Origin: Flavobacteriales bacterium
GTDB lineage: Bacteria; Bacteroidota; Bacteroidia; Flavobacteriales_D; Crocinitomicaceae
DNA length: 43,130 nt
Direction: 5' to 3'
NCBI GenBank assembly: GCA_009926125.1
Contig: RFPM01000005.1
Location: forward strand, 1 to 43,130
A model generated the notes under the pieces. The model made no database searches and was not told the DNA's origin. It saw nothing but the letters and a program-made list of their open reading frames with translations. Shown here in pieces: positions 1-43,130 of this stretch. How positions within the stretch are numbered: the first letter of the stretch is position 1; every line of letters begins with the position of its first letter. A program made the position numbers and the translations under genes.

Positions 1-3000
1 ACGAAACTTCTGTACAGCGTAAAAATGAAGCGTTAAAAAGATTGCAAGTTGTTGAAGCAATGAAAGATTCTCAAAAGAGAATTGATAATAGACCAGAATG
101 GATGATTGTAAAGGTCGTTCCGGTTATTCCACCAGAATTAAGACCTTTAGTTCCTCTAGATGGTGGACGTTTTGCAACTTCAGATTTAAATGATTTATAC
201 CGTCGAGTTATTATTCGTAACAATCGTTTGAAGCGTTTGATAGAAATTAAAGCGCCTGAGGTTATTTTGCGAAATGAGAAACGAATGTTACAGGAATCTG
301 TAGATTCATTGTTTGACAATTCTCGTAAGTCAAGTGCTGTAAAAACAGAATCTAACCGTCCTTTAAAATCTCTTTCTGATTCCTTGAAAGGAAAACAAGG
401 TCGATTCCGTCAAAATTTATTGGGTAAACGTGTTGATTATTCTGCTCGTTCTGTAATTGTTGTTGGACCAGATTTGAAATTACACGAGTGTGGTTTACCA
501 AAAGATATGGCTGCGGAACTCTACAAGCCGTTTATCATTCGTAAAATGATTGAACGTGGTATTGTGAAAACAGTTAAATCAGCGAAAAAAATTGTAGATA
601 AAAAAGATCCAGTTGTTTGGGATATTTTGGAGAATGTATTGAAAGGACATCCTGTTCTCTTAAACCGTGCACCAACTTTACACAGATTGGGAATCCAAGC
701 TTTTCAACCGAAATTAATTGAAGGAAAAGCAATTCGTTTACATCCATTAGTTACAACAGCATTCAATGCCGATTTTGATGGTGACCAGATGGCGGTTCAC
801 TTACCTTTGGGTAATGCTGCAATCTTGGAAGCACAAATGTTGATGCTTGCATCTCATAATATTCTAAATCCTGCAAACGGTGCTCCAATTGCTGTGCCTT
901 CTCAAGACATGGTTTTGGGATTGTACTATATTACTAAGGGAAAAAGATCTTTTGAAAAGGAAATCGTAAAAGGTGAAGACAGTATTTTTTACTCTCCACA
1001 AGAGGTAATAATCGCTTATAATGAAGCAAAATTAGATTTGCATGCTTACTTAAAGGTGAAATCATATGACCTAAATGCAGCAGGAGAACCTGAATTAATG
1101 TTAATTGAGACGACTTGCGGACGTGTTATGTTTAATGAGAAAGTTCCAAGAGAAGTTGGATACATCAATGATGTACTTACGAAAAAAGCATTGCGAGATA
1201 TTATTGGAGAAGTATTGAAAATTTGTGGGACTTCCCGAACTGCTCAATTCTTAGATGATATCAAAGGTTTGGGTTATGAAATGGCTTTTAGAGGTGGTTT
1301 GTCTTTCAACTTGGATGACATTATTATCCCTAAGGAAAAAGAAAAATTAGTTGAAAAAGCACATGGTGATGTGAAAGATGTTATGGGTAATTATAACATG
1401 GGTCTTATTACAAACAATGAGCGTTACAATCAAATTATCGACATTTGGACGCATACAAACTCTCGTTTGACGCATACATTGATGGAGCAATTGAAAACAG
1501 ACCGTCAAGGTTTTAATTCAATCTACATGATGTTTGATTCTGGAGCTCGTGGTTCGAAAGAGCAAATTCGTCAGCTTTCTGGTATGCGTGGATTAATGGC
1601 GAAACCGCAAAAGTCTGGAGCTTCTGTTCAGGAAATCATTGAAAATCCAATTTTATCTAATTTTAAAGAAGGATTATCAATTCTTGAATACTTCATTTCA
1701 ACACACGGTGCGCGAAAAGGTCTTGCAGATACAGCTTTGAAAACAGCGGATGCGGGATACTTAACCCGTCGTTTGGTGGATGTTGCACAAGATGTAGTAA
1801 TTAATATAAATGACTGTGGTACTTTAAGAGGAATTGTCGCTACTTCACTCAAGAAAAATGATGAAATTGTTGAGCCTTTATACGATCGTATTTTAGGTAG
1901 AACTTCTGTACATGATATATATTTGCCGGAATCAGAAACAATCATTGTTGCTGCAGGTGAAATTATATCTGAGGATGTAGCAAAGTCGATTGAAAAGGAA
2001 GGAATTGAAGAAGTTGAAATTCGTTCAGTTCTTACTTGTGAAATGAGACGTGGTGTTTGTTCTAAATGTTATGGAAGAAATCTTTCAAATCACCGTCTAG
2101 CTCAAATTGGAGATGCTGTTGGTGTTGTTGCTGCTCAATCAATTGGTGAGCCAGGAACACAGTTAACATTGCGTACTTTCCACGTGGGTGGTACGGCGTC
2201 AAATACTACGGATATTTCTGATCTAAAAGCGAAAGCAAATGGTAAATTAGAAATAGATGAATTACGAACTATAGAAAAGAAAAATGCTGATGGTTCTGTT
2301 AAATTAATTGTTGTTGGTCGTTCTGCTGAATTGAAGATTTCAGACGAGAAAACAGGAATTACAGTTATGACTACTAATATCCCTTACGGATCAGAATTAT
2401 TTGTGTCGCACAATACGAAAATCAAAAAAGGTGATGTAATTTGTAAGTGGGACCCATACAATGCTGTTATAATTTCTGAGGTTGCAGGTAAAGTTGTTTT
2501 TGACGATGTAGTTGAAAATATTACTTACCGCGAGGAAGTTGATGAGCAAACTGGATTTACAGAAAAAGTAATCATAGAAACAAGAGATAAAAAGAAGAGT
2601 CCAGCTATTCATATTATCGATCCTAAAACAAAAGAAATTTTACGCGAATATTCAATTCCTGTAAACGCACACATTTCTGTAGCTGAGGGTGATAAGTTGG
2701 AAGCAGGAGAGATTCTTGTGAAAATACCAAGATTGTCAGGTAAAACAGGAGATATCACTGGTGGACTTCCTCGTGTAACGGAATTATTCGAAGCTCGAAA
2801 TCCTTCTAACCCTGCTGTTGTTTCAGAAATTGATGGTACCGCTACTTTTGGAAATATCAAGAGAGGTAACAGAGAAATTAAAATCACTTCGAAATTTGGA
2901 GAGGTTAAAAATTACTTGGTTCCATTGGCAAAACATATTCTAGTTCAACAAAATGACTTCGTTAGAGCTGGTCAACCCCTTTCTGATGGTGCAATTACAC

Positions 3001-3629
3001 CAAATGATATTTTAAATATTGAAGGCCCAACGAAAGTACAAGAGTACATCGTGAATGAAATTCAAGAGGTTTATCGTTTGCAAGGTGTAAAGATTAATGA
3101 TAAACACTTTGAAGTTATCGTTCGTCAGATGATGTTGAAAGCTGAAATTAGCGAATCAGGAGATACGCGTTTCCTTGAAGGACAATCTGTTCATAAAGCA
3201 GATATTATGGAGGCAAACGATGCATTGTATGGTTTGATGTTTGTAAAAGAAATTGGAGATTCTACGGAATTTAAAAAAGGGCAATTAGTGACAGTTCGAA
3301 AATTGAGAGACGAGAATTCTCGCTTAAAAAGAGAAGACAAACAAATCGTTGAAGCGCGCGAGGCAATTCCTGCAACTTCTACTTCCTTGCTTCAAGGAAT
3401 TACGAGAGCTTCACTTCAAACTCAATCGTTCATTTCTGCGGCATCTTTCCAAGAGACTACAAAAGTGTTAAACGAAGCAGCTATCGCAGGAAAAGTAGAT
3501 CATTTATTAGGTCTAAAAGAAAATGTGATCGTTGGACATTTAATTCCTGCGGGAACAGGTGTTCGTGAATATCAAAAAATGATTGTAGGTTCTCAAGAAG
3601 CTTACGATGAACTTTTAGAACAAGTTTAA
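1..3629 (+). CDS. rpoC: DNA-directed RNA polymerase subunit beta' (5' partial)
   Basis: This is the largest catalytic subunit of RNA polymerase. The reading frame is open from base 3, so the gene begins upstream of the window; about 1,208 codons are visible out of roughly 1,400 expected in Bacteroidota. The absolutely conserved Mg-binding NADFDGD motif is at 765-785. The Zn-binding cysteines of the family are visible as NDCGTLRG followed by [14 protein letters not shown] (about 1,810-2,070). The bridge-helix/trigger-loop region with [21 protein letters not shown] follows directly (about 2,130-2,200). The C-terminus is intact and ends with TAA at 3627-3629, followed by an intrinsic terminator, which makes this the end of the presumed rpoBC operon. 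No frameshift or other oddity is seen. Identification is certain; only the N-terminus is missing. Confidence 0.98.
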
Positions 3630-3648
3630 AAAATATATCATTAATAAG

Positions 3649-3672
3649 AAAGGGGCTTTTGTCCCTTTTTTA
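3649..3672 (+). terminator. Rho-independent terminator after rpoC
   Basis: An 8-bp stem (3649-3656 AAAGGGGC pairing with 3661-3668 GTCCCTTT, with one G-T wobble) encloses a four-T loop and runs into a T tract. It lies 20 bases after the rpoC stop codon. The stem is A-rich on its left arm, so it may also act on transcripts from the opposite strand (tRNA-Leu). Confidence 0.8.
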
Positions 3673-3741
3673 TTGCGCTATAGTTTGGTTTTTGTTGTTA
3701 ATCTAAAGTAAATTTTTGTTTAGTTTTTAGATAATAAATTG

Positions 3742-3825
3742 TGCCCACGACTGGATTCGAACCAGCACACCACTGAAGGCACCAGCCCCTCAAGCTGGCA
3801 TGTCTACCAATTTCACCACGTGGGC
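3742..3825 (-). tRNA. tRNA-Leu, anticodon GAG
   Basis: The minus strand folds as a class II tRNA of 84 bases. The acceptor stem is GCCCACG (3819-3825) with CGTGGGC (3743-3749), and the discriminator A is at 3742. The T loop reads GGTTCGAATCC. The anticodon stem CCAGC/GCTGG (3782-3786 with 3794-3798) holds the loop TTGAGGG, giving anticodon GAG at 3789-3791, which reads CTC and CTT leucine codons. A long variable arm follows, as expected for leucine tRNAs. The 3' CCA is not encoded. The gene is transcribed toward rpoC. The rest of 3630-3939 holds the rpoC terminator and the kup leader; no other gene is seen. Confidence 0.95.
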
Positions 3826-3939
3826 AATGAATGGCTGCAAATATACTAGTTTTACTTTATTTGATTTAGAATAGTTCTAGTATTTCCATTAAATCTCATA
3901 TTATTTTGAATTTTAAATTAATTTTAACAAAATTTTTAA

Positions 3940-5901
3940 ATGTCAGACTCTTCACATAAGATTTCTCTAGCAGGAATATTAATTACATCAGGAATTGTAT
4001 TTGGTGATATTGGAACATCACCCTTATATGTTTTCCAAGCAATAACTGGAGGTGGAACAAGAATTGCACCTGATTTTATTTTGGGTGGTTTATCTTGCGT
4101 TATTTGGACTTTAATTTTATTAGCCACAGTCAAGTATGTTTTCTTTGCGCTGAATGCTGACAATAAGGGTGAGGGAGGTATTTTCGCGCTCTTTGCCTTA
4201 TTAAAAAATAAGAAGACTTCTTGGGTTATAATTTTGGCCTTAATTGGTTGTGCAACTTTGATGGCAGATGGGTTTATTACTCCGGCAATTTCTATTTCTT
4301 CTGCCGTAGAGGGATTAAATATTTATTTTCCTGATACACCTGTAATTCCTATTGTAATTGGAATTGTTGTTGTTTTATTTTCTATTCAACAGTTTGGAAC
4401 TGTGTTAATCGGCAAGTTTTTTGGTCCTATCATGTTGATTTGGTTTGCATTTTTGGGTTTAATAGGATTCATAAATATAGCGGAAAACACAGCTGTACTT
4501 CAAGCATTTAATCCTTGGTGGGCTTATAATTTAGTAGCTAATGTAGATGGTGGATTTGCTGTCTTAGGCTCAGTATTTTTATGTACCACAGGAGCTGAAG
4601 CACTTTATTCAGACTTAGGTCATTGCGGAAAGGGGAACATCCGAATTAGTTGGAGTTTTGTTTCTGTTTTATTAGTCACTAATTATTTGGGGCAAGCTGC
4701 TTTATGCCTCACTCCGGGCTTAGAATTAGGTTCTAAAACAGTCTTCTATAAAATGGTCCCTGAATTTCTACTTCCTTTTGCCATAACAATTGCAACTGCG
4801 GCAACAATTATTGCATCTCAAGCATTAATCACAGGTGTTTTTACCTTGATGAACGAGGCAATAAAATTAAAGCTTTGGACTAATTTGAAGATTAAATACC
4901 CCTCAGATCATAAGGGTCAAATTTATATTCCTTTTATCAATTGGTTTCTAATGGCAGGTTGCTTATTGGTAATTGTCATTTTTAAAAAATCAAGTGCAAT
5001 GGAGCATACCTATGGTCTTGCTATTACTATCGATATGGTGATGACCTCTATTCTTCTTGCTTTCTTGTTAATGTTAAAATACCCAAAAGCAAAATATTTG
5101 TATTTATCTGTTTTTATTATCTTCTTGTTAATTGAAGGGGTATTCCTACTTTCAAATCTAGGTAAAATTGTAAATGGAGGTTGGTTCACCTTAATTTTAG
5201 CAAGTTCCTTTTTTACTATACTTTATTTGTATTATAAAGCACGTGAATTAAGGACAAGTATTACAGAATATATTCCAATGAGTGAGGTAATTCCACTTTT
5301 AAATTCTGTTAGAAATGATAAGGAAATTCTTTATGAGGCTTCAAATCTTGTTTTTCCAACACGGAGTGATACTTCCGATAAATTAGATATATCTGTTTAT
5401 TATTCATTATTTAGAAAAAAACCAAGAAAAGCGGGTGTCATTTGGTTTTTACATGTCGATATTTTAAATGAGCCATGGGAAGTTCACTACCATGTAAAAG
5501 AAATAATTGATAAATCTTGTTATTATGTTAGTTTACAATTGGGCTTTAAGGAGGAACACAGAATTGAGTACATGATGCGAAAAATTCATGCTCATATGGT
5601 AGAGAAAGGAGAGTTAACAAATGATAGTATTTTTAACTCAGTTCGTGGACAAATTGATTCAATTGACTTTAAGTTTATTGTTCTTAATTCCCGAGTATCA
5701 ACTGACAATGCTTTAACAGCATTTCAAGCTTTATGTGTGAAAACATATCGTTTTGTTAAGTCAACAGGCCTTAAACCTGCAGAAGATTTTGGATTGGATA
5801 AAACAAATGTTGTAGTAGATTTCATTCCAATTTCTGTAACAAAAGTAGTAACTCAAGAACTAACTGAAGATTTTGAAGATTATTCCGATACTAAAAAATA
5901 A
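3940..5901 (+). CDS. kup: KUP/HAK family low-affinity potassium transporter
   Basis: This is a predicted inner-membrane K+ uptake protein, probably a K+/H+ symporter, of 653 residues, close to the usual 620-660. The family signature GDIGTSPLYVFQA is near residues 22-34. About twelve hydrophobic segments follow up to about residue 430. After them comes the hydrophilic cytoplasmic C-terminal domain (about 440-653) typical of Kup. The ATG at 3940 gives the normal N-terminus just before the first membrane helix; no Shine-Dalgarno sequence is present, as is usual here. It appears to be a single-gene unit: tRNA-Leu upstream is on the other strand, and the minus-strand gene downstream ends only 9 bases away with no obvious terminator between. 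Family assignment is secure; substrate affinity and coupling ion are inferred from the family. Confidence 0.95.
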   Translation: MSDSSHKISLAGILITSGIVFGDIGTSPLYVFQAITGGGTRIAPDFILGGLSCVIWTLILLATVKYVFFALNADNKGEGGIFALFALLKNKKTSWVIILALIGCATLMADGFITPAISISSAVEGLNIYFPDTPVIPIVIGIVVVLFSIQQFGTVLIGKFFGPIMLIWFAFLGLIGFINIAENTAVLQAFNPWWAYNLVANVDGGFAVLGSVFLCTTGAEALYSDLGHCGKGNIRISWSFVSVLLVTNYLGQAALCLTPGLELGSKTVFYKMVPEFLLPFAITIATAATIIASQALITGVFTLMNEAIKLKLWTNLKIKYPSDHKGQIYIPFINWFLMAGCLLVIVIFKKSSAMEHTYGLAITIDMVMTSILLAFLLMLKYPKAKYLYLSVFIIFLLIEGVFLLSNLGKIVNGGWFTLILASSFFTILYLYYKARELRTSITEYIPMSEVIPLLNSVRNDKEILYEASNLVFPTRSDTSDKLDISVYYSLFRKKPRKAGVIWFLHVDILNEPWEVHYHVKEIIDKSCYYVSLQLGFKEEHRIEYMMRKIHAHMVEKGELTNDSIFNSVRGQIDSIDFKFIVLNSRVSTDNALTAFQALCVKTYRFVKSTGLKPAEDFGLDKTNVVVDFIPISVTKVVTQELTEDFEDYSDTKK

Positions 5902-5910
5902 AAGACCGAT

Positions 5911-7182
5911 TTATATTCGAGTGATTGTCCCTTTATAAACAGCTTTCTCATTTTTTTCTGGAGAAGAGAGAGTCACTTTCCAAATAAATGTCTTGCTTTC
6001 GCTTACTAACTTTCCATTTCGTTTGTCAATTCCATCCCAAGGATTTGAGGCATCTGAGCTTTCAAAAATGATTCCTCCGTTGTCGGCATCAATTATAATT
6101 AATGAAAATGCAGTATTTCGCTTTGTTAATGCATAAGGCATAAAGGTGTTTTTTCTTCTATCATCAGAAAGTGGGTTAAATGCATTAACCGCCAATAAAT
6201 TGTAGTCTTCTGAAATGATAATTGTTTTTATTTCTGTAGATGAACAACCTTTTTCATTCGTAACAATAACTTCTAAATCAAACTGCCCTTTTTCAAAGAA
6301 ATAAAAAGCAGCTGTTTTTGCTTTATTCGAAGAGTTTGCAGTAACTACTTTATCGACCTTCCATTTTATAGTTTCTTCAAAAGTTTGAACCTCTCCTCTG
6401 ATAATTGGCAATCCAGTTTCATAATTTAACTCATCTTCCACAAGTAAAGTTGCTCTTGGATTTTCAAATACGCTAAAGAAACTGTTATATGATTCTTTTT
6501 GTTTTGAATTTACAAGCAGTTCATATTTTCCTTCTTCAGATAGTTTAATATTTTCAGTTGCTGACTCAGCCACACTTACTTTTTTTCCACTTGGAAAGAT
6601 AAGTGTCATGCTTTCATCATTTTTATTGATAACCTTTAAATTCTCTCCAAGACATTTATTTGAAAAACTTGGCACATCAGGCTCTGTTACATTTTTTGTA
6701 ATAACACTATTTTCCTTTTTTGGAGTAGTTATCTCCTCATCAAGTTTCAAATCTTTAGTGATTTCTTTCACTAAAACTTCATTTACTTCTGGTAAAATCA
6801 GGTTTGTTTTAGTTTCCTTTTTATCATCTTCTTTAGCTTCTAGTTCATTAGAACTAATCTTTTCATCTAGAATCCCCTTTGTTTTTTCTGATTTAGTTTT
6901 CTTAGAAGTAGTACTCTGAGAGTTTGATTTTTCAATAATATCTGTTTTTTGCTCTACTGGTTTATCACTCTTTTCTTCTTGTTTAGAAGAAAAATAAAGC
7001 AAGGAGCTAATCGTTATGACTGCAATTATAGAAGTTCCAAAAAACCAAAACTTAAAAGGTTTGATGGGTGAATTCGGCTTATTCATTTTTTTTTCAAATG
7101 AATTCCAAGCATTGTTATCGTAAGGCATTTCATGCCCTTCGAGTGCGCTTTTAATTAATTCATCAATATTCTTATTCATCAT
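5911..7182 (-). CDS. Membrane-anchored anti-sigma-like protein with T9SS type-B-like C-terminal domain
   Basis: I do not recognise a named gene. The 423-residue protein has a short cytoplasmic N-terminus (1-43, containing NNAWNSFEKKMN, a pattern common in Bacteroidota proteins encoded next to ECF sigma factors). One membrane helix follows (about 44-64), then a Lys/Glu/Thr-rich linker (about 65-170) and beta-rich PKD/Ig-like sequence (about 175-330). The C-terminus resembles the gliding-motility/T9SS type B domain: VNAFNPLSDD, later SNPWDGIDKRNGK, TFIWKVTL and a final YKGTITRI. Its ATG overlaps the stop of the upstream sigma gene by four bases, so the two are translationally coupled. From this context I infer that it binds or regulates that sigma factor from the membrane. 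No classical anti-sigma zinc motif is seen, so the role is unproven. Confidence 0.7.
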   Translation of the reverse strand: MMNKNIDELIKSALEGHEMPYDNNAWNSFEKKMNKPNSPIKPFKFWFFGTSIIAVITISSLLYFSSKQEEKSDKPVEQKTDIIEKSNSQSTTSKKTKSEKTKGILDEKISSNELEAKEDDKKETKTNLILPEVNEVLVKEITKDLKLDEEITTPKKENSVITKNVTEPDVPSFSNKCLGENLKVINKNDESMTLIFPSGKKVSVAESATENIKLSEEGKYELLVNSKQKESYNSFFSVFENPRATLLVEDELNYETGLPIIRGEVQTFEETIKWKVDKVVTANSSNKAKTAAFYFFEKGQFDLEVIVTNEKGCSSTEIKTIIISEDYNLLAVNAFNPLSDDRRKNTFMPYALTKRNTAFSLIIIDADNGGIIFESSDASNPWDGIDKRNGKLVSESKTFIWKVTLSSPEKNEKAVYKGTITRI

Positions 7183-7751
7183 GATTCGATGTATTTGAAT
7201 TTTTCAGTTAATATGCGTTGCAAATTCATTTTTGCTTTTGCCAAATTGGATTTTGATGTTCCTTCGTTAATCCCTAGCATTTCTGCAATTTCTCTGTGTG
7301 AGAAATCTTCTAAAACGAAGAGATTAAAGACAGTTCTGTAGGCTGGAGACAATTTTGAGATTGCTTCAAGTGCTACTTCTGCTTTTAAAGTTTTAAATTC
7401 TACTTCCTCTTTTTCAACCATTTCGTCTACTGCTTCTTGTTTAAAATCAGTATCTTGATCACTTAAAAATGGATTTTTCTTCGATTTTCGGATTGAATCA
7501 ATTGCTGTATTTACAATAATTCTTCTCACCCAACCTTCGAAAGAACCGCTAAAATCAAAAACCCCCAATTTGTCAAAGACCTTTATGAATCCATCTTGAA
7601 GAACATCTTGAGCAGCATCTTTATCGTTAATGTACCGATAGCAAACTACTAACATTTTACCATAAAGTTGTTTAAACAGTGCCTCTTGCGATTTACGTTC
7701 TCCGCGGACACAGCCTTCGACAATTAATTTTAAATGTTCTTTATTCTCCAA
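7179..7751 (-). CDS. RNA polymerase ECF-type sigma-70 factor
   Basis: The protein has 190 residues with sigma region 2 (about 15-85, including YINDKDAAQDVLQDGFIKVF and FEGWVRRIIVNTAIDSIRK) and region 4 (about 130-185, AYRTVFNLFVLEDFSHREIAEMLGINEGTSKSNL), whose helix-turn-helix binds the -35 element. Length and architecture are those of ECF sigma factors. The start is TTG at 7749-7751: the frame has a stop just upstream (reading back, GTT, AAT, then TAA), and no ATG lies early enough to keep region 2 whole. Its stop overlaps the start of the downstream membrane protein (ATGA), making a sigma/anti-sigma-like operon. The regulon cannot be read from the sequence. Confidence 0.93.
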   Translation of the reverse strand: MENKEHLKLIVEGCVRGERKSQEALFKQLYGKMLVVCYRYINDKDAAQDVLQDGFIKVFDKLGVFDFSGSFEGWVRRIIVNTAIDSIRKSKKNPFLSDQDTDFKQEAVDEMVEKEEVEFKTLKAEVALEAISKLSPAYRTVFNLFVLEDFSHREIAEMLGINEGTSKSNLAKAKMNLQRILTEKFKYIES

Positions 7752-7900
7752 TTTTTCAACATTTTAAAAACGCATCAATTCTATAATGGTTGCCTCTAAA
7801 TTAAGTGATTTATTATTTATGTTGAATAAAAAAACAAATTTTACTTAAATTCACTAAATTCGCAGTCATAATTAAATTCTAACCAACTTAAAGTAGATAA

Positions 7901-8839
7901 ATGAAAGTAACAGTCGTAGGAGCCGGTAATGTTGGCGCAACTTGTGCAGATGTTCTAGCGCAAAGAGAAATTGCCAATGAAATTGTTTTATTGGATATCA
8001 AAGAAGGATTTGCAGAAGGTAAAGCTCTTGATATTTGGCAAACATCTCCCATAAATTTGTATGATTCAAGAACAGTAGGTTCGACAAATGATTATGAAAA
8101 AACAAAAGATTCAGATGTTGTGGTTATCACTTCTGGTCTACCCCGCAAACCTGGAATGTCACGTGACGATCTTATAGCGACCAATGCAGGAATCGTAAAG
8201 TCAGTTACTGAAAGCATTGTAAAATATTCTCCAAATGCAATCATAATTATCGTTTCTAATCCTTTAGATGTGATGACCTATTGTGCTTATTTACACGCAA
8301 AAACAGATTCTAGAAAAGTATTTGGAATGGCAGGTGTATTGGACACAGCGCGTTATAGAGCATTTTTAGCAGAAGAATTAAATGTTTCTCCAAAAGATAT
8401 TCAGGCTGTATTGATGGGAGGACATGGAGATACAATGGTTCCATTACCACGTTATACAACTGTTGGTGGAATTCCGGTAACTGAATTAATCGAAGAAAGT
8501 AAATTGAATGAAATTATCGAACGCGCTAAATTTGGTGGAGGCGAGATGGTTAAATTATTAGGAACTTCTGCTTGGTATGCTCCGGGAGCTGCAGCTGCAC
8601 AAATGGTTGAAGCAGTAGTACGCGATCAAAAAAGAATATTTCCAGTTTGTGCTTGGCTACAAGGAGAATATGGCATGAAAGACATTTATCTAGGTGTTCC
8701 AGTTATTCTTGGAATGAACGGCATCGAAAAAATTATAGAATTGAAATTAAATGCTGCAGAAAAAGCCTTGTTGGCAGAGTCAGCAGAAGCGGTCAAAGGT
8801 GTTATGGATGTTTTGGATACAATGAATGCAAATACATAA
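7901..8839 (+). CDS. mdh: Malate dehydrogenase (NAD-dependent, LDH-like type)
   Basis: This enzyme interconverts malate and oxaloacetate in the TCA cycle. It has 312 residues, the normal length. The Rossmann motif GAGNVGATCA is at 7-16, and Asp32 in LLDIKEG favours NAD over NADP. Substrate-binding arginines are Arg82 and Arg88 on the mobile loop (GLPRKPGMSRDD) and Arg151, and the catalytic pair is Asp148 (VLDTARYR) and His175 (GGHGDTM). Arg82 at the substrate-specificity position marks malate rather than lactate dehydrogenase. It is a single-gene unit closed by a strong hairpin terminator. Confidence 0.97.
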   Translation: MKVTVVGAGNVGATCADVLAQREIANEIVLLDIKEGFAEGKALDIWQTSPINLYDSRTVGSTNDYEKTKDSDVVVITSGLPRKPGMSRDDLIATNAGIVKSVTESIVKYSPNAIIIIVSNPLDVMTYCAYLHAKTDSRKVFGMAGVLDTARYRAFLAEELNVSPKDIQAVLMGGHGDTMVPLPRYTTVGGIPVTELIEESKLNEIIERAKFGGGEMVKLLGTSAWYAPGAAAAQMVEAVVRDQKRIFPVCAWLQGEYGMKDIYLGVPVILGMNGIEKIIELKLNAAEKALLAESAEAVKGVMDVLDTMNANT

Positions 8840-8861
8840 GAGTATTTAGCTTTATTAAATT

Positions 8862-8891
8862 AAAAAGGCGAGTTTTACTCGCCTTTTTTTT
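8862..8891 (+). terminator. Bidirectional intrinsic terminator between mdh and ahcY
   Basis: A perfect hairpin, AAAAAGGCGAGT, a three-T loop and ACTCGCCTTTTT, has a T run on its right and an A run on its left. It can therefore end transcripts from both converging genes, mdh (+) and ahcY (-). Confidence 0.92.
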
Positions 8892-8927
8892 GATTAAAAT
8901 CAGGAATTATTACTTCCCAATCGATTC

Positions 8928-10241
8928 TTAATATCTGTAGTGCTCTGCTTTAAATGGTCCTTCAACAGCAACTCCAATATAATCAGCTTGATCGCTTGAA
9001 AGTGTTTCCAATTCTACACCAATTTTTGCAAGGTGCAAACGTGCTACTTTTTCATCTAAATATTTAGGAAGCATGTACACATCATTTTTGTAATTGGCAG
9101 AATTTTGCCATAATTCTATTTGTGCCAATGTCTGGTTTGTGAATGAATTAGACATCACAAAAGATGGATGTCCTGTAGCACAACCTAAGTTTACTAAACG
9201 ACCTTCAGCCAAAACAATAATGTCTTTTCCGTTGATGTTATACAAGTCAACTTGAGGTTTAATTTCATTCTTTGTATGTCCGTGATTTCCATTTAACCAA
9301 GCCATATCAATTTCATTGTCGAAATGTCCAATGTTGCAAACAATTGCCTTATCTTTCATTTTTTCAAAGTGTCTTCCAACTACGATATTTTTATTTCCTG
9401 TAGTTGTAACAATGATATCTCCTAAATGAACAACAGTGTCTAATCTTTTCACTTCAAAACCATCCATTGCAGCTTGAAGTGCACAAATCGGATCAATTTC
9501 AGTAACAATTACACGAGCTCCTGCACCTTTTAAAGAAGCAGCCGAACCTTTTCCAACATCTCCGTAGCCACAAACAACGGCAACTTTTCCTGCCATCATT
9601 GTATCTGTTGCTCTACGAATAGAATCTACTAAAGATTCTTTACAGCCATATTTATTATCGAACTTTGATTTCGTAACAGAATCATTTACGTTTATAGCAG
9701 GCATTACGAGCGTACCATTTTTAACACGTTCGTATAAACGGTGAACACCAGTTGTTGTTTCTTCAGAAAGTCCTTTTATTCCTGCAGTTAATTCTGGAAA
9801 ACGATCAAAAACCATATTTGTTAGATCTCCACCATCATCTAAAATCATGTTCAAGGGTTGATTATCCTTAAAAGCAAAAATTGTCTGCTCTATACACCAA
9901 TCAAATTCTTCTTCTCCCATTCCTTTCCATGCAAAAACAGGAATTCCAGCAGCAGCAATAGCAGCAGCGGCATGATCTTGCGTAGAGAAAATATTACAAG
10001 ATGACCAAGAAACTTCTGCTCCAAGATCAATTAAAGTTTCAATTAATACGGCTGTTTGAATGGTCATGTGTAAGCAACCTGCAATACGAGCTCCAGCTAA
10101 GGGCTTAGAAGCACCATATTCCTCACGTAAGGCCATTAAGCCGGGCATTTCTGCCTCTGCCAATCTGATTTCTTTTCTTCCCCAAGCAGAAAGACTTATG
10201 TCTTTTACCTTGTGTGCTAATTTCTCTGATGTGTTGCTCAT
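8928..10241 (-). CDS. ahcY: Adenosylhomocysteinase (S-adenosyl-L-homocysteine hydrolase)
   Basis: The enzyme splits S-adenosylhomocysteine, the by-product of SAM-dependent methylation, into adenosine and homocysteine. It has 437 residues, normal for this NAD-containing cytoplasmic enzyme. Visible hallmarks are [16 protein letters not shown] (about 55-70), [14 protein letters not shown] (81-94), the substrate loop [17 protein letters not shown] (183-199), the NAD-binding CGYGDVGKG (224-232) and the C-terminal PFKAEHYRY. Methyltransferases elsewhere in the window (pcm and two others) produce its substrate. The leader is only about 40 bases, too short for an S-adenosylhomocysteine or SAM riboswitch, and I see no such structure. 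Confidence 0.98.
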
Positions 10242-10285
10242 TTATTTTTTGATTTTATAGAGTGCAAATTTAAGACAATTTTTAA

Positions 10286-11308
10286 TTAAATCCGTTCTTT
10301 AATTAGCTGAACTAAGCCATTTATAAAAAGAGGGTGAGTATTTGAACTTGGAACAAGCTGAACTTTTTTGCCTCCATGTTTTTCAAAAATTTCTTGGTAT
10401 TCTGTGCCAATTTCGATGATTGTTTCTAGGCAATCTGAAACAAAAGCAGGACTAAAAACCAATAGATTCTTGGCGCCTTTTTTACCCCATTCTTCTACTA
10501 CTTTATCAGAAAATGGAGTCAGCCACTTTTTGTCCAAGCGTGATTGAAAACAAACGGTGTAGTGCGATTCGTGAATACCAAGTTTTGCAGCAATGAGTCG
10601 CGTAGTTGCAAAGGAAGTTGCTTTGTAGCAAAATTTATTTTTTTCGTTTACTTCAGTTTCACAGGGTTGATCGCCACATAAATCTTTTCCTTCATAAACT
10701 TTATCAACTTGTCTTTCTGGGAGACCATGATATGAAAATAGTATATGGTCAAAACTTGCTAAATTAAATTCTTTTGCACGCTCAACGATAGAATCAATGT
10801 ATCCTTCGTTGTCCCAAAACTGGTTAATAATTTTAATTTCTGGAATTACCCACCATTTTCCGATTATTTGCATTGCTTTTTCAATTGCTGAACCAGATGA
10901 TGCACTAGCATACTGGGGAAAAAGAGGAAGAATTATCAATTGGTCATAATTTGCTAAGCGCATTTTTTCAAGTACGGATTCCATTGAAGGATTTTTATAG
11001 CGCATGGCCATTTCTATTGTGATATTTTCACCCTTAAATGCTTCTTGCACTTTTTCCTGAACTGAAAGAGAGTTTTCTAAAAGAGGAGAAACACCTTTTC
11101 CATGCTCCCACAATTCTTTATAGATTTTCGCTGATTTTGGAGCTCGAAAAGGAACAATGACACCATTCACCAATATTTTTCTCAGGAGCCAGGGAATATC
11201 GATTACTCTACCATCATTTAAGAATTCGGATAAATAGCTCCGCACATCTCTTGTGCTTGGACTATCCGGTGTTCCTAATTGTAAGAGTAAAACTCCTGTT
11301 TTTTTCAT
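10286..11308 (-). CDS. hemH: Ferrochelatase
   Basis: The enzyme inserts Fe2+ into protoporphyrin IX, the last step of heme b synthesis. It has 340 residues, typical for bacteria. The N-terminal LLLQLGTPDSP is the family start motif; PLFPQYASASSGSA (about 128-141) lines the porphyrin cleft; the catalytic His194 is in FSYHGLPERQ. The C-terminal part holds FQSRLDKKWLTP, PAFVSDCLETIIEI with the conserved Glu, and SNTHP. There is no extra domain. It lies in the same direction as ahcY 44 bases further on, so co-transcription is possible but not shown. Divergent from the LuxE-domain gene. Confidence 0.97.
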   Translation of the reverse strand: MKKTGVLLLQLGTPDSPSTRDVRSYLSEFLNDGRVIDIPWLLRKILVNGVIVPFRAPKSAKIYKELWEHGKGVSPLLENSLSVQEKVQEAFKGENITIEMAMRYKNPSMESVLEKMRLANYDQLIILPLFPQYASASSGSAIEKAMQIIGKWWVIPEIKIINQFWDNEGYIDSIVERAKEFNLASFDHILFSYHGLPERQVDKVYEGKDLCGDQPCETEVNEKNKFCYKATSFATTRLIAAKLGIHESHYTVCFQSRLDKKWLTPFSDKVVEEWGKKGAKNLLVFSPAFVSDCLETIIEIGTEYQEIFEKHGGKKVQLVPSSNTHPLFINGLVQLIKERI

Positions 11309-11392
11309 TTTAAAATTATTTTATCCTATTTTAGAACAATTTTGTTTCTTGAAAGTTCAAAGGTAATCACATTCTCGAACAATTTATTCTCC

Positions 11393-11400
11393 TAACTTTG
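11393..11400 (+). promoter_or_regulatory. Candidate -7 box for the LuxE-domain gene
   Basis: TAACTTTG is an exact match to the Bacteroidota -7 consensus TAnnTTTG. Only four bases separate it from the ATG at 11405, so the transcript would be leaderless or nearly so. No clear -33 TTG at ideal spacing. Confidence 0.5.
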
Positions 11401-11404
11401 CTAC

Positions 11405-12376
11405 ATGGTTGATTTTTCAAATTTACTAGCAATAAAATCTGACGCAGATTTCGAGAGAATTGCCTTGGAGGTCTTTCATTATCAACTAAAAAATTGTAGT
11501 ATTTACAGAGATTATGTTCACCTATTAAATCGTCAAAATGCAAAGTCTTTAGAAGCAATTCCATTTTTACCGATTGAATTCTTTAAGACCAATGAAATTT
11601 ATTGCGGTCAAAAAAGCGGTAAAGATATTTTGTTTTTAAGCAGTGGAACTGGAAATAGTACTCGCAGTAAACACATTGTTCGCGATATTAAGTTGTATGA
11701 ATCTAATTTTAGAGCGATTTATCATCAATTTTTTGGTGTTATTTCGAACCATGTTATTTTAGCTTTATTACCAAATTACCAAGAGCAGGGGAATTCAAGT
11801 TTGGTGTACATGGTAGATACCTTGATAAGCGATTCAGGAAATAACTTATCTGGCTTTTTGTTAAATGAACCTGAGGAAATCGAAATTCGCTATAAAAAAG
11901 CATGCGCTTCAGGTAAAAAAGTTATGATTTTTGGTGTTTCTTATGCCTTACTAGATTTAGCAGAAAAAAATATAAATTTGAGTGAAGCTGTCATAATTGA
12001 AACCGGTGGAATGAAAGGGCGCAGAAAAGAAATATCAAAAAAATCACTTCATCATGAATTGATGAAAGGTTTAAATGTTCCCTTTGTTTCCTCAGAATAC
12101 GGCATGACAGAATTACTTTCTCAGGCTTATAGTTTCGAGGATGGTATTTTTTTATGTCCTCCATGGATGAAAGTTCTTTTTAGAGAAGTACATGATCCTT
12201 TAACTTTAATTGAAGGAAATGGAAAGGGAGCGATCAATGTTATCGACTTAGCAAATATTCACAGTTGTAGTTTTATTGCTACACAAGATTTAGGAAGAAA
12301 TGTGCCTGGCGGATTTGTTTTGGAAGGCAGAATGGAACAATCAGATTTGCGTGGCTGTAATTTGATGGTAGATTAG
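11405..12376 (+). CDS. LuxE-domain acyl-protein synthetase-like protein
   Basis: The 323-residue protein resembles the LuxE acyl-protein synthetase family, ANL-fold enzymes that activate carboxylic acids with ATP. Visible features are FLPIEFFKTNEI (about 54-65), the nucleotide-binding loop SSGTGNSTRS (79-88), EYGMTELLSQAY (ANL-type motif) and a late QDLGRNVPGG. It is a stand-alone domain, not part of a lux operon: no luciferase or reductase genes are near. Similar orphan LuxE-domain proteins are common in Bacteroidota and are thought to act in envelope polysaccharide or lipid metabolism, but the substrate here is unknown. Confidence 0.85.
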   Translation: MVDFSNLLAIKSDADFERIALEVFHYQLKNCSIYRDYVHLLNRQNAKSLEAIPFLPIEFFKTNEIYCGQKSGKDILFLSSGTGNSTRSKHIVRDIKLYESNFRAIYHQFFGVISNHVILALLPNYQEQGNSSLVYMVDTLISDSGNNLSGFLLNEPEEIEIRYKKACASGKKVMIFGVSYALLDLAEKNINLSEAVIIETGGMKGRRKEISKKSLHHELMKGLNVPFVSSEYGMTELLSQAYSFEDGIFLCPPWMKVLFREVHDPLTLIEGNGKGAINVIDLANIHSCSFIATQDLGRNVPGGFVLEGRMEQSDLRGCNLMVD

Positions 12377-12419
12377 TTAGTACTAATAATTGAAAAGTAT
12401 AAGTTTTAAAAATCATTTA

Positions 12420-12427
12420 TATCTTTG
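12420..12427 (+). promoter_or_regulatory. Candidate -7 box for the TSUP/M20/lipoprotein operon
   Basis: TATCTTTG exactly matches TAnnTTTG, 14 bases before the ATG at 12442. The identical octamer occurs at the same relative place before the PagL-like and flippase genes. Confidence 0.5.
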
Positions 12428-12441
12428 ATAAAATAATTCAC

Positions 12442-12837
12442 ATGACTCCACAGACAATTTTTATGCTCGTTTCAATTGGGCTTTTTGCAGGATTGCTAAG
12501 CGGCTTTGTTGGAGTGGGTGGCGGGATCATCATTGTTCCTGCACTTGTTTTTCTTTTGGGATTAACGCAGCATCAAGCTCAAGGAACAAGTTTATTTGTA
12601 TTAATGCTTCCAGTTGTTTCTTTTGCAGTATTAAATTATTGGAAGAGTGGAAATGTTAAATGGGAATATGGCCTAGTAATCGCAATGACATTTATAGTAG
12701 GTGCATTTTTTGGATCAAAATTATCCTTAAAAATTTCCCCAGGTCTTGTGCAATTACTTTTTGGAATTTTAATGGCATATATTTCTTTTCGAATGATTCT
12801 TTCAGGCTACACTTCAATTTCTTCAGATGAATCATGA
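12442..12837 (+). CDS. Half-size TSUP (TauE/SafE) family membrane transporter
   Basis: This 131-residue protein has about four hydrophobic segments and the TSUP start pattern GLLSGFVGVGGGIIIVPALVFLLG (about 12-35), followed by HQAQGTSLFVLMLP. Members of this family (often labelled sulfite exporter TauE/SafE) export or import small anions or organic acids and usually have two such repeats in about 250 residues. Here only one repeat is present and it ends naturally with a polar tail, so it would need to dimerise. Its end overlaps the M20 gene start by 11 bases, indicating one operon. The substrate is unknown; the association with an amidohydrolase hints at amino-acid-derived compounds, which is speculation. 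Confidence 0.82.
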   Translation: MTPQTIFMLVSIGLFAGLLSGFVGVGGGIIIVPALVFLLGLTQHQAQGTSLFVLMLPVVSFAVLNYWKSGNVKWEYGLVIAMTFIVGAFFGSKLSLKISPGLVQLLFGILMAYISFRMILSGYTSISSDES

Positions 12838-14014
12838 ATTAAAAGAAGTAATCACTACTAAAGTTTCGGCTATTTATGAAAAAATAAAGGGCTACAGGGA
12901 GCATTTGCATCAAAATCCAGAGCTTTCCTACAAGGAATTCAATACAATGGAATATGTTGCAGCAAAGCTCAAAGAAATTGGACTTCCCTATGAAAAAGGT
13001 GTTGCTGGAACTGGAATTGTTGGCATTATTCGTTCTTCTAAACATTCAGAAAATCAAGCTTGCATAGGTTTGCGCGCAGATTTAGATGCCTTGCCGATTC
13101 AGGAGCAAAATACAGCGTCTTATAAGTCAAAAGTTGAGGGCGTAATGCATGCTTGTGGACATGATGTTCATACATCTATTTTGCTTGGTGCTGCAGAGAT
13201 TCTTTTTGAATTGCGTGAGGACTTAGAGCATCCTGTAAAACTAATTTTTCAACCAGGAGAAGAAAAAAATCCAGGTGGTGCAAGTTTACTTATTGAAGCA
13301 GGAGTCTTAGAAAACCCAAAAGTTAAGGAAATGTATGCTCTTCATGTTTTCCCAGAATTAGAAGTTGGCAAATTGGGAATGCGATCTGGATTGTATATGG
13401 CATCTAGTGATGAACTTCATCTTGAAATTATTGGTGTTGGTGGTCATGGGGCTATGCCAGAGAAATGTATAAATCCAATTCTAATTGGTTCAGAATTTAT
13501 TATTGAAGCTCAAAACATCATTCATAAATCTTGTCCTAAGGAAGTTCCATGCGTAATTAGTTTTGGACATTTTGACGCTCTTGGCGCTACGAATGTAATT
13601 CCTGAACGTGCAGAAATAAAAGGCACTTTTCGAACTATGAATGAAGAATGGAGGCAAAAGGCAGCTATTCTATTAATGGATTTAGCTAATAACTTAGAAA
13701 ATAAGTACAAAGGAAATGTTAATTTGATCGTTTCAAAAGGTTATCCTTTTTTAAAGAATGATGAAGAACTTACAGAAAAATTAAAAACAAAATTTGAATC
13801 TTTCTTTGGTCCTGAAAACATTGAGGGATTAGCACTTCGCATGACTTCTGAAGATTTTTCATTTTACAGTCAAACTATTCCAGTTTGTTTTTTCCGTTTG
13901 GGAGTTGGAAACAAGGAAAAAGGAATTATTTATAGTGTCCATCATCCAAAGTTTGATGTGGATTCAGCATGTTTAAAAACGGGGATGCTTGCAATGATAC
14001 AAGCTGCTTTATGA
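12827..14014 (+). CDS. M20 family metallo-amidohydrolase (N-acyl amino acid hydrolase type)
   Basis: A 395-residue, probably cytoplasmic zinc-dependent peptidase/amidohydrolase of the M20D type (hippurate hydrolase/amidohydrolase group). Metal-site residues are visible: Cys110 and His112 in HACGHDVHTS, the Glu pair in FQPGEEKNPGG (about 141-151), His in YALHVFPE (about 168-175) and a late SVHHPKFDVD. Length and order match the family, with an inserted dimerisation (lid) domain in the middle. The ATG at 12827 lies inside the end of the TSUP gene, and its stop overlaps the next gene's ATG, so the three genes are translationally linked. Likely reaction: hydrolysis of an N-acyl or amide bond to release an amino acid. 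The exact substrate cannot be read. Confidence 0.92.
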   Translation: MNHELKEVITTKVSAIYEKIKGYREHLHQNPELSYKEFNTMEYVAAKLKEIGLPYEKGVAGTGIVGIIRSSKHSENQACIGLRADLDALPIQEQNTASYKSKVEGVMHACGHDVHTSILLGAAEILFELREDLEHPVKLIFQPGEEKNPGGASLLIEAGVLENPKVKEMYALHVFPELEVGKLGMRSGLYMASSDELHLEIIGVGGHGAMPEKCINPILIGSEFIIEAQNIIHKSCPKEVPCVISFGHFDALGATNVIPERAEIKGTFRTMNEEWRQKAAILLMDLANNLENKYKGNVNLIVSKGYPFLKNDEELTEKLKTKFESFFGPENIEGLALRMTSEDFSFYSQTIPVCFFRLGVGNKEKGIIYSVHHPKFDVDSACLKTGMLAMIQAAL

Positions 14015-14442
14015 TTCGCATACTTTTTCTTATTCTAGTTTTGTACTCTTGCTCAAAAGAGAAACGAGCATATAATAAACTAGATGGCATTTGGGAAGTA
14101 ACTCAGGCTAGAATTGTAGATGGACAAGGATTCACATTTTATGATGATTCACCAACAGGAACAATAGAATTTCAATCGAATACAAAAGTTTGTTCTGCAA
14201 CATTCGCTTTTTCTTATGAAAATTTATCAGAAGTTCTATTTATAATTTATGACACACTTGACTACAATTCAGCAACATTTGTATTAAATAATAAAGGAGA
14301 ACAATTGGAGATATTTCAGGGTGGTTTTGGGAGTCTTTCGGATAAATTTAGAATTATGGTTTTAACTAAAGATGCTTTAGTAATCGAATATTATGATTAT
14401 TTAAACTATAAACTCAAGCGATTTACCCTTAGAAAAAAGTAG
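14011..14442 (+). CDS. Small predicted lipoprotein
   Basis: The protein has 143 residues from the ATG at 14011, which overlaps the M20 stop codon (ATGA). That start gives a very short lipoprotein signal, MIRILFLILVLYSC, with lipobox LYSC. The mature part begins with LDGIWEVTQARIVDG, the kind of opening seen in lipocalin-like Bacteroidota lipoproteins, and continues as beta-strand-rich sequence to the end. A longer in-frame start at 13969 exists but would bury the signal peptide, so I reject it. It is the third gene of the TSUP/M20 unit. Function unknown. Confidence 0.8.
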   Translation: MIRILFLILVLYSCSKEKRAYNKLDGIWEVTQARIVDGQGFTFYDDSPTGTIEFQSNTKVCSATFAFSYENLSEVLFIIYDTLDYNSATFVLNNKGEQLEIFQGGFGSLSDKFRIMVLTKDALVIEYYDYLNYKLKRFTLRKK

Positions 14443-14443
14443 C

Positions 14444-14749
14444 TTATAAAAAGCCTAATTCTAATTTTGCTTCTTCACTCATCATGTCTTTGTCCCATGG
14501 TGGATCAAATACAATGTTAACTTTAGAACTTAGAACACCTTCAACAGTTGCAACTTTATCTTCGATTTCCTTCGGCATACTTTCAGCAACAGGGCAATTT
14601 GGAGAAGTTAGCGTCATTTCAATTGTAACATTTCCTTCTTCATCTATTTTTACCTCGTAAATCAAACCCAATTCATATACATCAACAGGAATTTCTGGAT
14701 CATAGATTGTTTTTAGCATGCTCACAATTTTATTTTCTAGGTCTTCCAT
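14444..14749 (-). CDS. sufT: SufT / DUF59 (MIP18-like) Fe-S assembly protein
   Basis: The 101-residue protein has the DUF59 core: DPEIPVDVYELGLIYEV (about 17-33), TLTSPNCPVAESMP with the conserved Cys52, and DPPWDKDMMSEEAKLELG at the C-terminus. Proteins of this family act in maturation of Fe-S proteins. It is the last gene of a minus-strand unit sufS-sufE-sufT, one base after sufE. sufBCD are not in the window. It converges on the lipoprotein gene with one base between stop codons. Confidence 0.92.
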   Translation of the reverse strand: MEDLENKIVSMLKTIYDPEIPVDVYELGLIYEVKIDEEGNVTIEMTLTSPNCPVAESMPKEIEDKVATVEGVLSSKVNIVFDPPWDKDMMSEEAKLELGFL

Positions 14750-14750
14750 T

Positions 14751-15179
14751 TTAGTGTTGAATGTATTTAAGTGCTTCCATTTTCATTTTCTTTATCATGC
14801 CATTTAATCCATTAGCCCGAGTTGGAGAAAGGTGTTCTTGAAGTCCAATATCAGAAATAAATTTTAAATCAGTTTTTAGAATAGTTTCTGGATGCTCATC
14901 ATTTAAAACTCGAATTAATAAACCAATAATCCCTTTCGTAATAATTGCTTCTGAATCTGCTGAAAACTGCATTTTCCCATCATTGAAGTCTGCATTAAGC
15001 CAAACACGAGATTGACAACCTTCAATTAAACGCTCCTCTGTTTTTAATTCTTCTTGAATCAATGGTAAATCTTTTCCAAGATCTATCAAGTATTCGTATT
15101 TCTCCATCCAGTCGTCAAAAACCTCAAATTCTGAAACGATTTCGTCTTGCTTTTCTTGGATAGTAAGGAGGATGGCCAT
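14751..15179 (-). CDS. sufE: SufE cysteine desulfuration protein
   Basis: SufE accepts persulfide sulfur from SufS and passes it to the SufBCD scaffold. The 142-residue protein has the expected layout; the sulfur-carrying Cys55 is in LIEGCQSRVWL. Its ATG overlaps the sufS stop (TAATG), so the two partners are translationally coupled, as expected for subunits that work in equal amounts. Confidence 0.95.
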   Translation of the reverse strand: MAILLTIQEKQDEIVSEFEVFDDWMEKYEYLIDLGKDLPLIQEELKTEERLIEGCQSRVWLNADFNDGKMQFSADSEAIITKGIIGLLIRVLNDEHPETILKTDLKFISDIGLQEHLSPTRANGLNGMIKKMKMEALKYIQH

Positions 15180-16414
15180 TATTTCAACATGTTTATACTT
15201 TTTTCTAATGCCTCCACAAATAAGTCAATTTCTTCTTTGGTATTGTAAAAGGCAAAGGAAGCGCGTGTAGTTCCGGGAATTTTATAAAAATCCATCAGTG
15301 GTTGCGTGCAATGGTGACCGGTGCGAACAGCAATTCCGTGTTTATCAAGTAAGGTTCCAATATCAAAAGGGTGAATTCCATCCACAGTAAAAGATATAAC
15401 ACTTGTTTTATTTTTTGCTTCACCAATAATGTGCAATCCTTCAAATGTATCTAAAAGATGTTCTGCATATTTTGTTAACTCTCCTTCGTGTTTTTGAGCT
15501 CCATCAAGATCAATTGAGTTTAAAAAGCCAACAGAAGTTCCTAAGCAAATTCCACCAGCAATATGTGGCGTGCCAGCTTCAAATTTAAAAGGCAATTCAT
15601 TGTAACTTGTGTGTTCAAACGTGACTCGTGAAATCATATCTCCACCACCTTGATAAGGCGGCATTCGATCCAACAGATCTTCTTTTCCATATAAAACTCC
15701 AATGCCAGTGGGCCCAAATAATTTATGGCTTGAAAAAACATAAAAATCGCAATCTAGGTCTTTCACATCGATTTTCATATGTTGAATACTTTGGGCTCCA
15801 TCTAATAGTACTTTAGCTCCAACAGCATGTGCTTTTTGTGTTAATTCTTTCACTGGATTAATTGTACCAAGTGTATTTGAAATATGGGTAATCGCCAATA
15901 ATTTTGTTTTTTTTGAAAGCAATTTATCAAATTCCTCTTCAATTAATTCCCCTTTAAAATTGATAGGAGCTACACGAAGAATCAGGCCTTTTCTTTGACA
16001 AAGCATTTGCCACGGAACAATATTAGAATGGTGTTCCATTGCAGTAATTAAAATTTCATCTCCAGCGGTCAATAATTCTCCATAAGACGATGCAACAAGA
16101 TTTATTCCGTCAGTTGTCCCTTTCGTAAAAATAATTTCTTCTGCTTTTCGGGCATTAATAAAGTGTTGAATTTTCTTTCGTGCTTCTTCAAATTCTGTTG
16201 TGGCTTTTTGACTCATAAAATGAACACCACGATGAATGTTCGCATTTTCTTTCGAGTAGAATTTATTTATAGCATTTAAAACGATTTGTGGTTTTTGAGA
16301 AGTTGCACCATTATCAAAATAGATTAAATTTTTGCCATAAATTTCTTGCCTTAATGCAGGAAATTCTTCTCGGATTTCACGAACATTGAAAGGTTTTTTA
16401 ATGATTTCTGTCAT
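15179..16414 (-). CDS. sufS: SufS-type cysteine desulfurase
   Basis: A PLP enzyme that removes sulfur from cysteine for Fe-S cluster assembly. From the ATG at 16414 it has 411 residues (MTEIIKKPF...). A TTG 12 bases upstream is in frame, but it lies inside a -7 promoter box, so I take the ATG. The PLP lysine is in FSSHKLFGPTG (about residue 231 of this form) and the catalytic Cys is in RTGHHCTQPLM (about 369), the group II (SufS/CsdA) pattern. AMEHHSNIVPW and LLDGAQSIQH are further family motifs. First gene of sufS-sufE-sufT. Confidence 0.96.
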   Translation of the reverse strand: MTEIIKKPFNVREIREEFPALRQEIYGKNLIYFDNGATSQKPQIVLNAINKFYSKENANIHRGVHFMSQKATTEFEEARKKIQHFINARKAEEIIFTKGTTDGINLVASSYGELLTAGDEILITAMEHHSNIVPWQMLCQRKGLILRVAPINFKGELIEEEFDKLLSKKTKLLAITHISNTLGTINPVKELTQKAHAVGAKVLLDGAQSIQHMKIDVKDLDCDFYVFSSHKLFGPTGIGVLYGKEDLLDRMPPYQGGGDMISRVTFEHTSYNELPFKFEAGTPHIAGGICLGTSVGFLNSIDLDGAQKHEGELTKYAEHLLDTFEGLHIIGEAKNKTSVISFTVDGIHPFDIGTLLDKHGIAVRTGHHCTQPLMDFYKIPGTTRASFAFYNTKEEIDLFVEALEKSINMLK

Positions 16415-16423
16415 AGTCAAGTA

Positions 16424-16431
16424 CAAAGTTA
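16424..16431 (-). promoter_or_regulatory. Candidate -7 box for the suf genes
   Basis: On the minus strand, TAACTTTG (exact TAnnTTTG) ends nine bases before the sufS ATG. Its last three bases are the TTG that could be mistaken for an earlier start. The transcript would have almost no leader. Confidence 0.5.
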
Positions 16432-16487
16432 AGCATTCCCTTATTTTGAAACGTTCTAAACAGAAAAGAGTTTTAAAATAATGATAC

Positions 16488-18032
16488 TTATCTTGGCTTA
16501 AGGTTGATATATGGAATTAAAATTTCTTCCATTGAAATTCCCCCATGCTGAAAAGTATTTTCGTAATAATTAACAAAATGATTGTAATTGTTTGGGTAAA
16601 CAAAAAAATCTTGACCTTTTGCAAAAACAAATTCAGAAGACATTTTTAGTTTTGGCAAAAAAGCTTCCTGAGGATTTTGCACCGAAAAAACCTCTTTTTT
16701 ATTATAGCTTAAACCTCTTCCCACTTTATATCTCAAGTTAGAATTAGTGCTTTTTTCTCCTACAATTCGTACGGGATTAGTTACTTTTATTGTTCCATGA
16801 TCACTTGTAATCATTAGTCTTATTCCAGCTTCAGCAATTTTTTTTATAATTTCTAAAAGTGGAGAATGTTCAATCCAAGAAACAGTGATAGAACGATAAG
16901 CCGCTTCATCTTCTGCCAATTCACGGATGATTTCCATTTCGGTTCTAGCATGAGAAAGCATATCAACGAAATTATAGACAATGAAATTAACGTCATTCTC
17001 TTTTAATAGATGAAATTGCTCGCTTAATTTTTTACCTGCTTCAACTTTTGTTATTTTATTATAGCTCCACTTTACATTTTTGCCCAAACGCTTTAAATGA
17101 GCCTCTAGGAAATCTTGTTCGTGCATGTTTTTTCCACCTTCATCATCTTCATTTTTCCAAAGTTGTGGAAAGCGTTTTTCAATTTCAGATGGAAGTAAAC
17201 CAGCAAAAAATGCATTTCTAGCATAGTGGGTGGCGGTTGGAAGAATTGAATAAATAATTTCTTCTTCATCTTTAACAAAATACTTTGCAAAAATAGGCTC
17301 AATCATTTTCCATTGATCAAAGCGCAAATTGTCAATTAGTAGAACTGCTATTTTTTCGCTTCCAATTTTCGGTGCTATTTTGTTTTTTATTACATTCTGA
17401 ATCATTAAAGGAGCTTCTTCAGTTCCATTAAGCCAATCAAGGTAGTTATCTTCAATAAAATCTGCAAAAAGTTTATTGGCTTCTTTTTTTTGCATTTCTA
17501 GAATTTCACGCATTCCAGATTCCTCAATTGTATCGAGTTCAATTTCCCAAAAAACTAGTTTTGCGTATAATTCTTTCCATTCTTCGGCATCCAATCTCCC
17601 GTTTAAAAGCATTCCTAATTGTCGAAATTCTTGCTGATAATTAGAATTTGTTTTTTGTGAAACCAATTTACTCTTATCAAGAATTTTTTTGATACTCAAT
17701 AAAATTTGATTTGGATTTACAGGTTTGATGAGGTAATCGGCAATTTTACTTCCAATTGCTTCTTCCATTATATGTTCCTCTTCACTTTTTGTGATCATTA
17801 CAACAGGCACGAGTGGAAAAGCTTCTTTTATCTGAGATAAGGTTTCAAGCCCAGAAAGTCCAGGCATATTTTCGTCTAAGAAGACAATATCGTAGCTCTT
17901 TTCATGGCATTTATCAATTGCATCAGAACCATTAGTTACTCCGTCAACTGAGTAACCTTTATTCTCTAAAAAAAGAATATGCGGCTTTAATAATTCAATT
18001 TCATCATCTGCCCAAAGAATTTTACCTTGCAT
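16488..18032 (-). CDS. porX: PorX: response regulator with PglZ-type phosphatase domain
   Basis: The 514-residue protein starts with a receiver domain (1-120): acidic pair in WADDE (Asp9, Asp10 region), phosphoacceptor Asp53 in FLDENMPG, Thr81 and Lys103 (LIKPVN). After a helical linker, residues about 200-510 form a PglZ/alkaline-phosphatase-like domain with LLIDNLRFDQW, ATHYARNAFFAG, ITSDHGTI and a final GGISMEEILIPY. This two-domain layout is the signature of PorX, which with the sensor kinase PorY controls type IX secretion in Porphyromonas and Flavobacterium; its phosphatase domain has been shown to cut oligonucleotide messengers. porY is not in the window. It starts 47 bases from the divergent HD-domain gene. 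Confidence 0.94.
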   Translation of the reverse strand: MQGKILWADDEIELLKPHILFLENKGYSVDGVTNGSDAIDKCHEKSYDIVFLDENMPGLSGLETLSQIKEAFPLVPVVMITKSEEEHIMEEAIGSKIADYLIKPVNPNQILLSIKKILDKSKLVSQKTNSNYQQEFRQLGMLLNGRLDAEEWKELYAKLVFWEIELDTIEESGMREILEMQKKEANKLFADFIEDNYLDWLNGTEEAPLMIQNVIKNKIAPKIGSEKIAVLLIDNLRFDQWKMIEPIFAKYFVKDEEEIIYSILPTATHYARNAFFAGLLPSEIEKRFPQLWKNEDDEGGKNMHEQDFLEAHLKRLGKNVKWSYNKITKVEAGKKLSEQFHLLKENDVNFIVYNFVDMLSHARTEMEIIRELAEDEAAYRSITVSWIEHSPLLEIIKKIAEAGIRLMITSDHGTIKVTNPVRIVGEKSTNSNLRYKVGRGLSYNKKEVFSVQNPQEAFLPKLKMSSEFVFAKGQDFFVYPNNYNHFVNYYENTFQHGGISMEEILIPYINLKPR

Positions 18033-18047
18033 TTGCCTTATTTTTAA

Positions 18048-18055
18048 TAGCTTTG
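18048..18055 (+). promoter_or_regulatory. Candidate -7 box for the HD phosphohydrolase gene
   Basis: TAGCTTTG exactly matches TAnnTTTG. It contains the TTG at 18053 that would otherwise be taken as the start codon, which argues that translation begins further downstream. Confidence 0.4.
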
Positions 18056-18079
18056 AATAATTATTCTAAAGTTAATCAA

Positions 18080-19321
18080 TTGCGACCGAACTTAAATCGA
18101 AATAACAAGAAGAAAATAGTAAACGATCCAGTTTATGGTTTTATTTCTATTCCTGATGAAATTATTTTTGATGTCATAGAACATCCCTTTATGCAACGAC
18201 TCCGTCGAATTATGCAATTAGGCTTAAGCCATCTTGTTTATCCAGGTGCAATTCACACACGTTTTCATCATGTTTTGGGAGCGATGCATTTGATGTCTCA
18301 GGCAGTTTCAACAATTCGCAGAAAAGGAAATGATATTTCTTTGGAAGAGGAACGCGCTGTTTATTTAGCAATATTACTTCACGATATCGGTCATGGACCG
18401 TTTAGTCATGCATTAGAATACGATATTGTTTGCGGTGTAAGTCACGAGAAAATTTCAGGCTATTTTATAGATCGCTTAAGTTCAGAATTTGGAGAAGATT
18501 TAAATAGAGCACTTTTAATTTTTCAAAATAAGTATGAAAAGCCCTATTTACACCAGTTGGTTTCTAGTCAATTGGATATGGACCGCTTGGATTATTTAAA
18601 TCGTGATAGTTTTTATTCTGGTGTTAGCGAGGGAATTATTGGTAGCGAGCGCTTAATTGAAATGCTGAATGTGCATGAAGGAAATTTGGTGCTTGAAGAA
18701 AAAGGAATTTATTCAATTGAAAAATTTATAGTTGCAAGGCGCTTGATGTATTGGCAAGTTTATCTTCACAAGACGGTTGTTGCCGCAGAATACATGCTTA
18801 TTTATACTTTACGAAGGGCAAAAGAGTTGGTTAAAAATGGCGAAGTAATTTTTGCAAGTTCTGCCTTAAAGTTTTTTCTTGAAAATGATATAAAACAAGA
18901 AGATTTTGAGAAAAACCCTAAAGTTTTAGATTTTTTCGCTCAGCTAGATGATTATGATATTTTGGGAGCAATCAAAGAGTGGCAGAATAATTCAGATCAG
19001 GTTTTATCGATTCTTTCTAAGGCACTTGTGAACCGCAAACTTTTTAAAATTGAAATTTCAAAAGAGCCATTTAGTAAAGCTAGAATTGAAAATGAAAAAA
19101 AGACGGTGCAGTCATTATATAATTTGACGCCTGAAGCTCTTGATTATTTTGTGTATTCAGATATCCTTACTAATAAAGCGTATAATCAAGACAAGGAAAA
19201 TATTAATATTTTAATGAAGTCAGGAGAAATAATTGATCTTACAAAAGCTTCTGATAATCTAAATATTTCAGCTTTGGCTCAACCAGTTGAAAAGTATTTT
19301 TTATGTTATCCAGTAGCCTGA
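18080..19321 (+). CDS. HD-domain phosphohydrolase (dGTPase-like)
   Basis: A probable metal-dependent phosphohydrolase of the HD superfamily, about 413 residues from TTG 18080. The metal site is visible: HTRFHHVLGAMHL (about 59-71), LLHDIGHGPFSH with the HD pair at about 101-102, and SQLDMDRLDYLNRDS further on. Related proteins hydrolyse deoxynucleoside triphosphates or other nucleotides; the substrate here is not known. There is no ATG before the conserved core (DPVYGFISIPDEI). TTG 18053 overlaps a likely -7 box, so TTG 18080 is my choice, with low certainty. The gene is divergent from porX; I recall the two as neighbours in other Bacteroidota, which would need checking. Confidence 0.9.
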   Translation: MRPNLNRNNKKKIVNDPVYGFISIPDEIIFDVIEHPFMQRLRRIMQLGLSHLVYPGAIHTRFHHVLGAMHLMSQAVSTIRRKGNDISLEEERAVYLAILLHDIGHGPFSHALEYDIVCGVSHEKISGYFIDRLSSEFGEDLNRALLIFQNKYEKPYLHQLVSSQLDMDRLDYLNRDSFYSGVSEGIIGSERLIEMLNVHEGNLVLEEKGIYSIEKFIVARRLMYWQVYLHKTVVAAEYMLIYTLRRAKELVKNGEVIFASSALKFFLENDIKQEDFEKNPKVLDFFAQLDDYDILGAIKEWQNNSDQVLSILSKALVNRKLFKIEISKEPFSKARIENEKKTVQSLYNLTPEALDYFVYSDILTNKAYNQDKENINILMKSGEIIDLTKASDNLNISALAQPVEKYFLCYPVA

Positions 19322-19322
19322 T

Positions 19323-19829
19323 TTATTTCTTTTTTACTTCTTCTTTCGTTACCATTGTTTTTTGCAAAGCAACTGAGGTAGGAATTGTAATTAAATAGCC
19401 TTCTTCATTTCTGATATACATAAAGAAAAAAGAAATATCTATGAGTTTTCCTTCTACATCATATTCTTTATCTAATACTCTGATATTTTGCCCAATTTTT
19501 AAAGGGTGATTAAAAAACAAGATTAAACTTGATGTAATATTTGAAAGAATCGACCATTGTGCAAAAAATGCAATCCCTAAAACAGTCACCACAGAAGTAA
19601 GAAATACAATTAAATCTTTTTTGTCAATATTCCATATAGAAATAAGGGTTACAGTAATAAAAATAAATAGAAAAAGATTAATGATTCTATGTGCAATTCG
19701 TTTTCTTTTTGCGTCAAAGTCAAAATGATTTAAAAAGCGATTAACAGATTTTCGGCTCACTAGTTTTATGATTACTGCAATAATTAAGAGCCCAAATGTA
19801 AGTAGTAACTGATTTTCGATTATATTCAT
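19323..19829 (-). CDS. Small MscS-like mechanosensitive channel domain protein
   Basis: The 168-residue membrane protein has three hydrophobic helices: about 8-24, 48-66 and 72-105. The third, LTSVVTVLGIAFFAQWSILSNITSSL, resembles the pore-lining helix of MscS, and it is followed by the beta domain (FFNHPLKIGQNIRVLDKEYDVEGKLIDIS). The large C-terminal cage of MscS is missing, so this is a minimal version, close to half the normal length. Its ATG overlaps the mazG stop by four bases, so it is translated from the mazG message. Role in osmotic release is inferred from the family only. Confidence 0.85.
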   Translation of the reverse strand: MNIIENQLLLTFGLLIIAVIIKLVSRKSVNRFLNHFDFDAKRKRIAHRIINLFLFIFITVTLISIWNIDKKDLIVFLTSVVTVLGIAFFAQWSILSNITSSLILFFNHPLKIGQNIRVLDKEYDVEGKLIDISFFFMYIRNEEGYLITIPTSVALQKTMVTKEEVKKK

Positions 19830-20602
19830 TTTATATTTTTTAAGTTAATTTTTGCTTTTTCCCAATATATATCCATTTCTTCAAGATTCATATTTTCAAT
19901 TTTTTTCTTGTCTTCGCGAATTGTTTCCTCCATTAATTGAAAGCGCCGAATAAATTTTTGATTTGTCTTCGCAAGGGCATTTTCTGGAGAAATATCAATA
20001 AATCTAGCATAGTTTACTAAAGAAAATAATAGGTCGCCAAATTCTTCTTCTATGTTTTCAGAATTTGCTGCAATTTCAACTTGGAATTCCTCCAACTCCT
20101 CTTTCACTTTATTCCAAACATCTTCCTTTTTTTTCCATTCAAATCCAATTCCTTTTACTTTTTCTTGAATTCGAATTGCCTTTACTAATGCAGGTAACGA
20201 AGAAGGAACTCCTTCCAAAATTGATTTTTTCCCTTCTTTTAATTTTAATTTTTCCCAGTTAGCTTTTACTTCAGTTTCATCAGCTACAATAGTATCGCTG
20301 TAAATATGAGGGTGTCGGTAAATTAATTTATCGCAAATCCCATCTAAAACAGCTGTTAATGTAAATGCTTTTTGTTCTTCAGCTATTTTTGAATAGAAGA
20401 CAAGATGCAAGAATAAATCGCCTAATTCGCCTTTTAAGGAGTTTAAATCATTGGCGGTAATTGCATCTGCCAATTCATATGTTTCTTCAATTGTTAACTC
20501 GCGAAGGCTTTCAATGGTCTGTTTTTTATCCCAGGGACATTTTTCACGGAGCTCATCCATGATTGTCAATAATCTATCAAATGCTTTTAGTCGTGAATCC
20601 AT
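19826..20602 (-). CDS. mazG: Nucleoside triphosphate pyrophosphohydrolase MazG
   Basis: MazG hydrolyses (d)NTPs to monophosphates and pyrophosphate and is thought to remove damaged nucleotides and adjust ppGpp. The 258-residue protein has two MazG repeats. The first carries EETYE (39-43) and ELGDLFLHL (59-67); the second carries EELEEFQVEI and EEEFGDLLFSLVN (about 165-200). The start ECPWD-type segment is seen as REKCPWDKKQT (19-29). Followed immediately by the coupled MscS-like gene. Confidence 0.96.
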   Translation of the reverse strand: MDSRLKAFDRLLTIMDELREKCPWDKKQTIESLRELTIEETYELADAITANDLNSLKGELGDLFLHLVFYSKIAEEQKAFTLTAVLDGICDKLIYRHPHIYSDTIVADETEVKANWEKLKLKEGKKSILEGVPSSLPALVKAIRIQEKVKGIGFEWKKKEDVWNKVKEELEEFQVEIAANSENIEEEFGDLLFSLVNYARFIDISPENALAKTNQKFIRRFQLMEETIREDKKKIENMNLEEMDIYWEKAKINLKNIK

Positions 20603-20643
20603 TTTTTTTGTAAAAATATAGATTATACTCGTTCACTTTTGTT

Positions 20644-20651
20644 TATCTTTG
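20644..20651 (+). promoter_or_regulatory. Candidate -7 box for the PagL-like gene
   Basis: TATCTTTG exactly matches TAnnTTTG and ends six bases before the ATG at 20658. An in-frame TTG inside the box is therefore unlikely to be the start codon. Confidence 0.5.
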
Positions 20652-20657
20652 ATAAAT

Positions 20658-21734
20658 ATGTTTGGAAAACTTCATTTTTTTTTAACTATAAGTTGCTTGC
20701 CTTTTTTATTCTTTGGACAAGGAAGTAATGAAAAAGGATTTGAAATCAAATCAAAAATCGGTTTTTTAGCTATCCAACACCAAACAATGTCACATCTACC
20801 TAAAGAAACAGCTAAAGCGCTTGAAATTAGTTATTTTAATCACACACGCGGGTCTAAACTTTGGCATAAAGCATATCGTTATCCAACAATTGGCGCAACA
20901 CTTTTTATTGGTTCGGTTGGAAATACAAAGGTGCTAGGAACTTACACTGGTTTATATGGATTTGCCGAACTCCCACTTATTAAATACAAAAATTTTGAAA
21001 TGAATTTCAAATTTGCTACAGGCTTAGGTTATTCTAATTCCTGCTATTATCAAAATTCTAAAAATGTGGCGATTGGAACAAACTTTAACACCATGATGTG
21101 CTTTGGAATTAAAAGTATTCAACGCTTTAAGAATAGTTCAATAAGTCTTGGAATTGACATGACACATTTTAGTAATGGAGGATTCAAAATGCCAAATTTC
21201 GGGATTAATATTCCATACATTTCTGTAGGTTATGGAATGAGATTTGGCCAAAAAATTGAATATGCCGAGAAAGCTACCTCTGATTTCCCATTAAATAAGT
21301 GGCTTTATAATGTTTTTGGAATGTATTCCCGAAATTCAGTAATGCCAATTGGCGGAAAAACTTATCCGGTTTATGGCACTGGATTTTCTATCCGTAGGTA
21401 TTTTGGACAGAAAGCAGGTATAGAATTTGACTTAGATTTTATCTCAAAGCAAGTTATTTTTTCATACGAACCTTCTATCCCAAAAACACAAATGGATATT
21501 TTACAAATCGGTTTCTATACTGCGTATTTGGTTCCTTTGAATAACTTTAATTTTGTCTTGGGAATGGGTGTTTATTTAAAGGATAAATTCCGAACAGATA
21601 CACCTATTTATACTCGTATTGGCTGCAGGTATCAGTTTAAAAATGGACTAACAAGTTCTTTTAACCTTAAAACACATTTTGGCCGTGCTGACTATTTAGA
21701 ATTTGGATTAGGTTATACATTTAACTATAAATAA
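20658..21734 (+). CDS. Acyloxyacyl hydrolase, PagL-like lipid A 3-O-deacylase
   Basis: A predicted outer-membrane beta-barrel of 358 residues that removes an acyl chain from lipid A. A Sec signal peptide (about 1-20, ending in LPFLFFGQG) leads into beta-rich sequence. The PagL active-site pattern is present as GIDMTHFSNGGFKMPNFGIN, with His and Ser of the His-Ser-Glu triad in THFSN. The protein is longer than the roughly 150-residue Pseudomonas PagL, as is common for Bacteroidota members. It ends with beta-strand sequence (GLGYTFNYK) compatible with barrel insertion. The DUF2807 lipoprotein gene follows after two bases, so they form one unit. Confidence 0.85.
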   Translation: MFGKLHFFLTISCLPFLFFGQGSNEKGFEIKSKIGFLAIQHQTMSHLPKETAKALEISYFNHTRGSKLWHKAYRYPTIGATLFIGSVGNTKVLGTYTGLYGFAELPLIKYKNFEMNFKFATGLGYSNSCYYQNSKNVAIGTNFNTMMCFGIKSIQRFKNSSISLGIDMTHFSNGGFKMPNFGINIPYISVGYGMRFGQKIEYAEKATSDFPLNKWLYNVFGMYSRNSVMPIGGKTYPVYGTGFSIRRYFGQKAGIEFDLDFISKQVIFSYEPSIPKTQMDILQIGFYTAYLVPLNNFNFVLGMGVYLKDKFRTDTPIYTRIGCRYQFKNGLTSSFNLKTHFGRADYLEFGLGYTFNYK

Positions 21735-21736
21735 GT

Positions 21737-22486
21737 ATGTTAAGTCGACTATTTTTCTTTTTAATAATTCCTTTTTTATTTAGTTCATGTAAAAAACCAA
21801 GCGATCGGTCGTGTTATAAAATGACAGGTGACATTATTAATAAAATTATTCCACTTGGAAGTTTTTCTCAATTAGACTTAGGACCATATATTCAATATGA
21901 ATTAATACAAGATACTGCAAATTTTATAGAAATTAGTGCAGGTAAAAATTTAATGAATTTTATTTCGAGTGAGATCGAAACAGGAAATCTAGTTATTAAA
22001 AACAATAATAAATGCCGATTTTTACGCTACAAAAAAGAAAAAGTCACTGCAAAAATTCATTTTACAACATTAAATTCTATTTTTTACCATGGATCAGAAC
22101 TTTTATTTTCTAAGGACACTTTAGATTTCTCATCATCGGATTTAACTATAGATGCTAATGAAACTTCAGGTTCCATTAATTTGAAATTAAAGGCAAAAAC
22201 AATCTATTTAAACAATTCTAATGGCACTCCAGATATTGAACTTTCAGGTTCCTGCGATTTCTTTACAATTGACATATCAGCCAATGGAACATTTTCAGCT
22301 AAAAATCTTTTTGTGAAAGATTCTATTTATTTGCACTATGCATCTTCTTTGTACTCGGAACTAAAAAGTAGTAATTGCAAACTTAAGGCAGAATTATTAG
22401 GAGTAGGGAATGTTGGTTATTTTGGAGTACCATCAATTATCTTGACGAATTATTATAATTCTGGCCGACTTATCGATAAAAACTAA
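21737..22486 (+). CDS. DUF2807 (head GIN domain) lipoprotein
   Basis: The 249-residue protein has a lipoprotein signal (MLSRLFFFLIIPFLFSSC, lipobox FSSC at about residue 18). The mature part is a repetitive beta-helix type sequence: GSFSQLDLGPYIQYELIQ, then paired strands with many Ser/Asn, ending VGNVGYFGVPSIIL. This matches the DUF2807/GIN family, common in Bacteroidota and of unknown function. Located two bases after the PagL-like gene, suggesting both envelope proteins are made together. Confidence 0.88.
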   Translation: MLSRLFFFLIIPFLFSSCKKPSDRSCYKMTGDIINKIIPLGSFSQLDLGPYIQYELIQDTANFIEISAGKNLMNFISSEIETGNLVIKNNNKCRFLRYKKEKVTAKIHFTTLNSIFYHGSELLFSKDTLDFSSSDLTIDANETSGSINLKLKAKTIYLNNSNGTPDIELSGSCDFFTIDISANGTFSAKNLFVKDSIYLHYASSLYSELKSSNCKLKAELLGVGNVGYFGVPSIILTNYYNSGRLIDKN

Positions 22487-22496
22487 TATAGTTTCC

Positions 22497-22504
22497 TATT
22501 TTTG
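22497..22504 (+). promoter_or_regulatory. Candidate -7 box for the four-cysteine microprotein gene
   Basis: TATTTTTG matches TAnnTTTG exactly, 16 bases before the ATG at 22521. Confidence 0.4.
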
Positions 22505-22520
22505 TTAAAATTTTAGTAGA

Positions 22521-22709
22521 ATGCTAGCTGTAATATTATTAACCATTGGTTTATTGGCAATTGGAGTTGCTGGAATTTCAATCAAACTCTTGCTCAAAAA
22601 AGACGGAAAATTTGCTGGCACTTGTGCATCGAATAATCCACTTTTAAATAAAGAAGGTGAATCCTGTGGTTTGTGTGGCGCTCGCCCTGAAGAAAAGTGC
22701 CAAGGATAA
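22521..22709 (+). CDS. Small membrane protein with four conserved-looking cysteines
   Basis: A 62-residue protein with one N-terminal membrane helix (about 3-25) and a short soluble tail carrying Cys35, Cys49, Cys52 and Cys60 in GTCASNNPLLNKEGESCGLCG and EEKC. The arrangement of one helix plus four cysteines could bind a metal ion. It belongs to a type I know from Bacteroidota as an unnamed membrane or secreted protein. The layout is reminiscent of NqrM (DUF539), a maturation factor of the Na+-NQR complex, but I cannot confirm homology and no nqr genes are in the window. It has its own putative promoter and lies before xth. Confidence 0.72.
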   Translation: MLAVILLTIGLLAIGVAGISIKLLLKKDGKFAGTCASNNPLLNKEGESCGLCGARPEEKCQG

Positions 22710-22758
22710 TTTTTCTTAGTACTTTTATTTTTTCAAAATTTATAAGCTTTTCTTTTTT

Positions 22759-23529
22759 ATGAAAATTATTTCTTTTAACGTTAATGGCATTCGCGCAATT
22801 GTAGGAAAGACCTTTGTTCAAGACATGGAAGAAGTTGCTGCAGATATAATTTGTCTTCAAGAAACAAAAGCAAGTCCTGAGCAGGTTATAGAAGCAATTT
22901 CTAGTCTAACAAATTATCATATTTATGCGAATAGTGCAGAACGAAAAGGATATTCAGGAACTGCCATTTTTTCAAAAATAAAACCTCTTTCCGTCACCTA
23001 TGATATGGGTCTTGTAGAACACGATCAGGAGGGGCGAATAACATGCGCAGAATACGATAAATTTTTTCTTGTTTGTGTTTACGTTCCAAATTCTGGCAGT
23101 GAGCTTGCACGGTTGTCCTATCGACAAAAATGGGATGCAGATTTCTTGATTTATTTAAAGAAACTAGAAAAAAATAAGCCTGTAATAGTTTGTGGCGATT
23201 TTAATGTTGCCCATCAAGCAATTGATCTTTCTCGACCTAAAGAAAATTACAATAAAGCAGCTGGTTATATGCAAGCAGAAATTGACGGCATGTCAAATTT
23301 TTTAAAAAATGGCTTTGTGGATACATTTAGATGGAAATATCCAGAAATACTAAAGTATTCTTGGTGGAGTTATCGTGCTGGAGCGCGCCCAAAAAATATC
23401 GGTTGGAGAATAGATTATTTTTTATGTTCGGATTCATTTAAAGAAAACATATCAGAAGCTACGATTTACAATGATGTTTTTGGTTCAGATCATTGTCCCG
23501 TTGGGATAGAATTAAAGGAAGTTAAATAA
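22759..23529 (+). CDS. xth: Exodeoxyribonuclease III (AP endonuclease)
   Basis: A DNA-repair enzyme that cuts at abasic sites and degrades 3' ends. The 256-residue protein has the full EEP-fold motif set: MKIISFNVNGIRA at the start, metal-binding Glu35 in CLQETKA, GDFNVAHQAIDLSRPK (about 148-163), YSWWSYRAGARPKNIGWRIDYFL, and GSDHCPVGIEL at the end with the catalytic Asp-His. Its stop overlaps the pcm start (TAATG), so the DNA-repair and protein-repair genes are coupled. Confidence 0.96.
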   Translation: MKIISFNVNGIRAIVGKTFVQDMEEVAADIICLQETKASPEQVIEAISSLTNYHIYANSAERKGYSGTAIFSKIKPLSVTYDMGLVEHDQEGRITCAEYDKFFLVCVYVPNSGSELARLSYRQKWDADFLIYLKKLEKNKPVIVCGDFNVAHQAIDLSRPKENYNKAAGYMQAEIDGMSNFLKNGFVDTFRWKYPEILKYSWWSYRAGARPKNIGWRIDYFLCSDSFKENISEATIYNDVFGSDHCPVGIELKEVK

Positions 23530-24182
23530 TGCAACATCTAAAAGATACTTTTAAACACCAAGGAAAAAGAAAGATTCTTATTGCAGAATTAGTTGAGATG
23601 GGTATTAAGAACAAGGATATCTTGGAAGCGTTTAATGCCATACCAAGACATTTCTTTTTAGACTTAGCCTTTGATGAACAAGCTTATACGAATATGGCTT
23701 TTCAAATCGGTTCTGGACAAACAATTTCTCATCCTTACACTGTTGCATTTCAAACTGATTTATTGGAACTAAAGAAAGGAGAGAAAGTACTAGAAATTGG
23801 ATCTGGATCTGGATTTCAAACCTGTATTCTTTGTCAATTAGGAGTCAAGGTATTTTCAATTGAGCGCCATCGAGAACTTTTTATGAAAGCAAAACAGATG
23901 GTTGGATTCTTTAATTTTACTGCAAAAATGTATTTTGGAGATGGCTACAAAGGGAATCTTTCCTATGCTCCCTATGATAAAATTTTGGTAACCTGTGGCG
24001 CGCCAGAAATTCCGAATGAGTTGATAAAACAATTGAAAATTGGTGGAATTATGATTATTCCTGTTGGAGAAGGGAAAGAACAAAAAATGCTAAAAATAAT
24101 TAAAACCCAAGAAACTGAATATTCAATTCAAGAATTTGGGACTTTTAAGTTTGTTCCAATGCTTGAACGAACTGTAAAATAA
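23529..24182 (+). CDS. pcm: Protein-L-isoaspartate O-methyltransferase
   Basis: The enzyme methylates isoaspartyl residues in damaged proteins so they can revert to aspartate, using SAM. It has 217 residues. Family motifs are AIPRHFFLD (38-46), IGSGQTISHPYTVAF (60-74, with the conserved Ser), VLEIGSGSGFQTCIL (87-101, SAM-binding), and IERHRELF. The C-terminal RLPVG-like stretch appears as MIIPVGEGKEQ. Translationally coupled to xth. Confidence 0.95.
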   Translation: MQHLKDTFKHQGKRKILIAELVEMGIKNKDILEAFNAIPRHFFLDLAFDEQAYTNMAFQIGSGQTISHPYTVAFQTDLLELKKGEKVLEIGSGSGFQTCILCQLGVKVFSIERHRELFMKAKQMVGFFNFTAKMYFGDGYKGNLSYAPYDKILVTCGAPEIPNELIKQLKIGGIMIIPVGEGKEQKMLKIIKTQETEYSIQEFGTFKFVPMLERTVK

Positions 24183-24290
24183 TTTTTAGCAAGTTCTTAT
24201 GTGAATAATTAAATATTTCTCATTAAATCATGTACAAGCTGAATCAATAATTAGGAGATTCTTATTACTTTCACAAAAAAAATAATACTC

Positions 24291-26972
24291 ATGAAAGCAT
24301 TATTGAAAAACCTTTTACCACATTTTATTGCTGTTGTTATTTTTATTGGTTTAGCTTCTGCTTACTTTTCTCCACTTTACAGCGATTATTCTTTAAAGCA
24401 AAATGATGTAAAGCAATTTCAAGGAATGGCAAAGGAAATTGTGGATTGCCGTTTGCAAAATGATATTGATCCACTTTGGACAAATTCCATGTTTGGTGGA
24501 ATGCCGGCCTATCAAATTTCTGTTGAACACTCTTCAAATTTCTTGATTATAGTAGATTCTATTCTCAAGTTAGGATTGCCTCGACCAATTGGAATTTTAT
24601 TTATGGCGATGTTAGGTTTTTATATTTTTGCGCTTTGCATGAGAATAAATCCCTGGCTCGGAATATTAGGTGCTATTGCCTTTGGATTTTCAACAATTAA
24701 TATCTTGTACTTAGCTGGTGGACATATGACAAAAGTCAATGCCATTGTTTATATGGCTCCTGCACTTGGAGGAATGCTCTTGGCTTTTCGTGGGAAGTGG
24801 CTATTAGGAAGTATCATTTTTGCCTTGTTTTTCGGCTTGAATTTAACGGCAAATCATCTTCAGATGACCTATTATTTGGTGTTCCTATTAACTGCAGTAG
24901 CAATAGGAGAAGGTATCCGATTGCTTATACAAAAAGAATTTATTTCGTTGGGAAAAGTTATTGCAGCTTTGTCTATAGGAACAATTCTAGCTGTTTTACC
25001 ATCTGCAAGCAACCTTATGACAACTTTGGAATACAGCAAGCATACAACACGTGGTGCAACAGATTTGACAATTAAACCAAAAACTCCTGGTAATTCTCAA
25101 GCGCAAGAAGGTTTGAATAAAAATTATATTTTAGAATACAACTTTGGACCCGGAGAGTTCCTTTCAATCTTGTCGCCAAATGCTAAAGGAGAAAAAGGTG
25201 ATTATCTTGGAAATGATGAAGTTGCTATGGAAAATGTAGACAGCCAGTATTCTGAACAAATTGCTCAGATGAATCGCTATTGGGGTGGTCAGTCGAGTAG
25301 TGGTGGTGCTTTTTATTTTGGTGCATTGATGCTCACATTTTTTGTTTTAGGTTTGATTTTAATAAAGGACAATTTGAAGTGGTCATTTTTAGCAATGAGT
25401 ATTTTGGCGATTTTATTGGCATCGAATGATCCCGGAGGAATTAATGATTTTTTCATAAATAAATTCCCTCTTTACAATAAATTTAGAGATTCAAAGATGA
25501 TTTTATCTTTGCTTCAAGTGATGATTCCAGCTTTGGGAATACTTTTTCTAGATCGTCTATTTAAGAAAAGTGAACTGATTGAAAACAAGAAAGTTTACCT
25601 ATATGTTACTGGTGGTGTCGTATTCAGTGTGATCTTACTCTATGTTTTCCCTTCGCTTTCAGGTTCGTTTATTTTAGCAGAAGAAGTGAAAATGTTTGCG
25701 CAAGAAGCTGGAAAATCACAAGATCCTGCTCAAGTTACTTTTTTGAATGGTTTAAAACAAGCTTTAATTGACACAAGAATTTCGCTTTATAAAAGTGATC
25801 TCGCGCGTTCAATCTTTTTGGTTATTCTGGCTTGTGGAATTGTTTTGGCAGCTGTTTATGCCAAAGTGTCAAATAAAATATTGCTTGGTATTGCAATTGC
25901 ACTTGTTGCTTTTGATAAAAATCCTGTGCAAGTTGCAGATTTCTCAATTTTGGAGAATGAAAAGTCTACAATTCCAAATTTTAATGAGAAAGTAAATTCT
26001 TTGGAAACTAAAATGCTTCCCTCTATTCACTATAAAAATATAGCTATTGAAAATATAAAATCATTAGCGGCTTTTGGCGTGTTAAATTTGAATACCAATT
26101 TCCGTGTTCTATCGTTTTCAAATCCATTTGCCGAGACCAATACAAGTTATTTTCATAAAAGTATTGGCGGTTATCATGGTGCTAAGTTAAAACGTTATCA
26201 GGAGCTTGTTGATTTTTACATCAATGATGAAATGATGAAAGTTCGCCAAGAATTTATCAATAAAGAGATTGTAAAGCGCCCTGAAATTATGGCGCAGTAT
26301 AAGGAATCAAAAGATCCGCAAGCTCAAATGCAAATTATTGAGGGATTTTTCCAAGCAACAAATTTTGATTCTGTAGTCTTACAAAAGAATTTTACGCCAG
26401 TTTTGAATATGTTAAATACAAAGTATTTCATTTCTGGAAAAGGGGTTAAGGCAACTTCCAATCCAAATGCAAATGGAGCAGCTTGGTTTGTATCTGCTGT
26501 AAAACAAGTTAATAATAGCAATGAAGAAATGAAAGCTTTGGGAAAAAATAACCTCAGTAATACTGCAATTGTAAACAAGGAATTCTCAAAGTATTTAGCT
26601 CCTCTCAATAAATTTGATTCAACAGCAACAATTTCTCTAAGTAAATACGGTGTGAATGAATTGGCATATACTTCAAATTCTACAATCCCGATGAATGCAG
26701 TTTTTAGTGAAATATATTATTCAGACGGTTGGAATTGTTACATTGATGGTAAGAAAACAGATAAGATTTTTAGAGCGAATTACATTCTGCGAGGCGCTAT
26801 GATTCCAGCAGGAAAACATAGTATTACTTGGAAATTTGAACCTGTTTCATTTAAAAAAGCGAGCGGTTATTCTATGATTGGATCGCTGCTTTTGCTTTTA
26901 TCTTTGGGATTAGTAGTTGGAAAAGAATATCGTTCTAGAATTGCTTCTAAAAATGCTACAAGCGAGAAATAA
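24291..26972 (+). CDS. YfhO-family large multispanning membrane protein
   Basis: An 893-residue inner-membrane protein with many hydrophobic helices in two blocks (about 10-250 and 340-540), a large outside domain (about 550-850), and one C-terminal helix (about 855-875). The start resembles Bacteroidota YfhO proteins: YFSPLYSDYSLKQNDVKQFQGMAKE, then DPLWTNSMFGGMPAYQIS; near the end YSDGWNCYIDGKKT and GAMIPAGKHSITWKFEP. YfhO relatives are GT-C-type proteins needed for glycosylation of wall or surface polymers in Firmicutes; in Bacteroidota the function is open. Its 3' end overlaps that of the convergent glycosyltransferase gene by 17 bases. Its place beside glycan genes fits an envelope role. 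Confidence 0.9.
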   Translation: MKALLKNLLPHFIAVVIFIGLASAYFSPLYSDYSLKQNDVKQFQGMAKEIVDCRLQNDIDPLWTNSMFGGMPAYQISVEHSSNFLIIVDSILKLGLPRPIGILFMAMLGFYIFALCMRINPWLGILGAIAFGFSTINILYLAGGHMTKVNAIVYMAPALGGMLLAFRGKWLLGSIIFALFFGLNLTANHLQMTYYLVFLLTAVAIGEGIRLLIQKEFISLGKVIAALSIGTILAVLPSASNLMTTLEYSKHTTRGATDLTIKPKTPGNSQAQEGLNKNYILEYNFGPGEFLSILSPNAKGEKGDYLGNDEVAMENVDSQYSEQIAQMNRYWGGQSSSGGAFYFGALMLTFFVLGLILIKDNLKWSFLAMSILAILLASNDPGGINDFFINKFPLYNKFRDSKMILSLLQVMIPALGILFLDRLFKKSELIENKKVYLYVTGGVVFSVILLYVFPSLSGSFILAEEVKMFAQEAGKSQDPAQVTFLNGLKQALIDTRISLYKSDLARSIFLVILACGIVLAAVYAKVSNKILLGIAIALVAFDKNPVQVADFSILENEKSTIPNFNEKVNSLETKMLPSIHYKNIAIENIKSLAAFGVLNLNTNFRVLSFSNPFAETNTSYFHKSIGGYHGAKLKRYQELVDFYINDEMMKVRQEFINKEIVKRPEIMAQYKESKDPQAQMQIIEGFFQATNFDSVVLQKNFTPVLNMLNTKYFISGKGVKATSNPNANGAAWFVSAVKQVNNSNEEMKALGKNNLSNTAIVNKEFSKYLAPLNKFDSTATISLSKYGVNELAYTSNSTIPMNAVFSEIYYSDGWNCYIDGKKTDKIFRANYILRGAMIPAGKHSITWKFEPVSFKKASGYSMIGSLLLLLSLGLVVGKEYRSRIASKNATSEK

Positions 26973-27999
26973 GTTCAAGTAAGTTTCTTTTTCGGATTTC
27001 CAAGGTGTATTTTTCACTTATTCTATTTCGTGAATTTTCGGAAAGCACCTTTTTTTCTTGAGAATCTTTTGTCAAATATTCGCTAAGCAGTTCTCTTAAT
27101 TTACTTACAGATTTAGTTTGTAAAATGCCACCAATTCCTTCAACAATCATTGGCATCGCTCCAACATTTGATACGATTGGAATACATCCGCAGAGCATTG
27201 CCTCGCAAAGAGCATTTGGAAACCCTTCACTTAAAGAAAGTTGCAGGTAATATTCTTTTGTCGCTAAAAAAATAGGGAGCTCATCATTGGGCATTGTATC
27301 TAGTAAGTGAATATTTTTTGAAACTTCTTTCTGTATGGCTTTGCCTCCGATAATATAAAATTCAGCTTCCGGAAAAAATTCAGCGATTTCTATTAGTAAG
27401 TCTATTCCTTTTAATCCGATTCCAAAGCGTGAACCCAAATTAGCACCAATCGTTACGAAGGAGTTTTTTTCTTTCTTTCCTACTAGCCATTTTTCTTTTT
27501 CATAACCATTAAAAATAACGGTATATGGAGTTTTAATCTTTGGAAAATGAGCCAGATAACCTTGGTTCTTGAAATCTAAGTCCTGGTAGGAATAGGCATA
27601 ATTTACGAGTGTCTTGTCAACTGGACATAAGTGTGAAGCGTTTTTAATACTGAAATACGTAAAAAATCTAAGAGGTTGGCGTAAAAACGAGCCGTATTTA
27701 ATTGAAGGAAAAGAAACACAATCTGAACCTCCCAAGACGATAATACATTTTTTGCGGAACAAAAATTTGAAGATAATTGGCAAAAAAGAATGATATCCTG
27801 CAAACTGAACAATACAAAGTTTACTTCCTAGATTCGAAGATAGAAAAATCAACTCGTTTAAAAATTGAAGGGGGACAGCAAATTTGTTTGTAGTTTTAAA
27901 ATGAAATACCTTAACAGTATAATTTTCCTTTAGAATTTGAATGTCCTTTTCTACAAAAGTGGATGTTCCATTATGGATATAAACTAATGGAGTTTTCAT
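26956..27999 (-). CDS. Glycosyltransferase, GT4-like
   Basis: The 347-residue protein has a GT-B fold layout: N-terminal half starting MKTPLVYIHNGTSTF, and a C-terminal donor-binding half with the family motif SLSEGFPNALCEAMLCGCIPIVSNVG (about 254-279), where the Glu residues of the E-x7-E motif bind the nucleotide sugar. It is the last gene of the minus-strand unit GT, methyltransferase, GT, two bases after the methyltransferase. It probably adds a sugar to a lipid-linked surface glycan. Donor and acceptor are unknown. Confidence 0.88.
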   Translation of the reverse strand: MKTPLVYIHNGTSTFVEKDIQILKENYTVKVFHFKTTNKFAVPLQFLNELIFLSSNLGSKLCIVQFAGYHSFLPIIFKFLFRKKCIIVLGGSDCVSFPSIKYGSFLRQPLRFFTYFSIKNASHLCPVDKTLVNYAYSYQDLDFKNQGYLAHFPKIKTPYTVIFNGYEKEKWLVGKKEKNSFVTIGANLGSRFGIGLKGIDLLIEIAEFFPEAEFYIIGGKAIQKEVSKNIHLLDTMPNDELPIFLATKEYYLQLSLSEGFPNALCEAMLCGCIPIVSNVGAMPMIVEGIGGILQTKSVSKLRELLSEYLTKDSQEKKVLSENSRNRISEKYTLEIRKRNLLELISRL

Positions 28000-28001
28000 G
28001 C

Positions 28002-28697
28002 CTATAAAATTCTATATTTTAGGTTGTCCCATAATTTTCCAAAGCCACCTTTCATTTTCATTTCTGATATTTCCTTTTTTCTTGAAAAAATAATACTTAA
28101 ATAGTTGGGAACATTTGTATGAATAGCATAAGGTAAAATTTCTTCTAGGTGAAATCCTGCAGAGTAGGTACTATTCAACAAATCTTGCATTGACAATGAT
28201 TGATCGATAATTTGCAGTAATTCTGGTCGATTATGTCGTACCCAATTTAGGTATTTTGGCTCTGGAATATTAATGACTACAATTGAATCTTCGTGAACAC
28301 ATTTTGAAATATTTTCAAAGATCAGTGCATGCTCACTTACAGGAATATGTTCTAAAACATCAGGTAAAACAATGAAATCAAACTTTATTTCACTTTTAAA
28401 ATCTGACATGTCTGTAACTAAAAAATCTGTGTAAGATCTTTTTAATTCAGCATTACACACTTTAATACTTCCCTCAGAAATGTCACAACCAAGAAAATAT
28501 CCATTCTTTACTTCGTTCACAATCAATATACTCAATGTTCCAATTCCGCTTCCTATTTCTAATACTTTGGAAGTTGATTTTAAGCCAAATTTCTTTAATC
28601 TTTTGAGGATAAATCGATGCCTTGGAGTAATTCCATATTTTCTCTGCCGACTGACATAATCGTCGTAATATTTTTTTACATTTTCTTTACTTTCCAT
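28002..28697 (-). CDS. SAM-dependent methyltransferase, class I
   Basis: A 231-residue Rossmann-fold methyltransferase. The SAM-binding motif VLEIGSGIGTLSILI is at about 45-59; CDISEGSIKVC follows (motif II), and FIVLPDVLEHIPVSEH (about 108-123) is the usual motif III/IV region of the UbiG/Methyltransf_11 type. Embedded between two glycosyltransferases, so the target is probably a sugar residue of a surface polysaccharide; that is inferred from context. Separated from its neighbours by 12 and 2 bases, clearly one operon. Confidence 0.88.
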   Translation of the reverse strand: MESKENVKKYYDDYVSRQRKYGITPRHRFILKRLKKFGLKSTSKVLEIGSGIGTLSILIVNEVKNGYFLGCDISEGSIKVCNAELKRSYTDFLVTDMSDFKSEIKFDFIVLPDVLEHIPVSEHALIFENISKCVHEDSIVVINIPEPKYLNWVRHNRPELLQIIDQSLSMQDLLNSTYSAGFHLEEILPYAIHTNVPNYLSIIFSRKKEISEMKMKGGFGKLWDNLKYRIL

Positions 28698-28709
28698 AGA
28701 GAAATAGGA

Positions 28710-29978
28710 TTATTTCAGACATAATTTAGCGAAAGTTTCCGCTAGATTTCTGCGTGAATAAATATAGTTAATTTGTTTTGATTTTTCAGACTTCTTCAAA
28801 ACTGATGAGCAGAACGGAATAATATTTTCCTCAGAATTAAAGTTTAAATAAGAAATACCTTCTGTTTTTTTCAAAATTTCTACTGCATCACCATTTTCAG
28901 GCCCAATGAAAATTATTGGATTTCCTGTTGCGATATACTCGAATAATTTTCCAGTTAAAATTCCCTTATTGTTTTCAGTATTTGGAATAATAAGCAAGAG
29001 TAAATCAGTATTAATCATGTATTCAACTGCTTTTTTATGTTCTACATAAGGTATAAATTCCACCCATTTTTCTAAGTCCAATTTTTGTATTTCAGTGTCA
29101 ACAACATCACTCACATTTCCAACAAAACGAATTTTCCATTGCTGATCAACTTTAACTAACTCGGAAAATGTTTTTAAAAAAGCTTCAATTGGGTATTGCA
29201 ATCCGAGATTTCCAACATAGGAAATGTATTTTACGCCTGCATCATTTTTTGTTTGCACCTTAGAAAAATCTTCTTCATCAAATCCATTTGGGATAACGTG
29301 TATTTTTTCTAAAATAGTTTCTCTTACTTCTCCAAATCGTCGTTTTATATCTTCACTTACAACGATTAAAGTATCTGCATTTTGCAAGCAAGCTTGTTCA
29401 TAGCGATAATCGATTTTCTTCGCCCAGTTTGTTCTAAAAAGTAGTTTATTGTAATATATTTCTGTCCAAGGATCTCTTAAGTCAGCAAGCCATTTAATAT
29501 TAAATTCCTTTTTTAATTGGAGTCCGATTAATTGGGTAGAGTGGGGAGGAGAGCTTGTAATTACAGTGTCGATTCCATGCAGTTGGATTAGCTCTCGTGC
29601 TTTTTCCAAGGCAAATTTATTCCATCCAATTCTTGCATCAGGAATAAAAAAGTTCCCGCGAATAAAACGAAACAAGTTATCAAATAAATTCGCTTTTCCC
29701 TCACCTGCAAATCCGCTATTTGGAATAGTGCCTTTTTTGATTTTTTTATAAAATCCAAAGGGACTTTTAGCACGTGTTTTATGTACTTCAATTCCAACTG
29801 GTATTTCGTCTTCTAAACTTTCATCTATATTTGGCAAAGCTGCAAATTCCGGAGCGACAGTTAAAACAATTGGTTCAATTCCAAAATCCCTGAAATATTT
29901 AACAAACTTCAGCCAGCGTTGTACACCACTTCCGCCACTTGGAGGCCAATAATACGTTATAATTAGGACTTTTTTCAC
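28710..29978 (-). CDS. Glycosyltransferase, GT4-like (WcaI type)
   Basis: The 422-residue protein opens with the donor/acceptor motif ITYYWPPSGGSGVQRW (7-22), common to this GT-B subgroup, followed by TSSPPHSTQLIG and WLADLRDPWTE in the acceptor half. The C-terminal half has YVGNLGLQYPIE, TENNKGILTGKLFEYIATG with the conserved Glu, and IIFIGPENGDA. The start is GTG at 29976-29978; no ATG lies nearby upstream. First gene of the minus-strand glycan operon, and divergent from the flippase gene. Confidence 0.9.
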   Translation of the reverse strand: MKKVLIITYYWPPSGGSGVQRWLKFVKYFRDFGIEPIVLTVAPEFAALPNIDESLEDEIPVGIEVHKTRAKSPFGFYKKIKKGTIPNSGFAGEGKANLFDNLFRFIRGNFFIPDARIGWNKFALEKARELIQLHGIDTVITSSPPHSTQLIGLQLKKEFNIKWLADLRDPWTEIYYNKLLFRTNWAKKIDYRYEQACLQNADTLIVVSEDIKRRFGEVRETILEKIHVIPNGFDEEDFSKVQTKNDAGVKYISYVGNLGLQYPIEAFLKTFSELVKVDQQWKIRFVGNVSDVVDTEIQKLDLEKWVEFIPYVEHKKAVEYMINTDLLLLIIPNTENNKGILTGKLFEYIATGNPIIFIGPENGDAVEILKKTEGISYLNFNSEENIIPFCSSVLKKSEKSKQINYIYSRRNLAETFAKLCLK

Positions 29979-29993
29979 ACGAATTAATTACAA

Positions 29994-30001
29994 CAAAAGT
30001 A
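29994..30001 (-). promoter_or_regulatory. Candidate -7 box for the glycan operon
   Basis: On the minus strand TACTTTTG matches TAnnTTTG, 15 bases before the GTG start at 29978. Confidence 0.4.
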
Positions 30002-30040
30002 ACAATAATTAAAGACTCTAATTTATTGGCCGTTAACACT

Positions 30041-30048
30041 TATCTTTG
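30041..30048 (+). promoter_or_regulatory. Candidate -7 box for the flippase gene
   Basis: TATCTTTG matches TAnnTTTG, 12 bases before the ATG at 30061. An in-frame TTG inside the box (30046) is thus not a likely start. Confidence 0.5.
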
Positions 30049-30060
30049 TTCAAATCAATT

Positions 30061-31560
30061 ATGGGAATAGTTCAAAAAGATTCTTTGCGCACAATGCTCA
30101 TTTCCTATTTGGGATTGTTTCTCGGATATGTTAACAAGGCTTTTTTATTCTTGTTGATTTTATCAACTGAACAAATTGGTGTCGTAAACCTTATTTTTTC
30201 CCTGGGAATTTTATTTGCTCAACTTTCAAATTTTGGAATGGTCTATTCTGTTTGGAAATTCTTCCCATTTTTTAATAACAAGGAAATAAAGCACCACGGA
30301 TTTTTGCCTTTTAGTATTTCCATAGTATTAATTGGAGTAATTCTTATGACTTTTATTGCTTTGTGGTTTCGCTCTGATATTGAATCCATTTATCTTGAAA
30401 AATCTCAGCTCTTTACGAACTATTATTTTTGGTTAATCCCACTTGGAATTGCCTATGTTTTTTACTTGGTTTTAGAGGTTTATTTGAGAAGTCTTTTGAA
30501 GAACATAGTTTCTGTTTTCGCAATGGAGCTCGTCTTAAGATTAGCAGTTACCAGTATTCTTTTCTTGCTGTGGTTTAAATGCATCACTTTTGACGATTTT
30601 GTCGTTCTACACAGCTTGGTTTATTTTATTCCTGTCATTATTTTACTTGTTTACATGTATCGTATAGATGAATTGCATTTGGGACTTTCTAATTTTAATA
30701 TTTCCAAGAAATTCCGCAAGATAATTTTCCAGTTTTCGGCTTTTAATTATATAAATACCTTGGGAAGTACTTTGGTTATTTCACTGGATGTAATAATGAT
30801 TGCTTCCTATTTAGGACTTCAAGCAACAGGTGTTTATACCACCGTTGTTTTTTTAACAAGCGCCCTGCAAGTTCCTTATAAAGCAATTGTAAGAATTAGT
30901 TCTCCGCTAATTGCTGATCATTGGAAAAAACGCGAAATGGAGAAAATGAAAGAATTATACACTCAAGTTAGTTCTGTAGCATTGGTTATTGGTTTAGGTT
31001 CTTTTCTTTTAATTTGGTCCAATATTGACTTCTTATTTTCTTTTTTAAAGCCCGAATTTAAAGCGGGAATTTGGGTGTTTTTCTTCCTAATGATAGGGCG
31101 ATTGACGGACATGTATTTTGGCTTGAATGGTGCAATATTCACCACATCAAAGAAGTATAAATACGACATGATTTTCACCCTGTTTTTAATTGGAACGGTT
31201 TATGGGTTAAACCTACTTTTTATTCCAGCTTATGGTATTTCTGGCGCTGCAATTTCAACTTCAATTGCTTTAGTTTGCTACAATTTAGGCCGTCTGCTAT
31301 TTGTGTATAAGGTGTATAAAATCCATCCATTTACAAAAGGTCAATTTGTAATTATAGCACTTGGCTTACTAACCTTTTTCTTGTGTCATTATCTCCAAAA
31401 TATATTTCAAGATTTATGGATTCAAATGCTTTTTATGTCAAGTTTCGTAGCCATACTATTTTTTGGCAGTATCTATTTCTTTAAGCTAGAAAAAGAAACC
31501 GTAAATTATGTGAATAATTCTATGGATTTTCTGATCAAAAAAATCAGAAGAAAAAATTAA
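30061..31560 (+). CDS. Wzx-like polysaccharide flippase (MOP superfamily)
   Basis: A 499-residue membrane protein from ATG 30061 (MGIVQKDSLRTMLISYLG...). It has about 14 hydrophobic helices through the whole length and the typical RfbX/Wzx start, in which a short cytoplasmic leader is followed by YLGLFLGYVNKAFLF and STEQIGVVNLIFSLG. It would flip lipid-linked oligosaccharides across the inner membrane, working with the divergent glycosyltransferase/methyltransferase operon. Its stop codon TAA (31558-31560) lies inside the alaS-like repeat copy that begins at 31557, so the junction with the rearranged region is exactly at its end. Confidence 0.9.
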   Translation: MGIVQKDSLRTMLISYLGLFLGYVNKAFLFLLILSTEQIGVVNLIFSLGILFAQLSNFGMVYSVWKFFPFFNNKEIKHHGFLPFSISIVLIGVILMTFIALWFRSDIESIYLEKSQLFTNYYFWLIPLGIAYVFYLVLEVYLRSLLKNIVSVFAMELVLRLAVTSILFLLWFKCITFDDFVVLHSLVYFIPVIILLVYMYRIDELHLGLSNFNISKKFRKIIFQFSAFNYINTLGSTLVISLDVIMIASYLGLQATGVYTTVVFLTSALQVPYKAIVRISSPLIADHWKKREMEKMKELYTQVSSVALVIGLGSFLLIWSNIDFLFSFLKPEFKAGIWVFFFLMIGRLTDMYFGLNGAIFTTSKKYKYDMIFTLFLIGTVYGLNLLFIPAYGISGAAISTSIALVCYNLGRLLFVYKVYKIHPFTKGQFVIIALGLLTFFLCHYLQNIFQDLWIQMLFMSSFVAILFFGSIYFFKLEKETVNYVNNSMDFLIKKIRRKN

Positions 31561-31658
31561 AAAAGGGATTTTATTTCTTGAATGGCAGCTGCCAAACCTT
31601 CCTTCCGTTTCCCTCCAGAAGTTGCAAAAAATGCTTGTCCGCCGCCTCCGCCTTCAAT
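31557..31658. repeat. Direct repeat copy A: relic of an alaS 3' end
   Basis: These 102 bases match 34741-34842, the true alaS 3' end, at 94 of 102 positions by my count. Read on the minus strand, they encode IEGGGGGQAFFATSGGKRK and then EGLAAAIQEIKSLF and stop. Of the codon changes relative to copy B only one alters the protein (Val to Ala), so this copy was part of a selected alaS gene until its upstream portion was lost. Homology stops abruptly at about 31659. Confidence 0.88.
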
Positions 31659-31659
31659 T
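31557..31659 (-). pseudogene. 3'-terminal alaS fragment
   Basis: The minus strand encodes the last 33 residues of alanyl-tRNA synthetase and a stop codon, with nothing of the remaining gene. It has no start and cannot be functional. Overlaps the last codon of the flippase gene. Confidence 0.85.
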
Positions 31660-31726
31660 CTTTTATCGAATTTATACTTTCTTATTCTTTAAGTTTCTAT
31701 ATTTACTAAGAATTAAAAAAAGTAAA

Positions 31727-32251
31727 ATGGGAAAAAGCATATCAAAACGTATAACACTGATCGTAATGGGGCTATTATTTACAGTTGGGCTTCGAGCTCA
31801 AAGTATTTATTTCAATTACACCAATGGCACAAATGCTTCCTATAATTTGGAAGACGTGCGAAAAATCACATTTGATGCAGACATTATGAATCTCCATTTT
31901 TGGGATAGCAGCGTTTATGCTTGGAATGTGAGCACAATTGGCTATTACCAATATGATGCATCCTTAAATGTGCATGAGTGGCTGAATATCGCGAATGCTT
32001 GGGATGTCTCTATTTATCCCAATCCATCGGATGGAAATCAAAGCATAAAACTTAAACTTCCTCAAGCAACAGAATTATCATTTTCAATAATTGATATTTC
32101 AGGGAAGCAAATCTATCAACAAAAACTTGGGGAATTATCAAAAGGAGAGTATACTTTTCCAATAGATTGGAGTAATGCTTCAGCGGGATCTTATACTATT
32201 ATTTTAAAATCAAACGATTTCTCTGTTACCAAGAAACTCATTAAAAAATAA
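31727..32251 (+). CDS. Secreted protein with T9SS type A C-terminal sorting domain
   Basis: A 174-residue protein from ATG 31727, which gives a clean Sec signal peptide (about 1-25, TVGLRAQS). A longer open frame upstream runs back into the alaS relic and is rejected. A short middle part contains NGTNASYNLEDVRKITFD, a motif type (x-L-x-x-I/V-x-x-I-T-F) also seen twice in the next gene. Residues about 93-174 form a T9SS sorting domain: WDVSIYPNPSDGNQ, FSIIDISGKQIYQQ, GSYTIILKS, KKLIKK. The protein is mostly signal plus sorting domain, unusually small for cargo. It would be exported by the T9SS, which PorX in this window is known to regulate in relatives. Confidence 0.85.
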   Translation: MGKSISKRITLIVMGLLFTVGLRAQSIYFNYTNGTNASYNLEDVRKITFDADIMNLHFWDSSVYAWNVSTIGYYQYDASLNVHEWLNIANAWDVSIYPNPSDGNQSIKLKLPQATELSFSIIDISGKQIYQQKLGELSKGEYTFPIDWSNASAGSYTIILKSNDFSVTKKLIKK

Positions 32252-32256
32252 GAACT

Positions 32257-34596
32257 ATGCTGTTTTTTAGATACCTCCTTTTTTTTATTTGTGCTTTTAC
32301 TTTGAATTGCACACAAGCTCAAAATTTAATGAATATTCACCAAGGGAATGGAACACTTATTCAAATACCTTTAGAGTCTATAGATAGTGTGCGTTTTGTA
32401 ACTCTTCCTCCTCCAACTATTCAAAAGATATTTCAAAGCAATGGCAATATTTTGAGCATAGCAGTTAACGACATTGATAGTATAACATATACCCTTCCTA
32501 ACATTGCCGCTCTCGCATCTTTAACTACTCAGCCAGTTACCGTTCTTTCTTCATCGTCGGCTTATTCTGGAGGCACTATTTCAAGTGATGGAGGTTCTGC
32601 AATTTTACAACGAGGTGTTTGTTGGAGCACATCCCCCAATCCAACACTCTCAAATAACTTTTCAGTTGACGGAACTGGCATAGGTTCATTTGGTAGTAAT
32701 GTAGTACCATTGCAATCAGCTACGGTCTATTATTTAAGAGCATATGCGATAAATTCAGAAGGAACTGCTTATGGTAATCAGTTATCTTTTACAACTCTGA
32801 ACCCTTCAACAAGTGGCTCATTAGCAACAATAACAACGTCAACTGTTTTAAATACAGTAGGACTAACGGCTTCTTGTGGAGGTAACATTACAGCAGATGG
32901 AGGACTTGCGGTTACAGCTCGCGGCGTATGTTGGGCTATAGGCACAACGCCAACAATTAACAATAATATTACTTCTAATGGTGCAGGAGGAGGCAGTTTT
33001 ACAAGCACATTAACAAACCTACTTCCTAATACAAGTTATTTTGTTCGAGCATATGCAACAAACGATGCTGGAACAGCATATGGAATTACATATAGCTTGA
33101 CAACATTTACTCTTCCAACAGTGCTAACAAATTCAATTATCAGTATAACAGGACTTACTGCAATATCTGGCGGCAATATTACTTCTGATGGTGGAGCAGC
33201 AGTTACCCAACGTGGCGTTTGTTGGAGCACTAGCCCTAACCCGACGATTACAAACAACACAACAAGCAATGGAAGCGGCATAGGCAACTTTACTAGTAAT
33301 ATGATAGGTCTTTCCCCATCAACTACATATTATGTTCGAGCATATGCGATTAATATTGTAGGTGTTTCTTATGGTAATGAACTTACTTTTTCAACTATTG
33401 CTCAATTGGCTTCAATTTCTACAAATTCAATTACAGCCATTTCTATAAATACTGCCATATCTGGCGGCAATATTACTTCTGATGGTGGAGCAGCAGTTAC
33501 CCAACGTGGCGTTTGTTGGAGTATTAACCCTAACCCAACAATAGCAAACAACCCAACAAGCAATGGAAGCGGCATAGGCAACTTTACTAGTAATATGATA
33601 GGGCTTTCTCCATTAATAACCTACTATGTTCGAGCATATGCGATTAATATCGTAGGTGTATCTTATGGAAATGAAGTTAATTTTACAACTATTGCTCTAT
33701 TGGCTTCAGTTTCTACAAATTCAATTACATCTATAACTACAAATACTGCCATATCTGGAGGCAATATTACTTCTGATGGTGGAGCAGCAGTTACCCAACT
33801 TGGGGTTTGTTGGAGTACCAGCCCTAACCCGTCGATATCAAGCAATACAACAAGCAATGGTATCGGTACGGGCAACTTTACTAGTAATATGACAGGGCTT
33901 TCTCCATCAACAACCTATTATATTCGAGCATATGCGATTAATATTGTAGGTGTTTCTTATGGTAATGAAGTTTCTTTCACAACAGAAGATATTGTTACCA
34001 ATCCTGGTGCTGGTGTTTCATTTGATGGTTATAATTATTCTAGTATTGTCTTAGGAAACGGACAAGAATGGATGAATGAAAACCTGCGAACCACTAATTA
34101 TGCAAATGGTGACCCTATCCCGAATATAACGAATAATACCCAATGGCAAACCCTAACTACAGGGGCTTGGACTCATTACAACAACAATAGCCAAAATGAA
34201 ATTCCTTATGGTAAGCTCTACAATTGGTATGCTGCCTCTGACTCAAGAAATGTATGCCCAATAGGATGGCATGTGCCTAGTAACGATGAATGGATATTAT
34301 TAGTAGACTATTTAGGTGGGTTAACAGTTGCAGGTGGTAAAATGAAAAGTACAGGTACGCAATACTGGATAAGTCCTAATCAAGATGCCACCAACGAAAG
34401 TGGTTTCTCAGCTCTGCCAGGCGGTATTTATACCAATAATTTTTACTCTATTGGAGTAGATGGTTGTTGGTGGGCGTCTACGGAAGTCCCCACTGACTCG
34501 GCTTGGTTGAAATTTATTGGTGCCTCAGGTGGGACTCTTGCCGAAGGACCAAATTTTAAGTGGTTTGGTACGTCTGTTCGTTGTCTTAAGGATTAG
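32257..34596 (+). CDS. Secreted FISUMP-domain protein with five fibronectin-like repeats
   Basis: A 779-residue protein with a Sec signal peptide (about 1-21, ending TQAQ). Two copies of a short motif follow (HQGNGTLIQIPLESIDSVRF and FQSNGNILSIAVNDIDSITY, about 28-79). Residues about 84-580 are five tandem repeats of about 98 residues, each with SGGNITSDGGAAVTQRGVCW, LSPSTTYYVRAYAIN and a final FTT; repeats 3 to 5 are nearly identical. The C-terminus (about 586-779) is a FISUMP domain, with GQEWMNENLRTTNYANG, YGKLYNWYAA, CPIGWHVPSNDEW and final SVRCLKD. No T9SS sorting domain is present. It is five bases behind the sorting-domain gene. A role in adhesion or surface binding is a guess from the architecture. 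Confidence 0.9.
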   Translation: MLFFRYLLFFICAFTLNCTQAQNLMNIHQGNGTLIQIPLESIDSVRFVTLPPPTIQKIFQSNGNILSIAVNDIDSITYTLPNIAALASLTTQPVTVLSSSSAYSGGTISSDGGSAILQRGVCWSTSPNPTLSNNFSVDGTGIGSFGSNVVPLQSATVYYLRAYAINSEGTAYGNQLSFTTLNPSTSGSLATITTSTVLNTVGLTASCGGNITADGGLAVTARGVCWAIGTTPTINNNITSNGAGGGSFTSTLTNLLPNTSYFVRAYATNDAGTAYGITYSLTTFTLPTVLTNSIISITGLTAISGGNITSDGGAAVTQRGVCWSTSPNPTITNNTTSNGSGIGNFTSNMIGLSPSTTYYVRAYAINIVGVSYGNELTFSTIAQLASISTNSITAISINTAISGGNITSDGGAAVTQRGVCWSINPNPTIANNPTSNGSGIGNFTSNMIGLSPLITYYVRAYAINIVGVSYGNEVNFTTIALLASVSTNSITSITTNTAISGGNITSDGGAAVTQLGVCWSTSPNPSISSNTTSNGIGTGNFTSNMTGLSPSTTYYIRAYAINIVGVSYGNEVSFTTEDIVTNPGAGVSFDGYNYSSIVLGNGQEWMNENLRTTNYANGDPIPNITNNTQWQTLTTGAWTHYNNNSQNEIPYGKLYNWYAASDSRNVCPIGWHVPSNDEWILLVDYLGGLTVAGGKMKSTGTQYWISPNQDATNESGFSALPGGIYTNNFYSIGVDGCWWASTEVPTDSAWLKFIGASGGTLAEGPNFKWFGTSVRCLKD
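32506..33986 (+). repeat. Five tandem repeats of about 294 bp inside the FISUMP gene
   Basis: The Ser/Cys-Gly-Gly codon of each unit starts at 32566, 32875, 33166, 33460 and 33754, so spacings are 309, 291, 294 and 294 bases. Units 3 to 5 share long identical stretches of DNA (for example around GATGGTGGAGCAGCAGTTACC), showing recent duplication or gene conversion; units 1 and 2 have diverged. Confidence 0.92.
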
Positions 34597-34740
34597 AAAT
34601 TATTCGATTTATTTGATAATTTTCCGAGGAGCAGTCGATTTTTTTTAGATTAAGTACTGCGCCAAACTTTTTGAGCTTTTAGGTGCGAAGAAAAAATACC
34701 GAAAGTAAAATTTAACCAGTTATCAATTAAGCTGAGAAAA

Positions 34741-34842
34741 TTAAAAAAGGGATTTTATTTCTTGAATAGCGGCTACCAAACCTTCCTTTCTTTTTCCTCC
34801 TGAAGTTGCAAAAAATGCTTGTCCGCCCCCTCCGCCTTCAAT
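34741..34842. repeat. Direct repeat copy B: 3' end of alaS
   Basis: The last 102 bases of the intact-looking alaS frame, matching copy A at 31557-31658. The two copies lie 3,184 bases apart in the same orientation and bracket the two secreted-protein genes. The stretch 34597-34740 between the FISUMP gene and this copy has no recognisable feature. Confidence 0.88.
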
Positions 34843-37170
34843 ATGTTTTGAAACTTGACGAATTATTTGCGAGGCATTTAAATTTTTCTCAGCCACTAAA
34901 TTATCAGAAACAATTAGACTCAAGAAACACTTATCACCTTCCGAGTTTCCAATCACGCCAATAAAATTTGGATTTTCTTCTTTCAATTGAAATAAAATAT
35001 CTTTTATCGAATGCATCTTCAAATCAAGAATTTCTCCAAGAAAATGAATTCCATTAATTGCGGTAATTTTTGTTTTGAGTTCAAGTTTGATGTTTTTTGC
35101 ATTCTCTCTCTGCTGCACTTCGATCTCCTTCGTTAATTGTTGATTCTTTTTAAGAAGTTCGTCAATTAATTTCAGTACATCAGGTGGATTTTTTAAAAGA
35201 GAACTAATAGCATCAAATTTCTCTGTTTTTTCTTTGAAATACTTTTCAGCACTTGGTCCTGTGATAGCTTCTATTCTTCTTATCCCGGCGGCAACTGCGG
35301 CTTCTGAGGTGATTTTGAAAAGACCAATTTTTCCAGTTGCTGTCACATGTATTCCACCACATAATTCAACGGAATCACCGAATTTAATAACGCGAACAGA
35401 ATCTCCGTATTTTTCTCCAAACAATGCCATTGCACCCATTGCTTTTGCTTCATCAATCGGAACTGCACGGCGTTCTTCCAAGGAAATATTTTGGTGAATA
35501 GCGTTTGTTATCATCCTTTCAATCTGCTCTATTTCTTCATCTGTCACTTTAGCAAAATGTGAAAAGTCGAAACGCAAATAAGAAGGATTAACAAGCGAGC
35601 CTTTTTGCTCAACATGCTCACCAAGTACTTTTCGCAATGCGTGATGCAGTAAATGCGTTGCCGAATGATTTTCTGCACTTAATTGGCGTTTTTCGACATC
35701 TATTTCAGCAGTAAAGTTCCCACTTAAATCGCCAGGAATTTTTTCACTTAGATGGATGATTAAATTATTTTCTTTTTTCGTGTCAAAAATTACGATGCTC
35801 GCTGTTTCATTTCGCAGAATTCCCTTATCGCCAACTTGTCCGCCACCTTCAGGATAAAAAGGTGTTTGATTTAAAACGAGTTGGTAAAATTCTTTTTGCT
35901 TTTGAGAAACTTTACGATACTTGATAATTTGGACTTCAGCACTTGTGTGGTCATAACCAATAAATTTGCTTGTTTCATCGGGATTTACTTGTACCCAATC
36001 ATCTGTTTCTACAGCTGTTGCAGCGCGTGATCTGTCTTTTTGAATTTGTAGTTCGCTGTTAAAACCTTGTTCGTCTATGCTTAAGCCATTTTCTCGTGCA
36101 ATTAAAGAAGTTAAATCAACAGGAAAACCATAGGTGTCATACAATTCAAAAACTGAATTTCCAGCAATTACGGTGATGTTTTGTGACTTGCATTCGTGCA
36201 TTAGCAAATCCATTCTTCGAATTCCTAGCTCTAGTGTTCTGAAAAAACTATTTTCTTCCTCGCGAATAACTTTAGAAATTAAATCCTGTTGCTTAATCAA
36301 TTCGCTGTAAGGATCTCCCATTAATTTACATAATACGAGCGATAAGTCACTCAAAAAAGATTCTTTTAATCCCAATGTTTGGTAGCCGTAACGGACCGCT
36401 CTGCGTAAAATTCTTCGGATTACGTAACCAGCACCATTATTTGCTGGAATTTGGCCATCAGCTATTGAAAAAGCAATCGTTCGAATGTGATCAGCAATAA
36501 CACGCAAGGCAATGTCTGTTTCTTCCGATTTTCCATAGGAAATCCCAGAGACCTTAACCATGTGTTGAATCAATGTTTGAAATAAATCAGTATCGTAGTT
36601 GGATTGCTTTCCTTGAAGAGCCATCGCTAAGCGCTCCAAGCCCATGCCAGTATCAACGTGCGTAGCAGGAAGATTTTCCAAGGAGCTATCAGCTTTTCGA
36701 TTGAATTGCATGAAAACATTGTTCCAAATTTCAATCACTTGTGGATGGTCATTGTTTGGAACATTGTCTGAGGCATCTCCTTCGAAAACGGTAACGTAAA
36801 GATTTTCCTTAGGAATTTTATATACTTCCGTTAATAATTCCCAGGCCCAAGAAATCGCATCTTCTTTGAAATAATCTCCAAAAGACCAATTTCCCAACAT
36901 TTCAAACATCGTATGATGATAGGTGTCAACCCCAACTTCTTCTAAGTCATTGTGCTTTCCAGAGACGCGCAAACATTTTTGTGAATTAGCAACACGTTTA
37001 TCACTTGGAACCTGATATCCGAGGAAAAAATCTTTAAATTGATTCATTCCTGCATTGGTAAACATTAAGGTTGGATCATTTTTCACAACCATGGGCGCTG
37101 AAGGAACAATTTTATGTCCTTTACTTTCAAAAAAATCAAAAAATTGCTGCCTTATTTCAGAAACGGTCAT
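34741..37170 (-). CDS. alaS: Alanyl-tRNA synthetase with an internal deletion in the aminoacylation domain
   Basis: AlaRS charges tRNA-Ala. The frame has 809 residues, about 65 fewer than the usual 870-880. The start (MTVSEIRQQFFDFFESKGH), motif 2 region (HHTMFEMLGNWSFGDYFK, 85-102), motif 3 (HVDTGMGLERLA, 171-182), tRNA-binding part (GAGYVIRRILRRAVRYG), editing domain zinc site (HSATHLLH ... CGGIHVTATG) and C-terminal GGGGGQ are all present. Between YVTVFEGDASDNVPN and NDHPQVIEIWN (residues 131-141) the segment carrying NFWxMGxTGPCGPCxEI, which includes the tryptophan that helps bind alanine and ATP, is missing. As read, aminoacylation should be lost while editing could persist. Either this is a real deletion with another alaS elsewhere, or it is an assembly error. 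Confidence 0.93.
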   Translation of the reverse strand: MTVSEIRQQFFDFFESKGHKIVPSAPMVVKNDPTLMFTNAGMNQFKDFFLGYQVPSDKRVANSQKCLRVSGKHNDLEEVGVDTYHHTMFEMLGNWSFGDYFKEDAISWAWELLTEVYKIPKENLYVTVFEGDASDNVPNNDHPQVIEIWNNVFMQFNRKADSSLENLPATHVDTGMGLERLAMALQGKQSNYDTDLFQTLIQHMVKVSGISYGKSEETDIALRVIADHIRTIAFSIADGQIPANNGAGYVIRRILRRAVRYGYQTLGLKESFLSDLSLVLCKLMGDPYSELIKQQDLISKVIREEENSFFRTLELGIRRMDLLMHECKSQNITVIAGNSVFELYDTYGFPVDLTSLIARENGLSIDEQGFNSELQIQKDRSRAATAVETDDWVQVNPDETSKFIGYDHTSAEVQIIKYRKVSQKQKEFYQLVLNQTPFYPEGGGQVGDKGILRNETASIVIFDTKKENNLIIHLSEKIPGDLSGNFTAEIDVEKRQLSAENHSATHLLHHALRKVLGEHVEQKGSLVNPSYLRFDFSHFAKVTDEEIEQIERMITNAIHQNISLEERRAVPIDEAKAMGAMALFGEKYGDSVRVIKFGDSVELCGGIHVTATGKIGLFKITSEAAVAAGIRRIEAITGPSAEKYFKEKTEKFDAISSLLKNPPDVLKLIDELLKKNQQLTKEIEVQQRENAKNIKLELKTKITAINGIHFLGEILDLKMHSIKDILFQLKEENPNFIGVIGNSEGDKCFLSLIVSDNLVAEKNLNASQIIRQVSKHIEGGGGGQAFFATSGGKRKEGLVAAIQEIKSLF

Positions 37171-37189
37171 TTTATATTCTACTTTAAAG

Positions 37190-37197
37190 CAAATTTA
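37190..37197 (-). promoter_or_regulatory. Candidate -7 box for alaS
   Basis: On the minus strand TAAATTTG matches TAnnTTTG, 19 bases before the alaS ATG at 37170. Confidence 0.4.
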
Positions 37198-37395
37198 TGA
37201 AAAGCTACGCACTTGGCGATAAATTTATCAGTTTTTAGATAACTCATTCATAAATTAAAAATTATTAATAAAAAAGATTTGTTAGATTACGATGTAGCTC
37301 TTTATATGGAATAGAAACCAAACGTGTTACTGAAGCTGTAAAGAATAATCCTGAAAAATTTCCTGAAGGATATGTGATCTATTTAGTTATAATTA

Positions 37396-37559
37396 GCGAA
37401 CACTATTCGGCCTTGAATTTCATGGTTTTTGCTACTGAACTGAAACTAATAATTTTTAAAATTTCTGCAAGAACATTTTTGAAAAAATTCAGTTTCAGAA
37501 AGGAGTTAAAATTGTTCGCGACGAGTTGTAAATAGTTGTAAAATTATGATTTGCGAACA
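37396..37559. repeat. Repeat-rich insert inside the ORF6N relic
   Basis: GCGAACA at 37396-37402 recurs at 37553-37559, and its reverse complement is at 37513-37519. Within it lies an 8-bp perfect inverted repeat, CTGAAACT (37440-37447) and AGTTTCAG (37491-37498). This looks like a small non-coding insertion element; I see no gene and no clear target duplication. Confidence 0.4.
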
Positions 37560-37576
37560 AAATAGAAATTCAGAGC

Positions 37577-37617
37577 CTTGACTTTTTTGTTTCTTTTTTT
37601 GTCAAGAAAAAAAGAAA
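37577..37617. repeat. Two overlapping alternative hairpins
   Basis: TTTCTTTTTTT (37590-37600) pairs perfectly with AAAAAAAGAAA (37607-37617) around the loop GTCAAG. The same GTCAAG (37601-37606) could instead pair with CTTGAC (37577-37582). The two folds exclude each other. The sequence resembles CTTGAC-GTCAAG elements I have seen repeated in Bacteroidota genomes. Confidence 0.5.
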
Positions 37618-37745
37618 GGAAAATAGAATAATTTCTCAAATTGAGATTGTTATTCTCGTTACGAATTTGATTAGGATTTGATTGCTGATAAGAAATTGTA
37701 CACTAAAATAAAAATTAATAGAACCATGTTAGTAGAAATTGGAGC

Positions 37746-37774
37746 TGAACCGGTCGAAAATTTCGACCGGTTCA
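37746..37774. repeat. Near-perfect 29-bp palindrome
   Basis: TGAACCGGTCGAAA (37746-37759) and TTTCGACCGGTTCA (37761-37774) are exact reverse complements around one central A. It is GC-rich compared with its AT-rich surroundings, and lies within the C-terminal piece of the ORF6N relic, where it encodes EPVENFDRF. Confidence 0.9.
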
Positions 37775-38011
37775 AACATATCAAACATTCTAAAGTAAGA
37801 CCAAAAGCATTCACTGATAAAGGATTGTATATGTTAGCAACGATTCTGAAAAGTCCAAAGTCGACTCAAACAACGATTGCAATCATTGAAACTTATTCCA
37901 AATTTAGGCAGTTTTCAAAAGCTATTCAATCGATTTCAGAAAATAAAAATGAGAAAACTAATAATGAATTGATAGAAAAAGGAAGAACTATACTTTCAGA
38001 AATTTTGGTGG

Positions 38012-38665
38012 GTGATACACAAGGAGTTCATCGATCCCCTTTTAGAAAAATACGTTTGCGAGCATACCGCAAATGAAAGTGACTTGTTAAAGAAAATAAA
38101 CCGTGAAACGCATTTGGAAGTCCTGCAACCGCGGATGTTAAGTGGTCATCTTCAAGGACGAGTATTGAGTATGTTTTCAAAAATGATTCGGCCTGAAAGA
38201 ATATTGGAAATTGGCACCTACACCGGTTATTCCGCACTTTGTTTAGCGGAAGGATTGACGCCTAATGGAAAATTAGTTACGATTGATATCAACGAAGAAT
38301 TGGCACCGCGCGTGCGTTCTTATTTTTCAGCTTCAGAATTTTCAGAACAAATAGACTATAAAATTGGTGCTGCGCTGGAACTTATTCCTGCTTTAAATGA
38401 AAAGTGGGACATCGTATTTATTGATGCAGACAAGCACAATTACATCAATTATTATCACTTGGTATTTCCAATGGTAAATGTTGGTGGCTTCATAATTGCG
38501 GATAATGTTCTGTGGTCTGGCAAGGTGGTTGATTCTACTCAAAATGACAAAGACACCCAATTGCTTCGTGAGTATAACCTCTTAAATCACGAGGATGAGA
38601 GGGTTGAGGAGGTGCTATTTCCAATTCGTGATGGACTAATGGTTTCGAGAAAAATTAAGGATTAA
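38012..38665 (+). CDS. SAM-dependent O-methyltransferase (catechol/caffeoyl-CoA OMT-like)
   Basis: The 217-residue protein matches the O-methyltransferase family 3 pattern: THLEVLQPRMLSGHLQGR (34-51), SAM-binding ILEIGTYTGYSALCLAEG (64-81), VTIDINEELA, the metal-linked VFIDADKHNYINYY (135-148), IIADNVLWSGKVVD. The start is GTG at 38012, inside the decayed ORF6N frame; no ATG is available upstream or before the conserved part. The gene seems to have lost its own 5' environment to the ORF6N insertion, so its expression is in doubt. Substrate unknown. Confidence 0.9.
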   Translation: MIHKEFIDPLLEKYVCEHTANESDLLKKINRETHLEVLQPRMLSGHLQGRVLSMFSKMIRPERILEIGTYTGYSALCLAEGLTPNGKLVTIDINEELAPRVRSYFSASEFSEQIDYKIGAALELIPALNEKWDIVFIDADKHNYINYYHLVFPMVNVGGFIIADNVLWSGKVVDSTQNDKDTQLLREYNLLNHEDERVEEVLFPIRDGLMVSRKIKD

Positions 38666-38700
38666 TAGCACACGAAATAAATTAACATAACTTATTAAAT

Positions 38701-38708
38701 TAACTTTG
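38701..38708 (+). promoter_or_regulatory. Candidate -7 box for the DUF2130 gene
   Basis: TAACTTTG matches TAnnTTTG exactly and ends four bases before the ATG at 38713, the same geometry as the LuxE-domain gene; a leaderless transcript is likely. Confidence 0.5.
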
Positions 38709-38712
38709 AAAT

Positions 38713-39921
38713 ATGAAAGAAATTATTTGTCCTAGTTGTAAAAAAGCATTTGAAATTGATCAAGCTGGCTTTTCTGATATTGTAAAACAAGTGCGTGACG
38801 ATCAATTCGATAAAGAATTAAAGATTCTTGTTGGTCAAGCAGAAAAGGAAAAAGAAAATGCTGTTAAGTTAGCAGAGGCAGATCTTAGAAAGATAACACA
38901 GGATGAGATTGCAAAAAAGGATAGAGAAATAATAGTCTTACAAGCTAAAAGTCAAAATGCTGAAACAGAAAAAAAATTAAGTGTTTCAGAAGCCATTAAA
39001 AGTATTGAAAAAGAAAGAGATGATTTGGCGAATAATGTAAAAATTGCAGCTTTAGAAAAGCAAAATCTTGAAAATTCATTAAGGCATCAATTTTCTACTG
39101 AGTTAAAAACTAGAGATGAAATCATTCAATATAAGGATGATGAAATTGCTCGTGTTAAGGAGATGAAAATTAAACTTTCAACAAAAATGTTAGGCGAATC
39201 TCTTGAGCAATATTGTGAAATTGAGTTTAATAAAATTCGTGCAACAGCATTCCAAAATGCTTATTTTGAAAAAGACAATGATTCAAGTTCAGGTAGTAAG
39301 GGCGATTTTATTTATCGAGAATTTGATGACGCTGACAACGAAATTATTTCCATTATGTTCGAAATGAAAAATGAAGCAGACCAAACTGCTGCAAAAAAAA
39401 AGAACGAAGATTTTTTTAAAGAGTTGGACAAAGATCGGACAGAAAAAAAATGTGAATTTGCCGTGCTTGTTTCAGTATTAGAAGATGAAAGTGACCTTTA
39501 CACTGGAATTACCGATGTTTCATACAAATTTCCAAAAATGTTTGTAGTACGTCCTCAATTTTTTATTCCCATAATCACCCTACTTAGAAATGCTGCAATG
39601 TCTTCACTTAAATACAAAGCAGAACTTGCTTTAGTAAAAAATCAAAGTGTTGATATCACCAATTTTGAAAATAGTATAAACGAATTTAAAGCAGGATTTG
39701 CAAAAAATTATGATTTAGCTAGCCGTCAATTTAATACTGCAATTAATGAAATTGACAAAACAATCGATCATCTTCAAAAAACAAAAGAAGCACTTCTCTC
39801 ATCTGTTAATAATTTAAGGCTTGCAAATAATAAGTCTGATGATTTAACTATTAAAAAATTAACAAAGGGAAATCCAACAATGACAGCAAAATTTGATGGT
39901 CTATCAAATAAACCTGAATAA
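38713..39921 (+). CDS. DUF2130 protein: coiled coil with a nuclease-like core
   Basis: The 402-residue protein begins with a small CPSCKKAF motif (one CxxC, residues 6-9). A long charged coiled coil follows (about 25-155). The conserved DUF2130 domain is at about 155-310: [64 protein letters not shown] second coiled coil is at about 335-385. The spacing of Glu (about 169-171), Asp198 and Glu217-x-Lys219 resembles a PD-(D/E)XK nuclease active site, similar in outline to RmuC; that is my inference. The function of the family is not established. The gene lies beside the rearranged region and may be accessory. Confidence 0.87.
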
Positions 39922-39951
39922 ATTCTTTCGCGAATACAAAACTTGGGATTA

Positions 39952-40572
39952 CTAATCTTTTAAAATAATTTTTAATTCATTTAGAATCAAAGCCGTGGCA
40001 CCCCAAACAATTTTTTCTTGAATTTCATAACAAGGAATATTTTTTAAATTCATGTTTCCTGAAATTTTAATATCTCGATTACTATGATCTTTTTCTAAGA
40101 AATCGGAAAGTTCAACTTTTAGAATAGTTGCTACTTCTCTTTGATTAATAAGAATGTCAGGTTCTTTTTCATGAAAAAATACGAAAGGAGAAACTATGAA
40201 TTTTGATACTGATACAACGACAGCGCTTAGTTCTGTTACCAGTTCTCCAGAATTGACAGGAATTCCGATTTCTTCTTGACTTTCTCTTCTTGCAGTGTAT
40301 TCTAATTCCCTATCATCTTCATCAAATTTCCCTCCAGGAAATGCAATCTGCTGACTGTGAAAGCCATCATATTTTGAGCGTTCAATTAAAATAAAATAGG
40401 TGCTCTGCCCTTTGTTATAAAGATGAATACCTACAGCAGCTTTTCGTAATTCTATATTTGTGTAATTCCCAAATTCTCGTTCAGGATAAAATATGAGCTG
40501 CGCATTAATTCCTGGCTTTACTTTTTGTAGTAATGTAAAAATTTCTTCCTTAGACCATTCTTTTTTTATCAT
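39952..40572 (-). CDS. Nudix hydrolase, probable CoA pyrophosphatase
   Basis: A 206-residue enzyme with a Nudix box: GGKFDEDDRELEYTARRES then QEEIGI (about 79-103). It is preceded by ERSKYDGFHSQQIAFPGG, which fits the CoA-specific signature (R-x3-G-x3-x-FPGG). This subgroup cleaves CoA to phosphopantetheine and 3',5'-ADP. Length is typical for CoA-type Nudix proteins. Single gene, converging on the DUF2130 gene and divergent from glnN. Confidence 0.9.
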   Translation of the reverse strand: MIKKEWSKEEIFTLLQKVKPGINAQLIFYPEREFGNYTNIELRKAAVGIHLYNKGQSTYFILIERSKYDGFHSQQIAFPGGKFDEDDRELEYTARRESQEEIGIPVNSGELVTELSAVVVSVSKFIVSPFVFFHEKEPDILINQREVATILKVELSDFLEKDHSNRDIKISGNMNLKNIPCYEIQEKIVWGATALILNELKIILKD

Positions 40573-40643
40573 TCCTACTAAAGTATTTATTCAAAACTAT
40601 AAATTTTTCTTGATTTCTTATGAAAAACTAATTTTTTTTAAAT

Positions 40644-40665
40644 TACCCCTAAAAAATAGGGGGTA
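40644..40665. promoter_or_regulatory. Dyad upstream of glnN, likely operator
   Basis: TACCCCTA (40644-40651), a run of A, and TAGGGGGTA (40657-40665) form a near-perfect dyad, apart from one extra G. It is 72 bases before the glnN start and upstream of the -7 box, as expected for an activator or repressor site. No T tract follows, so a terminator is unlikely. The protein that binds it is not known. Confidence 0.5.
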
Positions 40666-40713
40666 TTGTTGAAAAAATATTATAATTTTTTAAAATTGGT
40701 GTAAAAAAGAGGT

Positions 40714-40721
40714 TATTTTTG
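40714..40721 (+). promoter_or_regulatory. Candidate -7 box for glnN
   Basis: TATTTTTG matches TAnnTTTG, 15 bases before the ATG at 40737. A TTG lies at 40696-40698 but at 15 bases spacing, closer than the usual 19-21. Confidence 0.5.
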
Positions 40722-40736
40722 TAAAAAAAGTAAAAA

Positions 40737-42923
40737 ATGGCCACTAAAAGACAAAAAGCGTATCAAGATGTTCTTCACCGCGAACCAAAACACGTAGAGT
40801 ATGATGGGAAATTATCGGATCTTTTTGGCCAAAATGTTTTTCATGTAGATGTAATGCGGGAATATTTACCCTCAGAAACATATAAATACATGATGGAATC
40901 TATTCAAAATGGTTCTCAATTGGATCGTAAAAATGCCGATCAAGTTGCGTCTGCAATGAAAGATTGGTCAATTTCTAAAGGAGCTACACATTATACACAT
41001 TGGTTTCAACCTTTAACAGGTGCGACAGCTGAAAAGCACGATGCATTTTTGAAACCTATAGGACCTGGAAAAGCAATTGAGCGCTTTGATGGTGATATGC
41101 TTGTTCAACAGGAACCGGATGCTTCTTCATTTCCAAATGGTGGAATTCGAAATACCTTTGAAGCACGTGGTTATACTGCTTGGGATCCTTCATCACCTGC
41201 ATTTGTCATTGGAAAAACATTGTGTATACCTACAATTTTTTTATCGTATACAGGAGAATCATTGGATTATAAAATGCCTTTATTAAGAGCATTAAATGCA
41301 GTAGATATTGCTGCAAGTGATGTTTGTCAATATTTTGATAAAAATGTAACGAAGGTTATTGCAACATTGGGTTGGGAACAAGAATATTTTTTAATTGATC
41401 AAGCCTTGTTTAATGCACGCCCAGATTTAATGCTAACAGGAAGAGCACTTTTCGGTCATGCTCCTGCTAAAGGTCAGCAGTTGGAGGATCATTATTTTGG
41501 CTCGATTCCAGAGCGTGTAAATGCTTTTATGCGAGAATTTGAAATCGAATCTCTGAAATTAGGAATCCCGGTTACAACAAGACACAATGAGGTTGCACCA
41601 AATCAATTTGAGTGCGCTCCTATTTTTGAGGAGTGTAATTTAGCCAATGATCATAATTTACTTTTAATGGACGTGATGGAAAAAACTGCTAGAAAGCATA
41701 ATTTCCGTGTCTTATTACACGAAAAACCCTTTGCAGGTGTCAACGGTTCAGGTAAACATAATAATTGGTCTTTGAGCACAAATACTGGAGTAAATCTTTT
41801 AGCTCCAGGAAAGAATCCAAAATCAAATTTACAATTCTTAACATTTTTTGTAAATACGATCAAAGCGATTCATGATAATGCAGATTTACTAAGAGCGGCA
41901 ATCGCCTCTGCAGGAAATGATCATCGTTTGGGTGCAAACGAAGCTCCACCTGCGATAATTTCTGCATTTATTGGATCTCAATTATCTGGACTATTAGATG
42001 ATTTAGAAGTCAATGTAAAAGCCGGAAAAATGACGCCAGAGGCAAAAACGGAATTAAAATTAAATATTGGAAAAATTCCACAGATATTATTGGATAATAC
42101 TGATAGAAATAGAACTTCCCCATTTGCATTTACAGGAAATAAATTTGAGTTTAGAGCCGTTGGTTCTTCAGCAAATTGTGGATCAGCAATGATTGTTCTA
42201 AATACAATTATGGCAAAACAACTGAAAGACTTTAAAAAGACTGTAGATGCAAGAATTGAAAAAGGAGATGGAAAAGATGAAGCTATTTTAAAAGAATTGC
42301 AGGTCTTAATAAAGCAATCCAAAAAAATTCGTTTTGAAGGTAATGGTTATGGAGAAGAGTGGGTAAGGGAAGCTGAAAAACGAGGTTTATCAAATTTTAA
42401 AGATACTCCAAGAGCTTTGCAAGTTTGGCACGATAAAAAGATTGCCCAATTATTTGAGGAAATGGGTGTGCTTTTACCACGAGAATTAGAAGCAAGACGT
42501 GAAATAGAATTTGAAAATTACGTTCTTAAAATTCAAATTGAATCACGATTAATGGGAGACATTATCCAAAATTATTTTATTCCTGCCGCTGTAGAATACC
42601 AAAATAAATTAATTCTAAATGTTCAAGGTTTAATAAGTGTTCTGGGGGATAAATCCGGAAGAGAAGCTTCAAAAGCACAACTAACTCTAATAGAACGGAT
42701 TTCTCTTCACATAAATAAAATGAAATCTTCTTCTGACGCAATGTTGGAGCAACGAAAATTAGCTAATAAAATGGAAGACACTGAACATAAAGCATTTGCT
42801 TATTGTGATAATGTGAAGTCGCATTTTGATGAAATTCGCTATCATGCTGATAAATTAGAACTTTTAGTAGATGACGAATTATGGCCGTTACCAAAATTTA
42901 GAGAATTATTGTTTACGCGCTAA
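40737..42923 (+). CDS. glnN: Glutamine synthetase type III
   Basis: The enzyme makes glutamine from glutamate, ammonia and ATP. It has 728 residues, the large GSIII type typical of Bacteroidota, rather than about 470 for GSI. Visible motifs are GATHYTHWFQPLTG (82-95), the metal and substrate region LGWEQEYFLID, TTRHNEVAPNQFECAP, and NGSGKHNNWSLSTNTG with the ATP-binding His, then NRTSPFAFTGNKFEFRAVG. A helical C-terminal part (about 580-728) is specific for type III. The start at 40737 follows a -7 box and a dyad that suggest nitrogen control. Appears to be a single-gene unit. Confidence 0.97.
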   Translation: MATKRQKAYQDVLHREPKHVEYDGKLSDLFGQNVFHVDVMREYLPSETYKYMMESIQNGSQLDRKNADQVASAMKDWSISKGATHYTHWFQPLTGATAEKHDAFLKPIGPGKAIERFDGDMLVQQEPDASSFPNGGIRNTFEARGYTAWDPSSPAFVIGKTLCIPTIFLSYTGESLDYKMPLLRALNAVDIAASDVCQYFDKNVTKVIATLGWEQEYFLIDQALFNARPDLMLTGRALFGHAPAKGQQLEDHYFGSIPERVNAFMREFEIESLKLGIPVTTRHNEVAPNQFECAPIFEECNLANDHNLLLMDVMEKTARKHNFRVLLHEKPFAGVNGSGKHNNWSLSTNTGVNLLAPGKNPKSNLQFLTFFVNTIKAIHDNADLLRAAIASAGNDHRLGANEAPPAIISAFIGSQLSGLLDDLEVNVKAGKMTPEAKTELKLNIGKIPQILLDNTDRNRTSPFAFTGNKFEFRAVGSSANCGSAMIVLNTIMAKQLKDFKKTVDARIEKGDGKDEAILKELQVLIKQSKKIRFEGNGYGEEWVREAEKRGLSNFKDTPRALQVWHDKKIAQLFEEMGVLLPRELEARREIEFENYVLKIQIESRLMGDIIQNYFIPAAVEYQNKLILNVQGLISVLGDKSGREASKAQLTLIERISLHINKMKSSSDAMLEQRKLANKMEDTEHKAFAYCDNVKSHFDEIRYHADKLELLVDDELWPLPKFRELLFTR

Positions 42924-42931
42924 GATTTTTT

Positions 42932-43130
42932 TTATTCGACCGTAAGGAGAAGAAATAATTTTATAAAGGAATGGTAGACATTTTCTTCCTTTTTAAATTT
43001 TAACTGAATTTCTGTTGTATTATCTGTAATCCTTTTCATATTTAAATGATCAGTAGATTCGAATAAATTTTTACTTGCTTGATAACCTGGAATAAGGTCT
43101 AAGACCAAGCTAGACCACCCTGAATTTTCA
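42932..43130 (-). CDS. Unrecognised protein, C-terminal end only (partial)
   Basis: The minus strand is open from the window edge to a TAA at 42932-42934, giving about 65 residues: GWSSLVLDLIPGYQASKN, FESTDHLNMKRITDNTTE, IQLKFKKEENVYHSFIKL, FLLLTVE. The end lies eight bases from the glnN stop on the other strand. Alternating hydrophobic and charged residues suggest beta strands followed by a helix. I cannot assign a family from so little sequence. It is probably real because it fills the strand to the edge without a stop. Confidence 0.5.
   Translation of the reverse strand, partial: ENSGWSSLVLDLIPGYQASKNLFESTDHLNMKRITDNTTEIQLKFKKEENVYHSFIKLFLLLTVE

Follow-up and report, generated by a model that had tools for sequence, protein, structure and literature searches.

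An in-frame gap of 61 codons in alaS of a draft Crocinitomicaceae genome is very probably an assembly artefact

Bacterial alanine--tRNA ligases (AlaRS; TIGR00344) contain catalytic, editing (tRNA_SAD) and DHHA1 C-terminal domains. Their complete catalytic core includes an NFWxMG...GPCGPC segment, the Trp of which takes part in alanine and ATP binding. AlaX proteins, including the AlaXM family (NF040865), are free-standing editing proteins; they possess a homologous editing domain and no aminoacylation domain. A third point of comparison is provided by local errors in metagenome-assembled genomes. PMC7111523 describes wrong local sequence at unsupported places, as well as incomplete or incorrect genes obtained from uncurated metagenomic drafts.

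The window examined here (the whole analysed stretch of 43,130 nt) is contig C92 of draft genome G000, which comprises 1,508,750 bases in 157 contigs and is 81% complete. It contains a single alaS gene, with the following features:

34741..37170, minus strand: alaS, alanine--tRNA ligase, identified by a match to TIGR00344; 809 aa as assembled, 870 aa in the two nearest intact relatives.
36757..36758, minus strand: very probably false join in alaS; 183 nt (61 codons) absent relative to genomes G047 and G088.

The reading frame of this gene is intact over 809 codons, and the protein sequence across the join runs from ...YVTVFEGDASDNVPN directly to NDHPQVIEIWN.... The whole protein is recognised as AlaRS in the profile search, with a TIGR00344 score of 814.1 bits (cut-off, 457.05), and the three domains occur in the usual order. 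Unlike other bacterial AlaRS, the protein as assembled has a catalytic core that is 61 residues short and therefore incomplete in the NFWxMG...GPCGPC segment. In view of the losses found elsewhere in G000, this incompleteness would be due to the assembly. In comparisons with Pfam, NCBIfam and PDB sequences the protein is matched in two pieces, which part at about residues 133–144, and the alignment with Aquifex AlaRS (1riq) is interrupted between residues 137 and 189 of that chain. The remainder of the protein is present, as the earlier note on this DNA had stated, with the editing and C-terminal parts found intact by profile matches. The editing domain (residues 424–634) matches AlaXM with 94.3 bits, whereas the cut-off for this family is 300; also, the window protein differs from AlaX in keeping most of the aminoacylation domain.

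The nearest genomes found to the window alaS were G047 (locus L115; 94.3% DNA identity over 34624–36757) and G088 (locus L116; 92.7% over 34737–36757), each encoding an AlaRS of 870 residues. The closest named relatives of the gene are metagenomic genomes assigned to Flavobacteriia, Crocinitomicaceae and Flavobacteriales. DNA alignment to G047 and G088 places the join between 36757 and 36758, with exactly 183 nt absent, and protein alignment to L115 gives a gap of exactly 61 residues. The in-frame catalytic gap that had been reported for the 809-residue protein is thus confirmed, while its size, given earlier as about 65 residues, is corrected to 61.

These 61 residues are present at the gap position in all 25 relatives included in a codon alignment. 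A larger set held 107 alaS loci of relatives, some of them representing one contig fetched twice; L006 and L032, cut by contig ends, were dropped. The motifs flanking the gap are 83–84 residues apart in 82 of these loci versus 22 residues in the window alaS. The spacing pattern failed in the remaining 25, of which 24 carry the strict NFW and GPCGPC motif and one (L083) a variant motif, so that the segment is recognisable in 107 of 107 loci. Accordingly, the short form whose occurrence in close relatives had been considered earlier was seen in neither set.

A comparison of G000 with G088 revealed that the gap in alaS is one of several. On the G000 side, 40 stretches and the window were used (553,645 bases, 14,391 of them N); on the G088 side, 40 stretches (783,876 bases). 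The aligned part, made up of matches that reach 150 bp and 85% identity, amounts to 191,704 bases with a mean identity of 94.3%. Net gains or losses of 50–600 bp with clean edges were recorded as events. Larger insertions, divergent stretches and a 69-bp tandem-duplication difference, with the extra copy in G088 and outside this rule, were left out of the count. All ten events recorded were missing from G000 and none from G088, which corresponds to about one join per 19 kb of compared sequence; at a uniform rate, the whole draft would contain about 80. The lost pieces measure 87, 114, 130, 132, 151, 157, 161, 180, 183 and 195 bp (mean 149, SD 34). Six of them are divisible by three, while four break the frame. 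Microhomology at the ten joins amounts to 0, 0, 3, 3, 0, 0, 0, 0, 1 and 0 bp, values that leave repeat-mediated deletion unsupported. The other nine genes affected are:

pgk, loss in G000 at C70:53058: frame lost, 397 to 117 aa (named by Pfam).
hisS, loss in G000 at C3:11749: frame lost beyond about residue 327 of 424 (Pfam).
rel/spoT, loss in G000: frame lost, 744 to 654 aa (Pfam).
Lipoprotein-like gene, loss in G000: frame lost, 276 to 187 aa (presumptive name).
rpsA, loss in G000 at C3:8295: 604 to 544 aa (presumptive name).
cox3, loss in G000: 342 to 303 aa (Pfam).
corA, loss in G000: 336 to 271 aa (Pfam).
HPPD-like gene, loss in G000: 386 to 342 aa (presumptive name).
24291..26972: large membrane-protein-like gene with a join at 25919..25927 (plus strand); net 87 nt missing relative to G088 and G047.

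The names rpsA, HPPD-like, lipoprotein-like and large membrane-protein-like, assigned from the sequence, are presumptive. Five gene pairs (pgk, hisS, rel/spoT, cox3 and corA) were scanned against Pfam, and in each the domain matches were shortened or split in G000. The searches of G000 covered contigs of at least 3 kb; shorter ones, where a fragment of a second copy may lie, read as N (8 of 8 stretches fetched). In this searchable part, the sole matches to pgk and hisS were the two neighbouring pieces of each broken gene, and no intact second copy of either was found. Pieces of G047 cover two of the ten places, namely alaS and the membrane-protein gene of the window, and the loss is seen relative to G047 at both. 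The other eight are based on G088 alone together with knowledge of the gene families. The control comparison of G047 with G088 is small: it gave no events in 28,704 aligned bases, for which the rate seen in G000 would itself predict about 1.5. Alignment around the breakpoint in corA is poor, with 19 mismatches out of 120, and this event may be less simple than the others.

The occurrence of kindred one-sided events elsewhere in G000, including those in essential genes, makes us highly confident that the 183-nt gap in alaS is an assembly artefact and not biology, as judged from sequence comparison. Losses that are one-sided, similar in size, nearly free of homology and both in and out of frame fit direct joining across gaps. 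We infer that G000 is a metagenomic draft and that its joins were caused by joining across the unsequenced middles of paired-end inserts or across unfilled scaffold gaps. Short stretches of the genome would have remained without read coverage, and their flanks would have been joined directly without Ns, with about 90–200 bp dropped each time. One such join would have landed in alaS, the frame being kept by chance; what sets alaS apart is chiefly that 183 can be divided by three. Against an artefact, the share of losses in frame (6 of 10) is above the one-third expected by chance, although this is not significant at n = 10; the excess could be a hint that real deletions were under selection. 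The G000 diagnosis differs from the cases described in PMC7111523 in that it rests on sister-genome comparison. The absence of ribosomal protein genes from metagenomic drafts, treated in PMC9723686, carries no weight in the argument here.

Among the alternatives, a real and very recent in-frame deletion survives best, yet we consider it very improbable. It would have left an editing-only AlaRS, with tRNA-Ala charged by a second, intact alaS that was not assembled and with the catalytic domain as yet undecayed. The preserved frame and the intact editing and C-terminal parts agree with such a deletion, and a second copy could be missing from a draft that is 81% complete. The searchable part of this draft (contigs of at least 3 kb), however, yielded no second alaS, and the segment is kept in every relative of the codon alignment. 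Also, pgk, hisS and rpsA in G000 suffer losses of the same kind. A cell without working pgk, hisS, rpsA and alaS together would not be viable. Since one cell could hardly bear all the losses seen in G000, the biological reading fails.

Additional alaS copies appear to be uncommon in the genus, judging by the numbers of matching pieces, and this too speaks against a real deletion. More than two alaS-like pieces were obtained in 6 of 86 genomes: four each in G040 and G054, and three each in G004, G052, G085 and G097. Among the places listed, a clear second copy was present in G040 (5% contamination), and overlapping pieces in G054 and G004. Eight of the 86 genomes gave no alaS match; these include G019, which is listed as 100% complete and gave no PF01411 match either. 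Short contigs absent from the search may explain the missing matches in G019 and the others.

Signs of relaxed selection were not seen in the catalytic part of alaS. Derived codons were counted per lineage, with G088 as the outgroup. Within residues 1–380, those of the window lineage are synonymous in 28 cases and nonsynonymous in 1, and its sister G047 has 17 and 1, respectively; for the linker and editing part, the window lineage has 13 and 4. The ratio of 28 to 1 indicates that the catalytic part was not drifting and speaks against relaxed selection on it. This part was probably constrained for nearly all the time since the split of G000 and G047, and in having a constrained aminoacylation domain the protein again does not conform to AlaX. 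The earlier proposals that, were the gap real, a second alaS must exist and this copy may be an editing factor in the making thus find no support in the searchable part of the genome and the codon counts. Relocation of the missing segment was rejected as well: a 251-bp probe from G047 matched only both flanks at the join in searchable G000.

The remaining two explanations are less probable still. Metagenomic drafts are composites of populations, and the consensus chosen by the assembler might represent a minority lineage or strain whose alaS is truly defective; this would, however, need defective variants of one size class at ten places in 192 kb, and we give it hardly any credence. Equally implausible is a repeat-mediated assembly collapse, in which a direct repeat bounding the lost segment at either end was merged. 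In its favour are AACAATGA-like letters near the join, reported in the earlier note, but the join shows 0 bp of homology versus G088, the best join position versus L115 is unique, and ACAATG is found to the left as well as to the right of the join in the window, which disfavours a collapse since repeat-mediated loss leaves one copy. Deletion in the cell through a short direct repeat, as put forward in the earlier note, was rejected on the same homology and join position and because the nearby repeats do not flank the lost segment. As to the assembly error that the note held in reserve, the fault itself is borne out by nine more kindred losses in G000, but its attribution to a collapsed repeat is not.

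The preferred reading, an artefact of direct joining, concerns the catalytic part of alaS; several further observations were made at its 3' end and beside it. The last about 100 nt of the gene and 16 nt past its stop codon (34725–34842) are repeated at 31541–31658 with 89% identity over 118 nt. The two copies are separated by 3 kb, and this insertion holds ORFs 31622–32251 and 32257–34596, the products of which resemble secreted or surface proteins. The second ORF contains three tandem 294-nt units at 33156–34037; identity to the first unit is 90% and 78% for the other two. G088 represents the empty site, with the gene at 30046–31560 running straight up to alaS: positions 1–1599 of L116 match window positions 30060–31658, and positions 1494–3514 match 34737–36757. 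One edge of the insertion is independently supported, because G047 shares 34624–34740 just downstream of alaS, where its contig ends. This duplication around the 3-kb insertion looks like a real but modest feature.

On the other side of alaS, a segment of about 340 bp (37380–37719) appears to interrupt a small ORF and has an 83% copy on contig C2 of G088. Stretches of contigs C130 and C72 of G000 match the place of this segment on C2 at 83–85%; for this reason it resembles a mobile element or a short repeat dispersed in these genomes. In the AlaRS alignment, L116 is 93–100% identical to L117 and L119 in the first six 60-column windows and 52–67% identical in the last three, where L117 and L119 share 97–98% identity with each other. 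One reading of this C-terminal divergence is recombinational exchange of the 3' end of the gene. Another is fast evolution, since the C-terminus is also the least similar part when more distant pairs are compared.

Most likely, the organism's own AlaRS is a normal enzyme of about 870 residues. An in-frame loss of catalytic residues in a draft should be compared with the rest of that draft before any biology is built on it, and other gene truncations in G000 should not be trusted unchecked.
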